A stretch of 64,000 nt of DNA, taken from the NCBI RefSeq assembly GCF_003144315.1, contig NZ_MPDK01000002.1, positions 62,001-126,000 of the forward strand, read 5' to 3'. The stretch's first letter is position 1. Every line of letters starts with the position of its first letter. This document shows positions 1 through 64,000 of the stretch, piece after piece. Below the pieces are notes generated by a model. The model saw nothing but the letters and a program-made list of their open reading frames with translations. It was not told where the DNA came from and did no database searches. Origin of the DNA: Sulfoacidibacillus thermotolerans (GTDB lineage: Bacteria; Bacillota; Bacilli; Alicyclobacillales; SLC66). A program made the position numbers and the translations under genes.

Positions 1-558
1 TTGCTTGGTGTGATCGGATTGCTTGTGCTCATGCTGACTACTTTCCAGATGGTGAATATGAACTATGATTGGACATTTGGCGCGATTCTCATGATTTATA
101 TGTTTCGACAAGCAGGAATGGGACTTGCAATGATGCCGCTGTCGACAGCTGGATTAAATGATGTTCCACGAGACAAAGTCAGTCGCGCTACAGCGTTGCA
201 AAATACGACGAGAAATATTGCAGGTTCAATTGGAACGGCATTTTTAAGCACAGTGATGCAAACAAATACGACTGTTCATTTAGCGCAATTGTTGCAGAGG
301 ACAACGGTGCAAGCCTTCCAAGGTTTTCATGTGGCGGGTCAATTGCCAACAGTTTTTGGTCCAGCAAGTAGACAAGTGGTATCTACTTGGATGAGTGTCA
401 TTGAACAAATTGCTTTTGAGAAAGGGACACAAGATGCATTTGGGGCCTCTGCAGTGATTGCTTTGATTGCTTGGGTTGCTGTGTTTTTTATCGGCAAAAA
501 GCGGCCTCCTGTAGGTATACAGGAAGGTGAGCAACCGCACATGATGATGATGGAATAG
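1..558 (+). CDS. MFS drug efflux transporter, C-terminal part (EmrB/QacA type)
   Basis: C-terminal 185 residues of a 14-helix drug:proton antiporter; the reading frame is open at base 1, so the gene starts outside the window and the TTG at position 1 need not be its start. The segment with motif MPLSTAGLNDVP followed by RATALQNTTRNIAGSIGTA is the signature of the DHA2 (EmrB/QacA) family, and the last hydrophobic helix (AVIALIAWVAVFFI) precedes a short basic tail ending in a Met-rich MMMME. It is followed by a strong hairpin terminator shared with the convergent gerD. Substrate cannot be told from this part. Confidence 0.85.
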   Translation: MLGVIGLLVLMLTTFQMVNMNYDWTFGAILMIYMFRQAGMGLAMMPLSTAGLNDVPRDKVSRATALQNTTRNIAGSIGTAFLSTVMQTNTTVHLAQLLQRTTVQAFQGFHVAGQLPTVFGPASRQVVSTWMSVIEQIAFEKGTQDAFGASAVIALIAWVAVFFIGKKRPPVGIQEGEQPHMMMME

Positions 559-565
559 CTCATGT

Positions 566-599
566 AAAAGCGCGAGACGCTTTTGTCTCGCGCTTTTTT
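566..599. terminator. Bidirectional rho-independent terminator
   Basis: Inverted repeat with arms AGCGCGAGAC (569-578) and GTCTCGCGCT (585-594), six-base loop, flanked by A-run on the left and T-run on the right. It sits between two convergent genes (MFS and gerD) and can end both transcripts. Confidence 0.9.
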
Positions 600-617
600 G
601 AAGGGTGGCATAGGCGT

Positions 618-1367
618 TTAATCGCCGCCTCCTTCGCTTCCTTCCCCACTATCACCGCCGCCACTGCCACCACCGCCTCCACCTCCGCCTTTACTTTCAC
701 CCTTGCTTTGACCGCCTTCTTGTTGTTTTTGACCCATCTGTTTCGGATTTCCACCACCAGCACTTTTTACAGCTTCCTTCATACTATCCATAAAGAGCAG
801 GCGGAACGTCGGTTCTTGAAGTGCTTCTGTCATGATTTTCATGATTTCTTTGCGGTACTCAGGACTTTTTAGCAATTGTAATTGGGTTTGTTGGTATTCT
901 GGAGAAGCCATTAAAGAAAGCAATTGTTTTTGGTATTCAGGATCCTTCATGAGTTGTTTTTGGATCTCCACCATTTGCGGACGCGCAGATTTTACAACTG
1001 CTGCGGCAAACTGAGGATCTTTCATCTGCTCCGCGAGAAACGACTTATTATGTCCTTGATTGAAAGCTTTTTCAACGGCAGCAGAGATATCAGCTTCAGA
1101 AATTGCTGCTTGTCGTTTAAAGTCGGGGCTGGAAATCGTATCTTTTAAAGTGCTCATGCCTTCTTTGCTGTGAAGAATGTCAAGTACCATCGCTTTAATG
1201 TCTGGGTAACTTACTTTGCCGCCTGCTTGGCCGCCACTTTGTTGTTGACCGCCTTCGCTAGAGGATTCGCTACCCGCAGCCTGATCGCCGCCTATTGAAC
1301 ATCCCGTGAAAAGTAGTGTAGTGGCAAGAAGCAAAGAGGTTGCTGCTCTCACAATCTTTTGAGCCAT
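618..1367 (-). CDS. gerD: Spore germination lipoprotein GerD
   Basis: Lipoprotein that clusters nutrient germinant receptors in the inner spore membrane. The N-terminus has a signal peptide ending in the lipobox LFTGC (lipidated Cys near residue 22), followed by a Ser/Gly/Gln-rich linker and then the alpha-helical GerD core with repeated QLLKSPEY/QLMKDPEY-like helices, and a very Gly-rich, acidic tail. Length 249 is somewhat longer than typical GerD because of the low-complexity ends. ATG start has a GGAGGAG site just upstream. As in Bacillus, pdaB is its neighbour, though a terminator separates the two here and kbaA is missing. Confidence 0.92.
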   Translation of the reverse strand: MAQKIVRAATSLLLATTLLFTGCSIGGDQAAGSESSSEGGQQQSGGQAGGKVSYPDIKAMVLDILHSKEGMSTLKDTISSPDFKRQAAISEADISAAVEKAFNQGHNKSFLAEQMKDPQFAAAVVKSARPQMVEIQKQLMKDPEYQKQLLSLMASPEYQQTQLQLLKSPEYRKEIMKIMTEALQEPTFRLLFMDSMKEAVKSAGGGNPKQMGQKQQEGGQSKGESKGGGGGGGGSGGGDSGEGSEGGGD

Positions 1368-1444
1368 TTGCGAATCTCCTCCTTTCTATGGGTACTATGT
1401 CCAGTCGAAAAGGGGTTATGCAGGCAATGGTTATGGCTATCCTA

Positions 1445-1476
1445 AAGAAAAAGCCCGAAACTTGTAGCTCGGGCTG
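1445..1476 (-). terminator. Rho-independent terminator after pdaB
   Basis: On the minus strand arms GCCCGA and TCGGGC (positions 1469-1475 and 1452-1458) are followed by TTTTTCTTT. It lies just past the pdaB stop and upstream of gerD, so gerD is probably transcribed from its own promoter. Confidence 0.8.
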
Positions 1477-1495
1477 TGCGTGAACGATATGCAAC

Positions 1496-2242
1496 TTATT
1501 GAACATTGGAGTGAACTTTTGCACCAGCAATCAATTCAGAGACAGTTGCAAATTGAAATCCTTTTGCCCGTAGACCATCGATGATTGCAGGCAGTGCTAA
1601 GTGCGTCTGTTTACAAGTGTCACTCGCGTGCATTAAGATGATGTCGCCTGGAACGGCACGGGTGAGAACTCGTTGCTTGATTTGTTCTACACCAGGATTC
1701 ATCCAATCAAGGGAGTCTGTATGCCACTGAATGACCGTATATCCCATCTGATTGAGCACTTGAATGGTATGCTTGTTAAAGTCGCCATTTGGGGTACGAA
1801 TGAGCGTAGTTTTGATGCCAAGAACGTCTTTGATTGCCTGTTCGGATTTTTGCACCTGTTCGCGCACCCAACTATCGGTGTGTTCTGAGAAATTCTTGTG
1901 CATATGGCCGTGACTACCAATTTCAAAGCCCATTGCTTTTATCCGTTTTGCAATTTCCTGATGGTGAAGAACCCAAGGTCCTGACAAAAAGAACGTGGCT
2001 TTTGTCACGTGCTTTGCTTGCAGGATATCAAGGATTGGACCTGGCGCCTTTTCTCCCCAGGAAATATCAAACGTAAGAGCGAGGACTTTATTTGGCGTGT
2101 CAACTTTATAGATGGCCGCTGGCGGCGGACTTTTTGCAGGACTTTGCATCGCATAAGTCGCCGGCGCGGTTAAGCCAAGGCTTGTGCCAAATAGCGTGGC
2201 GGCAAGAGTGACTCGCGCCACAAAGCGCCGTATTGAGATCAT
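1496..2242 (-). CDS. pdaB: Polysaccharide deacetylase PdaB (sporulation)
   Basis: Exported polysaccharide deacetylase of the NodB family needed to keep spores dormant in Bacillus. An N-terminal signal peptide (hydrophobic stretch to about residue 33, AxA-like cleavage) precedes the NodB domain. Motif 1 reads TFDISWG instead of the usual TFDDG, which is typical of PdaB, and motif 2 is SHGHMH with both metal-binding histidines. Later conserved pieces RTPNGDFN, WHTDSLDW and ILMHAS are present. The ATG at 2242 is chosen because GGGGGTG lies at the right distance; a GTG nine bases upstream is possible. Length 248, close to PdaB. Confidence 0.92.
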   Translation of the reverse strand: MISIRRFVARVTLAATLFGTSLGLTAPATYAMQSPAKSPPPAAIYKVDTPNKVLALTFDISWGEKAPGPILDILQAKHVTKATFFLSGPWVLHHQEIAKRIKAMGFEIGSHGHMHKNFSEHTDSWVREQVQKSEQAIKDVLGIKTTLIRTPNGDFNKHTIQVLNQMGYTVIQWHTDSLDWMNPGVEQIKQRVLTRAVPGDIILMHASDTCKQTHLALPAIIDGLRAKGFQFATVSELIAGAKVHSNVQ

Positions 2243-2320
2243 GATGAGCACCCCCGTTGTTCAGTCATGAAAAGTGTGTGCGAAAAACTTGAATACCATA
2301 CGAAATGAGGGGATTTTGTC

Positions 2321-2911
2321 TTGATACGTCTACTGCATCGCTATGGGGGATTGTCTTTCTTGTTTTTTCTGTTGGGAGCGATCCTCGGGGCGTTATTTGC
2401 GCATCCTTTACAGCACTTACTTTTACCGTTTGTACGAGATATTCGCAAAGTGGGCGCGAGTTTGCGCAGCGAGTCGTTTGCACAAGTCGCATTTGCGATC
2501 TTTTCACACAATCTAATGACAAGTTTGACCATGCTAGTTGGGGGGATCTTTCTAGGGATCATTCCTTTGCTCTCTGTGATGATCAATGGAGCTCTTATTG
2601 GTTATGTCCTTGTGATCCTTACACATGCTACACATTTGAATCCAGTGGTATTATTTTTTGCTGGGATTTTTCCGCACGGAATCTTTGAAATCCCGGCTTT
2701 TCTCGTTGCAAGTGGGTATGGGTTAGAGTTAGGGTTTACAGTATTTCGTTCCTTGTGGAAACGTAAAGCCATTCTCAATGAGTGGGGGCGTTTGCGGAGG
2801 GATCTTGGGGCAACGGTGCTTTGGGTGACTGTCTTTTTAGCTGTTGCTGCCTGCATTGAGGCAGGGGTCACCCCGCATTTGCTGGCATGGGTGACCGGTA
2901 AACCTGTCTAA
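2321..2911 (+). CDS. Stage II sporulation protein M-like membrane protein (SpoIIM/DUF95)
   Basis: Integral membrane protein of 196 residues with about five hydrophobic helices. The central NLMTSLTMLVGGIFLGIIP and GALIGYVLVI, then AGIFPHGIFEIPAFLVASGYG, are the signature of the SpoIIM/DUF95 family, whose sporulation member works with SpoIID and SpoIIP in septal peptidoglycan degradation during engulfment. It is not adjacent to typical spoIIM partners, so it may be a paralogue of unknown job. TTG start at 2321 is supported by GAGGGGAT seven bases before. Its stop overlaps the stop of the convergent small gene by four bases. Confidence 0.8.
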   Translation: MIRLLHRYGGLSFLFFLLGAILGALFAHPLQHLLLPFVRDIRKVGASLRSESFAQVAFAIFSHNLMTSLTMLVGGIFLGIIPLLSVMINGALIGYVLVILTHATHLNPVVLFFAGIFPHGIFEIPAFLVASGYGLELGFTVFRSLWKRKAILNEWGRLRRDLGATVLWVTVFLAVAACIEAGVTPHLLAWVTGKPV

Positions 2912-3156
2912 TTAAAATCTTCCACTTCATCTGTGGCAAATGAGACCCATTTCTGTTCACCATTTTCGTGAAATGCGAGCGTGTAAGAATCAAGAGATCG
3001 TGCGACGATCTCAAGGTGTGAGATTCCATAATTATGTAATAGACGTTCCTCAAGTTCAGTTTTTGCGATTAAATACTTTTCATTGTTCGGATCAAGTAGC
3101 AGGGCGGCGGCTAATTGCGCGTAGCTCAGGACAAATAATTCCGCGTCATGTGTCAT
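2908..3156 (-). CDS. Small conserved-looking protein of unknown function (82 aa)
   Basis: I do not recognise the family. The protein is acidic, soluble and mostly helical (AQLAAALLLDPNNEKYLIAK, then TELEERLLHNYG), ending with a beta-rich segment and EDFN. ATG at 3156 is preceded by GGAAAGGAGACGGAAAA, a good ribosome binding site, which is why the longer upstream reading is not used. It lies between the SpoIIM-like gene and the divergent rocF. Nothing suggests transfer or decay. Confidence 0.65.
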   Translation of the reverse strand: MTHDAELFVLSYAQLAAALLLDPNNEKYLIAKTELEERLLHNYGISHLEIVARSLDSYTLAFHENGEQKWVSFATDEVEDFN

Positions 3157-3236
3157 TTTTCCGTCTCCTTTCCGTTTATATGGTAACATATGAGACGATG
3201 TGCGTTGTGTCAAGCAAATCGAAGGGATGGATAACA

Positions 3237-4148
3237 GTGGATCAAAAAAACGGGAAAAAGTTGCGCGTGATCGGAGTGCCTTCTGATTTGGGGCAAGGGC
3301 GTCGTGGTGTAGATATGGGGCCGAGTGCAATTCGCTATGCGGGTCTTTCCGATCGCTTAAAAGAGCTTGGATATGATGTGCAGGATCTCGGAAATATTGA
3401 CGTTCCCACGCCAGAATCGCGCGTGCAAGGACATGAAAAATTAAAGTATTTGGATCAAGTACGAGCAGTTTGTGATGAGTTGCGTGTACTTGTGCGGGAT
3501 AGTTTGCGCGACGGGTTTATGCCAATTGTGCTTGGGGGCGATCACAGTCTTGCCATTGGCAGTGTAGCGGGAGCTGTGGAGGCACGTGGACGACTCGGAT
3601 GTATTTGGTTTGATGCGCATGGAGACATGAATACGGATAAAACGACACCAAGCGGCAATATTCATGGGATGCCTCTTGCGGCTTCATTGGGACTAGGACA
3701 TGTGGATCTTGTTACGCTAGGTGGATTTAGTCCGAAACTACACGCTGAAAATGTTGTGCTTGTAGGGGCACGCTCGATCGACCCAGAGGAGCGCGTGTTG
3801 ATTCGCGAATCGGGAATGCATGTGTTTACCATGGCGGATGTAGATGAAATGGGGATCAGCGCTGTGATGCACAAGGCGATTGAACTTGCATCAAAAGGTA
3901 CACAAGGCGTACATTTAAGTGTTGATCTTGATGCGTTAGATCCGATGTATGCACCAGGTGTTGGAACGGCTGTTAATGGGGGATTTACTTACCGTGAGGG
4001 CCATTTAGCAATGGAAGTTTTGGCGGCAAGTGGGTGTGTAACTTCCGTCGATTTTGTTGAGGTGAATCCGATTCTTGATTTGCAAAATCGGACAGGAACC
4101 ATGGCTGTAGAACTTGCGTCATCGCTTCTCGGACTTACAGTGATGTAG
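3237..4148 (+). CDS. rocF: Arginase
   Basis: Hydrolyses arginine to ornithine and urea with a binuclear Mn centre. All metal-binding motifs are visible: GGDHS, DAHGDMN and SVDLDALDP; the opening IGVPSDLGQGRRGVDMGPSAIRYAGL is typical of Bacillus-type arginases. GTG at 3237 is chosen because GAAGGGAT precedes it and it gives 303 residues, the family length; the frame is open about 300 bases further upstream but that would add an unrelated tail. In Bacillus subtilis rocF also lies just before the cdaA-cdaR-glmM-glmS block, so this is conserved synteny, with sigW-rsiW replaced here by mnmH and an SGNH hydrolase. Confidence 0.95.
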   Translation: MDQKNGKKLRVIGVPSDLGQGRRGVDMGPSAIRYAGLSDRLKELGYDVQDLGNIDVPTPESRVQGHEKLKYLDQVRAVCDELRVLVRDSLRDGFMPIVLGGDHSLAIGSVAGAVEARGRLGCIWFDAHGDMNTDKTTPSGNIHGMPLAASLGLGHVDLVTLGGFSPKLHAENVVLVGARSIDPEERVLIRESGMHVFTMADVDEMGISAVMHKAIELASKGTQGVHLSVDLDALDPMYAPGVGTAVNGGFTYREGHLAMEVLAASGCVTSVDFVEVNPILDLQNRTGTMAVELASSLLGLTVM

Positions 4149-4178
4149 TGATCTAAACAAAGAAGGTATGTCTACCAC

Positions 4179-5243
4179 ATGTTTGTTGACCAACAGTATG
4201 AGGAGATCGCCTTGCGCGATGACATTCAATGGATCGACGTAAGGTCAGAAAGTGAATATTTAGAGGCAACAATTCCAGGCGCAGTGAATGTTCCCCTCTT
4301 TACGGACGAAGAGCGAGCACAAATTGGGACAGTGTATAAACAAGTGAGTAAAGCCGAAGCAATGGAACTTGGGCTTGTACTCGCGTCGGCAAAACTTCCA
4401 ACACTTATAGCTAAGGTGCGCGACAGTATGCAAGGCAAAACACCTGCTATTTTTTGCTGGCGTGGTGGGATGCGCAGTAAAACGGTTGCAACTGTTTTAG
4501 ATTTGATGGGCATTTCTTGTTTGCGGCTCACGGGCGGGTACCGCGCGTATCGGGAAATGGTTGTGGCGAAATTAAATGCGTGGCCGATGCAGGCGCTTCC
4601 CCCACTCATCGTTTTGCATGGAATGACAGGTGTGGGAAAAACAACGGTCTTGCGCAAATTGGCGGAACGTGGGGAACCTGTATTGGATCTAGAAGGGCTT
4701 GCAGGTCATCGTGGTTCGGTTTTTGGCGGGATCGGGTTGCAGGTGGCGAATCAAAGGCAATTTGATAGTCGCCTTTTAGATCAATTGGAAGGGTTGCAGG
4801 GAAGACCCTATCTTTTTCTCGAGGCGGAAAGTCGACGCATTGGAAGGGTTACCATGCCGGAGTTTTTATTTCTCGCGAAACAACAGGGCTATAATATCGA
4901 ACTTACAGCCCCTGTTCCCGTTCGTGTCTCACGTACACTTGCCCAGTATCGTTTAGAGGATGATGAATTGTTTGCGACACAGGTTCAGCGTGCACTGCAG
5001 TTTATTGAAAAGCGCTTTTCTCCCAACTTGCGTGTTCGCGTAAAGGAATGGATGGATCTGCGCGACTACAAAGCATTGATCGAAGCGCTGCTCCTTGAAT
5101 ATTACGATCCGCGATATAAGCATGCGATGGAGAGTTATACCCACGCATTTTGCACCATCGATGTGTCAGATTACGATCAGGCGATAGAGGAGATTTGCGC
5201 CTATGCGCGGAAGGTCGCTAGTGTGTCATCTGTCTCATCATGA
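4179..5243 (+). CDS. mnmH: tRNA 2-selenouridine synthase (MnmH/SelU/YbbB)
   Basis: Converts wobble 2-thiouridine in tRNA (Lys, Glu, Gln) via a geranylated intermediate to 2-selenouridine. An N-terminal rhodanese domain (about 1-130) carries the active Cys93 in AIFCWRGGMRS, followed by a P-loop GMTGVGKTT (148-156) and the conserved LEGLAGHRGSVFGGIG block. Length 354 is normal. It follows rocF by 30 bases, with GAAGGT upstream of the ATG, so the two may be co-transcribed. No selD is present in the window; without selenophosphate the enzyme could only geranylate. Confidence 0.92.
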   Translation: MFVDQQYEEIALRDDIQWIDVRSESEYLEATIPGAVNVPLFTDEERAQIGTVYKQVSKAEAMELGLVLASAKLPTLIAKVRDSMQGKTPAIFCWRGGMRSKTVATVLDLMGISCLRLTGGYRAYREMVVAKLNAWPMQALPPLIVLHGMTGVGKTTVLRKLAERGEPVLDLEGLAGHRGSVFGGIGLQVANQRQFDSRLLDQLEGLQGRPYLFLEAESRRIGRVTMPEFLFLAKQQGYNIELTAPVPVRVSRTLAQYRLEDDELFATQVQRALQFIEKRFSPNLRVRVKEWMDLRDYKALIEALLLEYYDPRYKHAMESYTHAFCTIDVSDYDQAIEEICAYARKVASVSSVSS

Positions 5244-5338
5244 AAAGTGAGTGAATCGCGGCATTTGCTGTGACGACTTTGCTCTTACCCGCATCCAATA
5301 AGAAACGTGATTCTTTTTCGTGGCGGGTGAAGCAGTAA

Positions 5339-6130
5339 ATGATCTATCTTGCACTCGGCGATTCGATCACTTATGGGTACGACGCATCAGATGACAACCA
5401 TCGCTTTGTTACGGTGCTAACAAAAAAATTGAATCAAATTGTGCGCACTAGCGTTCATTTGCATGCCAAGCCAGGATGGACCTCGAGCCAACTCTTACGC
5501 TCGTTAGAAAAAATCCCACAATGTATCCTCGATGAAGCCGCGCTTATTAGTTTGATGATTGGCGGCAATGATCTCATTAAGGTGATGCCTTGGTATCTAG
5601 ATAATGCAAAGACAGCGTCGGAGCGGTTACGCAAGTCGTTTTATCCACAGGTGTTAGAGATTGTCGATCGAGTGAAATGCAATGATGAAGTTGTCGTTAT
5701 GATTTGTACGGTCTACAATCCATTCCCAAAATCGGACATTGCACAGCAAGCTTTGGCGGATCTCAATGCACTTTTACGGGAGATTGCGCAGCAGCGCGGA
5801 TGTGTCCTCGTCCCGATCGACGAATGGTACGGTGGCAGTGAGGAGCAGTTTGTAAAAGGCTATCGGCGGGGTGAACTGCAGGATTTTCGCTTGGTGCGCA
5901 ACCCAATTCACCCGAACGACGCAGGTCACGAGCGAATTGCAGAAGCAATTTTTGCAAGTTATCTGCAGATTTATAATCAACGTATGGGCACGAAGTCGTC
6001 GCGATCGAAACCTCTACTGATCAAAAAGAAAAAGGAGGATGCGATGTACGTCGATAAAAAGCGCACGCATGGGAAGGCTGCCCGCGTACAAAGGCGATTG
6101 AAGAGACGCAAAAGTGTATCTAGTGTATAA
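5339..6130 (+). CDS. SGNH/GDSL-type hydrolase
   Basis: Cytosolic SGNH-fold esterase/lipase. Block I is ALGDSITYG (catalytic Ser), block III GGNDL, and block V NPIHPNDAGHERIA carries the catalytic Asp/His pair, so the enzyme looks active. No signal peptide is seen. After about residue 215 the protein has an unusual, highly basic tail (KKKKEDAMYVDKKRTH, then RRLKRRK). Inside the tail an AAAGGAGG sequence stands seven bases before an in-frame ATG at 6044, so a separate 28-residue basic peptide might be made. The upstream start has only a weak ribosome binding site. Substrate unknown. Confidence 0.85.
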   Translation: MIYLALGDSITYGYDASDDNHRFVTVLTKKLNQIVRTSVHLHAKPGWTSSQLLRSLEKIPQCILDEAALISLMIGGNDLIKVMPWYLDNAKTASERLRKSFYPQVLEIVDRVKCNDEVVVMICTVYNPFPKSDIAQQALADLNALLREIAQQRGCVLVPIDEWYGGSEEQFVKGYRRGELQDFRLVRNPIHPNDAGHERIAEAIFASYLQIYNQRMGTKSSRSKPLLIKKKKEDAMYVDKKRTHGKAARVQRRLKRRKSVSSV

Positions 6131-6225
6131 TAGAGCAAGTAGCGTGTCTCGGATTGTGGCGCTGATTTCGTGTGTATTTGTCATTTGCTGCAAAGAAATA
6201 GCGAGGAAATGATGCCGGTAGCTGG

Positions 6226-7059
6226 GTGGACTTTATGGATCAATTGATGGCGCTACTTTATAAGTTCACGATTTTTGACGTGATTGATATTTTGATCGTG
6301 TCCTACGTCTTTTACCGCGGGATCTTATTGATCCGCGGAACGCGGGCAGTGCAGTTGTTAAAAGGGGTTATCGTCTTACTCATTGTTACGGGATTAAGTG
6401 GCCTGTTTCATCTCCAAGCATTAAATTGGCTTTTGAATCGTGTGCTTGAGATGGGGCTATTTGCTATTCCTGTCGTTTTTCAGCCGGAATTGCGGCGTGC
6501 GTTAGAACAATTAGGGCGATCAAATTTGCTGAATTTAAGTATGCGCTGGCAAGTTCCGCAAGATCCTGTGCGTGTGATTCAAGAAGTTGTCAATGCTGCT
6601 CAGGTTTTTTCGAAAAATCGCATTGGTGCATTAGTCGTGCTAGAGCGTGAGACTGGGCTAAATGAATACATTGAGACAGGAATTGCGATCGGCGGTTTGG
6701 TCAGCGCAGAGTTGCTGATCAACAGTTTTATTCCCAATACGCCTTTGCATGATGGTGCGATTATTATCCGTGGAGATCGAGTTGTTGCAGCCTCATGCTA
6801 TTTACCGCTGAGTGATCGCTCAGATTTAGCCAAGGAGCTTGGGACGAGACATCGTGCAGCCGTGGGGATCACGGAGCAATCTGATGCTCTCGTTGTGGTC
6901 GTTTCAGAAGAGACAGGACAAATTTCCATTGCTGAGGCGGGAACTCTGACGCGTGGACTTGATGAAAAAACGTTAGCTGACAAATTGGCGATTGGCTTAA
7001 ACCCGCTGCGCCGCAATGCGGGTTTGCGCTTTTTTTCAAGGAGAGTGGACTCCCCGTGA
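6226..7059 (+). CDS. cdaA: Diadenylate cyclase CdaA
   Basis: Membrane-bound synthase of c-di-AMP. Three N-terminal transmembrane helices (to about residue 85) are followed by the DAC domain with the catalytic DGA motif in PLHDGAIIIRGDRVVAA and the GTRHRAAVG motif. Length 277 matches CdaA (273 in B. subtilis). GTG 6226 is the longest start; an ATG at 6235 with GGTGGA just ahead is an alternative. Its stop overlaps the cdaR start (GTGA). It opens the cdaA-cdaR-glmM unit found across Bacillota, in which CdaR and GlmM modulate CdaA activity. Confidence 0.96.
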   Translation: MDFMDQLMALLYKFTIFDVIDILIVSYVFYRGILLIRGTRAVQLLKGVIVLLIVTGLSGLFHLQALNWLLNRVLEMGLFAIPVVFQPELRRALEQLGRSNLLNLSMRWQVPQDPVRVIQEVVNAAQVFSKNRIGALVVLERETGLNEYIETGIAIGGLVSAELLINSFIPNTPLHDGAIIIRGDRVVAASCYLPLSDRSDLAKELGTRHRAAVGITEQSDALVVVVSEETGQISIAEAGTLTRGLDEKTLADKLAIGLNPLRRNAGLRFFSRRVDSP

Positions 7060-8291
7060 AGCGCGAGGGCGGTTTGTTACAAAACAACAACTTTGTGCGG
7101 TTGATTTCTCTGATCATGGGAATTGCTTTGTGGGTCATTGTCAATTCAGCTCCGGGCGGTCAAGCGAATGGACTTGCAACAATCACGCAGACTTTACGCA
7201 ATGTTCCAGTGACTGTAGTTGCCCCTTCGAATATGGTCGTTGTTTCTGAACAACCGCAGCGGGTCAATTTAAGTGTTTCTGGTAGCATTATCGACGTGGC
7301 GACCGTTCAGGCAGAGGCATCGCAAATTCGCGTAATTGCAAATGCACTTGCGCTTGGACCTGGACTCCATCAAGTTCCGGTGATTGTGGAGCACGTTCCA
7401 TCAAGTGCAGTTAATTACGTACCGGATACGGGATTTGTGACGGTCGATCTGCAGCCCAAAGTCGGCCAAACACTGCGTCCAAAGCTTGACGTAGTCGGTC
7501 AACCGATCAAAGGCTTGTCACTCGGACATCCCATTCTCTCGCCTGGTCAGGTGCTAGTAAGTGGCCCTGATACGTTAGTTCACCAGGTTGCAGCGGTTAC
7601 GGCGCGCATTGATATTTCTGGCGCGCAAGGAAATGTGACGCGGATTGTTCCTGTTTTCCCGATTTCAGAAGATGGTCGCATTGTACCAGGCGTGGAGTGT
7701 TCTCCTTCGACGATTACCGTAACAATCCCGATTGAAAATCCAACGCACGCAGTCAAACTGGTAGCGACTACGGTAGGTACGCCTGGTTCTAACTACGTGG
7801 TTTCTGGCATCTCTGTGCAACCGTCACAGATTGAGGTGCAAGGGAAGAGTGCGGTTGTCGATGCGCTAACAAGTATTGCATTACCTCCGATACCTGTGGA
7901 CCACTGGACGAAATCGCAGACAGTGCGCGTTGCGGTTCCGATTCCTTTTGTCGGGGCGCATTTGAGTCGGCCGACCGTTTTAGTGACTGTGACGATTTCC
8001 CCTAAAGCTACGGTAACCTTACAAGGTGTGCCGATCACACTTGTAGGCAAAGTGCCTGGTGTCGCATACACTTTAGAAGGGTTAGGTACGGTAAGTGTGA
8101 CCATTTCAGGGCCGGCTGAACTTGTTTCTTCTTTACAGTCGCAAGACGTTCAGGCATATGTGGATGTGAGTCAAGTTGCTCCTGGCATGAAAGACGCCTT
8201 GCCTGTCTCCCTTTCGTTGCCACTTTATACGGCGACAAATTCAGTTTTGCCGGCAGTGGTGACGGTTGCCGCAACTAAAGTTCCTGGGTAA
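7056..8291 (+). CDS. cdaR: CdaA regulatory protein CdaR (YbbR)
   Basis: Extracytoplasmic regulator of CdaA. One N-terminal membrane anchor (residues ~10-30, FVRLISLIMGIALWVIVN) is followed by four YbbR repeats of about 85 residues, each with the pattern VxVSGP or similar (VLVSGPDTLVHQV, VTISGPAELV). GTG start at 7056 overlaps the cdaA stop, with AAGGAGAG ten bases upstream, indicating tight translational coupling. Length 411 is typical. Confidence 0.94.
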   Translation: MKREGGLLQNNNFVRLISLIMGIALWVIVNSAPGGQANGLATITQTLRNVPVTVVAPSNMVVVSEQPQRVNLSVSGSIIDVATVQAEASQIRVIANALALGPGLHQVPVIVEHVPSSAVNYVPDTGFVTVDLQPKVGQTLRPKLDVVGQPIKGLSLGHPILSPGQVLVSGPDTLVHQVAAVTARIDISGAQGNVTRIVPVFPISEDGRIVPGVECSPSTITVTIPIENPTHAVKLVATTVGTPGSNYVVSGISVQPSQIEVQGKSAVVDALTSIALPPIPVDHWTKSQTVRVAVPIPFVGAHLSRPTVLVTVTISPKATVTLQGVPITLVGKVPGVAYTLEGLGTVSVTISGPAELVSSLQSQDVQAYVDVSQVAPGMKDALPVSLSLPLYTATNSVLPAVVTVAATKVPG

Positions 8292-8463
8292 TTCAAGAGC
8301 AGCATATCATGAGACTCTATTCATTTTTTGGTTCTTATGATTGCTTGCTAGAGTTGATTGCTTGTGCGACAATGTCGAAAGTAAAAACACAAGTACGAAC
8401 AAGGGCAAGGATGCGCGCAGTAAGTCGCTTAATCTTGCCTGGACGGATGAAGGAGATAACAGC

Positions 8464-9804
8464 GTGGCGCGTTTGTTTGGAACAGATGGCGTTCGAGGAG
8501 TTGCTAATCGCGATTTGACTCCCGAACTCGCATTTCAGTTAGGATTTGCCGCAGCTCGGGTACTTTGGCGAGAGCAAACGGACCCTTTTTTTGCGGTCGG
8601 AAAAGATACGCGCTATTCAGGGGATTTGCTTGAGACAGCACTTATTTCAGGTGTGTTAAGCGCTGGGGTTGACGTCGTGCAATTGGGGATACTCCCCACC
8701 CCCGGAGTAGCCTATTTGACTCGTTCGATGGGGGCTACGGCAGGGGTGATGATTTCAGCCTCACACAATCCTATGCAAGATAATGGGATTAAATTTTTTG
8801 GTGCGGATGGGTTTAAACTGCTTGATGCGATTGAAGATGAGATTGCGGCTGAGTTGGGAGTGATGGCTCCAAATGATCGGCCAATTGGTGCGTCGATCGG
8901 GCGGATACGGCGACATCATCATGGACTGAAAGATTATGTAGAGTTTTTAAAAGGGACTGTACGGCATCGGTTTGATGGGATGAAGATAGCTGTCGATGCG
9001 GCAAATGGTGCGGCTTTTGCGATGGCGGCAGAGGTTTTACGCGATTTGGGGGCAGAGGTAAAGCTTTATTTTGCTGAGCCAGATGGGACGAATATCAATG
9101 TGAATTGTGGTTCGACGCATCCAGAGACGATTGCTCGCTTGGTGAAAGAGACAGGTGCAGACGTGGGTTTGGCTTTTGATGGAGACGCGGATCGATTGAT
9201 CGCAGTTGATGAACAGGGGCAAATCGTTGACGGTGATCGCATTATGTTGATTTGCGCATTGGACATGGCAAAGCGCAAAACACTTGTGAACAATACGGTC
9301 GTAACTACGGTAATGAGTAATTACGGATTTGTAAAGGCGTCTCGCCAGCATGGGTTGCAACTTGTACGGACAGCGGTTGGTGATCGCTATGTGATGGAAG
9401 CCATGCGTGAAGGTGGTTATGTTCTCGGGGGCGAACAGTCTGGACATGTGATTTTTCTACAGCACAATACAACTGGTGATGGGGTACTCACTGCTTTGCA
9501 ATTACTCGATGTCATGATGGGCGCGAAGCAACGGTTGAGTGAGCTAGCCTCGGTCATGCGTTCATATCCACAGGTGCTTGTAAATGTCCGTGTACAAGAT
9601 AAGGTGGCCTGGCGCAATAATGCTGCAATCGCTGCGGCTATTTTACAGGTTGAAGAGCAATTAGGCGATGATGGTCGCGTGCTTGTACGTGAGTCTGGCA
9701 CGGAGCCGATTGTTCGTGTGATGGTAGAGGGCCCGCAAGAAGAGGCAGTAACGGCCTATGCGGAATCGATTGTTTCAATTGTCAAGCGGGAACTTGGCGC
9801 GTGA
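8464..9804 (+). CDS. glmM: Phosphoglucosamine mutase GlmM
   Basis: Interconverts glucosamine-6-phosphate and glucosamine-1-phosphate on the way to UDP-GlcNAc. The phosphoserine loop is ISASHNPMQDNGIKF, the metal loop FDGDADR, the sugar-binding loop GGEQSGH and the phosphate-binding RESGTEPIVRVMVEG; all are intact. GTG at 8464 is chosen because AGGAGA lies seven bases upstream and the protein then begins VARLFGTDGVRG as in the family; total 446 residues. A 172-base gap separates it from cdaR with no obvious terminator. Confidence 0.96.
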   Translation: MARLFGTDGVRGVANRDLTPELAFQLGFAAARVLWREQTDPFFAVGKDTRYSGDLLETALISGVLSAGVDVVQLGILPTPGVAYLTRSMGATAGVMISASHNPMQDNGIKFFGADGFKLLDAIEDEIAAELGVMAPNDRPIGASIGRIRRHHHGLKDYVEFLKGTVRHRFDGMKIAVDAANGAAFAMAAEVLRDLGAEVKLYFAEPDGTNINVNCGSTHPETIARLVKETGADVGLAFDGDADRLIAVDEQGQIVDGDRIMLICALDMAKRKTLVNNTVVTTVMSNYGFVKASRQHGLQLVRTAVGDRYVMEAMREGGYVLGGEQSGHVIFLQHNTTGDGVLTALQLLDVMMGAKQRLSELASVMRSYPQVLVNVRVQDKVAWRNNAAIAAAILQVEEQLGDDGRVLVRESGTEPIVRVMVEGPQEEAVTAYAESIVSIVKRELGA

Positions 9805-9831
9805 GGGAGTAGTAGGAAGGAAAGGAGGTGA

Positions 9832-9927
9832 ATGTGGGCGAAACGGTGGGGAGGAAAGTCTTGGTTTTCGAAAGCGCCAGAACTGTCTACATGTGAAGCG
9901 TGTGACAGTGGACGCGGTGGAGGTTAG
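9832..9927 (+). CDS. Possible 31-codon ORF running into the glmS ribozyme
   Basis: ATG at 9832 follows AAAGGAGGTGA and opens a frame of 31 codons beginning MWAKRWGGKSWF with a CEAC motif, stopping at TAG 9925-9927. The second half lies inside the glmS ribozyme core, including the cleavage site. Translation would compete with ribozyme folding. The ribosome binding site is strong though very close to the ATG. It may equally be a chance ORF, as the overlapping part is constrained by RNA structure. Confidence 0.22.
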   Translation: MWAKRWGGKSWFSKAPELSTCEACDSGRGGG

Positions 9928-10040
9928 CGAAAGATTCGGCGGGTGCCTCCCGATGTGATCCGCATTGTTACGGTGAGCCGCAAAACTGTGGGGTGACCTA
10001 CACGACAAAGGCGAGTCAGGATGATTTCTTCATGAATAAT
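9873..10040 (+). ncRNA. glmS ribozyme/riboswitch
   Basis: Self-cleaving RNA that uses glucosamine-6-phosphate as cofactor and lowers glmS mRNA. The conserved 5' core AGCGCCAGAAC starts at 9873, with cleavage expected between A9873 and G9874. Stem P1 is formed by ACTGTC (9882-9887) and GACAGT (9904-9909). The next conserved block reads GTGGACGCGGTGGAGGTTAG, followed by CGAAAGATTCGGCGGGTGCC and TCCCG, as in Bacillus ribozymes. The 3' P3/P4 part extends to roughly 10040; that edge is approximate. It fills the 340-base gap between glmM and glmS and is placed exactly where Bacillota carry it. Confidence 0.93.
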
Positions 10041-10143
10041 TGAACATACCCAACCTCCGTTTTCGCGACGTGGACATCACGTAGAAGTGATTGCGCTTTA
10101 CGGCGCTCACGGTGTATCAATTTGAATGGAGGTATGGGCAAAT

Positions 10144-11973
10144 ATGTGTGGGATTGTCGGGTATATTGGAAAACAAGACGCTCAATCTATTTTGTTAAAT
10201 GGATTAGGTAAACTGGAATATCGCGGATATGATTCCGCGGGGGTTGCGATTGAAACGGGGTCGGAACTGCGAATAGAGAAATCTGTCGGCCGTTTAGCTG
10301 TGCTTACAGATCGTCTGTCGATGTCCCCGATTCTAGGCACGGTAGGCATTGGACATACGCGGTGGGCGACGCACGGGCGTCCTTCGGATGCAAATGCGCA
10401 TCCGCATACTGCTTGTGATCAAGAATTTGCTGTGGTACACAACGGAATTATAGAAAACTATTTGCAACTTCGCGAACGACTATTGGCCCAAGGCCATCGT
10501 TTTACTTCAGAGACAGATACAGAAGTGGTCGCACATTTACTTGAAGAATATTGGACAGGGGATTTATTGTCTACTGTGTTGCGGGTCTTAAAAGACATTC
10601 GCGGGGCGTATTCACTTGCGATTCTCACACGTAAAGATCCTGCAAAGATCATCGCTGTTCGGAAACACTCGCCGCTTGTTGTAGGATTTGGCGAAGGGGA
10701 GCAGTTTTTAGCGTCAGATATTCCAGCGCTGCTTGATTATACGCGCGAGATGCATATTTTGGAAGAAGGGCAAATTGCCGTTTTGACCGCAAGCGGGATT
10801 GACTTTTTTGATTTAGATGGGCACCCGATGACTGTGGAACCGTTTCTTGTTACATGGGATGCACAAGCGGCAGAAAAGGGTGGCTATGCACACTACATGC
10901 AAAAGGAGATTTACGAGCAACCCAAGGCAGTTCGTGATACGCTTAGTGGTCGGGTGACGGAAGACGGCACGCGCGTAGTGCTTTCTGAACTTGGTTGGAC
11001 GGAAGATCTTATCAAACAGATCGATCGTATTCACATCGTTGCTTGTGGGACCTCTTATCACGCCGGGCTCGTCGGAAAAGCGGCGATTGAAAAACTCGCA
11101 CGCATTCCTGTCGATGTGGAAGTTGCTTCTGAATATCGGTATCGCGATCCAATCGTTTCGCGAAATACATTGATTGTCGTCATCTCACAATCTGGTGAGA
11201 CTGCAGATACACTTGCTGCGCTTCGTAACGCCAAAGCACTGGGAAATCGCGTGTTGGCCATTACAAATGTCGTGGGGAGTTCAGTAGCGCGTGAGGCGGA
11301 CGATGTGATCATCACGTGGGCGGGTCCGGAAATTTCTGTCGCATCGACGAAGGCGTATACCACTCAGCTTGTCGCTTTGTATTTATTTGCGATTTATCTT
11401 GGACAGACGCTTCAGACGATCGCGCAAGATGCGGTCACCACCTATGTGCGAGAGTTGCAGGCACTGCCGCAAAAACTTGACGAGGTTTTGCAATCAGCTC
11501 CTCAGATCGAAGAAATTGCCCGCGCCTTTGCGGTTTGGGATGACGCTTTTTTCTTAGGTCGTGGGATTGATTATTATGTTGCGCTCGAAGGGGCTTTAAA
11601 GTATAAAGAAATCTCTTATATCCACGCTGAAGCGTATCCGGCTGGGGAATTAAAACACGGGACGCTCGCACTGATTGTGGATCATGTGCCGGTCATTGCT
11701 CTGGTAACTCAAGATGAGCTATACGAGAAGTCACTGAGCAACATTAAAGAAGTAAAAGCACGAGATGCTTATGTGCTTGGCATTGCTTGGGCCGGCGATG
11801 AAGAAATTGCAAAGTCAGTAGATCGCGTGTTATACGTCCCACGTACATTGCCGTTTTTCGCGCCGATCATGCTGATTGCACCTCTGCAATTACTTGCTTA
11901 TTATGCATCTGTGGCGCGTGGCAATGACGTTGATAAGCCACGAAACCTCGCAAAGAGTGTGACTGTGGAATAA
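10144..11973 (+). CDS. glmS: Glutamine-fructose-6-phosphate aminotransferase GlmS
   Basis: Makes glucosamine-6-phosphate from fructose-6-phosphate and glutamine. The start MCGIVGYIG places the catalytic Cys directly after the initiator Met, which fixes the start at ATG 10144 (GGAGGT ten bases upstream). The N-terminal Ntn glutaminase domain (1-240) contains RWATHG and HNGIIENY; two SIS domains follow with CGTSYHAGL and SQSGETADT, and the C-terminus ends DKPRNLAKSVTVE. Length 609, as expected. Expression is controlled by the ribozyme in its leader. Confidence 0.97.
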   Translation: MCGIVGYIGKQDAQSILLNGLGKLEYRGYDSAGVAIETGSELRIEKSVGRLAVLTDRLSMSPILGTVGIGHTRWATHGRPSDANAHPHTACDQEFAVVHNGIIENYLQLRERLLAQGHRFTSETDTEVVAHLLEEYWTGDLLSTVLRVLKDIRGAYSLAILTRKDPAKIIAVRKHSPLVVGFGEGEQFLASDIPALLDYTREMHILEEGQIAVLTASGIDFFDLDGHPMTVEPFLVTWDAQAAEKGGYAHYMQKEIYEQPKAVRDTLSGRVTEDGTRVVLSELGWTEDLIKQIDRIHIVACGTSYHAGLVGKAAIEKLARIPVDVEVASEYRYRDPIVSRNTLIVVISQSGETADTLAALRNAKALGNRVLAITNVVGSSVAREADDVIITWAGPEISVASTKAYTTQLVALYLFAIYLGQTLQTIAQDAVTTYVRELQALPQKLDEVLQSAPQIEEIARAFAVWDDAFFLGRGIDYYVALEGALKYKEISYIHAEAYPAGELKHGTLALIVDHVPVIALVTQDELYEKSLSNIKEVKARDAYVLGIAWAGDEEIAKSVDRVLYVPRTLPFFAPIMLIAPLQLLAYYASVARGNDVDKPRNLAKSVTVE

Positions 11974-12012
11974 AAAGTAAGGGTACACTTCCAAAATTGG
12001 CAGTAGAAATGC

Positions 12013-12035
12013 TGTTTTTCATTAAAAACATTTTT
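12013..12035 (+). terminator. AT-rich hairpin with T-run downstream of glmS
   Basis: Arms TGTTTTT (12013-12019) and AAAAACA (12024-12030) with loop CATT, followed by TTTTT. The stem is weak in GC but in the right place, 40 bases after the glmS stop. Confidence 0.5.
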
Positions 12036-12038
12036 ATC

Positions 12039-12082
12039 GCACAGGCGAAGATCAGGTGGAAAGCCTAGATATGAGCCTGTGC
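12039..12082 (+). other. Structured leader or second terminator before the COG4705 gene
   Basis: Arms GCACAGGC (12039-12046) and GCCTGTGC (12075-12082) enclose an inner stem ATCAGG/CCTAGAT (one bulged A) with loop TGGAAAG; TTTTA follows. It ends 26 bases before the next ATG. It could be an intrinsic terminator for glmS or a small regulatory leader for the downstream membrane protein/pyrophosphatase pair; no known riboswitch consensus was matched by eye. Confidence 0.45.
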
Positions 12083-12108
12083 TTTTATAGAGAGGGAAGA
12101 GTGAATCC

Positions 12109-12942
12109 ATGAATAGGTCCTCATCCGTTACTTCGGCCCGCAGGCAACGGATTTTGAGTAAGGTCCCAGAAATCACAGCGTACTTTTGGATCATTAAGTT
12201 GTTGACGACGGCGATGGGGGAGGCGACCTCAGACTATCTTGTTTACCATATCAATCCTTACGTTGCGGTAGTGTTAGGGGGCATCGGGTTTATCGCATCG
12301 CTCATGTTGCAGTTTGCGGTTCGACGTTATGTGGCGTGGATTTACTGGCTTTTAGTCGTTATGGTTGCCGTTTTTGGTACAATGGTTGCAGATGCAATAC
12401 ACGTTGTATTAGGAGTACCCTATGCGGTTTCAACCATTGCTTTTGCTGTTGTTTTAACCGTGGTACTTTCCAGTTGGTATCGCGTGGAGAAAACGCTCTC
12501 TATACATAGTATTCATACGCGGCGCCGTGAAATGTTTTATTGGGCGACTGTTCTTGCTACATTTGCACTGGGGACTGCGACGGGAGACATGACTGCAACG
12601 ACTTTGCATTTGGGATACCTTGCTTCGGGTGTGTTATTCACACTTTTATTTGTACTGCCTGCGCTGGGATATTGGCTATTTAGATTGAATGCGACTTTTT
12701 CTTTTTGGCTTGCTTATGTCATGACGCGGCCGCTTGGCGCATCTTTTGCTGACTTTTTCGGAATGCCGCGTGATGTCGGGGGGCTGGGTTATGGGAAAGG
12801 GATCGTGAGCATTGTCTTAACGATTTGTATTGTTTTACTCGTTGGCTATCTGACGGTGACGCGTAAGGACGTTTTGCAAGATCCTGGGACGCAAGTTCTT
12901 GAGGGATTGCACCATAAATCAGACGTGGAGAGTGCATTATGA
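12109..12942 (+). CDS. COG4705-like repeat-containing membrane protein, unknown function
   Basis: Polytopic membrane protein with eight or so helices. A motif of the form G-x4-D sits near the start of alternating helices and occurs four times: GEATSD, GTMVAD, GTATGD and GASFAD. This internal fourfold repeat is what I associate with the COG4705 'membrane-anchored protein' family, whose function is unknown to me. The acidic-glycine motifs inside membrane segments suggest ion or small-solute handling. Its stop overlaps the ATG of ppaC (ATGA at 12939-12942), so the two are translationally coupled. Confidence 0.75.
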
Positions 12943-13871
12943 AAAAAATACTTATTTTTGGACATAAAAATCCCGATACAGATGCAATCTGCTCTGCATT
13001 GGCTTATGCGGAATTGAAAATTGCATTAGGTTGGCTGGTTGAGCCTGTACGTCTTGGGAAAGTAAATGCAGAAACGCAGTATGCGTTGGACTATTTTCGG
13101 GTCACGGAACCAAGAATGGTGGAGACAGTTTCAAACGAAGTGGAAGACGTGATTTTGGTTGATCATAACGAAAGGCAGCAAAGTGCCGCTGACATCGAAA
13201 AAGTCCGCGTGCTTGAAGTGATTGATCATCACCGCATTGCAAACTTTGAGACAAGTAACCCGCTGTTTTATCGGGCCGAACCTGTAGGTTGCACGGCGAC
13301 GATCGTAAAAAAACTATATAAAGAACATGGAGTTACCATCCGCAAAGAGATCGCTGGACTCATGGCTTCGGCCATCATTTCTGACACCCTGCTCTTAAAA
13401 TCTCCGACATGTACAGAAGAAGATGTCATCGCGGCACGTGAATTAGCTGAGATTGCGGAGATTGACCTTTCTGATTACGGGTTGCAGTTTTTAAAGGCTG
13501 GAGCTGACCTTGCGAAGAAGAGTATTGATGAACTGATTTCCTTAGATGCGAAGGAGTTTTCCATGGGTGATTATAAAGTCATCATTGCGCAAGTGAATGC
13601 GGTTGATGTACATGATGTTTTCAATCGTCAGGCAGAGTTAGAAGAGGCGCTCAACAAGAAGATTGCCGACGATCGATTAGATTTATTTATGTTTGTGGTG
13701 ACGGATATTTTGAACAATGATTCGACGGTACTTGCGCTTGGCAAAGAAGTACGTGCTGTGGAACAGACGTTTCATGTGACTTTGATAGACAATAAGGCAT
13801 TCTTACCGGGAGTTGTTTCCCGTAAAAAACAAGTCGTTCCGCAATTGACGCACGTGTTTGAGACGTATTAG
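12939..13871 (+). CDS. ppaC: Manganese-dependent inorganic pyrophosphatase (family II)
   Basis: Cytosolic DHH-superfamily enzyme hydrolysing pyrophosphate. Motifs [23 protein letters not shown] and VIDHHRI (the DHH motif) supply the Mn ligands; DHHA2 domain occupies the C-terminal third, with the substrate-binding [10 protein letters not shown] at the end. Length 310 is standard and no CBS insert is present. Overlapped by the upstream COG4705-like gene. Confidence 0.95.
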
Positions 13872-13923
13872 AAAAAGACTTGACAGACTTATCGTAACAG
13901 AGACTGTTTGAATACGGTTTTTG

Positions 13924-14235
13924 CTATTGGTGATCGTGTACACGATGGCCGCAATGAGGGCAGTAGCTCCAACCAGGTTGGAGCTTTCCATGGCAGATGC
14001 TGCATCGGGAGGTGAAGGGGGGCGTTTGCAAGAAACGAAAATAGAGAAGCAAAAATATGCAACCAAGTGTGATGCCTCCCCGCATCACAATGTGCATGAT
14101 GAGGATTGCTGTCATTGGCATGGAATCCATCGAATTCATCATTGACATAGAATGCAGACCCAGTCCCGCGCTGAATAGAAATGCTGAACCGAATAAAATC
14201 AAGAGTATTGCAATAAACCAACTTGTACGTTTCAT
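13924..14235 (-). CDS. Small membrane protein with C-terminal zinc ribbon
   Basis: 103 residues: two hydrophobic helices (FIAILLILFGSAFLFSAGLGL and GGITLGCIFLLLYF) joined by a Met-rich loop (MSMMNSMDSMPMT), then a zinc ribbon CSICHGK...CPHCGH at the C-terminus. Family not recognised beyond 'zinc ribbon membrane protein'. Its ATG overlaps the stop of the histidine kinase remnant (ATGA), so it was the last gene of the sensor-kinase operon and may now lack its normal promoter. Confidence 0.75.
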   Translation of the reverse strand: MKRTSWFIAILLILFGSAFLFSAGLGLHSMSMMNSMDSMPMTAILIMHIVMRGGITLGCIFLLLYFRFLQTPPFTSRCSICHGKLQPGWSYCPHCGHRVHDHQ

Positions 14236-14935
14236 TCTCGTTCCTCTTTCGAATCGATGGAGTTGCCATGTTTTTCGTTTCGCTTTAGGAGATCTTTAGC
14301 ATGCACAGCGGGCATGCGCAGGCGAATGCTTGTCCCTTTTCCTGGTGTGCTTTGTGCTTGTACAGTCCCACCGAGTAGTTCGACAATGCGTTTCACAATA
14401 GGGAGTCCTAACCCACTTCCCCCTGCTGTACGTGATCGGGATTTTTCGGCTCGATAAAAACGTTCCCAGATGTGGGGCAAGTCTGTTTCGGAAATCCCGA
14501 TTCCATTATCAGTTACTTGAATTTCTAGAATCCCTCTGGTTTCCACAACGGTAACACGTACTTGTCCTCCAGCTTTTGTATAACGAATCGCATTGTCAAT
14601 GAGGTTGAAGACTACTTGCTCAATGCGCACTGGATCAAGTTGAAGGAGGTGTTCCACTTCAAGGTCAAACTCTAAATCGATTTCTTTTTGTGCAGCCTGG
14701 GGCTCAATGTGAGTGCCTACTCTCTGGATCAGTTCTACTATATTTGTGGGAATGCGTTCAATCTTTAGAACTCCTTCTTCAGCTTGAGCCAAATCAAATA
14801 GGTTCCGGATGAGTGTTTCAATGCGATCAGATTCCTCATAAATGATGCTGATGTATTTGCTTTGCTCGTCGGGAGATTTTGCGAGTCCTTCCTTAAGGAC
14901 TTGGGCGTATCCATGGATGTAGCTAAGTGGGGTTC
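14232..14935 (-). pseudogene. Sensor histidine kinase, 5' part lost at IS junction
   Basis: The frame runs from the transposon edge at about 14935 to the stop at 14232. It begins ..TPLSYIHGYAQVL, i.e. directly after the phospho-acceptor His of an HELRTPLS box, so the catalytic His, sensor and membrane parts are gone. What remains is the second half of HisKA and a complete HATPase_c domain (DNAIRYTKAGG, VTDNGIGI, GGSGLGLPIVKRI). A TTG at 14792 could start a 186-residue ATPase fragment. The missing half was not found elsewhere in the window. No response regulator is adjacent. Confidence 0.88.
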
Positions 14936-15090
14936 CTGAACCTCCCCATGGCTAAAGCCAAGGGGTTCTAAAAGCCTATACCTTTGCACTCTCGCAGGCT
15001 CTCGCGTTGACTTGCGCCATCACTACAACATCCCGCGCCTCATGTTTAGGCAGACTTTCTTTTTCGAACGACCCGCTCTGACTCCGATAC
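14936..15090 (-). ncRNA. Putative omega RNA (TnpB guide RNA) region
   Basis: TnpB proteins use a guide RNA made from the 3' end of tnpB and the right end of the element, with the guide taken from the flank just outside. By position this covers roughly 15090 to 14936 on the minus strand, ending in the right-end hairpin; the guide would begin GAACCCCACTTAGC from the kinase remnant. Assigned from family knowledge and location; the 5' limit is arbitrary. Confidence 0.4.
14944..14965 (-). repeat. IS right-end hairpin
   Basis: CCCC-a-TGGC, loop TAAA, GCCA-a-GGGG: two nested arms with symmetrical single-base interruptions, eight to twelve bases inside the right tip. Same design as the left-end hairpin and as IS608-type ends. 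Confidence 0.8.
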
Positions 15091-16631
15091 GTTCCGAAGG
15101 AGGAAGGCGCTGGCCTTCCACTCGCAGGTTGGTTGTACGCCTGTTGCCAAGCCGTCCGCAGGAGCGGTTCCGCACCCTGCCAATGCTCGTAGGCACTAGC
15201 CGCTTGCAGGCGTTCGTTCTCCACATGCTTTGCGAGATACGCGCTGAACAGGTCTCGTTGCATGACCACACCACAATCACAGGCATGGACACGCTCGGAT
15301 AACCGTTTTTTGTGCCTTTGTCCGCAAAGACACACTTGGGACAATGCGGTGTGGTACGTGCTGAATTTCTCCACGCCCCCGCCAGCACTTTCAGCCTTGC
15401 GGGTGAGGATGGAAAGAAACAGCTTGGGCGCCCTCACACCAATAGAACGGCCAAACATCTTCTGAAACGCTTTATAGCTGAGTTTTTCCGTGTTGATTCG
15501 AGTGCCAATGGCGATTACCTGATTCGCTAATTGTCCATGTAGTGTTTTCCGATGGGCTGTTTCCCGACGATGCAGTTCCCTGAGTACCGCTTCGGTTTCT
15601 AATTGATGGCGACTTTTCTTCGTTGGGTGTTTCCCTTTGATGGCACGTTCTTTTTCATCGTAGCATTCAGGGTTGTTGGCACGGCGCTGGCGGTCTTGCT
15701 TGCGCTGCAACCGACGAATCTTCTTGTGGTCTCTCACCACTTCATCCGCAAATCGCGTGAGCGTTGCTTGGGTATTACCGACAATAGCGATCGTAGACGG
15801 CCCAATATCTAGCCCTACCGTCTCGTTGCCAATGGGATGAGTGCGCTCGCCTTTTTCATTCCGTTTGACATACGGAACACCTTCGCAGACAAGTTGCGCG
15901 TAGTAGCGGGAATGTCCGTGAATATCTTTTCTTACCAAGCGAACGTATTTGACACGAGAGGATAGGCCATGCTGGATCACGGGATCGTGAGCCACGTCCG
16001 TGACCATCGGCAATTCAAGACCATTCCATAACACCCGATCTTCCCGCCAACGGATGCAAGCGGCGTTCGTCTTCCCTTCAAGGCTGTGCAATCCGCGTTT
16101 GCCTTTGAATCGCACCTTTCTGGCTTTGCCAAATGCGACCTTTTGCACTGCATCAAACGCACGATCCGCTAGTTTTTGTGCGACGTGAGAGTCCAAGTGA
16201 TCACCCAGCCATGTGGTACGCCGTATTTTATCCGCAAACGCTTCAAGGGCATAGGCGGAAAATCCGTGTGCTTGCCGGGCTGCCGCAAAGTGAGCCTGCC
16301 GCTCTTTTTTGTTCGAGCTTTTCTTGGCCTTCGTGTACCAGATAGATTGTCTGACAAGGGAGAGCCGTTTTCTGGCTTCACCCAACAACACATTATACAT
16401 TTGGCGTCCTGCTTCAAACCGTGCTTCTAATGTTCGTTCTTGGCGGCGCGTGACTCGCAGGGGGAATTCACACACAAAAGAGGGCGTCTGACTCTTCGAC
16501 TTCTTAGACGTTTTTTTGATTTTCGATGTACTGCTTGATGACGGCAAGTGGGGCACCTCCCACCGTGGAGACGAAATAGGAGTTTGTCCAAAGCGTTGGC
16601 AAGCGTTTTTTGATCCAAGGAAACTCTTCAC
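14976..16631 (-). CDS. tnpB: RNA-guided endonuclease TnpB (OrfB)
   Basis: RuvC-like nuclease of the IS605 group. Catalytic acidic residues are visible in three blocks: D275 in VGLDIGPSTIA, E382 in INTEKLSYKAF and D460 in QRDLFSAYLA. The zinc-binding pairs are CLC (434/436) and CDC (451/453). N-terminal OrfB helix-turn-helix region is present around residues 65-110, with a long basic linker and a ~90-residue tail beyond the last catalytic block. GTG 16631 is the longest start but overlaps tnpA by 128 bases; a start near 16470-16500 is more natural. No frameshift, so probably active. Confidence 0.9.
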   Translation of the reverse strand: MKSFLGSKNACQRFGQTPISSPRWEVPHLPSSSSTSKIKKTSKKSKSQTPSFVCEFPLRVTRRQERTLEARFEAGRQMYNVLLGEARKRLSLVRQSIWYTKAKKSSNKKERQAHFAAARQAHGFSAYALEAFADKIRRTTWLGDHLDSHVAQKLADRAFDAVQKVAFGKARKVRFKGKRGLHSLEGKTNAACIRWREDRVLWNGLELPMVTDVAHDPVIQHGLSSRVKYVRLVRKDIHGHSRYYAQLVCEGVPYVKRNEKGERTHPIGNETVGLDIGPSTIAIVGNTQATLTRFADEVVRDHKKIRRLQRKQDRQRRANNPECYDEKERAIKGKHPTKKSRHQLETEAVLRELHRRETAHRKTLHGQLANQVIAIGTRINTEKLSYKAFQKMFGRSIGVRAPKLFLSILTRKAESAGGGVEKFSTYHTALSQVCLCGQRHKKRLSERVHACDCGVVMQRDLFSAYLAKHVENERLQAASAYEHWQGAEPLLRTAWQQAYNQPASGRPAPSSFGTYRSQSGSFEKESLPKHEARDVVVMAQVNARACESAKV

Positions 16632-16896
16632 GCAAGTGATGGGAACTGCGCCCTTTCATCAAACGGATCAACCGGTGAATACCAAACTGGGGATCGACCT
16701 CGACTAAAAGGTGAACGTGATCTGGCATGACCTCAAGTTCGATGATGTCCGCTTGACGCTCTTCTGCCACTTCACGCAGGATCGCTTTTAGTCGTTCCTC
16801 CACTTCGCTGGTGAGTACGCGGCGACGATACTTCGGGCACCAAACGACATGGTATTTGCAAGAGTAGACGACGTTGTGATTGGATTTGTATTCCAT
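16504..16896 (-). CDS. tnpA: IS200-type transposase TnpA (HUH, Y1)
   Basis: Single-strand transposase of 130 residues, a normal length. The HUH metal motif is DHVHLLV (His60 and His62) and the catalytic tyrosine is Tyr123 in KQYIENQ. The start MEYKSNHNVVYSCKYHVVWCPKYRR is canonical. It is the upstream gene of the element, transcribed towards tnpB. Intact, so the element could be mobile. Confidence 0.95.
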   Translation of the reverse strand: MEYKSNHNVVYSCKYHVVWCPKYRRRVLTSEVEERLKAILREVAEERQADIIELEVMPDHVHLLVEVDPQFGIHRLIRLMKGRSSHHLREEFPWIKKRLPTLWTNSYFVSTVGGAPLAVIKQYIENQKNV

Positions 16897-16973
16897 AAGA
16901 ATAGTATATCACAACAATCTATCTAATGCGATTGAAAAGACAAAAGATTCGCCTAGTGGCGAGCGCCTTATAT

Positions 16974-16994
16974 CCCCAGTGCTAAAGCACGGGG
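16974..16994 (-). repeat. IS left-end hairpin
   Basis: CCCC-a-GTGC, loop TAAA, GCAC-GGGG, about ten bases inside the left tip and about 80 bases upstream of tnpA. Recognised by TnpA in this family. Confidence 0.8.
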
Positions 16995-17003
16995 CTTTAC
17001 GGC

Positions 17004-17305
17004 GCATTCAGTAAAAGAGTCCATCCGGATAAAAAACCCACTCTAGGCCCTAAAGAGGCAGTAGTAAAAGCATAAACAGATCCACTACTAGAAAAATGTC
17101 TATTGAACTGAATAAACGAAAACGCGACAAAACCGATCGTTATCATTGCCAGCAAGAAAGTCAGCGGAACACTGGTCCCCGCAATGCTCGCAGCCAGTGA
17201 ACCGTTTAATGCCATTGCAGCTGTGGGAGCCATAATTGCGACTGATATCCCCATCGTTTCAATATAAGAAAGATCATTTTTATGCAGTTGATTCTCCATC
17301 CTCAT
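17004..17305 (-). pseudogene. APC-family amino acid permease, N-terminal fragment
   Basis: About 100 residues containing the first three helices of an APC permease: MGISVAIMAPTAAMALNGS, PLTFLLAMITIGFVAF and the FSSSGSVYAFTTASLGPRVGFLSGWTLLL signature. The frame then enters the left end of the IS and stops at 16997. Typical length is 450-500, so three quarters are lost. ATG at 17305 has AGAAGGGAG upstream and lies 12 bases after the amidase gene, so it was the third gene of the sigma-54 driven operon. The rest is not in the window. Confidence 0.88.
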
Positions 17306-17317
17306 TTTTCTCCCTTC

Positions 17318-18217
17318 TTAAAATACAAAACCACGTTGTTCTAAGATCCAGCGAGGAAGCTCCATGCGTGCAGTTTTCTTCGGATCAACGACTTGACAGA
17401 CACGTAAATTACCAGCAGCACTTAAGAGGAACACAGTTTCAGAGGTCGACATTTGGCATTCCTGTTCAAGTAAGCGAGCCATCTGTTTTGCAGCGAGTTC
17501 CCCAGCCTCATCTAAATCGTCAGCAGATGCAATTGTCATGACGGTCTGATCATTGATAAGTAGAGGAGCAGGCCATACTTTCCCTTTTAGGACATGAACT
17601 TGTACCGTAACGGAACCAGAGATTTCAACACCACTCACACCGACCTCCCCATCCCCCATGGCAGCATGCAGATCCCCTAGCGCCAACAGAGCCCCAGGAA
17701 CGTTCACTGGCAATACTAAATAAGCACCTGTTGTGATTTTCTTACAGTCCATATTTCCGCCATGTGCTCCAGGCGTTCCACAAGAAATAGACACCCCTTG
17801 CGGAGCGGTTCCAATAACGCCAATCATTGGATTAATAGGGATCCCTAAATCAGAGGTAATCCAGGCTTTTTCGTTGTAAATAGGTACCATACGTATCGAA
17901 TTTACTAGCAATTCGTCGCCAAAAACACCCAACTTCGGGCCAATGGTCATAACACCGCGATCTGCCAACGCAATTTTTTCAATGTAGATTGCAAGTAAGT
18001 CGCCAGGTTCCGCATTTTCGATATAAATGGGTCCCGTGGCGGGGTTAATACGCTGCCAGTCCAATTCACCAAAATCCATTTGTTCACTCTGAATTTGATC
18101 CTCAAAGCAATCGCAGGTATGAAAAACAACTGTACTGTGATCCGGAACACGTAGTACAGGTTCGTTGTTCGAACTCATCGCATACACAATATTTAATTTT
18201 GAAACTTCATACTTCAT
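17318..18217 (-). CDS. Acetamidase/formamidase family protein
   Basis: Metal-dependent amidase of the FmdA/AmdA family, releasing ammonia from small amides. Visible family blocks are GDLLAIYIEKI, the HGGNMDCKKI segment with a likely metal-binding His/Cys, and GDLHAAMGDGEVGVSGVEISG. Length 299 is in range. ATG 18217 is preceded by GGAGGT; five extra codons upstream would overlap that site. It follows the glutamine-synthetase-like gene by 63 bases and leads into the broken permease, which suggests a nitrogen-scavenging operon taking up and hydrolysing an amide or amine derivative. Confidence 0.88.
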   Translation of the reverse strand: MKYEVSKLNIVYAMSSNNEPVLRVPDHSTVVFHTCDCFEDQIQSEQMDFGELDWQRINPATGPIYIENAEPGDLLAIYIEKIALADRGVMTIGPKLGVFGDELLVNSIRMVPIYNEKAWITSDLGIPINPMIGVIGTAPQGVSISCGTPGAHGGNMDCKKITTGAYLVLPVNVPGALLALGDLHAAMGDGEVGVSGVEISGSVTVQVHVLKGKVWPAPLLINDQTVMTIASADDLDEAGELAAKQMARLLEQECQMSTSETVFLLSAAGNLRVCQVVDPKKTARMELPRWILEQRGFVF

Positions 18218-18280
18218 AGAAACTACCTCCATATCTTAATGTGCTTTATGTGCCTTTTCCAATTGCGACCCGCTTACAAT

Positions 18281-19633
18281 TTAAAAAATTGAAAAGTATT
18301 CATTCATTTCCCAATCACTCACATGCGCCATATAGCGATCCCATTCTGTGCGACGCAAAGATTCGTGATGTTTTATAAATTCAGGACCCAAAATCTGCTC
18401 AAACCACTGAGCCTCTTCAGGATTCACTAGATGAGCATGTTCTAATGCTTCATATAATGTTTTTGGCAACACCTCCCCAATTTGGTACGCGTCCTGTCCT
18501 TGTAATGCATGAGGGGGTTCAATCTGCTGTTCGATGCCATAAAGTCCTGCCGCTAAAAGAGCTGCGAGCGCAAGATATGGATTGGTATCGGCTCCTGGAA
18601 GGCGATTTTCAATGCGCGTCTTCGCACCGCGCTGTCGAGGAATTCTGATCATCGCACAGCGATTTTCAAAGCCCCATGTAACTCTCGTAGGAGCAAACGT
18701 ATAAGGTTGAAGACGTTTATAGGCGTTCACCGTCGGGTTTATAAATAGCGAGAGTGCAGAAGCAAATTTTAATTGTCCGCCGATAAACCAACGACCTATG
18801 TCAGAAAGACAGTTCACTTGACTGTTGTCTGCAAATAAGTTAACCCCTTCAACACTCCAGAGAGAATGGTGCAAGTGAGCACCGCTTCCACTCATATTTG
18901 CAATTGGCTTACTCATAAATGTCGCTGTATATCCCAATTTGTGTATAATTTCTTTGATTGCTGTACGATAGTAAAAAGCCATATCAGCAATTGCAATCCC
19001 TTCATGAGGTGCATAAGTCACTTCAAATTGCCCGGAACCATACTCCGTATTTGCCACCTCTGGTTCCGCTCCAAGATGACTTAAACCTTGTAAGACAGCC
19101 TGAATAATATGGGCAACTTCTGCTTGCTTGGTCTCTGAAAAACAGTGTAGACCTTCCCAAACAGGCTTCAATTGTCCATTTGTTTGTTCGAAAACATAAA
19201 ATTCATATTCAAATGCCCCACGCACATGGTATCCATGTTCTCGCAATCTACTTACTACTCGCTGTAAAACTGTTCGCGGTGCAAATGTGATTTGAGAACC
19301 ACTGTCATCATAGACATCTGCAATGATGCGAGCTTCTCCTTGAGTAAACGGCAATATACTAAAAGTTGCTGGATCAACACGCAATTGATAACTAGGGTAT
19401 CCCCCAGAAAACCCCTGACCTACATCTGCCTGCAAAACGGAGGCTGTATCCATATCAAACAATGCCGAAGGAAAAGAGATCCCCTCATAAAGTACATGTT
19501 GTAAAAATTGTTGGACAGGTACGTATTTGGATCGCGCAATATTCGAACTATCTTGCACACAAATTCGCACGAGTTGAATTTGGTGATCACGAATTAAGCG
19601 ATGCAAGTAATCAGTAGAGTATGGAGTATCCAA
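18281..19633 (-). CDS. Glutamine synthetase-like gamma-glutamyl ligase
   Basis: 450 residues with the beta-grasp and catalytic domains of the glutamine synthetase family. Metal and ATP motifs EYEFYVFE, SGSGAHLHHSLW, INPTVNAYKR and RIENRLPGADTNPYLALAA are in place. Sequence style is that of GS-like ligases (PuuA/IpuC/FluG type) that attach glutamate to amines, not of the housekeeping GlnA. Start ATG 19633 has AAGGGGGC thirteen bases upstream. First gene of an operon with an amidase and a (broken) APC permease, directly behind a sigma-54 promoter. The amine substrate cannot be named from sequence. Confidence 0.85.
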   Translation of the reverse strand: MDTPYSTDYLHRLIRDHQIQLVRICVQDSSNIARSKYVPVQQFLQHVLYEGISFPSALFDMDTASVLQADVGQGFSGGYPSYQLRVDPATFSILPFTQGEARIIADVYDDSGSQITFAPRTVLQRVVSRLREHGYHVRGAFEYEFYVFEQTNGQLKPVWEGLHCFSETKQAEVAHIIQAVLQGLSHLGAEPEVANTEYGSGQFEVTYAPHEGIAIADMAFYYRTAIKEIIHKLGYTATFMSKPIANMSGSGAHLHHSLWSVEGVNLFADNSQVNCLSDIGRWFIGGQLKFASALSLFINPTVNAYKRLQPYTFAPTRVTWGFENRCAMIRIPRQRGAKTRIENRLPGADTNPYLALAALLAAGLYGIEQQIEPPHALQGQDAYQIGEVLPKTLYEALEHAHLVNPEEAQWFEQILGPEFIKHHESLRRTEWDRYMAHVSDWEMNEYFSIF

Positions 19634-19682
19634 TAAACGATAGCCCCCTTAAAAATGTGAACTTGGTTTTCAAACAAAATAA

Positions 19683-19698
19683 AGCAATTTTCATGCCA
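19683..19698 (-). promoter_or_regulatory. Sigma-54 (-24/-12) promoter for the GS-like operon
   Basis: Minus strand reads TGGCATGAAAATTGCT: TGGCA at -24, TTGCT at -12, with exactly ten bases between GG and GC. It stands 50 bases before the GS-like start codon and faces a divergent sigma-54 activator gene. Confidence 0.85.
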
Positions 19699-19797
19699 TA
19701 GAACATGCATAGTAAATCCAGCAATCCATTGATGATAGTGGTTCATTATTGATAAAATAGTTTTTAATATCAGACCACTCAAACAGGAGTCTTATAA

Positions 19798-20739
19798 ATG
19801 AAATCACCCGTTGTACAGAGTAGAAGTATGCGTAACTTACTTGAACAGGCAAATCGAATCGCTGCTTTCCCAACTACGATCTTAATCGAAGGCCCAACAG
19901 GAGCTGGAAAAGAGGTGATCGCTGACTTCATCCATCAAATGAGTCCTCGCAATACAATGCCGTTTATTAAAATTAATTGTGCTGCACTTCCTGAAACTTT
20001 GATAGAATCAGAGTTATTTGGCTATGAAAACGGGGCATTTACCGGGGCAAAACGCGACGGGAATCCTGGACTTTTTGAATTAGCAGATAAAGGTACACTC
20101 TTGTTAGATGAAATCGCTGAACTTCCTGCTACACTACAAGTGAAATTGTTGCGTGTTCTACAAGATCGAGAAGTGCGTCGCATCGGTAGTAGTTTTATAC
20201 GCACTGTCGATGTACGCATTCTCGCAAGCACGAATTGTAATCTCTTAGAACGTGTACGCACAGGCCATTTTCGCGAGGATCTCTATTATCGCTTACATGT
20301 AGTCAAATTAGTTGTTCCCCCACTAAAAGAACGTGCTGAAGACATCCTTCCATTATGTTCCTACTATCTCAATGAGTTTTGTGATACCTATAAAATCGTA
20401 CGACAATTAGATCAGACCGTTATTGACTTTTTACAGAATTATGACTATCCAGGAAATGTACGAGAACTACGCAATATCATCGAGTATGCGTGTGTCAATA
20501 CGAGTGAAGAGCGGATTTCTCTTGAACACTTACCGATTGAAGTGCAGTTCAAAAGGTCAACATCTGATTTTGATGACGAGTATTCATTAGAAGCCAGATT
20601 ACATGCACTTGAGGGTGAATTAATTACTCGCGCACTGAAACATTCGCGTAGTGTGCGCGAGGCATCCAAACGACTGCAGATTAGTCATCCAACACTGTTG
20701 CGTAAAATGAAGAAACACGGGATCACTGGGCGAGTATAG
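19798..20739 (+). CDS. Sigma-54 activator without sensory domain
   Basis: Bacterial enhancer-binding protein of 313 residues consisting only of the AAA+ domain and a Fis-type helix-turn-helix. Walker A is EGPTGAGKE, the sigma-54 contact loop is GAFTGA, Walker B is LLLDEIAEL, and the DNA-binding end is SVREASKRLQISHPTLLRKMKKHG. A TAA codon lies immediately before the ATG in frame, so an N-terminal sensor cannot be restored by another start. Divergent from the GS-like operon and separated by its -24/-12 promoter. Like PspF-type activators it may be controlled by a separate partner. Confidence 0.92.
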   Translation: MKSPVVQSRSMRNLLEQANRIAAFPTTILIEGPTGAGKEVIADFIHQMSPRNTMPFIKINCAALPETLIESELFGYENGAFTGAKRDGNPGLFELADKGTLLLDEIAELPATLQVKLLRVLQDREVRRIGSSFIRTVDVRILASTNCNLLERVRTGHFREDLYYRLHVVKLVVPPLKERAEDILPLCSYYLNEFCDTYKIVRQLDQTVIDFLQNYDYPGNVRELRNIIEYACVNTSEERISLEHLPIEVQFKRSTSDFDDEYSLEARLHALEGELITRALKHSRSVREASKRLQISHPTLLRKMKKHGITGRV

Positions 20740-20910
20740 TGAAAAAATTTCCATAAAAACGAGAGCGCGAACTGCACACCTCACACCTTCCTTATTTTCC
20801 TAAATAGGATTTACAAAATAGCAAACAACATTCCCCTTGCTTATCAAGTCCAACTCATCTATGATATCAACATAAATCATATTATTCATATTAGAATAGG
20901 AGGAAATGAT

Positions 20911-21357
20911 TTGGCGTATACTACTTTTCAAACCACTGTGACTTGGACTGGCGAAAGTGTTTGTTCTATTGCTAAGATAAGAGGAAAGCAAATCATAATC
21001 GATGAACCCAAAATGTTCGGGGGAACAGATCAGGGACCCACTCCAGTAGAATTATTGTTAGCAAGTTTAGGGGGATGCATCAGTGTTCTCGTGACAAGCT
21101 TCGCAGGCTTACATGATGTCGAAATCAGAGGCTTAGATGTGCATGTAGAAGGAGATTTAAATCCAGAAGGTTTTTTAGAGAAAAACCCAAATATTCGACC
21201 TGGCTTTGAAACGATTCGATACGCGATTTCAATTGACTCTCCCTCTCATCCCGATCAAATACGAGAATTACTCGCACATGTGGAACGAGTATGCCCAGTA
21301 AAGGATACTCTGCGTGGTGTGTCAGTAACACAAACGAATCGTCAATATCAAATGTAG
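20911..21357 (+). CDS. OsmC family protein
   Basis: Peroxiredoxin-like OsmC/Ohr fold, 148 residues, with two conserved cysteines in SLGGCISVL and VERVCPVKD that form the reactive pair of the family. Cytosolic; YhfA-like in overall character, possibly reducing organic hydroperoxides. TTG start 20911 is used with AGGAGG nine bases before; an ATG close by is out of frame. It is followed after 38 bases by a MaoC-like gene in the same direction. Confidence 0.88.
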   Translation: MAYTTFQTTVTWTGESVCSIAKIRGKQIIIDEPKMFGGTDQGPTPVELLLASLGGCISVLVTSFAGLHDVEIRGLDVHVEGDLNPEGFLEKNPNIRPGFETIRYAISIDSPSHPDQIRELLAHVERVCPVKDTLRGVSVTQTNRQYQM

Positions 21358-21395
21358 TTAAATAGAAATGTTTTTGTTTTCAAGGAGGGATCTCA

Positions 21396-21827
21396 ATGTA
21401 TTTTCATGAGTTCTTTGTTGGACAGCGCTTTACCCTAAATTCAGTTACGCTCACGAGTGAAGAAATCGAAGAATTTGCACAACGTTATGATCCCCAACCG
21501 ATACATATCGATCCTGTTTTTTCACAAAACGGTTTTTTTAAAGGGATTATTGCGTCTGGACTTCACACTTTAAGTGTAATCTGGGGGGAATGGATTCGTA
21601 GCAATCGATTTGGTAGCGAAATCATAGGAGGCACAGGATTAGATTTTGTTCATTGGACAAACCCAGTTCGTCCTGGAGATGCATTGCAAACCGAAGTAGA
21701 AGTTACAGAAACGAAACTTTCATCGCGAGGTGATCGCGGTTTGGTTGTACTGAAATTTACAGTAAAAAATCAACACGAAGAAATCGTTCTCACTACACAA
21801 GCGCGAGCCTATGTGAAAAATTCATAA
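21396..21827 (+). CDS. MaoC-like hotdog dehydratase
   Basis: 143-residue single hotdog domain with the hydratase 2 motif: YDPQPIHIDPVFSQ, then ASGLHTLSVIWG and RPGDALQTEVEV. Family members hydrate enoyl-CoA thioesters. Here the Asp/His pair of the active site is present (D..PIHID). AAGGAGGG precedes the ATG. Same transcription unit as OsmC; a second protein of this family lies at 48455-48886. Confidence 0.88.
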   Translation: MYFHEFFVGQRFTLNSVTLTSEEIEEFAQRYDPQPIHIDPVFSQNGFFKGIIASGLHTLSVIWGEWIRSNRFGSEIIGGTGLDFVHWTNPVRPGDALQTEVEVTETKLSSRGDRGLVVLKFTVKNQHEEIVLTTQARAYVKNS

Positions 21828-21849
21828 GCCATAGTGCCACAGCGGTCAG

Positions 21850-21872
21850 CGGTCTGCCACAGCGGCAGACCG
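21850..21872. terminator. Hairpin between convergent genes
   Basis: Perfect nine-base arms CGGTCTGCC (21850-21858) and GGCAGACCG (21864-21872) with loop ACAGC, between the MaoC-like gene and the convergent globin sensor. GCCACAGCGG is also repeated directly just upstream. No T-run follows on either strand, so termination is only suggested by position. Confidence 0.5.
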
Positions 21873-21879
21873 TATGTAA

Positions 21880-22863
21880 CTAATTATCTTCTTCTGTGGC
21901 GAGTTTTTCCGCAGTCGTACGCAAATGGCGAATCAGAGAAGCTAACTCCTGAGCTGACGCTGCTTGTTCCTGTGAAATCGCCATTGTATTTTCCACTTTA
22001 TCGCTTATTTGATCAATCAAAGAAATTACATTCCAAACTGACTCCTTAATATTTTGTGAAGATCCTTTTGCGCGATCCGCTAAATTGCGCACTTCGTTAG
22101 CAACAACTGAGAATCCACGACCGCTGTCTCCTGCTCTTGCAGCTTCAATCGCCGCATTTAGTCCTAAAAGGTTTGTTTGCGCTGCAACTTCCATTACAAA
22201 TTTGCTAAGTTCATCAATTTTTTGACTATCTTGTCGAAGGTGAGTTACAGAATTAACAACCCCCTCCTGACTCTGCGCTAAAGTAGACGCTGACCTCCCC
22301 ACTTCCAAGGCGATCCCATTCACCTGATGGATAAGAGCAGTCAATTCCTTTGCAGCATCTATCATTTTACTTTTGTATTTTTCATTTTCCTTAAATAAAT
22401 CTTCTGTGTATTGATCAATGATAATCGCTGAATCAAAATTTATACGTCGTGTGATTGCTCGGAAAATCCGATCGCCGTTTGGTACGCTTAATTCATCCAA
22501 TTTATCTGAAATCAGGCGTAAATAAATCGCATAGCCACCTAAAAACCAAACGACTGGAAGTCCGATCTTTGCATGAACAGCACCAATCTTTTGTCGACCA
22601 GCAATATACTCTGCATCGATCGTATCTGATGCGAGTGTTTGAAAATACCAGATTTGCGTTTTACGTAAACTCTCCAAAGAACTATGTTCCGTGATCATCC
22701 CCGCGAGATGAGGTACACTCATCAGTCGCGCATAAAAAACATCTACAATTTCCTGTGCTTGTTCGTGAAAGAAATACCTATTTTCATAGAGAAAGATGAT
22801 ATCTTCATCCTGAAGCTGATAAAAATTAGCAATTATTTTCCAATCATCAGTTAATCGAATCAC
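21880..22863 (-). CDS. Globin-coupled sensor, short HemAT-like transducer
   Basis: N-terminal sensor globin (about 1-165) with the proximal haem ligand His97 in [13 protein letters not shown] and a long C-terminal helix, then a shortened methyl-accepting signalling domain (about 170-327) whose hairpin tip [31 protein letters not shown] is fully conserved. At 327 residues it is about 100 shorter than HemAT: both coiled-coil arms are trimmed and no adaptation sites are obvious. No transmembrane helix, so it senses oxygen in the cytosol. No chemotaxis gene is nearby. GTG start 22863, GAGGGATAAG upstream. Confidence 0.9.
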
Positions 22864-23044
22864 AAGTATCTTATCCCTCTCTCTTTACGCGATCCACGTA
22901 TGACGTAAGACTAGTGCGGTCATTTGTGATCCCACAGTTGTTGGATGCATTATACCATCTTTTTCATCCCTAGAGGTGGTACTAGAAAACTCGAGGTCGT
23001 ATAATCAAAATGTGTAAAAAGAAACAAACGAGAGGTTGGGAGTC

Positions 23045-23554
23045 GTGTCTCATCTTGTTTACTTTAGTTTATTACAACATGCAAATTGGACGATGTACGT
23101 CGCTGCAACGGATCAGGGATTATGTCGTGTGACCTTGCCAAATGAATCGTTTGCCACACTAACGAAGTGGGTAGAACGATCGATTGCCAATGCACAACTC
23201 ATCGCAAACACGAGCGTCGTAAACACCTATACGAAAGAGATCGCAGAGTATCTAATAGGAGAACGCACTTCTTTCACTTGTGCGCTCGATTTGATAGGAA
23301 CTTCATTCCAAAAACAAGTATGGATGGAATTGGCTAATATACCTTATGGGACAACTGTCTCTTATGGGGACGTGGCAAAACGTATCGGACGGCCCAAAGC
23401 CGTGCGAGCTGTAGGTGCTGCAAGCAGTGCAAATCCACTACCGATCGTTCTTCCCTGTCACCGCGTCATTGGTCAAAACGGCCGCCTGACAGGATATCGC
23501 GGCGGCCTTGCAATGAAAAAAAGTTTATTGCAACTAGAAGGGAGCATAAAGTAA
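23045..23554 (+). CDS. ogt: Methylated-DNA-protein-cysteine S-methyltransferase
   Basis: Suicide repair enzyme for O6-alkylguanine. The acceptor cysteine lies in LPCHRVIGQNG, preceded by the helix-turn-helix region with the arginine finger (GTTVSYGDVAKRIGRPKAVRAVG). N-terminal ribonuclease-like domain is present; total about 169 residues. Start GTG 23045 has GAGAGG ten bases upstream; a TTG nine bases earlier is possible. Divergent from the globin sensor. Confidence 0.93.
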   Translation: MSHLVYFSLLQHANWTMYVAATDQGLCRVTLPNESFATLTKWVERSIANAQLIANTSVVNTYTKEIAEYLIGERTSFTCALDLIGTSFQKQVWMELANIPYGTTVSYGDVAKRIGRPKAVRAVGAASSANPLPIVLPCHRVIGQNGRLTGYRGGLAMKKSLLQLEGSIK

Positions 23555-23569
23555 CGCATGGTCTTCTAC

Positions 23570-23953
23570 TTAGACATGCAACCCTTCAAAAAATGTATAG
23601 CGCTCTTCAACCTTTCCCTTCACGATCGTAAAAAAGTCAGCAAACAACGTTTGGACAATTGTTCCGTCCTTTAGGGTACCTTCAAATTTCCCGCGCACTG
23701 CAACACTTTGATCCCCTACGACAACATCAAAAAGAGTATGCCGTCCACTAACAATCTGACGCTCTACTTCATAAAAGGTTTGAAAAGCTGTCATGCCAAC
23801 GATGGGTGGATAGCCCGCTCGCTCGTAGCGAATCTTATCTGAAAACAGAGCATATAGAGCAGGTAAATTTTTTTCATCTACAGCCTGATAATAATCGCGA
23901 ATCATTCGTTCAAAACGTGCTCGATCTGAATCATTTTGTAAGATACTTGCCAT
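23570..23953 (-). CDS. SnoaL/NTF2-like protein
   Basis: 127-residue cone-shaped alpha+beta barrel protein: the pattern YYQAVDEKNLPALYALFSDKIRYERAG followed by FYEVERQIV, KFEGTLKDGTIVQTLFADFF and KVEERYTFFEGL is that of nuclear-transport-factor-2-like proteins related to ketosteroid isomerase/limonene epoxide hydrolase. Function not assignable. ATG 23953 chosen for the GGGAGG eight bases upstream; the longer reading has no such site. Convergent with ogt. Confidence 0.8.
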   Translation of the reverse strand: MASILQNDSDRARFERMIRDYYQAVDEKNLPALYALFSDKIRYERAGYPPIVGMTAFQTFYEVERQIVSGRHTLFDVVVGDQSVAVRGKFEGTLKDGTIVQTLFADFFTIVKGKVEERYTFFEGLHV

Positions 23954-24095
23954 CCTTAGAACCTCCCTATCATCCCTGTGTTTTTTCCACAGACAATTGC
24001 TTTCTTTATTCGACAACATAGACCAACCCATGCTACGATTTAGTTGGCCAAGCACTACAAATCAGCAACTCTAATCAGTGAAAGGATGTACCCTA

Positions 24096-25067
24096 TTGCT
24101 GCAGTTAGATCTCACCTTGCAAAGGAAGCTCTTTGCCATTAAGCTACAAATCGAATTGCCCCTTGGGCGCATCTACGGTTTGTTTGGCCCTTCAGCAGCT
24201 GGAAAATCAAGTATACTTAGTGCAATTGCTGGCTTTGAAACTCAAGCAAAAGGGCGAATCGCTCTGGGGAACCGCATTTTTCTCGATACAAACGCATTGG
24301 CATATCGGTACCTTCCACCTTGGCAGCGAGAGATCGGTTTTGTGGAACAAAAGGCAAATTTATTCCCACATCTAACAGTTCGGGAGAATATTCAGCTAGG
24401 CCTAAAAACAAAATGGTCTTCTTGGCATGAAGATTTAATCGATCGGTTACAACTAAGAACCTACCTGCATGTAAAACCTGAATTTTTATCAGGAGGACTT
24501 GCACAACGCGTCGCTTTAGCGCGAGCATTCTCCAGAAAACCTCGACTCTTACTGCTTGATGAACCTCTGTCTGCTCTTGACTGGGAGACTCGGACAATGT
24601 TGCAAAATGAGATCTTGGTTCTTTTACACGAAATCGATTGCACCACACTTCTCGTCACACACCAACTAAGTGAGGCACAAAAGTTGTGTGATCAAATTGC
24701 AGTCATTGATCGCGGTCGCCTGTTGCAAATGGGATCACCGCAAGATTTAATGGATACCCCTCATACACCGAGGGTGGCTCAATTGCTTGGGTATAAACAC
24801 TTTTTACAAATGTCTGAACTTCCCCCGCCTCACAATTCTATCGCAATTCACCCTGATCGAGTTGTATTAGGAAGCTATCCTGATCAGGGAATATGTTTGC
24901 ATGGAACCGCAGGGGCGATCGCTTTACAAGATGGACAAAGACGAATTGCCATTACCCTCTCTGGGAATGGCGAGGTGATCGATGTATTGCTGTCGCCATT
25001 AGAAACGATCATCCCCGGACAGCAAGTGACTCTAACGGTTATTCATCCGCCGTCCTTTGCTTCCTAG
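24096..25067 (+). CDS. ABC transporter ATP-binding protein, ModC-like, orphan
   Basis: 323 residues. Walker A GPSAAGKSS, signature LSGGLAQRVALARAF, Walker B LLLLDEPLSALD and switch His VTHQLSEA are complete. A C-terminal TOBE/MOP-like domain (IAIHPDRVVLG, VIDVLLSPLETIIPGQQVTLTV) makes it resemble molybdate ModC rather than other sugar or ion ATPases. No modA or modB is adjacent: the gene stands alone before a terminator. Molybdopterin genes lie 9 kb away. TTG 24096 with AAAGGATG upstream is preferred to GTG 24078. Confidence 0.85.
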   Translation: MLQLDLTLQRKLFAIKLQIELPLGRIYGLFGPSAAGKSSILSAIAGFETQAKGRIALGNRIFLDTNALAYRYLPPWQREIGFVEQKANLFPHLTVRENIQLGLKTKWSSWHEDLIDRLQLRTYLHVKPEFLSGGLAQRVALARAFSRKPRLLLLDEPLSALDWETRTMLQNEILVLLHEIDCTTLLVTHQLSEAQKLCDQIAVIDRGRLLQMGSPQDLMDTPHTPRVAQLLGYKHFLQMSELPPPHNSIAIHPDRVVLGSYPDQGICLHGTAGAIALQDGQRRIAITLSGNGEVIDVLLSPLETIIPGQQVTLTVIHPPSFAS

Positions 25068-25089
25068 ACGCACTGTTTTTCAGATCTAA

Positions 25090-25118
25090 AGAGAGGCCAT
25101 CTTCCTATCGGCCTCTCT
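25090..25118. terminator. Hairpin terminator between modC-like gene and lipA
   Basis: Arms AGAGAGGCC (25090-25098) and GGCCTCTCT (25110-25118), eleven-base loop, between convergent genes. On the minus strand the hairpin is followed by TTTAG, on the plus strand by few T; probably serves both. Confidence 0.65.
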
Positions 25119-25141
25119 GTGATCCATTCATGTATATAGTG

Positions 25142-26059
25142 CTATACAGGTTTACCCATAACTCCACTCGCCTGTTCGTGTGCATGGTAGGAACTGCGTA
25201 CAAGCGGACCAGATTCTACATGTTTGAAGCCACGGCGCAATCCTTCTTGCTTAAGGTCAGCAAACTCTTCCGGGGTATAATATTTTTCAACGCGAAGGTG
25301 TTTGCGTGTGGGTTGCAGATATTGCCCGATCGTCACAATCGAGACTCCTACACTTCTTAAATCATCTAACGTCGCTAAAATCTCCTCCCACGTTTCTCCG
25401 ACCCCTACCATGATGCTTGACTTTGTGGGAACACTCGGTTGCATTTCAAGCGCACGTTGCAACAATTCTAATGTCCGGTCATATTTGGCCCTTGAACGAA
25501 CGCGATCCGAGAGCCGTCGCACAGTTTCGATATTGTGATTTAAAATATCCGGTCGCTCATCCATAACCACTTGCAACGCATCCCAATTCCCCATGAAATC
25601 TGGAATTAACACTTCAACCGTACACTCAGGTCGCGCTTTTCGCACCTCGCGAATAGAAGCCGCAAAAATCGAAGCTCCTCCATCATCGAGATCATCACGC
25701 GCAACAGAGGTAATGACGACGTGCCGCAATCCCATTTGCACAACTGCCTCTGCCAAGCGCTTCGGTTCTTCAAGATCGAGCTCTGTAGGCTTGCCCGACG
25801 TCACTGCACAAAACCGACAAGCGCGCGTACAGATGCTTCCGAGAATCATAAAAGTAGCTGTGCGATGAAACCAACACTCATAGATATTTGGGCATTTCGC
25901 CTCTTCACAGACTGTATGCAGCTTACCTTGGCGCATAATTTGCTTTAGATCTTTAAACTCTTCATTCGTCTTTAACTGCACTTTTAACCACTCGGGACGG
26001 CGCAATGGGCGAGTTTCCTCATCCTGCATTGGAGTGACTGATTGATTGACCTGAGTCAT
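25142..26059 (-). CDS. lipA: Lipoyl synthase
   Basis: Radical SAM enzyme inserting two sulphurs into octanoyl-E2. The auxiliary cluster cysteines are C51, C56, C62 ([12 protein letters not shown]) and the radical SAM cluster C77, C81, C84 (CTRACRFC); the C-terminal RSSYHA motif with the serine ligand is present. 305 residues, normal length. It follows the E2 gene of the branched-chain dehydrogenase by 45 bases in the same direction, so the enzyme that lipoylates E2 is apparently made with it. Confidence 0.96.
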
Positions 26060-26104
26060 GTGCGATCCTTCTCTCTTTAGAACTTCACGAATCGCCCCTT
26101 ACCT

Positions 26105-27475
26105 TTAGTAGAGACTTGTAGATTCGTTTAGCCCTTCGAGCCGCTGTTTGATGGAACGCAAAAATTGTCCAGCTACCCATCCATCTAAAATGCGGTGATC
26201 GAGGCTTAAACATAAGTTTACCATTGAACGAATCGCAATACTATCATCATCACGCACAATGGGCCGACGTACGATCGATTCGACAGATAAAATGGCTGCT
26301 TGTGGTGCATTTATGATCGGTTGAGAAAGAATAGATCCAAACGCCCCAGTATTATTTACTGTAAAAGTACCATCTTGTACATCTTGTATGGTTAACTTTC
26401 CACTGCGAGCACGACGTGCCAAATCTGCGACCGCTCCAGCTATACCAAGAATGCTTAGGCGGTCCGCATGACGAATGACTGGTACGACCAGCGCATTGTC
26501 GGTAGCAACTGCAATAGAAATATGAATATCTTTTTTCAAAATGATCTTATCGTCAGCCCATGTAGAATTCATAATAGGAAACTCTTTAAGCGCTTCGACA
26601 GTTGACCTGATAAAAAAAGGCAGATACGTAAGGTCAATTCCCTCGCGTTGCTTAAATTCTGCTTTATGGCGTTCACGCAAACGCACAAGCGGAGTCACAT
26701 CCACTTCGACCATCATCCAGGCATGTGGCGCTTGATGTTTGCTTTGCACCATCCGTGAAGCAATCGTTTTGCGCACAGCAGATACTGGAATCCACTCCTC
26801 ATTGTCAGGCGCCTGTATAGATGTAGATGTGGTTTCTGTATTTTGTGTGGCAGATGCGCTTACAGTCGCAGATTCTGGTGTATTTTGTGTTGCCATTGTA
26901 GAAGCCACTGTGGGTGCAGTTTGCATAGATGACGAAGGATTTGCATGCATGGAAGCGGATTGTGTATAACCAAGAACATCTTTTCGTGTAACACGACCCG
27001 CGATCCCTGTACCTTTCACTTTTGACAAATCAATTCCGCGCTCTTGGGCCAATTTTAAGACGGCAGGAGAATAGCGCACTTGTGTAGGCGCTGCACTCTG
27101 TGAAAAAGCAACTGCTTCAGCCCCTGTTTCCGCTTTCATTGCACTTTCCTGTGGCGCCGATGCAATCCCATTGGAAACGATTTGTGTGCTTGATTTTATG
27201 CTTTCAGGAGATGCTGACGATGCTTGCGCGGATCCACTCCCCGCTTCCTCGATCACTGCAATCGGTACTCCGACTTTCACTGTCTCGTTCTCTTGTACCA
27301 GAATTGCTGTCAAAACACCTTCAAAATCAGAGGGGATTTCAGCACTCACTTTATCCGTTACCACTTCAACAAGCGGTTCATATTTATAGACCTGTTCGCC
27401 AACTTGTTTTAACCATTTACCCAGTGTACCTTCTGTTACACTCTCGCCTAACTTGGGCATTTTCACTTCTGCCAT
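26105..27475 (-). CDS. bkdB: Branched-chain alpha-keto acid dehydrogenase E2 (lipoyl acyltransferase)
   Basis: 456 residues: one lipoyl domain (1-80, lipoylated Lys42 in VTDKVSAEI), a Ser/Ala/Thr/Gln-rich linker, a peripheral subunit-binding domain (~132-170, RYSPAVLKLAQERGIDLSKV), a second flexible linker and the catalytic acyltransferase domain with DHRILDGW near the end. Transfers the acyl group to CoA. Belongs to the bkd operon; start ATG has AAAGGAGG upstream. Confidence 0.95.
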   Translation of the reverse strand: MAEVKMPKLGESVTEGTLGKWLKQVGEQVYKYEPLVEVVTDKVSAEIPSDFEGVLTAILVQENETVKVGVPIAVIEEAGSGSAQASSASPESIKSSTQIVSNGIASAPQESAMKAETGAEAVAFSQSAAPTQVRYSPAVLKLAQERGIDLSKVKGTGIAGRVTRKDVLGYTQSASMHANPSSSMQTAPTVASTMATQNTPESATVSASATQNTETTSTSIQAPDNEEWIPVSAVRKTIASRMVQSKHQAPHAWMMVEVDVTPLVRLRERHKAEFKQREGIDLTYLPFFIRSTVEALKEFPIMNSTWADDKIILKKDIHISIAVATDNALVVPVIRHADRLSILGIAGAVADLARRARSGKLTIQDVQDGTFTVNNTGAFGSILSQPIINAPQAAILSVESIVRRPIVRDDDSIAIRSMVNLCLSLDHRILDGWVAGQFLRSIKQRLEGLNESTSLY

Positions 27476-27512
27476 AACACTTCAAACCTCCTTTGTTGCT
27501 CCTGCACTACAC

Positions 27513-28496
27513 TTAAAAAGCAGCTAATTTACGCATTGCCTGTGCAATTTTTTCGCTGTTGACCATATAAAAACGCTCTTGTGGAGGGTTAAATGGCATC
27601 GCCGGAATATCTGGTCCACATAAGCGCGCAATTGGTGCATCAAGATCAAATAATGCCTCTTCTGCAATGATAGCAGACACTTCTGCTCCCACTCCGCCCG
27701 TCTTATTATCCTCGTGAACGATCAAAACTTTCCCGGTTTTTTTAGCGGCCGCAAGAATGGCCTCACGATCGAGTGGAGAAACCGTACGCAAGTCTAATAA
27801 TTCAATCGAGACCCCTTCTTTTTCAAGCTCGCGAGCAGCTTCTTCTGCATAATGCACCATTAAGCCATAAGTAATGACCGTAAGGTCTTCTCCTTCACGC
27901 ACGAGGCGTGCTTTCCCGATAGGAACCGTGTAATCACCATCAGGAACATCGTCTTTCACCCAGCGATAGAGTGCCTTATGTTCAAAAAACAACACTGGGT
28001 CTGGATCGCGAATAGCACTGAGTAACAAACCCTTGGCATCAGCAGCTGTAGCTGGCATCACTACTTTTAAGCCTGGCACATGGTGAAACAACGCTTCTAC
28101 ACTTTGCGAATGGTACAATGCACCATGAACGCCGCCGCCATAGGGAGCGCGTACGACAAGTGGGCAACTCCAATCGTTATTTGAACGATAGCGCATTTTA
28201 GCCGCTTCACTAATAATCTGATTTACAGCAGGTAAGATAAAGTCAGCAAATTGAATTTCCGCTACTGGTTTCAAACCATATGCAGCTGCGCCAATTGCTA
28301 CGCCAACAATCGCCGATTCAGCGAGTGGTGCATCAATCACCCGCATTTCCCCAAACTCCTCGATCAAACCTTGTGTGACGCGAAAAACACCCCCGCGTAC
28401 ACCGACGTCTTCACCTACCACGAACACTCCTTGATCGCGGCGCATCTCTTCTTGAAGCGCATCGTGAATCGAATCAATATACAATTTGACCGTCAT
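27513..28496 (-). CDS. bkdAB: Branched-chain alpha-keto acid dehydrogenase E1 beta
   Basis: Transketolase-like pyrimidine and C-terminal domains of the E1 heterotetramer. Typical blocks: GEDVGVRGGVFRVTQGL, DAPLAESAIVGVAIGAA, RAPYGGGVHGALYHSQSVEA and DLRTVSPLDREAI. 327 residues, as expected. Thirteen bases after the E1 alpha gene with a GGGGAGAG site, so translationally linked. Confidence 0.95.
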   Translation of the reverse strand: MTVKLYIDSIHDALQEEMRRDQGVFVVGEDVGVRGGVFRVTQGLIEEFGEMRVIDAPLAESAIVGVAIGAAAYGLKPVAEIQFADFILPAVNQIISEAAKMRYRSNNDWSCPLVVRAPYGGGVHGALYHSQSVEALFHHVPGLKVVMPATAADAKGLLLSAIRDPDPVLFFEHKALYRWVKDDVPDGDYTVPIGKARLVREGEDLTVITYGLMVHYAEEAARELEKEGVSIELLDLRTVSPLDREAILAAAKKTGKVLIVHEDNKTGGVGAEVSAIIAEEALFDLDAPIARLCGPDIPAMPFNPPQERFYMVNSEKIAQAMRKLAAF

Positions 28497-28508
28497 GTCG
28501 CTCTCCCC

Positions 28509-29531
28509 TTATTCTGCAAAAACATAGCGTAATGCTTGCTCTGGCTCAGGATACGGAGCTTGCTCTGCATATGCAGTTGCAGCATTAATATCTGCCGTCA
28601 CCTCATCGCGCAAAGCACGCTCACTCTCCTCCGTCAATACACCGCAAGCTAGCAGATAGTCGCGGAAACTGAAAATTGGATCCTGTCGCTTCGCTTCTTC
28701 CAATTCCTCTTTCGAACGATACGTCCGATCATCGTCATCACTCGAATGGGGATTTAAACGATCTACCATTGCTTCGACAAGACTTGGTCCCTCTCCATTA
28801 AGTGCCCGTGTCACAGCCTCCTGCATCGCTTGATAGACAGCGAGTGGATCATTGCCATCTACCGTAACGCCTGGAAACCCATATCCTGCCGCCCGATCAG
28901 AAACTCGTTCACAAGCTAATTCTTTACGTAAGGGAACTGAAATCGCATATTTGTTGTTTTCACAAAAAAAGACGACCGGAAGATGATGCACGCCAGCAAA
29001 ATTAGCAGCTTCATGAAAATCACCTTGGTTGCTTGATCCCTCACCAAAAGAAGTATAAGCGACCAAACGATCTCCCTTCATCTTCGCAGCCAACGCAATC
29101 CCAACCGCATGCGGAATTTGTGTCGATACCGGACTCGAACCAGTGACGATATGATGTTCACGAGATCCAAAATGACCGGGCATTTGACGGCCGCCACTGT
29201 TTGGATCTTCACTTTTTGCAAAAGCACTAAGCATAACATCTTTAGCTGTTTGCCCAAATACTAAAACTACTCCTAAATCACGGTAGTATGGCAACACGTA
29301 GTCACGCAGCGGATTTAGTGCAAATGCAGCACCAATTTGTGCAGCTTCTTGACCTTTGCAAGAAACGACAAAAGGAACTTTTCCCGCGCGATTTAAAAGC
29401 CACATTCTTTCATCGAGACCCCGTGTCAGTACCATGTAACGATACATCTTGATGACATCTTGATCGGTTAGGCCTAACTTTTCATGCCGCTTTTCGGTCA
29501 TCGCTTTGACCCCCAAACTTTGTGCGTTCAA
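28509..29531 (-). CDS. bkdAA: Branched-chain alpha-keto acid dehydrogenase E1 alpha
   Basis: Thiamine diphosphate-binding subunit that decarboxylates branched-chain 2-oxo acids. The ThDP/Mg motif is seen as GEGSSNQGDFHEAANFAGVHHLPVVFFCENN, and the phosphorylation-loop region of mammalian homologues aligns with NPHSSDDD. TTG 29531 is chosen because GGGGAGG lies nine bases before it; an ATG ten codons in is the alternative. 340 residues. Confidence 0.95.
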   Translation of the reverse strand: MNAQSLGVKAMTEKRHEKLGLTDQDVIKMYRYMVLTRGLDERMWLLNRAGKVPFVVSCKGQEAAQIGAAFALNPLRDYVLPYYRDLGVVLVFGQTAKDVMLSAFAKSEDPNSGGRQMPGHFGSREHHIVTGSSPVSTQIPHAVGIALAAKMKGDRLVAYTSFGEGSSNQGDFHEAANFAGVHHLPVVFFCENNKYAISVPLRKELACERVSDRAAGYGFPGVTVDGNDPLAVYQAMQEAVTRALNGEGPSLVEAMVDRLNPHSSDDDDRTYRSKEELEEAKRQDPIFSFRDYLLACGVLTEESERALRDEVTADINAATAYAEQAPYPEPEQALRYVFAE

Positions 29532-29551
29532 ATTGCATTACCTCCCCTGAC

Positions 29552-30970
29552 CTAACTGTGAATCGCTCGCCCATCAAGTGCGAGTGCAGCTTCCCCAAGC
29601 GCTTCTGTAAGTGTCGGATGAGGGTGAATGGTCTGGCCAATCTCAAAAGGAGCAGCATCTAACACATGCGCGAGTGCAGCTTCAGAGATCAGATCCGTCA
29701 CGTGTGGGCCCACCATATGCACCCCGAGCAAATCATTCGTTTCCTGATCGCCTATGATCTTGACAAATCCATCTGCTTCGCCGTATACAAGTGCCTTGCC
29801 AATCGCTTTAAAGGGAAATTTTGCGGTTTTAACTGTATACCCTTGTTCTCTTGCTTGTGCCTCAGTCAAGCCAACACTTGCTACTTCTGGCCGGCCATAC
29901 GTACAACGAGCAATGTTTGCATAGTTGAGCGGATCAGGATGTTCCCCTGCAATCGCTTCCATTGCGAGAATCCCCTCATGCGCAGCTACGTGAGCTAACT
30001 GCATGCCGCCAATGACATCCCCAATCGCATAAATATTTTTTTCCGCTGTGCGCATCGTAGCATCGACTACAATCGCTCCACGCTCAATCTTAATTTGTGT
30101 CGCCTCAAGACCAATATCGTCAATGCGTGGTTCTCTTCCGATTGCAACAAGCATCATCTCTGCCGTAAGTACTTGCTCTGACCCCTCTTTATTCACGCGG
30201 ATCGCGATGCCATTACCTTCTACACGATATGAACTCGGATCAATTGCAGCGCCTGTCAGAATCGCAACTTTGCGCTTTTTCAAAAGCCTTGTCATCTCTG
30301 CAGAAATCTCTTCGTCCTCTTGTACAAGAATGCGCGGCAATGCCTCTACAATCGTCACTTGCACACCAAAATCTGCTAGCATCGAGGCCCATTCCACACC
30401 AATTGCTCCGCCACCCACAATGATCGCAGAAGCTGGAAGTGTAGTAAGTTGCAAAGCTTCATCGGAAGAGAGAACGCGAACCCCATCAAAAGGTAGACCA
30501 GGAAGCACACGCGGGCGTGAGCCCGTAGCGATAATCGTCGCCTTTGGCGATAAAATTTCAGAATCTCCATCCGGTCGTTCAACTCGAACCGCTCCTGCCA
30601 TCGGAGAAAAAATTGAAGGTCCCATAATACGGCCATATCCTTCAATCACCGTAATGTGATTCTTTTTCATCAAATATTGAATGCCTTTATGCAACTGCTC
30701 GACAATTTGGGCTTTGCGTGCCATGGCTTTCCCCAAATCAAATCGCAAGTCACTGGTAGCAATGCCAAATACGTCCCCCTCTTTGACCGTCGCGAAAAGC
30801 TCTGCAGATCGCAACAACGCTTTTGAAGGAATACAACCTTGATGAAGACATGTGCCGCCTAGTTTCCCCTGCTCTACGACAGCCACGCGCAATCCAAGTT
30901 GAGCTCCCCGAATTGCGGCAACATAGCCACCTGTACCGCCGCCTAATACGACGACATCAAATGTTTCCAC
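29552..30970 (-). CDS. lpd: Dihydrolipoyl dehydrogenase (E3)
   Basis: FAD-dependent disulphide oxidoreductase that reoxidises the E2 lipoamide. FAD motif GGGTGGYVAA, redox pair C41/C46 in GGTCLHQGCIPSKALL, NAD motif GGGAIGVEWA, and the catalytic HPHPTLTE near the C-terminus. 472 residues. GTG start with AGGTAGGTG upstream. A strong intercistronic hairpin separates it from bcd. Confidence 0.96.
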   Translation of the reverse strand: METFDVVVLGGGTGGYVAAIRGAQLGLRVAVVEQGKLGGTCLHQGCIPSKALLRSAELFATVKEGDVFGIATSDLRFDLGKAMARKAQIVEQLHKGIQYLMKKNHITVIEGYGRIMGPSIFSPMAGAVRVERPDGDSEILSPKATIIATGSRPRVLPGLPFDGVRVLSSDEALQLTTLPASAIIVGGGAIGVEWASMLADFGVQVTIVEALPRILVQEDEEISAEMTRLLKKRKVAILTGAAIDPSSYRVEGNGIAIRVNKEGSEQVLTAEMMLVAIGREPRIDDIGLEATQIKIERGAIVVDATMRTAEKNIYAIGDVIGGMQLAHVAAHEGILAMEAIAGEHPDPLNYANIARCTYGRPEVASVGLTEAQAREQGYTVKTAKFPFKAIGKALVYGEADGFVKIIGDQETNDLLGVHMVGPHVTDLISEAALAHVLDAAPFEIGQTIHPHPTLTEALGEAALALDGRAIHS

Positions 30971-30989
30971 TTCACTACACCTACCTTTA

Positions 30990-31032
30990 AGAACTCCAGA
31001 AAACGCATTTTTAGTAGATGCTCTGGAGTTCT
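30990..31032 (-). other. Intercistronic hairpin between bcd and lpd
   Basis: Perfect eleven-base arms AGAACTCCAGA (30990-31000) and TCTGGAGTTCT (31022-31032) with a 21-base loop, between bcd and lpd. On the minus strand it is followed by only two T and then the lpd ribosome binding site, so it is more likely a partial terminator or mRNA-processing element than a full stop. Confidence 0.6.
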
Positions 31033-31068
31033 ATTTCATAGATAAAAAGCAAGTTCCTTTATTTTCGT

Positions 31069-32163
31069 TTAATCACGATGAATCAAAGACCGAGAGACGG
31101 GTAAAAACGTGCTGCGCACCTGTTGCATCGCTGCAATGCGCGCTTCAGCCATATGATTGGCCGCTTGATAGGTAGGGATGTTGCGCTCCTTAGAAATGCG
31201 ATAAATTTCTCGCATGATCTCATAAATACCTTCAACTTTCTTTTGAGCGCGCTCAGCTTGATAACCTTCGAGTTCATCTGCGACGTTAATCAAACCGCCT
31301 GAATTAATTACATAATCAGGCGCATAAAGAATCCCCATCTCGTGTAGTTTATCGCCATGACGATCTTCCGCCAGCTGATTATTCGCAGATCCAGCGACAA
31401 TTTGGCACTTTAACTGTGTGATGGTCTCATCTGAAATGACAGCACCAAGTGCACACGGTGCGAAAATATCGCATTTAACGCTCGCAATCTCAGAAGGTGC
31501 TACTGCAGTTGCACCTAGCTCATCCATTGCGCGCTTTACCGTTTCTTCTGAGATATCTGTGACGATCAAGTTTGCACCCACAGCCTTTAGACGGCGCGCG
31601 ACATCATAACCTACATTCCCCAATCCTTGAACTGCTACGGTTTTTCCTGCAAGATCATCCGAACCGTATACTTCGCGCGCAGAGGCTTGAATTCCACGAA
31701 AAACCCCCAATGCCGTAACCGGGCTCGGATCTCCAGAACTCCCATACGCTTTAGATACTCCGGTCACATAGCGTGTTTCTTGATGGATAATATCCATATC
31801 CGCTACCGAAGTTCCGACGTCTTCTGCCGTAATATAACGGCCATGCAATCCTTCAATATAACGACCTAACGCTCGAAATAGCGCTTCACTCTTATCTGTT
31901 TTCGGATTGCCAATGACTACCGTTTTGCCGCCGCCAAGGTTCAAGCCGGCTGCTGCCGCTTTATATGTCATGCCTCGCGCTAAACGCAGTGCATCAGTAA
32001 TAGCGGCCTCTTCGTTGGCGTAAGTCCACATTCGACAGCCACCAAGTGCAGGGCCGAGCGTTGTATCATGAATGGCTATAATCGCTTTCAAACCAGATGT
32101 ACGTTCTTGACAAAATACAACTTGTTCATAATCATATTTTTCCAGCGTCTCAAAGATCGGCAT
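31069..32163 (-). CDS. bcd: Leucine/branched-chain amino acid dehydrogenase
   Basis: NAD-dependent oxidative deaminase of leucine, isoleucine and valine, giving the substrates of the Bkd complex. Catalytic Lys lies in the GGGKTV block, the substrate motif is LGGCRMWTY, and the NAD fold begins [14 protein letters not shown]. 364 residues as in Bacillus. First gene after the sigma-54 promoter; AGGAGG precedes ATG 32163. Phosphotransbutyrylase and butyrate kinase, present in the Bacillus bkd operon, are absent here. Confidence 0.96.
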
Positions 32164-32213
32164 GCTGATTCCTCCTAAAATATACGTGGATCCATATTCC
32201 TCATGGAGAGATA

Positions 32214-32229
32214 AGCAAGATGCTTGCCA
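32214..32229 (-). promoter_or_regulatory. Sigma-54 (-24/-12) promoter of the bcd-bkd operon
   Basis: Minus strand reads TGGCAAGCATCTTGCT, with GG and GC ten bases apart, 50 bases before bcd. Fits a SigL-dependent bkd promoter under a BkdR-like activator, as known in B. subtilis. Confidence 0.88.
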
Positions 32230-32271
32230 CGTAAAACGGATCGATGGTGAGTAGAAAGTAACTCATTTGTC

Positions 32272-32305
32272 TGCAAAAAGTTGCATTACCCTGCAAAGTT
32301 TTGCA
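32272..32305 (-). promoter_or_regulatory. Tandem dyads, probable upstream activating sites for the BkdR-like activator
   Basis: Two 14-bp dyads, TGCAAAAAGTTGCA (32272-32285) and TGCAAAGTTTTGCA (32292-32305), both with TGCAA arms, have centres exactly 20 bp apart, i.e. about two helical turns. They lie 45-75 bp upstream of the -24 element, a usual place for activator binding. A further TGCAAC half-site occurs at 32331. Confidence 0.7.
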
Positions 32306-32388
32306 TGCTAATTCTTGCGCACTTGATCCCTGCAACAGAAAATAAACCTCTTCCTCACCATGACCATTTTTCCCATCCTCCATGCATC

Positions 32389-34107
32389 CTATTTCACAGA
32401 ATCTGCAAGACCAAGACGCTCCAATTTATAATAGAGTGATCGGACAGAGATCCCCAAGAGTCGCGCTGCTTCTGTTTTATTGTCATGAGTTGCAGCGATG
32501 GCGGTCACTAGCGCATTGCGCTCCGCCTCGCGAATGACGTCTGCGAGCGGAGCGATTGTAGCTTTTCCTGGCAATCCACGCTGTATACCAATAGACATGG
32601 GAGAGTCAGGCAAATCAATTTGTTTGAGCTCAATCGTGCTTTCCTGATACTGCGCCTGTATCATTGCCCGCCCAATCACATTTTCTAGTTCACGCACATT
32701 TCCCGGCCAATCATAAGCACACAATCGCGCTAAGGCATCTTCACTAATTTTCTTTACACTACGACCAAAATCGTGGTTAAAACGTTCGATTAACATCTGT
32801 GTAAGTAATGGAATATCCTCAACGCGGTGACGCAACGGCGGAATTACAATCGGCAGTACATTTAAGCGATAATACAGATCCTCGCGAAACTTTCCTTGAC
32901 TAATCGCTTGTTCTAAATTGACGTGAGTTGCTGCAATCACGCGAACATTGACTGCAGTTGCAGCGCTTGCTCCTACACGCACAATTTCTCGCTCCTGTAA
33001 TACACGCAGCAGTTTGGCTTGTGTATTCATGGATAGTTCGGCAATTTCATCAAGAAAGATTGTCCCATCTGTCGCTTCTTCAAACAATCCTTTTTTACCG
33101 CCTTTGCGCGCTCCTGTAAAAGCTCCCTCCACATAGCCGAATAATTCACTCTCGAGTAAATTTTCATTGATCGCGGCACAATTTACTCGAACAAATTGAT
33201 TGTATTTTCGATCACTCGCATTATGAATTGCATGTGCAAACAACTCTTTACCACACCCAGATTCTCCGCGCAGTAAGACTGTGGCTTTCGTTTGTGCCGC
33301 TTGTTTTGCTGCCGCAATCGCCGCTGTCATCGCCACGCTACGTCCTACAATATCTTCAAAAGTATACTTTGCTTCTAGTTTGCGAATGCGTTTGCGCGCG
33401 CGCTCTAACTCTTCTGATAATACCCGCATCTCAGATACATCATGAATGACAGCGACGCTGCCTTTTAACTCATCGCCTACTAAAATGGGTGCAACATTGA
33501 CAATCACATCCCGTCCTTTGTGACCCACTTTCATCTTCGCATTGCGGACTGCTTGCCGCGTTTGTAACACTTTTAAATGCACACTTTCCCCTTCGGCAAT
33601 ATCAACTTCCGCTGATTTACCAATGACATCCTCTGGCTCAAGACCTGTCAAACGCGTGTAAGCCGGATTAATTAAAATTCCGATGCCATTTGCATCAACG
33701 ACAGAAATCGCATCTTGGGTGGAATGAATAATGGCGTGGAGTAACGTCTGAATTTCACGTAGATTGGTGACTTCGGCTGCTAAATCGCGAACTTCATTGA
33801 CCGTTCGAAACACAGCAATCGCCGCAACCGCACGGCCATTTTGATCAAAAACGGGAACGCGATTCGTAATAATTTCGTTTGCACCGAGTGACTGCACCTG
33901 ATTGAGTTCTGGTTCACCCGTCTGTAAGACGATGTGCAAACGGGTATTTGGAATCGTCTCTTGTGCGAGAGTGCCGATCGCCTTGCTTGCATCGATCCCT
34001 GTCAGGCGTTCGGCCGAAGAGTTAAACAAGGTAATCCGCCCTGTCGCGTCAACGGCAATCATTGCATCATGAGCTGCATCAAGCAGCGTAGTGAGTTCAC
34101 TTGTCAC
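32389..34107 (-). CDS. bkdR: Sigma-54 activator with two PAS domains (BkdR-like)
   Basis: 572 residues: PAS domain at about 5-110, second PAS at about 120-230, a coiled linker, AAA+ domain with Walker A RGESGCGKE, GAFTGA loop and Walker B FLDEIAEL, and a C-terminal Fis-type HTH (NKTEAARLLGISVRSLYYKLERLG). Sits immediately upstream of bcd, in the same place as bkdR of Bacillus. GTG 34107 is chosen because of AGAGGTG upstream; a TTG eight codons earlier is possible. Effector bound by the PAS domains is unknown. Confidence 0.9.
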   Translation of the reverse strand: MTSELTTLLDAAHDAMIAVDATGRITLFNSSAERLTGIDASKAIGTLAQETIPNTRLHIVLQTGEPELNQVQSLGANEIITNRVPVFDQNGRAVAAIAVFRTVNEVRDLAAEVTNLREIQTLLHAIIHSTQDAISVVDANGIGILINPAYTRLTGLEPEDVIGKSAEVDIAEGESVHLKVLQTRQAVRNAKMKVGHKGRDVIVNVAPILVGDELKGSVAVIHDVSEMRVLSEELERARKRIRKLEAKYTFEDIVGRSVAMTAAIAAAKQAAQTKATVLLRGESGCGKELFAHAIHNASDRKYNQFVRVNCAAINENLLESELFGYVEGAFTGARKGGKKGLFEEATDGTIFLDEIAELSMNTQAKLLRVLQEREIVRVGASAATAVNVRVIAATHVNLEQAISQGKFREDLYYRLNVLPIVIPPLRHRVEDIPLLTQMLIERFNHDFGRSVKKISEDALARLCAYDWPGNVRELENVIGRAMIQAQYQESTIELKQIDLPDSPMSIGIQRGLPGKATIAPLADVIREAERNALVTAIAATHDNKTEAARLLGISVRSLYYKLERLGLADSVK

Positions 34108-34176
34108 GACTCGATCACACCTCTTTGCCAATCGTTGTCCATACTCGATGCCAACTGAGCGGCTATATTTTTTTTG

Positions 34177-34662
34177 TTATTTGGTGTGGTCATAAGCAGG
34201 AAGAGTCAATACGCGAAGTGCATGGGTTAACGTGTCAATAATCGCCTGCAAAGATTCGACAGCCCCCTCGGGATTTCCTGGCAGGTTGATAATGAGTGAA
34301 CTCTCACAAGTTCCAGCAACCGCACGCGATAAGAGTGCAAAACGCGTTTTAGCAAGTCCTTGACGGCGCATCTCTTCGGCAAGTCCGGGAACTTCACGTT
34401 CTATAACTTGCCGAGTAGCCTCTGGTGTGACATCGCGCGAACTGAGACCTGTGCCACCAGTCGTGAGGATCAGGGGAATTTTGAGACCCACAAGTTCACG
34501 TAACGCAGCCTCGATTGCCGCTTGTTCATCCGGGAGAAGAATTTGCGAAACGACTTCAAACCCCGCATCAATCACTGCTTTCGTCACAGCAGGTCCCCCT
34601 TTATCGATGCGCTCTCCACGATAAGAACTGTCACTTACAGTAACCACAGCAACTTGAAACAT
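34177..34662 (-). CDS. moaB: Molybdenum cofactor protein MoaB/MogA
   Basis: Molybdopterin-binding (MPT adenylyltransferase-like) protein. Shows VAVVTVSDSSYRGERIDKGGPAV, TTGGTGLSSRDVTPEATR and the C-terminal NLPGNPEGAVESL. ATG 34662 has AAAGGAAG seven bases upstream and gives 161 residues. It follows moaC by 31 bases. Whether it acts as MoaB or MogA cannot be decided from sequence alone. Confidence 0.92.
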   Translation of the reverse strand: MFQVAVVTVSDSSYRGERIDKGGPAVTKAVIDAGFEVVSQILLPDEQAAIEAALRELVGLKIPLILTTGGTGLSSRDVTPEATRQVIEREVPGLAEEMRRQGLAKTRFALLSRAVAGTCESSLIINLPGNPEGAVESLQAIIDTLTHALRVLTLPAYDHTK

Positions 34663-34693
34663 CGCTTGTCTTCCTTTTTCCATACGCATTCCC

Positions 34694-35200
34694 TCACTCT
34701 TCTGATTGGCGCACGAACAACCCACTTTGACCGCCGCTTTTTTCCATTAATCCAATAAAACGAATGGTCATCGCCCGATCGATTGCCTTGCACATATCAT
34801 AAACTGTTAAGGCTGAAATTGAAGCCGCCGTAAGAGCCTCCATTTCCACTCCAGTTGATCCAAAGGTGCGAACTTCAGCCTCTATACGTAAGGTCGTGGG
34901 GTCGAGGAAGGAAAAAAGCAGATCGACACCCGTTAAAGGGAGCGGATGACATAAAGGAATCATGTCAGATGTTTTTTTAGCTGCCATTATTCCAGCGACT
35001 TGAGCGACAGCAAGCACATCTCCTTTTTTGATCCCCCCTTCTTTAATCCGTACGAGCGTCGCTTCAGACATCTCGATTTCTGCTCGCGCAATTGCACGCC
35101 TCTCAGTCGGCGCCTTATTTATGACATCGACCATGTGCGCTCGCCCCTGATCGTTTATATGGGTCAATTGCAGATTTGTGTTGTTCTCCTTTTCGTTCAT
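34694..35200 (-). CDS. moaC: Cyclic pyranopterin monophosphate synthase MoaC
   Basis: Second step of molybdopterin synthesis, forming cPMP. Conserved blocks [42 protein letters not shown] and the catalytic Lys/Asp region [22 protein letters not shown] are intact. 168 residues; GAGGTGA before the ATG. Divergent from the moaD-moaE fusion gene. moaA is not in the window. Confidence 0.96.
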
Positions 35201-35344
35201 AAGTCACCTCGCGCTCCAGTGTACTCGCTCACTTGATAATTCCGCAAATCTGTCGTTTGTCTCTATGTTATAATGATCCAAAGTACAGGATTGTACAAGA
35301 TTTGACCTTTACAACCGTTGAGCGGACGAATTGAGGCGGATAGG

Positions 35345-36058
35345 GTGAAAATTCAGATTCAGTTGTTTGCTTCCGTTGCAGAACATGCAGGCGTGTCAAA
35401 TGTTACTGTCGAGATCGCGAAAACTTCTGAGCAAATTACAATTGCAGATGTGAAAACGGCGTTACAAAACCAATTCCCACGACTTCATGAATTACTTGAT
35501 CGCTGCTGGTTTGCAATTGGCGATGATTACGCCCACCTCGACAAAAGCGTAAAATCGGGAGACGTCATCGCGGTCATTCCTCCAGTAAGCGGAGGACTCG
35601 CAAAACAGAGTACAGACTCAGCGGTACGCATTGTGCGTGAAACGCTCTCCCCAGCAGAAATGTATCAATATGTCGCCCGCAGTGCAGCGGGTGCTATCGT
35701 CGTATTTGCAGGAACCGTACGCGAATTTACAAAAGGGAGACAAACCAACTATCTCGAGTATGAAGCTTATGACCAAATGGCTCTACGACAAATGCAAAAG
35801 ATAGTCGATGACAGTGAAGCGCGTTATCAAGGGGCTAAAATGGCAATCTGGCATCGCGTAGGGACACTTCAATTAGAAGAGATTAGCGTTTTGATTGGCG
35901 TCTCGACTCCCCACCGCAAAGATGCTTTTCGTGCGGCAGAAGAAGCAATTACGATACTAAAAAGAACAGTGCCAATTTGGAAGAAAGAGTTCTACGCAGA
36001 TGGGGAAGTGGAATGGGTAGGACCTGAGGGGGTCTGGGATCCAACACAACAGTCGTAA
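35345..36058 (+). CDS. Fused molybdopterin synthase, MoaD-MoaE
   Basis: One 237-residue chain with MoaD (sulphur carrier, 1-84) joined to MoaE (large subunit, ~95-237). MoaD ends with the expected PPVSGG, but its Gly-Gly (about 83-84) is internal, followed by LAKQSTDSAVRIV of the linker. MoaE blocks GAIVVFAGTVREF, LEYEAYDQMA, HRVGTLQ and KKEFYADGEVEW are present, including the active-site lysines. Thiocarboxylation needs a free terminal Gly, so cleavage after GG is expected, as reported for mycobacterial MoaX. GTG 35345 preferred (GAGGCGG upstream). Read from a promoter with TATAAT at 35269. Confidence 0.92.
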   Translation: MKIQIQLFASVAEHAGVSNVTVEIAKTSEQITIADVKTALQNQFPRLHELLDRCWFAIGDDYAHLDKSVKSGDVIAVIPPVSGGLAKQSTDSAVRIVRETLSPAEMYQYVARSAAGAIVVFAGTVREFTKGRQTNYLEYEAYDQMALRQMQKIVDDSEARYQGAKMAIWHRVGTLQLEEISVLIGVSTPHRKDAFRAAEEAITILKRTVPIWKKEFYADGEVEWVGPEGVWDPTQQS

Positions 36059-36072
36059 GCGATTTCATAGAG

Positions 36073-36102
36073 GGCGCAGGCAAAAACTTGCCTGCCCTTT
36101 TT
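36073..36102 (+). terminator. Rho-independent terminator after moaD-moaE
   Basis: Arms GCAGGCAA (36076-36083) and TTGCCTGC (36088-36095), loop AAAC, followed by CCTTTTT. Confidence 0.9.
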
Positions 36103-36289
36103 ACTGCTCGTCATCATCTTCAAGCAGTCGAGGAGAAAGTTTATGCGTCCCGCCTTTCTGGCGGATCGAATGGGAGATGGCGAGGAACGGATCTTCGTTC
36201 GAATGTGCTGTTTTTCGCAACAATTCTTCCGCATCTCTCGCACTAGAGGGCTGCGATAAAGGCTTATGCCCCTCGGCCACAGAGTACAC
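36101..36289 (-). CDS. Small hydrophilic protein, unknown
   Basis: About 62 residues, charged and without hydrophobic segments, ending LSPRLLEDDDEQ. GTG 36289 has a weak AGGGG upstream; another GTG three codons in is possible. Family not recognised. Kept because it fills an otherwise empty 230-base gap between a terminator and the next gene and has even codon use; it may be spurious. Confidence 0.4.
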   Translation of the reverse strand: MYSVAEGHKPLSQPSSARDAEELLRKTAHSNEDPFLAISHSIRQKGGTHKLSPRLLEDDDEQ

Positions 36290-36344
36290 CCCTTATAAGT
36301 CGAATCAGGACGATGAACTTCTTATGAATATATGTACGATTTTA

Positions 36345-37682
36345 CTACGTTGATAAGCCAAGTTCTAGTCCTTCAGATGAATTTTCTTCACAACTCTCAT
36401 TCTCCTCTTGGTGCTCCGCTTTTTCGTGCACGCGCATTGATGTGCGCAAAGACCAATCAACAATGTGCCACATGCGCTCTGAATAAGCCGCAAGCAAACG
36501 ATCCAACTCGTCGCTTGGCAAAACAAGGATATTAAACTGGTCCGCACACTGTAAAAATTGTGCATCAACACGTCCAAGGGCGAGCACGATGGCGCGATCG
36601 GCCTGCTCAAGTGCCATGTGCGCATAAACGTGATCTACTACCCCTTCCTCTACTCGCCCACTATCACTCACAAAACCGACTTGAAAAAGAATTCGTTGAT
36701 CTCCCGAAGAAGCTACAAAATACCCATCTTTTTCCGCTTGTGCACGATAAGCTAATGAATTTTTTGCGCTTAGGAAAATCTCTTGTAGCCATCGCACACA
36801 AGCTGACACATCATTTTTTGCCAAATGCTGCAAGGTTTCGACCGTAACAACCGATGAAGTAACTGTCCACGCCTCAGATGCAAACTCAGTTTGTGACTGC
36901 ATCGGTTGTACGAGATGAGACTCAAGTAAGATCGCTCGTCGGTTGCTTAAAACGGCTTCATGCGCCTCCTGGACTGCTTGATTGACAACCGCATGCATGG
37001 ATAGAAAGCGTCCTGCTTTGACAAAGCGCCTCATTTCCTGAACACTCCATGCCTTCGCGAGTAGTTCTGCAAATAATTCACGATAGAAGAGAGTGGGGCC
37101 ACCGTCTTGTTTTTCACATTCACGCTCCCAGATCGAAAAGCGCAAACACACAGCAGAGAAATCTTCGGCAGTTTGCAATCTTTTGCCTTGAATCACCTCT
37201 TTTTCGATGCGATTCTGATAATATCGGTGTACTTCGCGATTAGCGAGCAAAACAAGAACAAAAATATCGATGGTCTTTCCAAGATGACGCTTCGCTACGA
37301 TCGCAAGATCTTGCCACGGCGCCGGAATTTCTTCCCTTTTTAATGACAGTGTGCTGCTGCGCAAAAGCCGTGTAAGATTCACTTCGTCAAATTCTCCAAG
37401 TTGAAATGGAATGTATAAATAACGTGGATATTTCCGTGCAAAACGCTGACAAAGTAAAAGAATCTCCTCGTTTTCAACGAGTAATCGGTGAATTCTCCAC
37501 TGAATTGGCCACTTTTTTATATATAAAGTCAACCATGTAATAAATGGTGAACCTTGTACTTCATCCATCAGGGCAAACCAACTAATCGTAAATAATCCAA
37601 ATCCGACCGTTACGACTGCAGATTCCTTAAACCACAGCCCACCAACGCACAACATCAGGCTAAACAACCACAGTTGCATCAT
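36345..37682 (-). CDS. Membrane-anchored protein with restriction-nuclease-like C-terminal domain, unknown
   Basis: About 445 residues. Two N-terminal helices (QLWLFSLMLCVGGLW and AVVTVGFGLFTISWFAL) are followed by a long helical cytosolic region. From about residue 310 the pattern AEKDGYFVASSGDQRILFQVGF, then ADRAIVLALGRVDAQFLQCADQFNILVLPSDEL, resembles the core of Mrr/REase-type domains (GYxV, D-x-VQ-K, then a strand with vi.lgr and a final 'i.L.d.eL'), but the catalytic lysine is replaced by Gly/Phe, so nuclease activity is unlikely. ATG 37682 has AAAGGGGA upstream. Divergent from the GH18-like gene. Confidence 0.6.
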   Translation of the reverse strand: MMQLWLFSLMLCVGGLWFKESAVVTVGFGLFTISWFALMDEVQGSPFITWLTLYIKKWPIQWRIHRLLVENEEILLLCQRFARKYPRYLYIPFQLGEFDEVNLTRLLRSSTLSLKREEIPAPWQDLAIVAKRHLGKTIDIFVLVLLANREVHRYYQNRIEKEVIQGKRLQTAEDFSAVCLRFSIWERECEKQDGGPTLFYRELFAELLAKAWSVQEMRRFVKAGRFLSMHAVVNQAVQEAHEAVLSNRRAILLESHLVQPMQSQTEFASEAWTVTSSVVTVETLQHLAKNDVSACVRWLQEIFLSAKNSLAYRAQAEKDGYFVASSGDQRILFQVGFVSDSGRVEEGVVDHVYAHMALEQADRAIVLALGRVDAQFLQCADQFNILVLPSDELDRLLAAYSERMWHIVDWSLRTSMRVHEKAEHQEENESCEENSSEGLELGLST

Positions 37683-37783
37683 ATTGACAACGTCCCCTTT
37701 CTCCATTCGCACAGTTCTTACAACCCTCATAGATTCATAGAATGAGAAGAAAGCACGGATTTTGCAAAGTGAGGGTTAGAAAC

Positions 37784-39109
37784 ATGCAGAAATTACATGT
37801 GGGACAGAGCACCTCCAAACTTGTAGCACGAGTGATTTTTATCGGAACATTCCTGTTTGGATTGATGATCGCAATTGCGATATATGGTAGTTCGCAATTT
37901 GTAAAACTCACCGTTTCGAGTGAATATGCGCTTTCTACATGGTTGACATCTTCTGCAATCGAACAAATTGCTCCTACGCCACTTCCTTCACCTGTCGATC
38001 TGACGTACGCATTTACGTGGCTGTCATTGGAAGGCGTACCTTTACACTTTCCTCTTCCTACACAGAACACCAAATCCCTCTTTACTAAAGCTTTGCCCAC
38101 GATCTCGTGGAATAATCTCGTCGCTCATGTGACAAAAAATATCTCTGTCTCTTCGCGCCTAACGGTGGGCTGGACACTTGACAGCAGCAATCAAACGGTA
38201 GAACAAGCACTCACAGCAAGCCCTGGATTAAGCGTCATCGCCCCCAAATGCCTTCACGTCGATGGAATAAATGGTGCAATTGCCGGATCTATTCCAAAAG
38301 CCGCCGTTACACTAGCGCATAAAAAAGGGGTACAATTTTGGGCTGTTGTAGATAACGGATTTAATGGACCACTTAGCCATAAGATTTTAGCCTACAACGA
38401 TCAACAAAACATGCTCATTGCTCATCTCGTTGAACTTGCACAACAGTCACAAATTAATGGAATCAACCTCGATTTTGAAGGATTATTACCTGAAGATCGA
38501 TGGAACTTTACCGATTTTGTAGACAAGTTAGCTGCAGCTCTTCATGCTAAACACATGCTGCTCTCTGTCGACTTACCGCCTGATATTCTCCCAGGCGATA
38601 ATACAGGTGCATATAACCACCGAGAACTTGCAAAATCCGTCAACTACATCGTTTTAATGGGATATGACGAATATTGGGGAGGAGATCAAGTTGCGGGTCC
38701 GACCGCTTCTTTGCCGTGGGTCAAGCAGTCGGTACAAGATATGCTGGAAACAGGAGTACCAAGAGCGAAACTCATTTTAGGTGTTCCTTTTTATACACAA
38801 GATTGGACACTAAATAAAAATGACTCTGTTCTCTCCAGTGTCGCGCTCTCCCTCTGGCAAACGCGCTCAATCCTTGCAACGACACATGCCAAACAACAAT
38901 GGAACGCAAAGCTTGGACTGCACGTCGCCTCTTTTACTGAGAATGGGATCAAACATGAAATATGGGTGGAAGACAAGCGTTCCTTGCTGCTCTTTGCCGA
39001 TCTCGTCAGTGAACAGCATCTAGCGGGTGCTGCTGCATGGTACTTAGGATTAGAAACGGAGAGCACGTGGAGAGCACTCGTAGACACTGTACATTCAAAC
39101 ATCGCATGA
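37784..39109 (+). CDS. Membrane-anchored glycoside hydrolase family 18-like protein
   Basis: 441 residues. One N-terminal transmembrane anchor (LVARVIFIGTFLFGLMIAIAIYG), then an extracytoplasmic TIM-barrel of GH18/spore peptidoglycan hydrolase type: NGINLDFEGL supplies the general acid Glu232 and Asp230, while the first Asp of DGxxxDxE is Asn. Later NYIVLMGYDEYW, LILGVPFY and GAAAWYLGLET are typical of the YaaH/YdhD-like branch. ATG 37784 with GAGGG upstream is preferred. LysM domains common in this branch are missing. Likely acts on cortex or cell-wall glycan. Confidence 0.8.
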   Translation: MQKLHVGQSTSKLVARVIFIGTFLFGLMIAIAIYGSSQFVKLTVSSEYALSTWLTSSAIEQIAPTPLPSPVDLTYAFTWLSLEGVPLHFPLPTQNTKSLFTKALPTISWNNLVAHVTKNISVSSRLTVGWTLDSSNQTVEQALTASPGLSVIAPKCLHVDGINGAIAGSIPKAAVTLAHKKGVQFWAVVDNGFNGPLSHKILAYNDQQNMLIAHLVELAQQSQINGINLDFEGLLPEDRWNFTDFVDKLAAALHAKHMLLSVDLPPDILPGDNTGAYNHRELAKSVNYIVLMGYDEYWGGDQVAGPTASLPWVKQSVQDMLETGVPRAKLILGVPFYTQDWTLNKNDSVLSSVALSLWQTRSILATTHAKQQWNAKLGLHVASFTENGIKHEIWVEDKRSLLLFADLVSEQHLAGAAAWYLGLETESTWRALVDTVHSNIA

Positions 39110-39170
39110 CGGTCGCTCAAAGAAACGTGAACTTGTTTGATTCGAGCAAGAAAGGATCGGCCTGCTCTTG

Positions 39171-40505
39171 CTATGTAGCCTCATAAACGCGTGATGAGAT
39201 ATGCTGTGTCAACCATTCAAAAATCTTTGTGCGATCCCAGTGATTTGCCCCCATTCCTGCTAGAAAAGCAATACCAAGCGACCCTGTATCTTCACTGCGC
39301 ACATACAAAGGAACGTTTGCCACGGTTGTTTGTAAAGTATAAATCCACTCATTACCAAATCCGGTGTGATCGGTGTATAACCGATAAATCGTTTTCCCAG
39401 TAAGGCGATTCATTTCCTGAACAGCATCAGATACGGCAGTCACAATCGCTCTGAGTGCAGCAACATAGATTTCCTCAAGCGTTGTTGTCGGACCTATCCC
39501 CGCAATGACTGCACGATGTGACGACTGAGAAGCGAGTGTAAGGGTTACTTGCTCATCATGCAATAACAGATCCGCTCTACGCTTTAGTGTCTCCTCATTC
39601 GGGAAGGAGAAAGGGATGTTTTGCAACCACTGCAAAATAGTATTTTGAGACTCAAACTTTGCAAGAAGTAGCGCATGGAGTGTCGTTACATTCGGAGCAT
39701 CGACTTTAAGCGGTAAAAATGTCGTCGCAGATTTGTTCACTGCTTGTACATCCTGTGCGGAACAAAGAGTGATAAATCCTCCATCAAAATCATAGCTCAC
39801 AAAAGCCTCGTGCTCATCAGCAAGTCCTGCGCCAAACAGTGTGCTCACAGAAGTGGTTGCCACGGCAGTAATCGGTACCGGAATTCCACCAAGAAACGGA
39901 GCTGCGACTTGACCCACTCGAGAGGCACAGGTTACAGATTTTGCAAGTCGAATCGAAGTATCTAACGGTAAGAACCCTGCGCCTGCATCTTTAGGTGAAG
40001 TGGCATCGCCCAGTAGACGATGACTAGAAGCAATGACATGGTGGGCGCCGTGCGACAAATTCCATATCAACCAGCTTTCAATGCCGCCAAGTAACACGGT
40101 GGATCCTTCGCGGATTTTTGCCTCACCTGTTTTTGCCTCAAGAATCCATGTTCGTACCAAGGGTTCTATGTCTTTTGTAAAATCTTTTGCATGAAAAGGT
40201 AAAAAGCGAACGGGGCCCAGCGGGCTTCCCGAGTTTTCATCCCACAACACAACTGCGTCTTCTGGTGCCGCAATACCGACTCCGATCAGTTCGTGTGGCA
40301 AAATGCACGCTTTGCGTAAAGCGGAATCAAGCAACAAAATCAAACTACTAAGTAGATCATCTGGATGAAGAACAGCTAAATCATCTCTCCCACCAGCAAA
40401 TTCCCGGCGCGCAACGCCGATTGTTCTTCCGTGCTCGTCATAAACAAGAGCAGATAACACGGAGCCCTTATAGACGATCGATAAAACATATGCGGTTGAG
40501 TTCAA
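39171..40505 (-). CDS. FGGY-family kinase-like protein, degenerate
   Basis: 444 residues with the two-domain layout of FGGY carbohydrate kinases. Recognisable parts are VLWDENSGSPLGPVRFLPF (the WD..TG.P region of glycerol kinase), GGIESWLIWNLSHG, SHRLLGDAT, and GSLGIAFLAGMGANHW near the end. The usual N-terminal phosphate loop DxGTT is replaced by VYKGSVLSALVYDEHG, and the adenosine GGG motif is not clear, so kinase activity is doubtful. TTG 40505 has GAAGGGAG ten bases upstream. Follows the DtxR-type repressor gene by 35 bases. Confidence 0.7.
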   Translation of the reverse strand: MNSTAYVLSIVYKGSVLSALVYDEHGRTIGVARREFAGGRDDLAVLHPDDLLSSLILLLDSALRKACILPHELIGVGIAAPEDAVVLWDENSGSPLGPVRFLPFHAKDFTKDIEPLVRTWILEAKTGEAKIREGSTVLLGGIESWLIWNLSHGAHHVIASSHRLLGDATSPKDAGAGFLPLDTSIRLAKSVTCASRVGQVAAPFLGGIPVPITAVATTSVSTLFGAGLADEHEAFVSYDFDGGFITLCSAQDVQAVNKSATTFLPLKVDAPNVTTLHALLLAKFESQNTILQWLQNIPFSFPNEETLKRRADLLLHDEQVTLTLASQSSHRAVIAGIGPTTTLEEIYVAALRAIVTAVSDAVQEMNRLTGKTIYRLYTDHTGFGNEWIYTLQTTVANVPLYVRSEDTGSLGIAFLAGMGANHWDRTKIFEWLTQHISSRVYEAT

Positions 40506-40540
40506 CCGTTTCGACTCCCTTCACCCGTAACTCCAAAATG

Positions 40541-41209
40541 TTACTCATTAGCAACGACACTAACCATAATTCGCTCTGCTACATCTCGTGTCAATTCTAC
40601 GGTTTTCCCCTGCAAACTGACAGCAAGTTTCGCCTCTTTGGGATTGTTGGTTATAATCGATACCTTCTGACCAGGCAAAAAACCATGACTCTGCAACTCG
40701 CGCAAAAGTTCAACATTCTCTTCCGCCTGTTCAAATATCCGAACGATTTCTAGCGTATTCGAAGGAGACCATGTCGAGAGTGGAAATGCTTGTAATACAT
40801 TGCTGTTTGATCCTGGAATAGCATTTCCATGTGGACATGTCGTTGGAAAATGTAGCATTTCGTCCAATTTCTCTTCCACAATAGGCGATAGACAATGACC
40901 TAAGCGACTAGCTTCAAGGTGAGCTGTACCCCAATCTAACTGTAAAACATCACACAAAAAACGTTCTAAGAGACGATGACGTCGCAAGGATGCGTTGGCT
41001 TGTTGTTGACCGCGAGCAGATAAAAAAATCTCTTTCCCCTCATGAATTTCAACAAGGCCTGCTGCTACAAGACGCTTCATCATCTGAGTCACTGTGGGAC
41101 GAGAGACTTTTAGATATTCAGCCAGACGCGCTGCAATGACAACAACCCCTTCAGCACTCAAAATCGCAATCGCTTCAAGATATGTGTCTACCGCATAGTT
41201 CCTTTTCAC
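40541..41209 (-). CDS. DtxR/MntR-family metal-dependent repressor
   Basis: 222 residues: winged helix (VVVIAARLAEYLKVSRPTVTQMMKRLVAAGLVEI), helical metal-binding/dimerisation domain (RRHRLLERFLCDVLQLDW, EASRLGHCLSPIVEEKLDEML, FPTTCPHGNAIPG), and a C-terminal SH3/FeoA-like domain. It therefore follows the longer DtxR/IdeR/TroR plan rather than the 142-residue MntR. GTG 41209 has GGAGGT five to six bases before. Fe or Mn cannot be separated by eye. Sits next to a diiron-type protein and a kinase-like gene. Confidence 0.9.
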   Translation of the reverse strand: MKRNYAVDTYLEAIAILSAEGVVVIAARLAEYLKVSRPTVTQMMKRLVAAGLVEIHEGKEIFLSARGQQQANASLRRHRLLERFLCDVLQLDWGTAHLEASRLGHCLSPIVEEKLDEMLHFPTTCPHGNAIPGSNSNVLQAFPLSTWSPSNTLEIVRIFEQAEENVELLRELQSHGFLPGQKVSIITNNPKEAKLAVSLQGKTVELTRDVAERIMVSVVANE

Positions 41210-41268
41210 AGATACCTCCACTTTACTTTTGTGATTGACCTCTCAAACTCCTCTCTATCTTATCGAAA

Positions 41269-41296
41269 ATCCGCGCCTATCGCGATAGGCGCGGAT
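41269..41296 (-). terminator. Terminator formed by a perfect 28-bp palindrome
   Basis: Arms ATCCGCGCCTAT and ATAGGCGCGGAT around CGCG. On the minus strand it is followed by TTTTCG and lies 27 bases after the stop of the haem-oxygenase-like gene. Confidence 0.8.
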
Positions 41297-41322
41297 CATA
41301 GAATCGTGAGATTCCAATTCTT

Positions 41323-42411
41323 CTATACGTTTGACTGTAAAAAGCGATGGAGTTGTGCATCACAATAGTCTGCCGACGTTTGTAGCCGCAACAGAAATCC
41401 CTGTGCAATTTCTACGGGGGCTCTTCGATCATAAAGAGCAAGCGGCTTTATAATTCGATCAAATAGGCCCTCTGCATGCCCTACATCCGCGTCGATGTGT
41501 TCTGTCAAATAACCAAGTTGATCGCGCTTCATTCCATGTCGTGTGCAAGCAGACACAAGTTGTTCACAGCGTTTGGGAGCATTCAATTCAAATGCAGCTA
41601 AATATCCCGCTAGACGCCAGGTGTGACGGCGATCATACGCCATACCCAGTTGAATATTACTACACGCGAGTGCTTCTGTTGTCGGTTGTGTCATGACTTT
41701 TTCGTTTTTTCCACAAAAACCCAATACATAGTCGCTCGTTTGTTCAAATAAAGTCGTATGCACGCGATCAGGATCTCCGTGCCCCATTTCATCCGCAAAA
41801 TTTTCAGCATACTCATCTTTTGCCGGACCATCAAGCCCAATTTGCGCTAGAGCGATCAGATCATCAAAACGCGCATCGACACTCCCCTCTTGGTAAAAAA
41901 AAGATTTGACATCCACGAGAGGAGCCTCATCGCATAAATATGAAAAAACGGGATGATTGGAAGCAATATGATATTCATTTACTTCTTTCAAATATTGTAC
42001 AAGTGCATCTGGATTTTCCGGAACGGGGTCTACATCTAATTCGCGCAGACGGGTCAACTCATGACCAAAATAGCGTTCCCACAAAATTTTGCGCAGTTCA
42101 AAAGCAACACGCGACAATTGGTTGCGCGCAAGCCAAGTGTGCGGTTTCGCACTATGCATGGCAAACAGTTCAGACAACGCTAGGTGAAATTCGGCGCGCA
42201 ACGCTTCATTGTGTGGGAAAAAAGCGAGATCACAAAGCGTATGCGCCCGTGCAAATAAATTCCACGTTGTCGTGGCATCGGCACTATCTAATTCAGAGAT
42301 CGCATGCAGTTTGGCGTAGAGTGATGAATCCTCCTCCTGATGTACATATGAATACTCCAAACGCAGCCCTCGCTTCCGTGTGATTTCTATCAGCACATCA
42401 TACGCAGGCAA
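41323..42411 (-). CDS. Haem-oxygenase-like iron-containing redox protein
   Basis: 362 residues. The C-terminal two thirds match the haem-oxygenase-like diiron oxidase group: NFADEMGHGDPDRVHTTLFE, AFE in the next helix, and TEHIDADVGHAEG. Probable metal ligands are E175, H218, E275, H305, D309 and H312. The ~130-residue N-terminal helical region is extra. Members of this group do oxidative C-C, C-N and decarboxylation chemistry in small-molecule pathways, but the substrate here is unknown. TTG start 42411 with a modest AGGGG upstream. Thirty bases downstream of the HAD gene in the his cluster. Confidence 0.75.
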   Translation of the reverse strand: MPAYDVLIEITRKRGLRLEYSYVHQEEDSSLYAKLHAISELDSADATTTWNLFARAHTLCDLAFFPHNEALRAEFHLALSELFAMHSAKPHTWLARNQLSRVAFELRKILWERYFGHELTRLRELDVDPVPENPDALVQYLKEVNEYHIASNHPVFSYLCDEAPLVDVKSFFYQEGSVDARFDDLIALAQIGLDGPAKDEYAENFADEMGHGDPDRVHTTLFEQTSDYVLGFCGKNEKVMTQPTTEALACSNIQLGMAYDRRHTWRLAGYLAAFELNAPKRCEQLVSACTRHGMKRDQLGYLTEHIDADVGHAEGLFDRIIKPLALYDRRAPVEIAQGFLLRLQTSADYCDAQLHRFLQSNV

Positions 42412-42441
42412 ACGTAAAGTTAGACCCCTATTCTGTCGAAT

Positions 42442-43389
42442 TTACACGAACAGACTTGTAATCTCCGCAACCGACTGCACGACCTTTACGTCCTCTAATG
42501 GAGCCACAGCGTGAAATGACGCTTTAGAACCAATACCAATAAAATGAAATCCAGCAGCATGCGCAGCCAACCAATCTGCTGGCGAGTCACCTATAACGTA
42601 AACTTGTTCTATAGGAAAATCGAATGCAATACTTGCATACGTGTATGGATGCGGCTTGGCTCGCGAATATGGCGCAACGCCTAACGCTTTTTCATAAGCA
42701 AATACTTCATCAGAAGTACAGATGCGCAAAGGATCAAAAAAAGTAAGCAACTCGTGCTGAGCTAATGGAGAAAGCGCTTCATGGCGCGGACGTCCAGTGC
42801 CAATTCCAAATGTAAAAAACTTACTATGAAGGGATTGAAAGAGTTGATAGAGCGTGCTGCGATCGCACAACAAGCGCTCTTGGGCAACCATACCCATTTG
42901 CAAGGAAGGCTCTTTTGCAGTCGCATCCCCCAAATAAAACCGTTGAAAACGCATCTTCACTTCCTCAAAAAGTGGATGTGCATATCGTTGCAGAGGTAAC
43001 ACGTTTTCCATTTGCTGAATGTGGTATAGGAATTCTTGCCCTGATCCAGGGATGGATTCAAAAAGCGCCAACAAATCATTTGCTAAGTTTACCGTATTCT
43101 GGCGATTAACTGCTAACGTTCCGAGCAACACGGTCCCTACATATGCTTTATCCCAATTGCTATTTAAAGCTCGCCTACGCATCGCTTGAATAAGGGCATG
43201 CGAAAATACTAGTGAACGCAATGTCTGTGCCTGACTTAAGAGTGTGCCACTCTGTTGCATACGATCGGACCATTGCGGGAAAAACAGAGGTAAAAATGAA
43301 CCAATCGTCAGCGCAGCTGTATCGAGATACCCCTCTTCAGACAACAAAACTCCATCAAGATCGAAAAGCAAAAGGCGTTTTTTACTCAT
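42442..43389 (-). CDS. HAD-superfamily hydrolase
   Basis: 315 residues, larger than usual. Motif I is LLFDLDGVLL, motif III region AKPHPYTYASIAF, motif IV GDSPADWLAA, so phosphatase chemistry is likely. The cap region (40-200) is long, helical and unfamiliar. ATG 43389 overlaps the hisB stop by eight bases, so it is translated from the his transcript. It could supply the histidinol-phosphatase step or a repair function; sequence alone does not tell. Confidence 0.8.
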   Translation of the reverse strand: MSKKRLLLFDLDGVLLSEEGYLDTAALTIGSFLPLFFPQWSDRMQQSGTLLSQAQTLRSLVFSHALIQAMRRRALNSNWDKAYVGTVLLGTLAVNRQNTVNLANDLLALFESIPGSGQEFLYHIQQMENVLPLQRYAHPLFEEVKMRFQRFYLGDATAKEPSLQMGMVAQERLLCDRSTLYQLFQSLHSKFFTFGIGTGRPRHEALSPLAQHELLTFFDPLRICTSDEVFAYEKALGVAPYSRAKPHPYTYASIAFDFPIEQVYVIGDSPADWLAAHAAGFHFIGIGSKASFHAVAPLEDVKVVQSVAEITSLFV

Positions 43390-44029
43390 ATCGCTCTTCA
43401 ATTTCAAACCGAATGTCGCCTGCCACTCCCGCCGTCATCTGCGCTCGCCATTCGCGTTCCATAAGTGCCTCATACAAAGCCATTCCAAAAGCACGAAAAA
43501 TCGCTTCCCAAATATGATGGCCATGTCCTTGACGACCTTTTAATACATCAACATGCAACGTACACTGCGCACCTTGCACAAAGCCTTCAAAAAATGCGAC
43601 TAAATCTTCACTGCACATTCCTTCCATTTGTTCGGGAAGTTCCACATTTTCGCGCGTAAAATCGAAATATGCGCGGTTCTCAAAGGAGATGACAGCGCGC
43701 GCGAGGGATTCATCAATGACTCCATACGCAGATCCATAACCTACAATGCCATTTGCAGCATTACGTTCGACGTATTCTTTGACTGCTCGACCTAATGTGA
43801 TCCCAACATCTTCTGTAATGACGTGAACTAAATCGAAATGATCGAGTTGTACAGTAAGAGTAATATTCATTTGACCACGCCAAGCAACATGTTCCAACAT
43901 ATGATTAAAAAATGGAAGTGGAGAAGCAAGTTTTTGTTTCGCATCTGGATCACGTGGCCCGCGATCTAAAGTGATCTCCATGCTGGATTCCCGTGTACTT
44001 CTTACTACGCGGATCTGTTTGTGTTTCAA
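43382..44029 (-). CDS. hisB: Imidazoleglycerol-phosphate dehydratase, divergent
   Basis: 215 residues. Opening VVRSTRESSMEITLD, the Mn-binding FFNHMLEHVAWRG (usually FLDHML..la.H), HVITEDVGITLGRAV (usually H-x-EDv), and HGHHIWEAIFRAFGMAL with HHxxE are present. Several normally fixed residues differ: TTG/IPFLDHM is replaced by ASPLPFFNHM, so it is a divergent IGPD. TTG 44029 gives the family N-terminus but has no clear ribosome binding site; the gene sits 170 bases after hisD behind a hairpin. Confidence 0.85.
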   Translation of the reverse strand: MKHKQIRVVRSTRESSMEITLDRGPRDPDAKQKLASPLPFFNHMLEHVAWRGQMNITLTVQLDHFDLVHVITEDVGITLGRAVKEYVERNAANGIVGYGSAYGVIDESLARAVISFENRAYFDFTRENVELPEQMEGMCSEDLVAFFEGFVQGAQCTLHVDVLKGRQGHGHHIWEAIFRAFGMALYEALMEREWRAQMTAGVAGDIRFEIEERYE

Positions 44030-44047
44030 AATCAGTAAACCCGGTTC

Positions 44048-44080
44048 AAAAAACCCACCCTACTGACGGTTAGGTTTTTT
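44048..44080 (-). terminator. Possible attenuating terminator between hisD and hisB
   Basis: AAAAAACC (44048-44055) pairs with GGTTTTTT (44073-44080) around an imperfect inner stem CCTA/TAGG; on either strand it ends in six T. It stands between two genes that should be co-transcribed, so it may attenuate hisB or end hisD transcripts. Confidence 0.5.
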
Positions 44081-44200
44081 AGCTCTTGCAAGCCCGCAGT
44101 CTAAAAAAAACAGTGTTTAAAAAGTATTTGACCGCGAAACCAGGCTCCCCTCCTTTCCCTAGTAAGGTTTTTTCGGTTACACTCTTGTGCTCTACTCACT

Positions 44201-45508
44201 TTACTTCAAACGTTTGCGAAGAGCCTGTCCATGTGTTTCAAATCCTTCCACATCAGCCATTGCAATGGCGTGTGGCGCAATACGCTGCAATGCAGTTTCA
44301 CTCACATACCCGATCGAAGATCGCTTCATAAAATCGTGCAACGAGACTGAGGAAATCGTTCGCGCACTACGCCCTGTTGGCAAGATGGCATTAGGTCCTA
44401 ATAAAAAGTTGCACAGGGTAATTGGCGTATGCTCACCTAGTAAGATCTCCCCAGCATGGACAATGCGAGGAAGAACAGAAAAAGGATCTTTGACCATAAC
44501 TTCTAAATGTTCAGGTGCATATGCATTCACAAAATCAACCGACTGTGCAAAGTCATTGGTAATGACAATTCCTCCATAACGTCGCAAAACTTCTAACACA
44601 AACGCACGTCTTGTCGGACTTTCAATGGCCTCTACCAATTCTTGAACGTAAGATGCTACAGCATCCGCCAGTTGCTCACTCTCGGTGACAAGCAAAGCAG
44701 CGCTATCTGGACCATGTTCAGCCTCTATGAGTAAATCTAAGGCGGCCTTATACGGATCTGCCGATTCATCAGCTAAAATGATGGATTCACTCGGACCAGC
44801 CGGAATCCCTGGATCAATCACTCCCATCAGCAAACGCTTTGCCGCGGTAACATATGGATTGCCCGGCCCAATAATCTTTGCACATTTTGGAATTGTCTCT
44901 GTGCCGTAAGCTGCTGCTGCAACTGCCTGTGCTCCCCCAACTTTATAAACTTCCTGAATGCCAAGCAGGTGTGCAACAAATAAGATCGCGGGGTCTACTT
45001 TTCCTTGCGGATTCGGTGGAGTTAAAACGACGATCCTTGGCACACCCACAACGACAGCCGGAGTGCCAAGCATGAGCAAAACAGATGGAAAGCTACCCTT
45101 GCCGCGCGGAACATAAAGAGCGACATCACTAATGGGTGTCACTTTTTCTCCTGCTAAGATTCCTTCATCAACTTCCATCATCCACATAGGTTCAGGCTTT
45201 TGTGCCTCGTGAAAATTCCGTATATTTTTAGCTGCATAGCGAAGCGCCTCTGCAACATTTGGAGCTACTTGTGTAATGCCAAAAGCAAACTCTTGCTCAC
45301 TCACACGCATGTCCGAAGCCGCAAGACGTACTCCATCAAATTGCTCTGTATATTTTAGAACGGCTGCGTCCTTCTGTGCTTTGACATCTGCACAAATTTC
45401 AGCGACGATTGGCATTTGCTCTGAAACATCCGTGCTAGCGCGCAACAAAATGCGCGCCTTCATCTCATCATCTGCTGTTTGCCAATAAATTCGGTTGATT
45501 TCGATCAC
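44201..45508 (-). CDS. hisD: Histidinol dehydrogenase
   Basis: Last two oxidations of histidine synthesis. NAD-binding YVPRGKGSFPSVLLM, KVGGAQAVAAAAYGTETIP, GPGNPYVTAAKRLL, PAGPSES and the zinc/catalytic region with NAYAPEHLEV and a final GFETHGQ are intact. The Q-x-x-H of the zinc site appears as EAEHGPDS. 435 residues. GTG start with GAGGTG upstream. First gene of hisD-hisB-HAD, preceded by a perfect palindrome. Confidence 0.92.
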   Translation of the reverse strand: MIEINRIYWQTADDEMKARILLRASTDVSEQMPIVAEICADVKAQKDAAVLKYTEQFDGVRLAASDMRVSEQEFAFGITQVAPNVAEALRYAAKNIRNFHEAQKPEPMWMMEVDEGILAGEKVTPISDVALYVPRGKGSFPSVLLMLGTPAVVVGVPRIVVLTPPNPQGKVDPAILFVAHLLGIQEVYKVGGAQAVAAAAYGTETIPKCAKIIGPGNPYVTAAKRLLMGVIDPGIPAGPSESIILADESADPYKAALDLLIEAEHGPDSAALLVTESEQLADAVASYVQELVEAIESPTRRAFVLEVLRRYGGIVITNDFAQSVDFVNAYAPEHLEVMVKDPFSVLPRIVHAGEILLGEHTPITLCNFLLGPNAILPTGRSARTISSVSLHDFMKRSSIGYVSETALQRIAPHAIAMADVEGFETHGQALRKRLK

Positions 45509-45526
45509 AATCGCACCTCAGTCTTG

Positions 45527-45550
45527 CTTTAGTATATTAGTATACTAAAG
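45527..45550. promoter_or_regulatory. Palindromic operator-like site upstream of hisD
   Basis: Perfect inverted repeat with ten-base arms CTTTAGTATA (45527-45536) and TATACTAAAG (45541-45550) around TTAG, 19 bases before the hisD start. AT-rich and without T-run, so an operator rather than a terminator is likely. Binding protein unknown; TrpR-like HisR/YerC repressors are known to control his genes in Bacillota. Confidence 0.65.
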
Positions 45551-45593
45551 GATTTGCCTCACTTTGTCTAGTTGTAAATGGAGAGTCTGTCTC

Positions 45594-45995
45594 CTATCGT
45601 TGCTTTGGCACAATTGCCACTGTACACCGTGAGACGCACACAAGACGCTCTTGCTCATCGCGAATCCGAATATCCCACACATGCGTCGTTCGCCCTCTAT
45701 GCAAAGGTGTTGCAGTTGCTACGACATATCCTTCATGCACCGAACGGATATGATTCGCATTGATTTCAAGCCCAACAGCAACTTGTGTCGCTTGATCGAT
45801 TTGATACCATGAACCCACACTCGCGACAGTTTCTGCAAGTGCCACAGATGCCCCTCCGTGCAACATTCCCGCTGGTTGATGTGTGCGATGATCAACAGGC
45901 ATACGAGCGATCACAAGTTCTGGTTCAAGCGTCAAGAGCTCGATGCCAAGCCACTCAATCATCGTATTTTCAGTCATGCGTTTTTTTTCAGTCAT
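45594..45995 (-). CDS. Hotdog-fold thioesterase (PaaI/YdiI type)
   Basis: 133-residue acyl-CoA thioesterase. The hallmark GMLHGGASVALAETVAS with the catalytic Glu and HGG is present, followed by VGLEINANHIR and the C-terminal strand CVSRCTVAIV. ATG 45995, with AGGTGAAC upstream, sits at the 3' end of the LysR gene (its stop at 45998 is two bases upstream), so both are on one transcript. Confidence 0.92.
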   Translation of the reverse strand: MTEKKRMTENTMIEWLGIELLTLEPELVIARMPVDHRTHQPAGMLHGGASVALAETVASVGSWYQIDQATQVAVGLEINANHIRSVHEGYVVATATPLHRGRTTHVWDIRIRDEQERLVCVSRCTVAIVPKQR

Positions 45996-45997
45996 GT

Positions 45998-46879
45998 TCA
46001 CCTATTCCTTTCCTCTTGAAAAATTGTAATCATTGACTGCCAAAAAGCATCAATCAGTAAATCTGTACGACGAGCTTTGGGCACAACAAGATAAAATGTA
46101 CGTTGAATCGGCAAAGCGAATATCTTTTTAATCTTTGCCCGCTCCACGGCAAGTGAGGAGACAAACGCATATCCTAGCCCCCCCTCAACCATTGCAAGTT
46201 GTGTGGTCGTATCTTCAACGTGCGCAATGTAGCGCAATTCTCTTGCCTGGATGCCATAGTGCTCAAGAATAGCTGTTTCCACAGCGCGCTTTGTTCCTGA
46301 AGTCGATGTCCGACCGATTAGAGGAATGCGCAATAAATCTTGTGGTCCAAGCATTTCATTGGCACTAGGGGGGCCAATTAAAAAAATTTCATCTTGATAA
46401 ATCGGCTCACTCCTCCAGTCTGCACCTTCTGGAACCATCCCAACAAATGCGAGATCGATGCTACCCTGACTGAGCGCTGCCATAATATCTGCAGAAGATT
46501 GCACGCGAATCGAAAGATCGACATGAGGGTATTGCTCTCGAAATGACAACAATCCTCTCGGAAGCAAATGCGCACCAGGAATTGTACTCGCGCCAATGTG
46601 CAACAATCCTGTAATCTCTGCATCAAAACTAGAACAAGCGTGCACAAGCTCCTCCCATTGCGAAAGCAAGTGCTTGCCCACTTGATAGGCAAGTACTCCT
46701 GCTTCAGTCAATTTTACGCTCGATTGCTCACGATACAAAAGCGTAACACCTAATTCTTGTTCTAGTGTCTTAATTTGTTTACTCACAGCCGGTTGTGTCA
46801 ACCCAAGCTTGATCGCAGCTTCAGAAAAACTGCTCCGATCCGCAACCTCAATTAATGCGAGAAAGCGTTTTAAATTCAT
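45998..46879 (-). CDS. LysR-family transcriptional regulator
   Basis: 293 residues: HTH in the first 60 (SSFSEAAIKLGLTQPAVSKQIKTLEQELG) and a periplasmic-binding-like effector domain (GLLHIGASTIPGAHLLPRGL, DLAFVGMVPEG, VEGGLGYAFVSSLAVERAKI). CysL/YwfK-like in look. AGGAG before ATG. Divergent from the SDR gene and upstream of a thioesterase; either could be its target. Confidence 0.93.
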   Translation of the reverse strand: MNLKRFLALIEVADRSSFSEAAIKLGLTQPAVSKQIKTLEQELGVTLLYREQSSVKLTEAGVLAYQVGKHLLSQWEELVHACSSFDAEITGLLHIGASTIPGAHLLPRGLLSFREQYPHVDLSIRVQSSADIMAALSQGSIDLAFVGMVPEGADWRSEPIYQDEIFLIGPPSANEMLGPQDLLRIPLIGRTSTSGTKRAVETAILEHYGIQARELRYIAHVEDTTTQLAMVEGGLGYAFVSSLAVERAKIKKIFALPIQRTFYLVVPKARRTDLLIDAFWQSMITIFQEERNR

Positions 46880-47031
46880 TATAATATCTCCTCACAGTAA
46901 TCGCGCATCCAGAACTCGTTACACTTATGATATCATGAAATATAGACTTGTCATCGCTTGCCTGCTTGCGTATGAAGAGTTCGTTTCTACTCTCATAGAT
47001 TTGATCTCGAGATAAGAAAAGGGTGAAAAAA

Positions 47032-47796
47032 ATGAAGAAAGTGGCCATGATCACTGGCGCAAGCGGTGGAATTGGAAAAGCTACCGCATTGCAACTGGCT
47101 GACGCAGGTTTCGATCTGGCGCTAGGCGCTCGGAATCTAGAAAAATTAGCTGAAGTTGCAAAAATTGCTCGCGACAAGGGAGCGGATGTCTATATGAACG
47201 CATTAGACGTACGCAACTTGGAGAGTGCAACACAATTTGTCGACGAGGCAAAAGAGCATTTTGGCCACATTGACATCCTGGTAAATAATGCAGGATTAGC
47301 CCTTGGAACAACCAAAATCGCTGAACAAACCGATGAGACCGAGTGGCAAACTATGATTGACACAAACGTCATGGGACTTTTGCGAATGACGCGTTTGGTC
47401 GTACCTCTGATGATAGAAAATGGCTATGGTCATGTGGTAAATCTCGGTTCTACAGCTGGACATGATGCGTATGCAGGAGGATCTGTTTACTGTGCAACAA
47501 AATTTGGTGAGCGCGCAATCTCTACCGCTTTACGCCATGAATTGCTCGGTTACCCTATTCGCGTCACCTCAGTAGATCCTGGAATGGTGGAAACTGACTT
47601 TAGTGTAGTTCGATATCAGGGAGATAAACAAAAAGCAGAGCAAGTATATGAGGGGATGATTCCGCTTACTGCAGAAGATATTGCCGATATCATTGTCTTT
47701 GCCGTCACGCGTAAACCGCACGTCGATCTCGACACAATCATCGTACGACCAACTGATCAGGCGGGCAATGGACTCGTACACCGACGTCAAAAGTGA
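47032..47796 (+). CDS. Short-chain dehydrogenase/reductase (YdfG-like)
   Basis: 254-residue NADP-dependent SDR. Cofactor motif TGASGGIGKA, NNAG, catalytic Ser in NLGSTAGHDAYAGGSVYCATK with YxxxK, and the C-terminal DTIIVRPTDQ seen in serine/3-hydroxy acid dehydrogenases. ATG 47032 with AAGGGTG six bases upstream; a GTG three codons earlier is less good. Divergent from the LysR regulator. Confidence 0.92.
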   Translation: MKKVAMITGASGGIGKATALQLADAGFDLALGARNLEKLAEVAKIARDKGADVYMNALDVRNLESATQFVDEAKEHFGHIDILVNNAGLALGTTKIAEQTDETEWQTMIDTNVMGLLRMTRLVVPLMIENGYGHVVNLGSTAGHDAYAGGSVYCATKFGERAISTALRHELLGYPIRVTSVDPGMVETDFSVVRYQGDKQKAEQVYEGMIPLTAEDIADIIVFAVTRKPHVDLDTIIVRPTDQAGNGLVHRRQK

Positions 47797-47824
47797 AAAA
47801 GAAAAGCTAAGCAGTTCTTTGGTC

Positions 47825-47855
47825 GCGCGCATGGGATACTATGCGCGCCATTTTA
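47825..47855 (+). terminator. Rho-independent terminator after the SDR gene
   Basis: Arms GCGCGCAT (47825-47832) and ATGCGCGC (47841-47848), loop GGGATACT, followed by CATTTTA. Confidence 0.7.
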
Positions 47856-47943
47856 CCGACATGAAATACAAACCCAAGAGGAGCGCATCCCCCGCTTTAA
47901 TCTCGGATTCAAGAAAATGGTTCTCATCCTCGAGAAACCCCAG

Positions 47944-48303
47944 TTACATTCGAGTGCAAGAGTGAATGTTTTGTGCATTCTCTGCCACAATTTGTTTTGC
48001 TAAAGCGATCATCTGCCGCACACGCTCATCAGTAATGCGATAAACAACAAATTTACCCTGTTGTGTGGAGCTTACATACCCACACCATTTTAAACAGGCG
48101 AGTTGATTAGAAATTTGACTTTGTGACACTCCTAAGCGCTCCACCAATTGACTAACATTCATATCTGCAGTAAGCAGTGCCTCGACGATGCGCAGACGAG
48201 TCGCGTTGGCCAATCCCTGAAAGAATTTCGCATAGATTTCCGCTGAGGGAGACGAGGTTTCAGCCGTATTTACTCCATCGATCGAGAAAAATAATTCATC
48301 CAT
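47944..48303 (-). CDS. ArsR-family metal sensor, CmtR-like
   Basis: 119-residue winged-helix repressor. Helix LGVSQSQISNQLACLKWCGYV carries C70 and C74 inside the recognition helix, and C116 lies in the C-terminal HSCTRM. This C-x3-C in the recognition helix plus one distal cysteine is the Cd/Pb-binding layout of mycobacterial CmtR, different from ArsR/SmtB sites. ATG 48303 with AGGAGCC upstream. No metal exporter is adjacent, so its target is not obvious. Confidence 0.88.
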   Translation of the reverse strand: MDELFFSIDGVNTAETSSPSAEIYAKFFQGLANATRLRIVEALLTADMNVSQLVERLGVSQSQISNQLACLKWCGYVSSTQQGKFVVYRITDERVRQMIALAKQIVAENAQNIHSCTRM

Positions 48304-48374
48304 ATGGCTGGCTCCTTTTACGGATCGTCATAAAATCCTATACACATGATATTATAATTTTTTAATGTACCGTC

Positions 48375-48401
48375 AAGCGGTGACACCTCTGGTCACCGCT
48401 T
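48375..48401. other. Perfect intergenic hairpin
   Basis: Ten-base arms AAGCGGTGAC (48375-48384) and GTCACCGCTT (48392-48401), loop ACCTCTG, downstream of the MaoC-like gene and upstream of the CmtR-like gene. No T-run on the minus strand; weak terminator or operator. Confidence 0.5.
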
Positions 48402-48454
48402 TAAATCACTAGCACACTCTGTTTTCAATCCTTGAAAGTGTCGACGTTTGCACC

Positions 48455-48886
48455 CTATGCACGATTTAACAGAAGTTTGAACTCAGCGCGAATGACGGTC
48501 TCACCTGTTTGTTTCAAAATATTGTGCTTGGTTGTCACGACTCCTTGTCGCTCCCCACGATCTTGTACGTCTATCACCGTCTCCTCAACATGAATTGTAT
48601 CTCCGATAAAAGTGGGCGTTGTAAAACGCAGGTGATCGATGCCATAAAAGGCCGCAATAACCCCAGGTTCAAAATGTAAAAGTCCCGTAGAAATGGATAG
48701 TACAAGCATGCCATGAGCAATGCGTCGACCAAACTGCGTTGTGCGCGCATACTCTTCATCCATATGTAAAGAAAAAAAATCACCGCTAAGTCCGGCAAAT
48801 GAAACTACATCTGACTCGGTGATCGTCCGGCCAAAAGACGTCCATGTATCTCCGATCGTATACTCCCCATATGGTTTGTAAAACAT
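48455..48886 (-). CDS. MaoC-like dehydratase
   Basis: 143-residue hotdog enzyme. Hydratase motif FAGLSGDFFSLHMDEEYARTTQFGRRIAHGMLVLS has the active-site Asp and His; FTTPTFIGDTIHVEETV follows. ATG 48886 with AAAGGAGG upstream is used. Enoyl-CoA hydratase-like; partner genes not adjacent. Only moderately similar to the relative at 21396-21827. Confidence 0.9.
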   Translation of the reverse strand: MFYKPYGEYTIGDTWTSFGRTITESDVVSFAGLSGDFFSLHMDEEYARTTQFGRRIAHGMLVLSISTGLLHFEPGVIAAFYGIDHLRFTTPTFIGDTIHVEETVIDVQDRGERQGVVTTKHNILKQTGETVIRAEFKLLLNRA

Positions 48887-49103
48887 CTGATCGTTCCTCC
48901 TTTTGAACCTACTTACTTCGTATCTTATCACGAAGGCCGTTCCTCCTCTAGAGCCACTCCGCATGATAAATAGGCACTTTCCCCCTGTGATTCGCCTTTG
49001 CGACACGCTTTACGCAAGCGTATAGTGCACAGTACGACGGAAGCAAAGTGCTGTCAAAACGTCGTGCCGACTTAAAAACCATCTCAGTTTAGGGGGAGTC
49101 ACC

Positions 49104-49202
49104 ATGGGTGCTTTTGGTGGATATACCACGTGGGCCATCGTCTTTTTGATCATCTTCGTCTTATTCTTCCTCTTTGTTCCAGGATCGGGTTACAGTGCCT
49201 AA
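49104..49202 (+). CDS. Small hydrophobic membrane peptide, YjcZ-like (32 aa)
   Basis: Begins MGAFGGYTTWAIVFLIIFVL and ends FVPGSGYSA: a Gly/Tyr-containing head, one transmembrane helix and a short Gly/Ser/Tyr tail, the plan of the small YjcZ-type sporulation peptides of Bacillales. AGGGGGAG lies seven bases before the ATG. A hairpin follows 20 bases after the stop. Single-exon, self-standing gene in an otherwise empty 310-base gap. Confidence 0.72.
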   Translation: MGAFGGYTTWAIVFLIIFVLFFLFVPGSGYSA

Positions 49203-49222
49203 GCATGCCTTTCACAAAACAC

Positions 49223-49247
49223 CTAGAGCCGTATCTAACGGCTCTAG
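49223..49247 (+). terminator. Hairpin after the small membrane peptide gene
   Basis: Arms CTAGAGCCGT (49223-49232) and ACGGCTCTAG (49238-49247), loop ATCTA. Strong stem but no T-run. Confidence 0.55.
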
Positions 49248-49327
49248 AGGGTACATAAGACGTCTTAGCAGAAATGTAACAATTTATCGTTTTCGTTGTG
49301 TTATACTACAGACATGGAGGTGTTGCC

Positions 49328-49723
49328 ATGAAGTGGTTAGAAAAATCAACTTCACTCATTCGCTTTATACGCCCAGCAATTGTAGTGGTTATCGTTTTAC
49401 TGATTTCTCTCGGTTTAGTTGATTTTGTCATTCGTTGGTCGATCTTGATCTTTCATCCAGTTCTCATATTTTCGGATTTTTACTCCATTGTTGATGACCT
49501 GTTCTCATTGCTGTTGCTATATGAAGTCTTAGATCTATTACGGAGTCTCTCCCCCATTCGCCTCTTAGATTTACTCCTAACGATTTTTGCGCGAAAATTG
49601 CTCTTGTCTACAGGCAATCCGTCACTCTCCCAATACATGTGGGTGTTTGCGATCGTCTTTTTACTACGCATACTCTGGGTAAAACTCGGAGTTGAAAAAT
49701 CTAAATCTGATCCCCATCCTTAA
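49328..49723 (+). CDS. PsiE-like membrane protein
   Basis: 131 residues with four helices; SIVDDLFSLLLLYEVLDLLRSLSPIRLLDLLLTIFARKLLL is the phosphate-starvation-inducible PsiE family core with the buried acidic residues. ATG 49328 with GGAGGTG upstream. Function of the family is not established. A clear paralogue lies at 52024-52506 on the other side of the ars operon. Confidence 0.82.
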   Translation: MKWLEKSTSLIRFIRPAIVVVIVLLISLGLVDFVIRWSILIFHPVLIFSDFYSIVDDLFSLLLLYEVLDLLRSLSPIRLLDLLLTIFARKLLLSTGNPSLSQYMWVFAIVFLLRILWVKLGVEKSKSDPHP

Positions 49724-49755
49724 TTCTCTATTTTTCTTTATCATCACTCGTCAAC

Positions 49756-50172
49756 CTACAGTTCACTGAAAAATGTGCGCAGCCGATCGGCAATCGCGTC
49801 GCGAACTTCCCGAAATTTCGCTTGTATTTCCTCTTCTGTTCCCGTCGCGCGCGCTGGATCGGCAAAGCCAAAATGCAGTCTCTTTACATGCGGCGGTGTT
49901 ATCGGACAGCGCTCATCGGCATCGCCGCACAAGGTGATCACATAATCTGCGCGCTGCAAGAGATCGGAATCTATTAATTTAGAAGTATGAGTAGAAATGT
50001 CGATGCCAATTTCCTGCATCACTTGAACTGCTCGCTCGTTGAGTCCGTGCGCCTCAATTCCTGCACTGTAAATTTCCGCTTTGTCCAAAGCTATATGTTT
50101 AGCTAGTCCTTCTGCCATTTGACTTCGGCACGAATTCCCCGTACATAAAAAGTACACGATTGGTTTTTTCAA
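49756..50172 (-). CDS. arsC: Arsenate reductase, thioredoxin-coupled
   Basis: LMW-phosphatase-fold arsenate reductase of 138 residues. P-loop CTGNSCRS with nucleophile Cys10, and the redox pair Cys82/Cys89 in [10 protein letters not shown] mark the S. aureus/B. subtilis ArsC type. TTG start 50172 with AGGGGAA upstream. Third gene of arsR-arsB-arsC. Confidence 0.96.
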
Positions 50173-50193
50173 AATTCCGTTCCCCTCTCTGGA

Positions 50194-51486
50194 TTAACGA
50201 ATGAGAACCATCCATAAATAGAGTCCTGATAATGTGACAAAAAGTGTAGGAAAGGTGAGCACCATTCCTGTCTTAAAATACTTTCCCCACGTAATCGTAA
50301 TCCCTTTTTTCTTCAATACATGCAACCACAAAAGTGTAGCAAGCGACCCGATCGGCGTAATCTTTGGACCTAAATCGCAGCCAATGACATTCGCATAAAT
50401 GAGCGATTCGCGAAGTACACCTGTAGCAGTTGTCGAATGAATAGCTAAAGCGCCAATCATGACCGTTGGCATGTTATTCATGATGCTTGAGAGGACAGCT
50501 GCGAGCATACCCGTAGCAACCGTTCCGACAAAAAATCCACCTGCAGTCGCTTTCTCGATTACATGGCCCAATACAAGCGTTAACCCTGCATTGCGCAGGC
50601 CATATACAACAACGTACATTCCGATCGAAAAGACGACGATGGCCCATGGGGCCTCTCGAATCACTTGCCAAGGCCGAATAACCCCGGTTCTTTGACCTGC
50701 AAATAGAAGGGCAAGTGCAGCGATTCCCGCTACAAAGGAGACAGGAATATGCAAAATCTCAGTTAAGATGTATAATATAAGTAGTACAGTTAATATCACC
50801 CACGATAGGTTAAACAACCCCTGATGGACAATCGCGTGACTTGGCGCTGGCAGGTCACTTGGATCATAAGTGGCTGGAATTTCTCTGCGAAAATAGAGAT
50901 AGAGTACGACCATACTTGCAAAAAGAGAGAACAAATCCGGAACAATCATATGAATTGCATAACGAATAAAACCAATGTGAAAATAATCAGCCGATACAAT
51001 ATTGACGAGGTTACTCACGATGAGAGGCAGCGAGGTTGTATCAGCAATAAAACCACTTGCCATGATAAAGGGAAGCATCTTTTTTGCATCAAATTTTAAT
51101 AACTTCACCTTTTCAAGTACAATTGGAGTCAAAATTAAAGCTGCTCCATCGTTTGCAAAAAATGCTGAAACCATCGCTCCAAGCAAGATGACGTATAAAA
51201 AAACTTTACGTCCATCCCCTTTGGCCGCATGAGCCATTTTCAGTGCTGCCCACTCAAAGAAGCCGATTTGATCCAGAATTGTGGATGTGATAATAATAGC
51301 CACAAACGTCAGCGTGGCGTCCCACACAATCTCAGTGACCGTCCACACGTTACGCAAAGAAACTACGTGAAGCAAAAGTGCAAGAATTGCACCAAATAGC
51401 GCGCTCCAACCGATCGAGAGTCCTCGTGGTTGCCAAATCACCAAAATCAACGTAAATAGAAAAATGCTAATTGCAAGGCCAACCAT
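50194..51486 (-). CDS. arsB: Arsenite efflux permease ArsB
   Basis: 430-residue transporter of the ArsB/NhaD superfamily with about 11-12 helices. Family pieces VSAFFANDGAALILTPIVLE, NNMPTVMIGALAI, and NVIGCDLGPKITPIGSLATLLWLHVL are intact. Exports arsenite (and antimonite) using the proton gradient. Twenty bases after arsR. Confidence 0.96.
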   Translation of the reverse strand: MVGLAISIFLFTLILVIWQPRGLSIGWSALFGAILALLLHVVSLRNVWTVTEIVWDATLTFVAIIITSTILDQIGFFEWAALKMAHAAKGDGRKVFLYVILLGAMVSAFFANDGAALILTPIVLEKVKLLKFDAKKMLPFIMASGFIADTTSLPLIVSNLVNIVSADYFHIGFIRYAIHMIVPDLFSLFASMVVLYLYFRREIPATYDPSDLPAPSHAIVHQGLFNLSWVILTVLLILYILTEILHIPVSFVAGIAALALLFAGQRTGVIRPWQVIREAPWAIVVFSIGMYVVVYGLRNAGLTLVLGHVIEKATAGGFFVGTVATGMLAAVLSSIMNNMPTVMIGALAIHSTTATGVLRESLIYANVIGCDLGPKITPIGSLATLLWLHVLKKKGITITWGKYFKTGMVLTFPTLFVTLSGLYLWMVLIR

Positions 51487-51505
51487 TTACTTGCTCCTCA
51501 CCTGT

Positions 51506-51838
51506 TTACACATGACATTGCACTCTTAATCCGCGTGCCTGTAAGTGCTGAATCTCTTTAGATACGTCAGGTAATGTGTCAATGATTTGACGTATGAGAG
51601 GGAACTTCGAATCATCTAACGTATAGTACACCCACTGAGCCGTTTTTCGCTCCTTAACGAGCCCTGCTTGCCGCAACTTGCGCAGATGCTGAGAAATGCT
51701 CGGTTGTGACATGTCAAAAACAGCAACAAGTTCACATACGCACAATTCCTCTTGTGCAAGTAAAGCTAATAAATGAAGGCGCGTCTTATCAGCGAGCGCT
51801 TTATAGATTTCCGCTTGATCTGCAAAAGGCTCGGCCAT
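51506..51838 (-). CDS. arsR: Arsenical resistance repressor ArsR
   Basis: 110-residue winged helix. ELCVCELVAVFDMSQPSISQHLRKL contains the CVC arsenic-binding pair at the start of the recognition helix, as in E. coli ArsR. GAGGTGA upstream of the ATG. Heads the arsRBC operon. Confidence 0.96.
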   Translation of the reverse strand: MAEPFADQAEIYKALADKTRLHLLALLAQEELCVCELVAVFDMSQPSISQHLRKLRQAGLVKERKTAQWVYYTLDDSKFPLIRQIIDTLPDVSKEIQHLQARGLRVQCHV

Positions 51839-51971
51839 TTTAGTCAGTCACCTCACTCTCTGTCACATAGTTACATAATTATATATAGATCGTCAACAGT
51901 GCAAATGCGGGATCTCAGCAAATTTACATAAACTTAACGTATCTTTCCGCAACGAATAACCTACACAGAAC

Positions 51972-52000
51972 TTGACATACTACTATTTGGATTGCATTAC
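51972..52000 (+). promoter_or_regulatory. Candidate sigma-A promoter of the second PsiE-like gene
   Basis: Perfect -35 TTGACA (51972-51977), 17-base spacer, weak -10 CATTAC (51995-52000), 24 bases before the gene start. Confidence 0.4.
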
Positions 52001-52023
52001 ATAAAATTCGCGGGGGATGCAGA

Positions 52024-52506
52024 GTGGATCGCCATGTATATTCCTTAGGTCGGCAAATTTTGCTGTATATTCGCTGGGCGATCGTCGGTCTCATTCTCTT
52101 CACATTAGCATTGGGTCTTGTCGGATTTGCAGCACAGTGGGGAGAATTTCTCTTTCACCCAGGACTTTTTTTAAGTAATTACCGCAAAATGACAGAAGAC
52201 ATCTTTTCCTTACTACTGGTCTATGAAATATTGGATCTCATTCGCACATTATCCCCTAATCGCCTGATGGACGTCATTTTAACCGTTCTCGCTCGGAAAA
52301 TTTTGTTGGCGATAAACGATGAACATCTCGTTGTCGAAGTCGGTGCGATCTGTGTCATTCTCATTGTACGGCTTTTATGGACACGCTATGGTGGATTGCC
52401 AGAAGAGTCAGCAGCATTTGGAGGAAGTCACATTAAATTCAAAAAAATATCAGATATGTGTTCTAAAACCTCCTATAAACAAGAAACGAATCACAGAGGG
52501 GAATAA
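52024..52506 (+). CDS. PsiE-like membrane protein, second copy
   Basis: 160 residues: KMTEDIFSLLLVYEILDLIRTLSPNRLMDVILTVLARKILL is nearly the same as in the protein at 49328-49723, but this copy has an additional hydrophilic tail of about 30 residues. Four helices. GTG 52024 with GGGGGATG upstream. Divergent from arsR, so it may respond to the same stress. Confidence 0.82.
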   Translation: MDRHVYSLGRQILLYIRWAIVGLILFTLALGLVGFAAQWGEFLFHPGLFLSNYRKMTEDIFSLLLVYEILDLIRTLSPNRLMDVILTVLARKILLAINDEHLVVEVGAICVILIVRLLWTRYGGLPEESAAFGGSHIKFKKISDMCSKTSYKQETNHRGE

Positions 52507-52601
52507 ATACACCTCTGCAAACTTCAATTTGCCGCTTCTCCAAATCTGCGGTATTCTAAAGTTAGTTACTTGTATTCTATTTGCTTAGGAGGCTATACAT
52601 C

Positions 52602-53174
52602 ATGTCTGACCAGCACCAATTACATATAGTAGGTATCTCAGGAAGTTTAAGAAAGGAATCTTATAATACAAAGTTATTACAATCTGCTAGTGAACTTTTA
52701 CCTCCGTTCGTCACCTATACCGCAGCCGATATTTCGCAACTCCCACTCTACAATCAAGATCTAGAAAACGAAGTGCCTAGCGCTGTTCTTCAATTAGTGG
52801 ATCTCGCAAAATCTGCAGATGCATTTATCTTTACTACTCCAGAGTTTAACTTTACAATCTCCGCAGCACTGAAAAACGCATTTGAATGGCTTTCTCGTTC
52901 AATGTTTGGTTCTCCACTCGCACGAAAACCTGCTGCGATTGCCGGAGCCACTCTAGGTGCTTACGGTACAGCAAAAGCACAAGTACATTTGCGCGATATT
53001 CTCCATGGATTAGATATGCGACCTGTCTCAAGGCCAGAGGTGCTTGTGTCATTTGCAGCCCAAAAATTTTCCCCAGAAGGAAAGATCACTGATGAAGTCA
53101 CGCGCGATTTCCTCAAGCAACTTATGGATAATCTCGTACAATGGACGATCCAACTGAAGAATTTAAAAATATAA
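52602..53174 (+). CDS. NADPH-dependent FMN reductase
   Basis: 190-residue flavodoxin-like reductase: FMN loop GISGSLRKESYNTKLL, TPEFNFTISAALKNAFEWLSR, and AIAGATLGAYGTAKAQ. Related to chromate/quinone reductases and to ArsH-like proteins. ATG 52602 with AGGAGGC about eleven bases upstream. Separate transcription from the PsiE-like gene is possible. Confidence 0.9.
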   Translation: MSDQHQLHIVGISGSLRKESYNTKLLQSASELLPPFVTYTAADISQLPLYNQDLENEVPSAVLQLVDLAKSADAFIFTTPEFNFTISAALKNAFEWLSRSMFGSPLARKPAAIAGATLGAYGTAKAQVHLRDILHGLDMRPVSRPEVLVSFAAQKFSPEGKITDEVTRDFLKQLMDNLVQWTIQLKNLKI

Positions 53175-53289
53175 GGGAAAATAAATTTCCACGACTTCAA
53201 TATATTACAGATTCTCCTTGTTTAAGACTCATGATACGCTAATTCTGACGAAGTCTCCAGATTGTTATGTTTAAGGAGGTCAGCTTTAG

Positions 53290-54171
53290 ATGGATCATGA
53301 CGGCAAGAAAAAATGGACGTCCTTCCTTGGGGCAAGTTTATTGTTTGGTTCGATGACCGTTCCATTTTTCACTAGCGTTCACTCCGTATTTGCCGCTACA
53401 ACAGAGGAAGGATCTTTGCAGGCTGTTGTATCTCACGCAGCATATTTGAAAACATCACCGCATCTAGGAATATATAACGAGATTGAACTTTTAGCGAAAG
53501 GAACCGTACTTCACATAATTAGAGCCACTCGCTTTTGGCTGTATGTACGTCTTGACGACGGCGCTGTCGGGTTTATTACTGCGAATCCTCACTATATTAC
53601 CTGGGCGCCGCCGTTTAGTCATTCTGGCATACAAAACAGCACCGTCGACACGGTTGCAATAAATAGTAATAATGTTACATCTACTAGCTATTTTCCACCC
53701 AAGACGACCACTGCAATTCCTCCTGGAGTTACACTCGATCCCAATACGCACCCTTTAGCTCCCCTTAGCGCGAGTTATGCTGAAAAATTGCAGGCGATTG
53801 AAGAAGTGGCCCAAAGTAAGCTCGGGACACCCTATATTTGGGGACACAACGAGGATCGCGGACAATATGGATTTGACTGCTCCAACTTTGTGGAATACGT
53901 TTTTCACGAAGCACTCGGCTACAACTTCTCGGGCTCATCGCGCGTACAGTTTGAACATGTAGGCTGGCCTATTCCCATTCACGAAATGCGTCCCGGAGAT
54001 GAACTTTTCTTCTCTGATCGAACAAATCCGACAGGTTCAGCACATGTTGGAATCTATATAGGCCATGGTGAAATGATCGAAGAAGGTGGTGGTCTAGGGA
54101 AAGTCGGTTATCTTTCAATTGATCACGGCTTTTGGAGTCGACACTTAGTCGCTGTCCATCGCTTATTTTAA
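53290..54171 (+). CDS. Secreted NlpC/P60 endopeptidase
   Basis: 293 residues: signal peptide (LGASLLFGSMTVPFFTSVHSVFAA), SH3-like cell-wall binding domain (~45-100), Thr/Asn/Ser-rich linker, and an NlpC/P60 domain with Cys197 in FDCSNFVEYVF and His252 in SAHVGIYIGHG. Cleaves stem peptides of peptidoglycan. AAGGAGG upstream of the ATG. Confidence 0.93.
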   Translation: MDHDGKKKWTSFLGASLLFGSMTVPFFTSVHSVFAATTEEGSLQAVVSHAAYLKTSPHLGIYNEIELLAKGTVLHIIRATRFWLYVRLDDGAVGFITANPHYITWAPPFSHSGIQNSTVDTVAINSNNVTSTSYFPPKTTTAIPPGVTLDPNTHPLAPLSASYAEKLQAIEEVAQSKLGTPYIWGHNEDRGQYGFDCSNFVEYVFHEALGYNFSGSSRVQFEHVGWPIPIHEMRPGDELFFSDRTNPTGSAHVGIYIGHGEMIEEGGGLGKVGYLSIDHGFWSRHLVAVHRLF

Positions 54172-54184
54172 CGATCTCAAGTGT

Positions 54185-54214
54185 GAGTGGGTAGGACCTT
54201 TCTCCTATCCACTC
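54185..54214 (+). terminator. Hairpin after the NlpC/P60 gene
   Basis: Twelve-base stem GAGTGGGTAGGA / TCCTATCCACTC with one G-T pair, loop CCTTTC; no long T-run. Confidence 0.6.
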
Positions 54215-54225
54215 TTACCAAAAGT

Positions 54226-54303
54226 GCTGTAAAGCTCCGAGCATGAGGAGAGATTGCAAGGTATAGGCTTTTTGAAACCTTGCTTGAGCCGTGGGCGGCT
54301 CAG
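54226..54303 (+). mobile_element. Miniature IS200/IS605 derivative (both ends, no genes)
   Basis: A ~78-bp block whose first part GCTGTAAAGCTCCGAGC matches the left tip of the element at 14936-17003 (GCCGTAAAGCCCCGTGC) and whose remainder matches its right end: TGCAAGGTATAGGCTTTT against TGCAAAGGTATAGGCTTTT, then a degenerate hairpin and GGCTCAG against GGTTCAG. So it is a non-autonomous relic with almost all internal sequence gone. It ends inside the last codon/stop of purU, whose TGA is provided by the element. Confidence 0.65.
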
Positions 54304-55160
54304 GTAAATACGATTGTTTTGTTATCGTGAACCAATATTCGGTCTTCTACATGCCAGCGAACAGCGCGCGCCAGAACGGTGCGCTCAATTTGCCTCCCCA
54401 CAGCCTTCATTTCTTTCACAGAATATCCATGGTCAATCCGTAACACATCTTGTTCAATAATAGGTCCCGCATCTAGGTCGGCAGTAACGTAGTGCGCGGT
54501 TGCCCCAATAATCTTTACACCGCGCTCATAGGCGCGTTCATAAGGTTTCGCACCTACAAAAGCAGGCAAAAAAGAGTGGTGAATATTGATCATGCGACGG
54601 GGGAACTGTTCTACCATCTGAGGCGATAGAATCTGCATGTATCGCGCGAGCACAATGAAGTCGACCTTCCCTACCAGCAATTGAAGTTGCTGGCGTTCTG
54701 ACTGTAGCTTCTTCTCTGGAGTAACAGGAATATAATAGTACGGAACGTTCATTTGTTGGGCAATCTGCTCGTGATTCGGATGATTACTTACTATCATTGA
54801 GATATCCGCTTGAATCTCTCCTGAACGCTGACGCCACAGCAATTCTAACAAACAATGATCCTCACGCGAAACAAAGATGGCAAAGCGCTTGCGCTCTTCT
54901 TCTAAAAATAGTTGAAACTGCATTGAAAATTGTTTAATAAGAGGTGCAAAGGCATCCTGAATGACTTCTTTTACAGATTCAATGCGCGGAATATAAAATG
55001 CAATCCGCATAAAAAATGTACCTTCCAATGGATTCGTCGTATGTTGTGCAGATTCTGTGATATTTGCACCGAGTGAAAATAGCGTCGTCGATATTTTTGC
55101 GACGATTCCTGGCTGATCTTTACATGCGATGAGTATTCGTGCATGGATATGGGAATCCAA
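54300..55160 (-). CDS. purU: Formyltetrahydrofolate deformylase
   Basis: 286 residues: N-terminal ACT domain (1-85, ILIACKDQPGIVAKISTTLFSLGANI) and a formyltransferase-like hydrolase domain with MINIHHSFLPAFVGAKPY and the catalytic Asp in HYVTADLDAGPIIEQDV. Releases formate from 10-formyl-THF. C-terminus HDNKTIVFT is complete, although the stop codon comes from the adjacent IS relic. Confidence 0.95.
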   Translation of the reverse strand: MDSHIHARILIACKDQPGIVAKISTTLFSLGANITESAQHTTNPLEGTFFMRIAFYIPRIESVKEVIQDAFAPLIKQFSMQFQLFLEEERKRFAIFVSREDHCLLELLWRQRSGEIQADISMIVSNHPNHEQIAQQMNVPYYYIPVTPEKKLQSERQQLQLLVGKVDFIVLARYMQILSPQMVEQFPRRMINIHHSFLPAFVGAKPYERAYERGVKIIGATAHYVTADLDAGPIIEQDVLRIDHGYSVKEMKAVGRQIERTVLARAVRWHVEDRILVHDNKTIVFT

Positions 55161-55213
55161 GGTTATCCTCTACTTTCAATCATTGATTTCTCGTGCTTAC
55201 TCCGTTATTCTAT

Positions 55214-55236
55214 CTTACATATGTAAATTATGTAAG
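55214..55236. promoter_or_regulatory. Operator-like dyad upstream of MFS exporter
   Basis: CTTACAT (55214-55220) and ATGTAAG (55230-55236) form an inverted repeat, and TTACATATGTAA (55215-55226) is a 12-bp perfect palindrome in the same place. It lies between purU and the divergent MFS gene, 34 bases before its start codon, the usual position for a TetR/MarR-type repressor site. Confidence 0.5.
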
Positions 55237-55269
55237 CTTGTAAAAGATACATAAAGTAGGTGTCTGTAT

Positions 55270-56565
55270 TTGTTCACTCATAAAACTTCATCTCTCTGGC
55301 GCGATTTGAACTTTTTTCGCCTATGGCTTGCTAGTGTAGTCTCTTCATTCGGAGATGCCGCTTATTTTATCTTACTTGGTTGGTTTGTCATCCATTCGAT
55401 GGGTTCTCCCCTTGCACTGGGCACCGTACTTACCGTCGCCTCCATCCCGCGTCTCATTTTTATGCTGATCGGTGGTGTCATGGCAGATCGTTTCAATCGT
55501 AAGTGGATCCTCATCACATCACTTGGAACTCGCTCCATTGTTTTAGTTTTCTTCTCGCTTTTCTTGCTGACATTTCACCGCGTTCACCCACTGCTAATCG
55601 ACACACTCGCAATTGTTTTTGGCACTGTTGACGCATTTTTTTGGCCAGCAAACGGTTCTATTGTACCCCTTGTTGTAACGGATGAAAAACTTCCCACAGC
55701 GAATAGCCTCATCCAAACCTCACAACAATTGAGCGCAGTGATGGGCCCGCTGATCGCTTCTGCATTACTGCTTATGCACCGTTATGCAGATATGTTTCTT
55801 GTTGTTGCTCTTATGTACCTTGGCAGTGCGGGAATTCTGCTCTTTTTACGGTTGCGTGCTTTGCCTTTAGAGACGAGCGACGCAAATGAACCCACTCTTC
55901 GCGATACAAAAAATGCAACACGTCAAACTCTGTCGCCCTTGCGCGATCTCGCATCAGGAATTTCCTATACTCTGTCTATTCGCATTTTAACACTGATTAT
56001 GGTCGCCTCGCTCATCATAAACGTACTTTTTATGGGCCCTATCAATATTGGAATTCCTGTTCTTGTTCATATCAGAGACTGGAGGGGCAGTGTATATGCG
56101 ACATTTGAGGCGAGTTTAGGGTTTGGGGCAATCGCTGGTGGCATTTTAATCGGCTTATTAAAGGGACTGCGCGGCCATATGAAATGGTTGGGCATGATTG
56201 GATCTGGTGTAGGAATAGGCATTGCTCTTATCGGATGGATCAACAATCCTTGGCAGGGAATCGTTATCATGAGTGCTTTGGGTGTCATTATCAGTGTAGT
56301 GAACATTCCGTTCACCACCTATATTCAGACGATCGTTGCTCAAGATAAACTAGGCCGTGTGATGTCCTTGTTGAGTTTTATGTCAATTGGACTTACTCCC
56401 TTAAGTTATGCAGGTTCTGCTTTTCTGCTTCAAGTCAAATGGCTATCACTTAGACAATTGTTTTTAGGGACCGGCAGCCTGTTGTTTCTCTTTTGGGTGA
56501 TACTAACTATTGTCCCTTCTTTTCGAACATTAGAAGATCATCCTAAATGGAAAAAAACCGCCTAG
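55270..56565 (+). CDS. MFS transporter (DHA3/EntS-like)
   Basis: 431 residues with twelve helices; the first loop GGVMADRFNRKW is the MFS motif A and FWPANGSIVPLVVTDEKLPTANSLIQTSQQLSAVMGPLIAS is typical of the macrolide/siderophore exporter DHA3 group. TTG 55270 with AAGTAGGTG upstream. Substrate unknown. Its 3' end overlaps the terminator of the opposite coat-gene pair. Confidence 0.88.
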   Translation: MFTHKTSSLWRDLNFFRLWLASVVSSFGDAAYFILLGWFVIHSMGSPLALGTVLTVASIPRLIFMLIGGVMADRFNRKWILITSLGTRSIVLVFFSLFLLTFHRVHPLLIDTLAIVFGTVDAFFWPANGSIVPLVVTDEKLPTANSLIQTSQQLSAVMGPLIASALLLMHRYADMFLVVALMYLGSAGILLFLRLRALPLETSDANEPTLRDTKNATRQTLSPLRDLASGISYTLSIRILTLIMVASLIINVLFMGPINIGIPVLVHIRDWRGSVYATFEASLGFGAIAGGILIGLLKGLRGHMKWLGMIGSGVGIGIALIGWINNPWQGIVIMSALGVIISVVNIPFTTYIQTIVAQDKLGRVMSLLSFMSIGLTPLSYAGSAFLLQVKWLSLRQLFLGTGSLLFLFWVILTIVPSFRTLEDHPKWKKTA

Positions 56566-56586
56566 CAAACCCTGACGTCTAGGCGG
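56551..56586 (-). terminator. Rho-independent terminator of the coat gene pair
   Basis: Minus strand: CCGCCTAG ... CTAGGCGG (56579-56586 and 56558-56565) followed by seven T. It overlaps the last codons of the MFS gene. Confidence 0.85.
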
Positions 56587-56596
56587 CTCATCTGTG

Positions 56597-56866
56597 CTAC
56601 TCTATCTGGTAGACCCACTGAGCAAGACGCGCATCATTGCGAATCTGTGTTTCCATATCATACGCATCGTACCATCCTCTTTTACCAGCCAAGTCCGACA
56701 ATGCTGCATGAAAGTGAGTCGCATTTTGTAATTGTTTAGATAGAATCTCTCGTACTTCTGGTGTCGCGGTTTCCATTAAAGCGGATGTAGTGCTGATCAT
56801 TGCAAACTTTGTCGTCATAAGTAAATCCATAGTCATCAAGCGTATCCGCATCTCGTTATTTTCCAT
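56597..56866 (-). CDS. CotF-like spore coat protein
   Basis: 89 residues, mostly helical: LMTTKFAMISTTSALMETATPEVREILSKQL then HFHAALSDLAGKRGWYDAYD, which is the CotF half-domain pattern (four-helix, ferritin-like) with the Trp-Tyr near the end. AAGGGG before ATG. Overlaps its upstream partner by eleven bases. Confidence 0.8.
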   Translation of the reverse strand: MENNEMRIRLMTMDLLMTTKFAMISTTSALMETATPEVREILSKQLQNATHFHAALSDLAGKRGWYDAYDMETQIRNDARLAQWVYQIE

Positions 56867-57101
56867 ATTCTGACCCCTTGTGAATGTAGTCGCTCGGTAA
56901 AAGCAATGGGCGGCGTTGTAATAACGTTACGAGATCCCACATTTCTTCTTTTAGCACCGGAATTTGTTTCGCAATGATTTTTTGCAATTGCTCATCGCGA
57001 ATATCATGTAAGGCACGATGACATTTCCACAGACTCGAGCTCTTTAAAACAAGCAATTCGTGAATCATAAGAGTTTCGTGAACTGCCAATCGGTGATGCA
57101 A
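56856..57101 (-). CDS. CotF-associated small coat protein
   Basis: 81 residues, helical; begins MHHRLAVHETLMIHELLVLKS, closely like the product of 63571-63777 (LAAHETLELHELLAST). The pair (short helical protein plus CotF-like protein) is therefore duplicated at the end of the window. TTG 57101 with AGGGGAAA upstream. Confidence 0.75.
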   Translation of the reverse strand: MHHRLAVHETLMIHELLVLKSSSLWKCHRALHDIRDEQLQKIIAKQIPVLKEEMWDLVTLLQRRPLLLPSDYIHKGSEYGK

Positions 57102-57285
57102 CGCCCATTTCCCCTCTCCTGTCCCTGATCATCGAATGAACACGGTGATAGCCTATGCTCTATAGATAAATTTGCTCACAACCATCTTTACCTAGGCGGA
57201 TGCACCAATTTTTAAGGGACAGGAGACCAAATTACAAACTCGTGAGTATGATGCTGTATCTTGAAAAAAAAGGAGAGTTTAGCGC

Positions 57286-57693
57286 ATGCAACCCAATGAT
57301 ATGCCGACAACACCAGCAAACCAATTAGAAGAACTTATTATGAAAAATTACGACCAAACGCAACAAGACATGAAAAAGCTACGCGCCGCGTTACGCAAAC
57401 TATATAGTAAAATGGAACAACAAAACGAGCTACTCCCCATCGCTCAAGAGCAATTCAACCTGCGATCCGTTTCTCCTCAAGAAAGAGTGCAAATTATCCG
57501 GTATTTAAAGGAAAACGTTGAACGCTTTAATGAAGCCACTGAGCAATTGGTCAGCATCCACCAAGATTTAAAGGAATGGAATGGGTTTCGCTCCGAGTTA
57601 CAAGAAATCAAAGAAGAATTAAGGCGTTTTTCACAAACACAGATTACACCACAAAAACCAGAATCCGCACACGACCACACCATTGTACCTTAG
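57286..57693 (+). CDS. Coiled-coil protein of unknown function
   Basis: 135 residues, strongly charged and predicted helical throughout (AALRKLYSKMEQQNELLPI, ENVERFNEATEQLVSIHQDLKEW, EIKEELRRFSQTQ). No transmembrane segment, no known motif. AAAGGAGAG precedes ATG. Position among coat genes hints at a spore role, but that is only context. Confidence 0.7.
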   Translation: MQPNDMPTTPANQLEELIMKNYDQTQQDMKKLRAALRKLYSKMEQQNELLPIAQEQFNLRSVSPQERVQIIRYLKENVERFNEATEQLVSIHQDLKEWNGFRSELQEIKEELRRFSQTQITPQKPESAHDHTIVP

Positions 57694-57742
57694 ACAAAAA
57701 CAGCAGCTCTAGTGTTTGAAAAAGCAACAGTGGCAGGATGTA

Positions 57743-57788
57743 AAACGGTGGGAGGTTGTCCCCACCCACCGTTTAGATCGCTTTTTTT
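57743..57788. terminator. Bidirectional terminator
   Basis: Arms AAACGGTGGG (57743-57752) and CCCACCGTTT (57765-57774), loop of twelve, and TTTTTTT at 57782-57788 a few bases beyond the hairpin. Between convergent genes. Confidence 0.7.
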
Positions 57789-58077
57789 ACCACCACCACC
57801 ACGGACCGAGTGCTAAAATGGCAAACCAAGGAATAAAGAACAAGGCCCAGAAAATGGGTTCTGCTTGAATCTCCTCTTGTTGAGAAAGAGGTAAGGGAAC
57901 GATTTCTGTCGTTTGCTCGTCATGCATACTCACTGTGCGAGCTGAATTTAGTGGGCGTAGATAAATTCCTTGACTATTGATCGAATGCAACACACCATGG
58001 TGCACGCGTCCATGAGCATGCACATAGATTGGTTGACCTACCAATGATTGCGCCTGGTGATAGAAAGGATGCATCAT
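57787..58077 (-). CDS. Small protein with Sm-like N-terminus and GPWWWW tail
   Basis: 96 residues. The first 60 (YHQAQSLVGQPIYVHAHGRVHHGVLHSINSQGIYLRPL) look like an LSm-type beta barrel as in small Bacillales proteins of unknown function. A hydrophobic helix (FWALFFIPWFAILALG) and PWWWW end follow, so it may sit at the membrane or in the spore coat. AAAGGAGG before ATG 58077. Confidence 0.72.
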   Translation of the reverse strand: MMHPFYHQAQSLVGQPIYVHAHGRVHHGVLHSINSQGIYLRPLNSARTVSMHDEQTTEIVPLPLSQQEEIQAEPIFWALFFIPWFAILALGPWWWW

Positions 58078-58445
58078 TTAAACCTCCTTTGCGATCGCAG
58101 TAAAAAACATCACCTGAGATCAATAAATGCATCTTCCCTTGATATGGAAAGGGACACGTATCTCGTAGGCAATGTGATCGTCTCGCAATCCGGACAAGGA
58201 CAAGTGTACTTACGTAGCAACTACCAATATGTCGAATTTCTAAGACATGCAGACGACATGTCGTAAAACTTCTACATATATATCTTTTTTATTGACCCTA
58301 TTCATTGTCTGCCTCATCGAAAAACAAGAGAACTGTACGGTTTTTGTATCGAGATAAAACGTGTTTCGGAAGATCAAAACGATGGAATGAAACTTGCTTA
58401 GATGATACTAGAAACATCTTTATTCTCATAAAAGGGGGTTTGCGA
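58078..58445. other. Intergenic region with possible 40-codon ORF
   Basis: 368 bases between two divergent genes. It holds the sigma-54 promoter described below, an inverted repeat AAAAAC (58320-58325) / GTTTTT (58340-58345) that could be an activator site, and a 40-codon ORF (58144-58266, starting MERDTYLVGNVIV) that has no ribosome binding site. No RNA gene or repeat was recognised. Confidence 0.4.
58383..58398 (+). promoter_or_regulatory. Sigma-54 (-24/-12) promoter for the adh-mmsA pair
   Basis: TGGAATGAAACTTGCT: GG and GC ten bases apart, TTGCT at -12, TGGAA at -24. It lies 47 bases before the alcohol dehydrogenase start; the sigma-54 activator gene lies just downstream of mmsA in the opposite sense. 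Confidence 0.75.
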
Positions 58446-59588
58446 ATGCGGGAGACCATGCGAGCGGCTGTCTTTGTAGGAGTCAATCAACCTTTGCAAA
58501 TCGAGGAGTTGCTCATTCCGGAACCCAAAGACGGTGAAGTTCTCATTCGGGTTGCCGCATGTGGAGTTTGTCACACGGACTTACACGTCATGCAGGGGGA
58601 TGTAAAATTCCCTACACCAGCAGTACTTGGACATGAAATCAGTGGGACAGTCGCCAAACTCGGTCCCTGTGTGGAAGGATTATCCATAGGTCAGCGGGTC
58701 GTTTCTGCTTTTATCATGCCTTGTGGAACGTGCCAATATTGCCAAATGGGACGTGACGACCTCTGCGAAAAATTTTTTTCTTACAATCGTCTTAAAGGAC
58801 AACTTTATGATGGAGAAACCCGATTATTTAGACCTGATGGATCTCCAGTATGGATGTACTCGATGGGCGGCCTCGCAGAATATGCAGTGGTCCCTGCAAC
58901 CGACGTCTTTGTGTTGCCTGATGAAATTGCACTCGACACGGCTGCAATCTTAGGGTGTGCCGTTTTTACAGCGTACGGTGCAGTGCGTCACGCCTCTGCA
59001 ATTCAAGCAGGAGATACGGTAGCGGTCGTTGCAGCAGGCGGCATCGGTCTCAATGCGATTCAATGGGCAAAAACGTTTGGCGCCGCGCAAATTGTTGCCA
59101 TTGACCTCGATGAAAACAAGTTGCAACTTGCTCGTCAAATGGGTGCGACACAAACTGTAGAAATTGCAAGTGACCCTGTAACTACTGTGAAGGCGCTAAC
59201 AGGCGGAAAAGGAGTAGACATCGCCATTGAAGCACTGGGTAGCGCACAAACTTTTTCCCTCGCTGCCGATCTTGTGCGTGATGGAGGGCGTATCACGGTG
59301 GTTGGTATCGCGAAAACAGGAGTTTCAACAGATATTGAACTGCAGCGAGTTGTGCGGCGAAGTTTGCAAATCGTCGGTTCATATGGAGCGCGCACCAGAA
59401 CCGATATGCCCGAAATCCTCCAATTTGCGGCTACTGGAAAAATAAATTATGAACAGTCAATTACCGCAACATATTCTTTAGAACAAGCGGATGAAGCCTA
59501 TGTTGCACTTCGCAATCGACAAATTAACGGTCGGGCAATTGTTCGTGTAGAAAAGCAAGAGGAAGGGAGACCACTCGATAATGACTGA
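58446..59588 (+). CDS. Zinc-dependent alcohol dehydrogenase
   Basis: Medium-chain, class III-like ADH of 380 residues. Catalytic zinc ligands in CGVCHTDLH and GHEISG, structural zinc cysteines [15 protein letters not shown], Rossmann motif [17 protein letters not shown] lies seven bases before ATG 58446. Eight-base overlap with mmsA. Together with the downstream dehydrogenase it could oxidise an alcohol through an aldehyde to an acyl-CoA. Confidence 0.9.
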
Positions 59589-61038
59589 AAATCTGCGCGT
59601 TTTATCTAATTTCATTGGGGGTAAGTGGGTCCCTGCTTACTCAGACAAAACAGAGCCAGTATACAATCCCGCAACAGGTGAGAAGATTCACGCAACTCCT
59701 CTTTCAACACCTGCAGATGTGAATGACGCAGTACAAGCTGCAAAGTCGGCATTTGTCAGTTGGAGCAAAACACCTGTCCCTCGGCGTGCCCGAATCCTCT
59801 TTAAATACCAACAATTACTAGTCGAACACTGGGATGAACTAGCCCGACTCGTTACTCTCGAAAATGGCAAGAGCTATGACGATGCCTATGGCGAAGTACA
59901 ACGCGGCATTGAAAATGTCGAGTTTGCAGCCGGAGCGCCTACTCTGATGATGGGCTCACAGTTGCCTGACATTGCAACCCAAATGGAATCTGCCATGTAT
60001 CGTTATCCCGTCGGCGTCGTGGCAGGAATTACGCCATTTAATTTCCCTATGATGGTCCCGTGTTGGATGTTTCCACTCGCGATCGCTTGTGGGAATACTT
60101 TTATTTTAAAACCTTCAGAACGAACCCCTCTATTAGCGCAACGTCTTGCAGAATTATTTACTCTTGCTGGATTGCCTGATGGCGTTTTAAACATTGTCCA
60201 TGGAACTCATGATGCGGTAAACGGCATCCTCGAACACCCTGAAATCCGCGCTGTATCTTTCGTGGGGTCACAGCCTGTCGCTAAATATGTCTATGAAAAA
60301 GCGGCTGCTCACGGCAAACGTGTACAAGCGCTTGCCGGTGCAAAAAATCATACAATTGTATTACCTGATGCGGATCTAGAAGAAGCAGTACGAGGAATTA
60401 CCGCAGCCGCTTTTGGATCAGCCGGAGAACGTTGTATGGCGTGTGCGGTTGTCGTTGCTGTTGGTGACATTGCCGAACCTCTACTTGAAGGTTTGCAAAA
60501 AGCCGCTTCCGCATTAAAAATTGGCGATGGTTCTGATCGCAGTGTTCAATTGGGTCCAGTCATTCGAAAGGCACACAAGGAGCGAACTGTCAAGTACATT
60601 GAGCGCGGTGAAACAGAAGGGGCAACACTTATTCGCGATGGTCGAGAAGATCAAGCGGCTGCAGTAGAAAAAGGATATTTCCTCGGTCCCACTATCTTTG
60701 CTGACGTAACCACAGAGATGACGATTTGGAAAGATGAGATTTTTGCTCCCGTCCTATCCGTTATGAAAGTCGATACTTTAGATGAAGCAATTGCCATCGC
60801 CAATCAATCTGATTTTGCAAACGGTGCCTGTATTTATACAAACAACGCGAGTGCAATTCGAAAGTTCCGAGAAGAAATAGATGCTGGGATGCTTGGCGTC
60901 AACATTGGCGTTCCTGCCCCTATGGCATTTTTCCCGTTTTCCGGATGGAAAAATTCATTTTATGGTGATTTGCACGTAAATGGTCGCGATGGGGTGGAAT
61001 TTTACACGCGACGCAAAATGATCACATCGCGCCTGTAA
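59581..61038 (+). CDS. mmsA: CoA-acylating methylmalonate-semialdehyde dehydrogenase
   Basis: 485-residue aldehyde dehydrogenase. Nucleophile Cys285 in [12 protein letters not shown] (the R-C-M-A context marks MMSDH), NAD site [24 protein letters not shown], and [25 protein letters not shown]. Acts in valine and inositol breakdown; substrate here could also be another branched semialdehyde. Overlaps the ADH gene by eight bases. Confidence 0.92.
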
Positions 61039-61051
61039 ACCAATTCTTACC

Positions 61052-62440
61052 TTACGATAGCCCCAATTGCTTTAATTTTAAGTACAGCGTTGAGCGATGA
61101 ATACCTAATAAGCGGGCAGCAGCCACTTTGTTGCCCCCTGTTTGTTTAAGCGCCCCTAAAATAATTTCTCGTTCGCTGTGTACGACACGCTCTTTTAATG
61201 AACACGATTTTGTGGTTTTTATTGCAAGCGATGAATCTCGGTCACCTTGCGTAAGTCGCTCATAAATAAAATCCGGTAAGTCATCTGGTGTAATGATGTC
61301 CGCTTCGATAATTTCTACTAATACCTCTACAACATTCACAAGCTCTCTGATGTTTCCAGGCCAAGTGTACTCATAAAGAAGTTGCAAGGTGCGATCATGC
61401 AACCGCTTTTTGCGCACATGGAATCGCGTAGATAGTCGATCCATATAATAGTGAACTAAAGTAGGGATGTCAGTTTTGCGATAACGCAAAGGAGGAATTT
61501 GCACATGCATCATACTGAGCCGAAAATATAAGTCTTCACGAAATTTTCCTTTTTCGACCATTTCAGCAAGATTTCTATGCGTGGCAGCGATGACACGCAA
61601 GTTCACAGGTCGCTTTTCAATTCCTCCGACACGTACAATCGCGCGATCTTCTAACACGCGTAAAAGCTTCGCTTGCATCGCAAGCGGCATATCGCCAAGT
61701 TCGTCGAGAAATAACGTACCTGTGTGCGCAGCTTCAAATTTCCCGATTTTCCCACCGCGTTTTGCTCCTGTAAAAGCACCTTCTTCGTACCCGAACAATT
61801 CCGACTCCAGTAAATTTTCCGGAATCGCAGCACAGTTAATATCGACAAAAGGTCCCTTACCAAATAGACTTGCACTGTGAATCGCACGTGCAAATAATTC
61901 TTTCCCGGTTCCGCTTTCACCTGTAATTAACACCGTCATTGCTGTACGAGCAACACGCAGGGCGAGCTTTTTTAAAGCGATCATCTCAGAACTATGGCCA
62001 ATCACAGCATCAAATGTTTGTATGAATTCATCAGACGTTTTTTGCATGGCGTTTTTTTGACGATTTGACGCAACTGCTAATTGGTGAATGCGATCCATCA
62101 TTTGGTATTGCTCATTCACTCCTTGAAACATGACCATACCTACTGCCCCGATCACATCATCACCTTTATACATCGGAATGCGATGAACGAGCATTTCGTG
62201 ACCATGAATAATTTGAATTTGATCTTTTTCTGCAACTCCCGTTTTTAATACTTCGTGGAGCCGTGTATTTTGAATGACTTCTGTCACATGTCGATGCAGT
62301 GCATCTTCTTTGCGCATCCCAAGAAATCGCGCATATGCATCATTTAATTCCACAATCATGCCGTTTGCATCAACCACAACAATTCCTTCATAAACAATTT
62401 CCAGCACGGTGCGAAAAATCCGCTCTATCTCTTGCTTCAT
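61052..62440 (-). CDS. Sigma-54 activator with one PAS domain
   Basis: 462 residues: PAS domain (~5-110, [21 protein letters not shown]), AAA+ domain with [15 protein letters not shown] and LFLDELGDM, and a Fis-type HTH ([26 protein letters not shown]). ATG 62440 with GGAGGTGG about ten bases upstream. Convergent with the adh-mmsA pair, which has a sigma-54 promoter; this is the likely target. Confidence 0.92.
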
Positions 62441-62637
62441 TGCTGTTGCTCCACCTCCAATCACCACAATCCATCAAAATCTAAACGTTCATCCTCTAGA
62501 AAAATTCTATCATGTTATAAAGTAGTTTGCCTTATTCGAACCTAAGACTACTTTGTTAACAGCAAAAGATTTCCTAAGCTGCCGACATTCAAAGGTATAA
62601 TGGAGTTATAACAAAACCTCGCAAGGAGAGTGTAATC

Positions 62638-63489
62638 ATGTTCCGTCGCGATTTATTGCAAGATAAAGTAGTGGTAATTACTGGAGGGGGTACAGGACTT
62701 GGTCGAGCAATTGGCGAAAGATATCTCGAACTCGGCGCAAAGCTTGCCATTGCTAGCCGCCGTGAAGAAGTTCTAGCCAGGGCTGCACAAGAAATGACCG
62801 CACAAGGTGGTGAAGTGTTTTACAAGTCCTGTGATGTAAGAGAGGAAAAACAGATTGCAGACTTGTTTGATGCCGTCTTCGCTCATTACGGAAAAGTTGA
62901 TATCTTAGTTAACAATGCAGCAGGGAACTTTATTAGCCCTACCGAGCGACTATCCGCGCACGCAGTAGATGCCGTTTTAAAGATTGTATTGCACGGCACC
63001 TTTTATACGACCTTGGAACTTGGGAAACGATGGATAACTAGCGGACAAGGTGGCGTAATGCTAAATATTGTGACTACATACGCTGCTTCAGGAGCGGGTT
63101 CCGGATTTGTGGTTCCTTCTGCTGCAGCCAAAGCTGGCGTATTATCACTCACTCGCTCTCTCGCCGTCGAATGGGCTAAATATGGAATTCGCCAAGTCGC
63201 GATTGCTCCCGGAATGTTCCCTACTGAAGGCGCTTGGTCGCGTCTTGTCCCATCCGATGAGATTGCTGAACGTCTAATGCATCGTGTTCCCTTACGCAGA
63301 GTAGGGAATAAAAGTGAGTTAGCCAATTTAGCTGCATTTTTAGTGTCAGATGAAGCCGGTTACATTAACGGTGAAGTGGTGACAATCGACGGAGGTGAAT
63401 GGTTACAAGGCGCAGGGGAATTTAATGAATTAATCGATTTAAGTGCGCACGATTGGGATCAATTAAGTGCGATGACGCGCAAAAAGTAA
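62638..63489 (+). CDS. SDR-family enoyl-CoA reductase (2,4-dienoyl-CoA reductase-like)
   Basis: 283 residues. TGGGTGLGRA cofactor site, DVREEKQIADL, NNAAGNFISPTERLS (the N-A-A-G-N-F motif of dienoyl-CoA reductases/PECR), APGMFPTEGA and the C-terminal GEVVTIDGGEWL. AAGGAGAG before ATG. Ends fatty-acid or branched-chain catabolic route; adjacent to coat genes. Confidence 0.88.
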   Translation: MFRRDLLQDKVVVITGGGTGLGRAIGERYLELGAKLAIASRREEVLARAAQEMTAQGGEVFYKSCDVREEKQIADLFDAVFAHYGKVDILVNNAAGNFISPTERLSAHAVDAVLKIVLHGTFYTTLELGKRWITSGQGGVMLNIVTTYAASGAGSGFVVPSAAAKAGVLSLTRSLAVEWAKYGIRQVAIAPGMFPTEGAWSRLVPSDEIAERLMHRVPLRRVGNKSELANLAAFLVSDEAGYINGEVVTIDGGEWLQGAGEFNELIDLSAHDWDQLSAMTRKK

Positions 63490-63570
63490 TTGTCATGCAA
63501 CAGTATAGAAGGATCTTGCGGGGGCATCTTAAGATTGCGACAGAGCAAGCACAAGGAGGGAACGCAAAAG

Positions 63571-63777
63571 ATGAATTCACAGCGATTAGCTGCGCATGAA
63601 ACACTTGAACTTCACGAATTGCTTGCGAGTACAACAACATCCTATGCAATTTGTAACCTGCTCATGCCATCGGTACAAGATCGCGAATTAGGCGGTTTGC
63701 TTATGCAGCAAGCACAGTCTTGCCAAAGGCATATGATTGATCTACAAAATGCTCTTACCCGCAGTGCATTTAACTAA
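63571..63777 (+). CDS. CotF-associated small coat protein
   Basis: 68 residues, helical, beginning MNSQRLAAHETLELHELLAST, paralogous to 56856-57101. AAGGAGGG about ten bases before ATG 63571. Followed directly by a CotF-like gene, reproducing the pair at 56597-57101. Confidence 0.78.
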   Translation: MNSQRLAAHETLELHELLASTTTSYAICNLLMPSVQDRELGGLLMQQAQSCQRHMIDLQNALTRSAFN

Positions 63778-63800
63778 AGGAGGTTATCCCCCTGGTTACG

Positions 63801-64000
63801 ATGATGGCGAATCCTACAACAATGATCACGGATCAAGTAATCGCTTCCGAATTATTAAATACTTTGAAGGCCTCAATAAAAAATCAAGCGCTCGCTCTAA
63901 CAGAAATTTCCACAACAGACATACGCAATATGATGATGCAACATTTTAACGACACAGTCAATGCACACGGAAGACTTACAGACTTGATGATTCAACGCGG
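63801..64000 (+). CDS. CotF-like spore coat protein, truncated by window end
   Basis: Open frame to the window edge (66 codons). MITDQVIASELLNTLKASIKNQ, then ALALTEISTTDIRNMMMQHF and VNAHGRLTDLMIQRG match the CotF helical pattern. AAGGAGG stands 17 bases before the ATG; a CTG at 63792 is better spaced, so start is uncertain. Confidence 0.72.
   Translation, partial: MMANPTTMITDQVIASELLNTLKASIKNQALALTEISTTDIRNMMMQHFNDTVNAHGRLTDLMIQR

What the first reader, a model, noticed from the sequence alone, without database searches (positions are those of the whole stretch)
41323..42411. Haem-oxygenase-like diiron protein next to a DtxR repressor
Complete probable ligand set for a diiron site plus an unfamiliar 130-residue N-terminal region. 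Such proteins act in unusual oxidations; the neighbouring metal-dependent repressor and kinase-like protein suggest a small metal-regulated unit with unknown substrate.
Basis: partly seen in the sequence, partly recalled or inferred. Interest (0 to 1): 0.55.

Follow-up and report, generated by a model that had tools for sequence, protein, structure and literature searches.

The report
HrmI-like diiron oxygenase in a histidine operon
The gene encodes a probable iron enzyme of a known oxygen-using family, closest to one that adds oxygen to the side-chain nitrogen of lysine, and it sits behind histidine-synthesis genes rather than in the metal-regulated unit first proposed; what it acts on is not known.

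Summary
The minus-strand gene is a haem-oxygenase-like diiron protein (Pfam PF14518, 3e-30) with all six metal ligands. Two corrections: the start is better placed at TTG 42360 (345 aa), and the N-terminal region is not unfamiliar. It aligns end to end with HrmI, the lysine N6-oxygenase of hormaomycin biosynthesis (5e-33; predicted model Z 38.5, rmsd 2.3 over 320 residues).

The "DtxR + kinase" unit is not supported. A strong hairpin follows the stop codon in 7 of 7 orthologous loci. DtxR is the next gene in 3 of 7, and also occurs at this place without the oxygenase. The kinase-like neighbour looks degenerate. The constant partners lie upstream: hisD-hisB in 6 of 6 informative loci.

The seven proteins form their own branch (100/100). 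All have Ala where 17 of 17 other HrmI-type sequences compared have Trp. The seven host genomes gave no match for NRPS condensation domains or IucA/IucC synthetases, which argues against those outlets.

Best reading: an orphan HrmI-type amine N-oxygenase expressed with histidine genes, substrate unknown. It is a new member of a known kind, in an unusual setting.

The parts
41323..42360 (-). HDO protein, HrmI-type, 345 aa, TTG start; ligands E191, H201, E258, H288, D292, H295
41268..41297 (-). 13-bp hairpin followed by UUUUC just after the HDO stop: probable terminator; a hairpin lies at this place in 7 of 7 orthologous loci, with a clear T run in 4 of them
   Evidence: (z -4.58)
42442..43407 (-). 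HAD-superfamily hydrolase between hisB and the HDO gene; in 6 of 7 HDO loci, also present in 6 of 6 informative loci without the HDO
43382..44029 (-). hisB, imidazoleglycerol-phosphate dehydratase (named by recall, not by a family scan; orthologues kept at the locus)
44201..45508 (-). hisD, histidinol dehydrogenase, the only match found in the genome
40541..41221 (-). DtxR/MntR-type metal-dependent repressor; not a constant partner
39171..40505 (-). FGGY (glycerol-kinase-like) protein, apparently degenerate; not a constant partner

Best explanation
The protein is a haem-oxygenase-like diiron oxygenase of the HrmI branch. Shown here: predicted fold, ligand set, branch, strong conservation and gene order. 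Inferred: it binds two Fe(II), reacts with O2 to give a peroxo-diiron species and puts oxygen on the amine nitrogen of a small amino-acid-like substrate, as HrmI does on lysine N6. It is probably transcribed at the end of a hisB-HAD-HDO unit (perhaps with hisD) that stops at a hairpin before DtxR. The product is probably used as a small molecule in its own right, because no NRPS condensation domain or IucA/IucC synthetase was found in the seven host genomes. Whether the substrate is lysine, a histidine-pathway amine or something else is open.
For: PF14518 3e-30. HrmI is the top solved relative by sequence (5e-33; profile 8.1e-41), by Foldseek (TM 0.82) and by VIA-align 2 (Z 38.5, rmsd 2.3, 320 aligned; the next non-HrmI structure has Z 26.7). 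All six ligands are kept in the 7 orthologues. R244 is kept in 24 of 24 HrmI-type sequences and is a possible substrate anchor. The HDO is about as conserved between congeners (78 and 75%) as HisD (83, 78) and HisB (79, 81), and more than HAD (52, 47) and FGGY (47, 44); purifying selection is inferred, no dN/dS was computed. HisD-HisB lies upstream in 6 of 6 informative loci. A hairpin follows the stop in 7 of 7. HrmI oxidises the lysine side-chain amine to nitro through N6-hydroxylysine (PMC13108848, passages read). No PF00668 (0 of 7) and no PF04183 (0 of 7) match in the host genomes.
Against: Identity to HrmI is only 28% over 309 aligned positions, and the window proteins lie outside the supported HrmI clade. 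HDOs with similar ligand sets do very different chemistry; HrmI and BesC act on near-identical substrates differently (PMC13108848). The clade has Ala at the otherwise constant Trp189 position and Leu for the His at 285 of the HrmI group, so substrate or reaction may differ. The lysine-pocket residues of HrmI could not be compared. None of the eight window proteins scanned by Pfam is a 2OG dioxygenase, dapF or exporter, unlike the neighbours of Streptomyces and Agrobacterium relatives. For operon structure: a terminator-like site lies between hisD and hisB, the scan found 11 terminator-like sites against 6.7 expected by chance, and it found no promoter-like site ahead of DtxR.
Confidence: 0.45

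Rival explanations
1. A diiron HDO that does other chemistry (desaturation, C-C cleavage or rearrangement) on an amino acid or a histidine-pathway intermediate.
For: The ligand set is shared by HDOs of several of these activities (PMC13108848, passages). The clade-specific Ala189 and Leu285 suggest a changed site. It lies behind hisD-hisB.
Against: The nearest structure by a wide margin is an N-oxygenase (Z 38.5; BesC 21.4, UndA 19.7). HAD and hisD-hisB persist in 6 of 6 informative loci that lack the HDO.
Confidence: 0.25
2. A stress protector that acts by iron binding, scavenging or making a protectant, as proposed for the HDO-domain protein DtpC of Acinetobacter baumannii.
For: DtpC shows that an HDO-domain protein can protect cells and that three tested ligand positions are needed (PMC13232832, passages read). 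The window gene has no evident pathway companions and is not found in 11 of 18 family genomes, 5 of which are at least 90% complete with at most 5% contamination.
Against: No sequence link to DtpC was tested. DtpC's own mechanism is unknown.
Confidence: 0.15
3. One reading: DtxR-controlled iron-responsive HDO plus kinase.
For: The three genes lie in a row on one strand in the window and in G001. No promoter-like site was found in the gap before DtxR.
Against: DtxR is adjacent in 3 of 7 HDO loci and present without HDO in G005. A hairpin lies between HDO and DtxR. The kinase-like protein looks inactive.
Confidence: 0.07

Closest known systems
HrmI, L-lysine N6-oxygenase of hormaomycin biosynthesis (PDB 9n1a, 9n1e, 9n1x, 9nh9)
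   Same: Whole-chain fold including the N-terminal region, six ligands, E158, D166, D167 and R244
   Different: 28% identity; Ala instead of Trp at 189, Leu instead of His at 285; set behind histidine genes, and no NRPS condensation domain found in the host genomes
SznF and RohS, HDO N-oxygenases (substrate classes, guanidine and 2-aminoimidazole, partly recalled)
   Same: HDO core and ligand spacing; sequence match 7e-5 to SznF; Z 25.2 and 24.9
   Different: SznF adds a cupin domain and a seventh carboxylate ligand (PMC13108848, passages); identity 16-18%
FlcD, methine-excising HDO of fluopsin C biosynthesis
   Same: Similar length and fold, Z 25.8 over 304 residues
   Different: 14% identity; different reaction (PMC11363339, listing only)

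Membership tests
Haem-oxygenase-like diiron oxidases/oxygenases (HDO) | Haem-oxygenase-like helical bundle | tested here: met
   AlphaFold2 model pLDDT 87.3; HDOs lead the solved matches; PF14518
Haem-oxygenase-like diiron oxidases/oxygenases (HDO) | Three His and three carboxylate ligands on core helices | tested here: met
   E191, H201, E258, H288, D292, H295, invariant in 7 orthologues and collinear with HrmI and SznF; by sequence only, geometry not measured
Haem-oxygenase-like diiron oxidases/oxygenases (HDO) | Bound dinuclear metal that activates O2 | not testable with these tools
   needs purified protein
HrmI/BelK lysine N6-oxygenases | Inside the supported clade that holds HrmI | tested here: not met
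   HrmI groups with Agrobacterium vitis and two Streptomyces proteins (98/100); the window proteins form a separate clade (100/100); how the two clades relate is unresolved, and BelK was not included (25 rows, one a very distant paralogue)
HrmI/BelK lysine N6-oxygenases | Lysine-binding residues of the HrmI pocket | not tested
   residue list and coordinates not available; R244 is conserved but its role is unknown
HrmI/BelK lysine N6-oxygenases | Genes for using nitro-lysine nearby (2OG dioxygenase) and an NRPS | tested here: not met
   none among the eight window proteins scanned; PF00668 in 0 of 7 host genomes; 2OG dioxygenases elsewhere in the genomes not searched, unmatched frames of the other six loci not annotated

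The most novel reading that the evidence does not exclude
A branch of HrmI-type oxygenases has moved out of natural-product clusters into the histidine operon of a family of Bacillota and oxidises a histidine-pathway amine (for example histidinol or histidine), or lysine, to a small N-hydroxy or nitro metabolite used directly in primary metabolism or signalling. The Trp-to-Ala change would be the mark of the new substrate.
Probability: 0.15. Interest if true: 0.65.

Novelty: new member of a known kind. Interest (0 to 1): 0.38.

Why it matters
About a dozen HDOs have validated functions (PMC13108848, passages), mostly in small-molecule biosynthesis, out of at least 19,778 candidate sequences (PMC13185094, passages). 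A conserved HDO in the single hisD locus of genomes in which no NRPS condensation domain was found is a clean case for finding an HDO with a role outside such pathways, and the constant Trp-to-Ala difference gives a ready mutational test.

Tried and rejected
DtxR-HDO-kinase unit: rejected on synteny, the hairpin and apparent kinase degeneracy; against this rejection, no promoter-like site was found ahead of DtxR. A second, specialised hisD copy that would make the block a natural-product cluster: rejected, since hisD has one match in the genome and hisA/hisF-type genes lie on another contig. HAD as the only histidinol phosphatase: not supported, since a HisJ-type match over cut-off exists elsewhere. 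A siderophore outlet through IucA/IucC and a peptide outlet through NRPS: matches in 0 of 7 genomes each; other routes are not excluded. RNA families in 36000-48000: none up to E 1. Close relatives outside the family: the one genome-contig scan gave 5 loci, 4 from contigs whose lengths match genomes already seen and one partial cyanobacterial hit. The profile A2 found 8 of 398 sampled class genomes, 3 of them outside the family (G023, G174, G361); the wider profile A3 found 1 of 398 sampled phylum genomes, the own one. Plasmids: 45 of 72,556 records matched, all under 60% identity; I fetched 13. History of the gene: the HisD tree needs 3 changes of HDO presence (6 rows with, 6 without, one not counted), but its well-supported branches force only 1, bootstrap trees need 2-3, and 79 of 500 shuffles do as well. 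Ancestral presence with losses is my inference from the shared insertion place, not a test result. Literature: the searches listed no paper that I recognised, from titles and abstracts, as describing an HDO in a histidine operon; open-licence full text only, and long lists were cut. The Annual Review, the hormaomycin/belactosin paper and the RohS paper are not held; no HrmI structure paper appeared in the searches.

Full report
What is there. The minus-strand frame 41323-42411 encodes a PF14518 protein (3e-30). NCBIfam gives only a sub-threshold match to the BesC model (0.089). The start is best placed at TTG 42360, 345 aa: the frame begins at the aligned position in G002, which has an in-frame stop just ahead, and in G008, G014 and G016, two codons earlier in G001 and further up in G013.

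Metal site. By alignment with HrmI and SznF the ligands are E191, H201, E258, H288, D292 and H295. They are invariant in the eight sequences of A1. In 24 HrmI-type sequences the only change is Glu at 292 in the Leptolyngbya protein. The residue numbers of the SznF ligands are recalled; the 3H/3C pattern and the equivalence across HDOs were read as passages in PMC13108848, PMC13185094 and PMC13232832.

Fold. A first model from seven sequences had pLDDT 71.6. A second from ten had 87.3 and pTM 0.88. After them come 3bjd at 26.7, FlcD at 25.8, SznF at 25.2 and RohS at 24.9. The HrmI alignments start at model residue 6 to 11, so the N-terminal region is shared with HrmI.

Branch. In a tree of 25 proteins (24 HrmI-type and one distant paralogue with a very long branch) the seven window-type proteins are one group (100/100). 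HrmI groups with the Agrobacterium vitis and two Streptomyces proteins (98/100). 7 of 22 inner branches are open and the deeper order is unresolved. At position 189, two residues before ligand E191, 7 of 7 window-type proteins have Ala; 17 of 17 other HrmI-type sequences and the paralogue have Trp. At 285 they have Leu where the HrmI group has His. Whether these residues line the pocket was not tested.

Neighbourhood. Of 18 genomes of the family (G000-G017), 7 carry the gene. Upstream are hisD-hisB in 6 of 6 loci where the contig reaches that far; the seventh, G014, starts in the HAD gene. HAD lies between hisB and HDO in 6 of 7 (not G013). DtxR follows in 3 of 7 (window, G001, G013). The FGGY-like gene follows, after DtxR where present, in 6 of 7 by BLAST; G013 has a very divergent frame there without a Pfam match. 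Of the 11 genomes without the HDO, 9 matched HisB, one of them at a contig edge. I fetched 7 of these loci and 6 were informative. All 6 keep hisD-hisB-HAD and none has the HDO there. G005 keeps DtxR and FGGY, G004 and G009 keep FGGY, and G003, G011 and G017 have neither at that place. So the upstream block is constant, and HDO, DtxR and FGGY come and go separately.

Transcription. A hairpin lies within about 70 bases of the HDO stop in 7 of 7 loci; a clear T run follows it in window, G001, G002 and G013, and is poor in G008, G014 and G016. In the window it is a 13-bp stem followed by UUUUC (z -4.58). It ties for the lowest energy among the ends of 53 open frames of at least 150 aa in the window, with three frames (the tied one included) within 0.1 kcal/mol and a fourth at 0.5. 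The HDO therefore most likely ends its transcript. The consensus scan is weak: 11 terminator-like sites against 6.7 expected, 6 promoter-like sites against 10.5 expected, none of the latter ahead of DtxR. HAD overlaps hisB, and the HDO starts 81 bases after HAD. A 171-base gap between hisD and hisB in the window contains a terminator-like site, so joint transcription with hisB is likely and with hisD only possible.

Conservation. Identities to G002 and G001 are HDO 78 and 75, HisD 83 and 78, HisB 79 and 81, HAD 52 and 47, FGGY 47 and 44%. The HDO is held about as tightly as the biosynthetic enzymes. In 9 of 9 aligned FGGY-like rows I see no match to the recalled GDQ motif of glycerol kinase.

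Function. HrmI turns the lysine side-chain amine into a nitro group (PMC13108848). Relatives on Streptomyces and Agrobacterium plasmids sit beside a 2OG dioxygenase and dapF. Two Bacillota relatives sit beside an aminotransferase (Pfam) and an exporter-like protein (named by eye). None of the eight window proteins scanned is of these kinds. The seven genomes gave no NRPS condensation domain (0 of 7) and no IucA/IucC synthetase (0 of 7). I therefore favour a stand-alone amine N-oxygenase whose product is used as a small molecule (0.45). Other HDO chemistry is the main rival (0.25). The histidine genes point weakly to a histidine-pathway amine; because HAD and hisD-hisB persist without the HDO, this is a lead only.

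Verdict. The diiron reading is confirmed by sequence and predicted fold, the metal-regulated unit is not supported, and the nearest characterised enzyme is HrmI. It is a new, uncharacterised member of a known superfamily in an uncommon setting.

Noticed in passing
L015:6154-13947 (G023): HrmI-type HDO in a compact cluster with a 2-hydroxyacid dehydrogenase, a radical-SAM protein, an alanine-racemase-like enzyme and a class I/II aminotransferase (Pfam), plus a MetK-like and an EamA-like protein named by eye: looks like an amino-acid antimetabolite cluster.
   Followed up: partly
L035:7052-10232 (G361): HrmI-type HDO (31% to window, 35% to HrmI) followed by an aminotransferase and an EamA-like exporter named by eye.
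   Followed up: partly
L039 and L040: Conjugative plasmids of Klebsiella variicola and Salmonella enterica carry an HrmI-type HDO near a LysE-type and next to a DMT-type transporter.
   Followed up: no
window 44030-44200: The hisD-hisB gap is 171 bases, with a terminator-like site, against 19 bases in G002.
   Followed up: partly
window 39171-40505: FGGY kinase-like protein that seems to have lost catalytic residues and evolves fast, yet keeps its place in many relatives.
   Followed up: partly
L020:8004-8747 and L021:8058-8852: Two more PF14518 proteins in the same genome (contigs C24 and C44); the second is mainly DUF3050.
   Followed up: no
window 36345-37730: 461-aa protein with a weak, below cut-off match to the Mrr restriction endonuclease domain (0.0033).
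   Followed up: no
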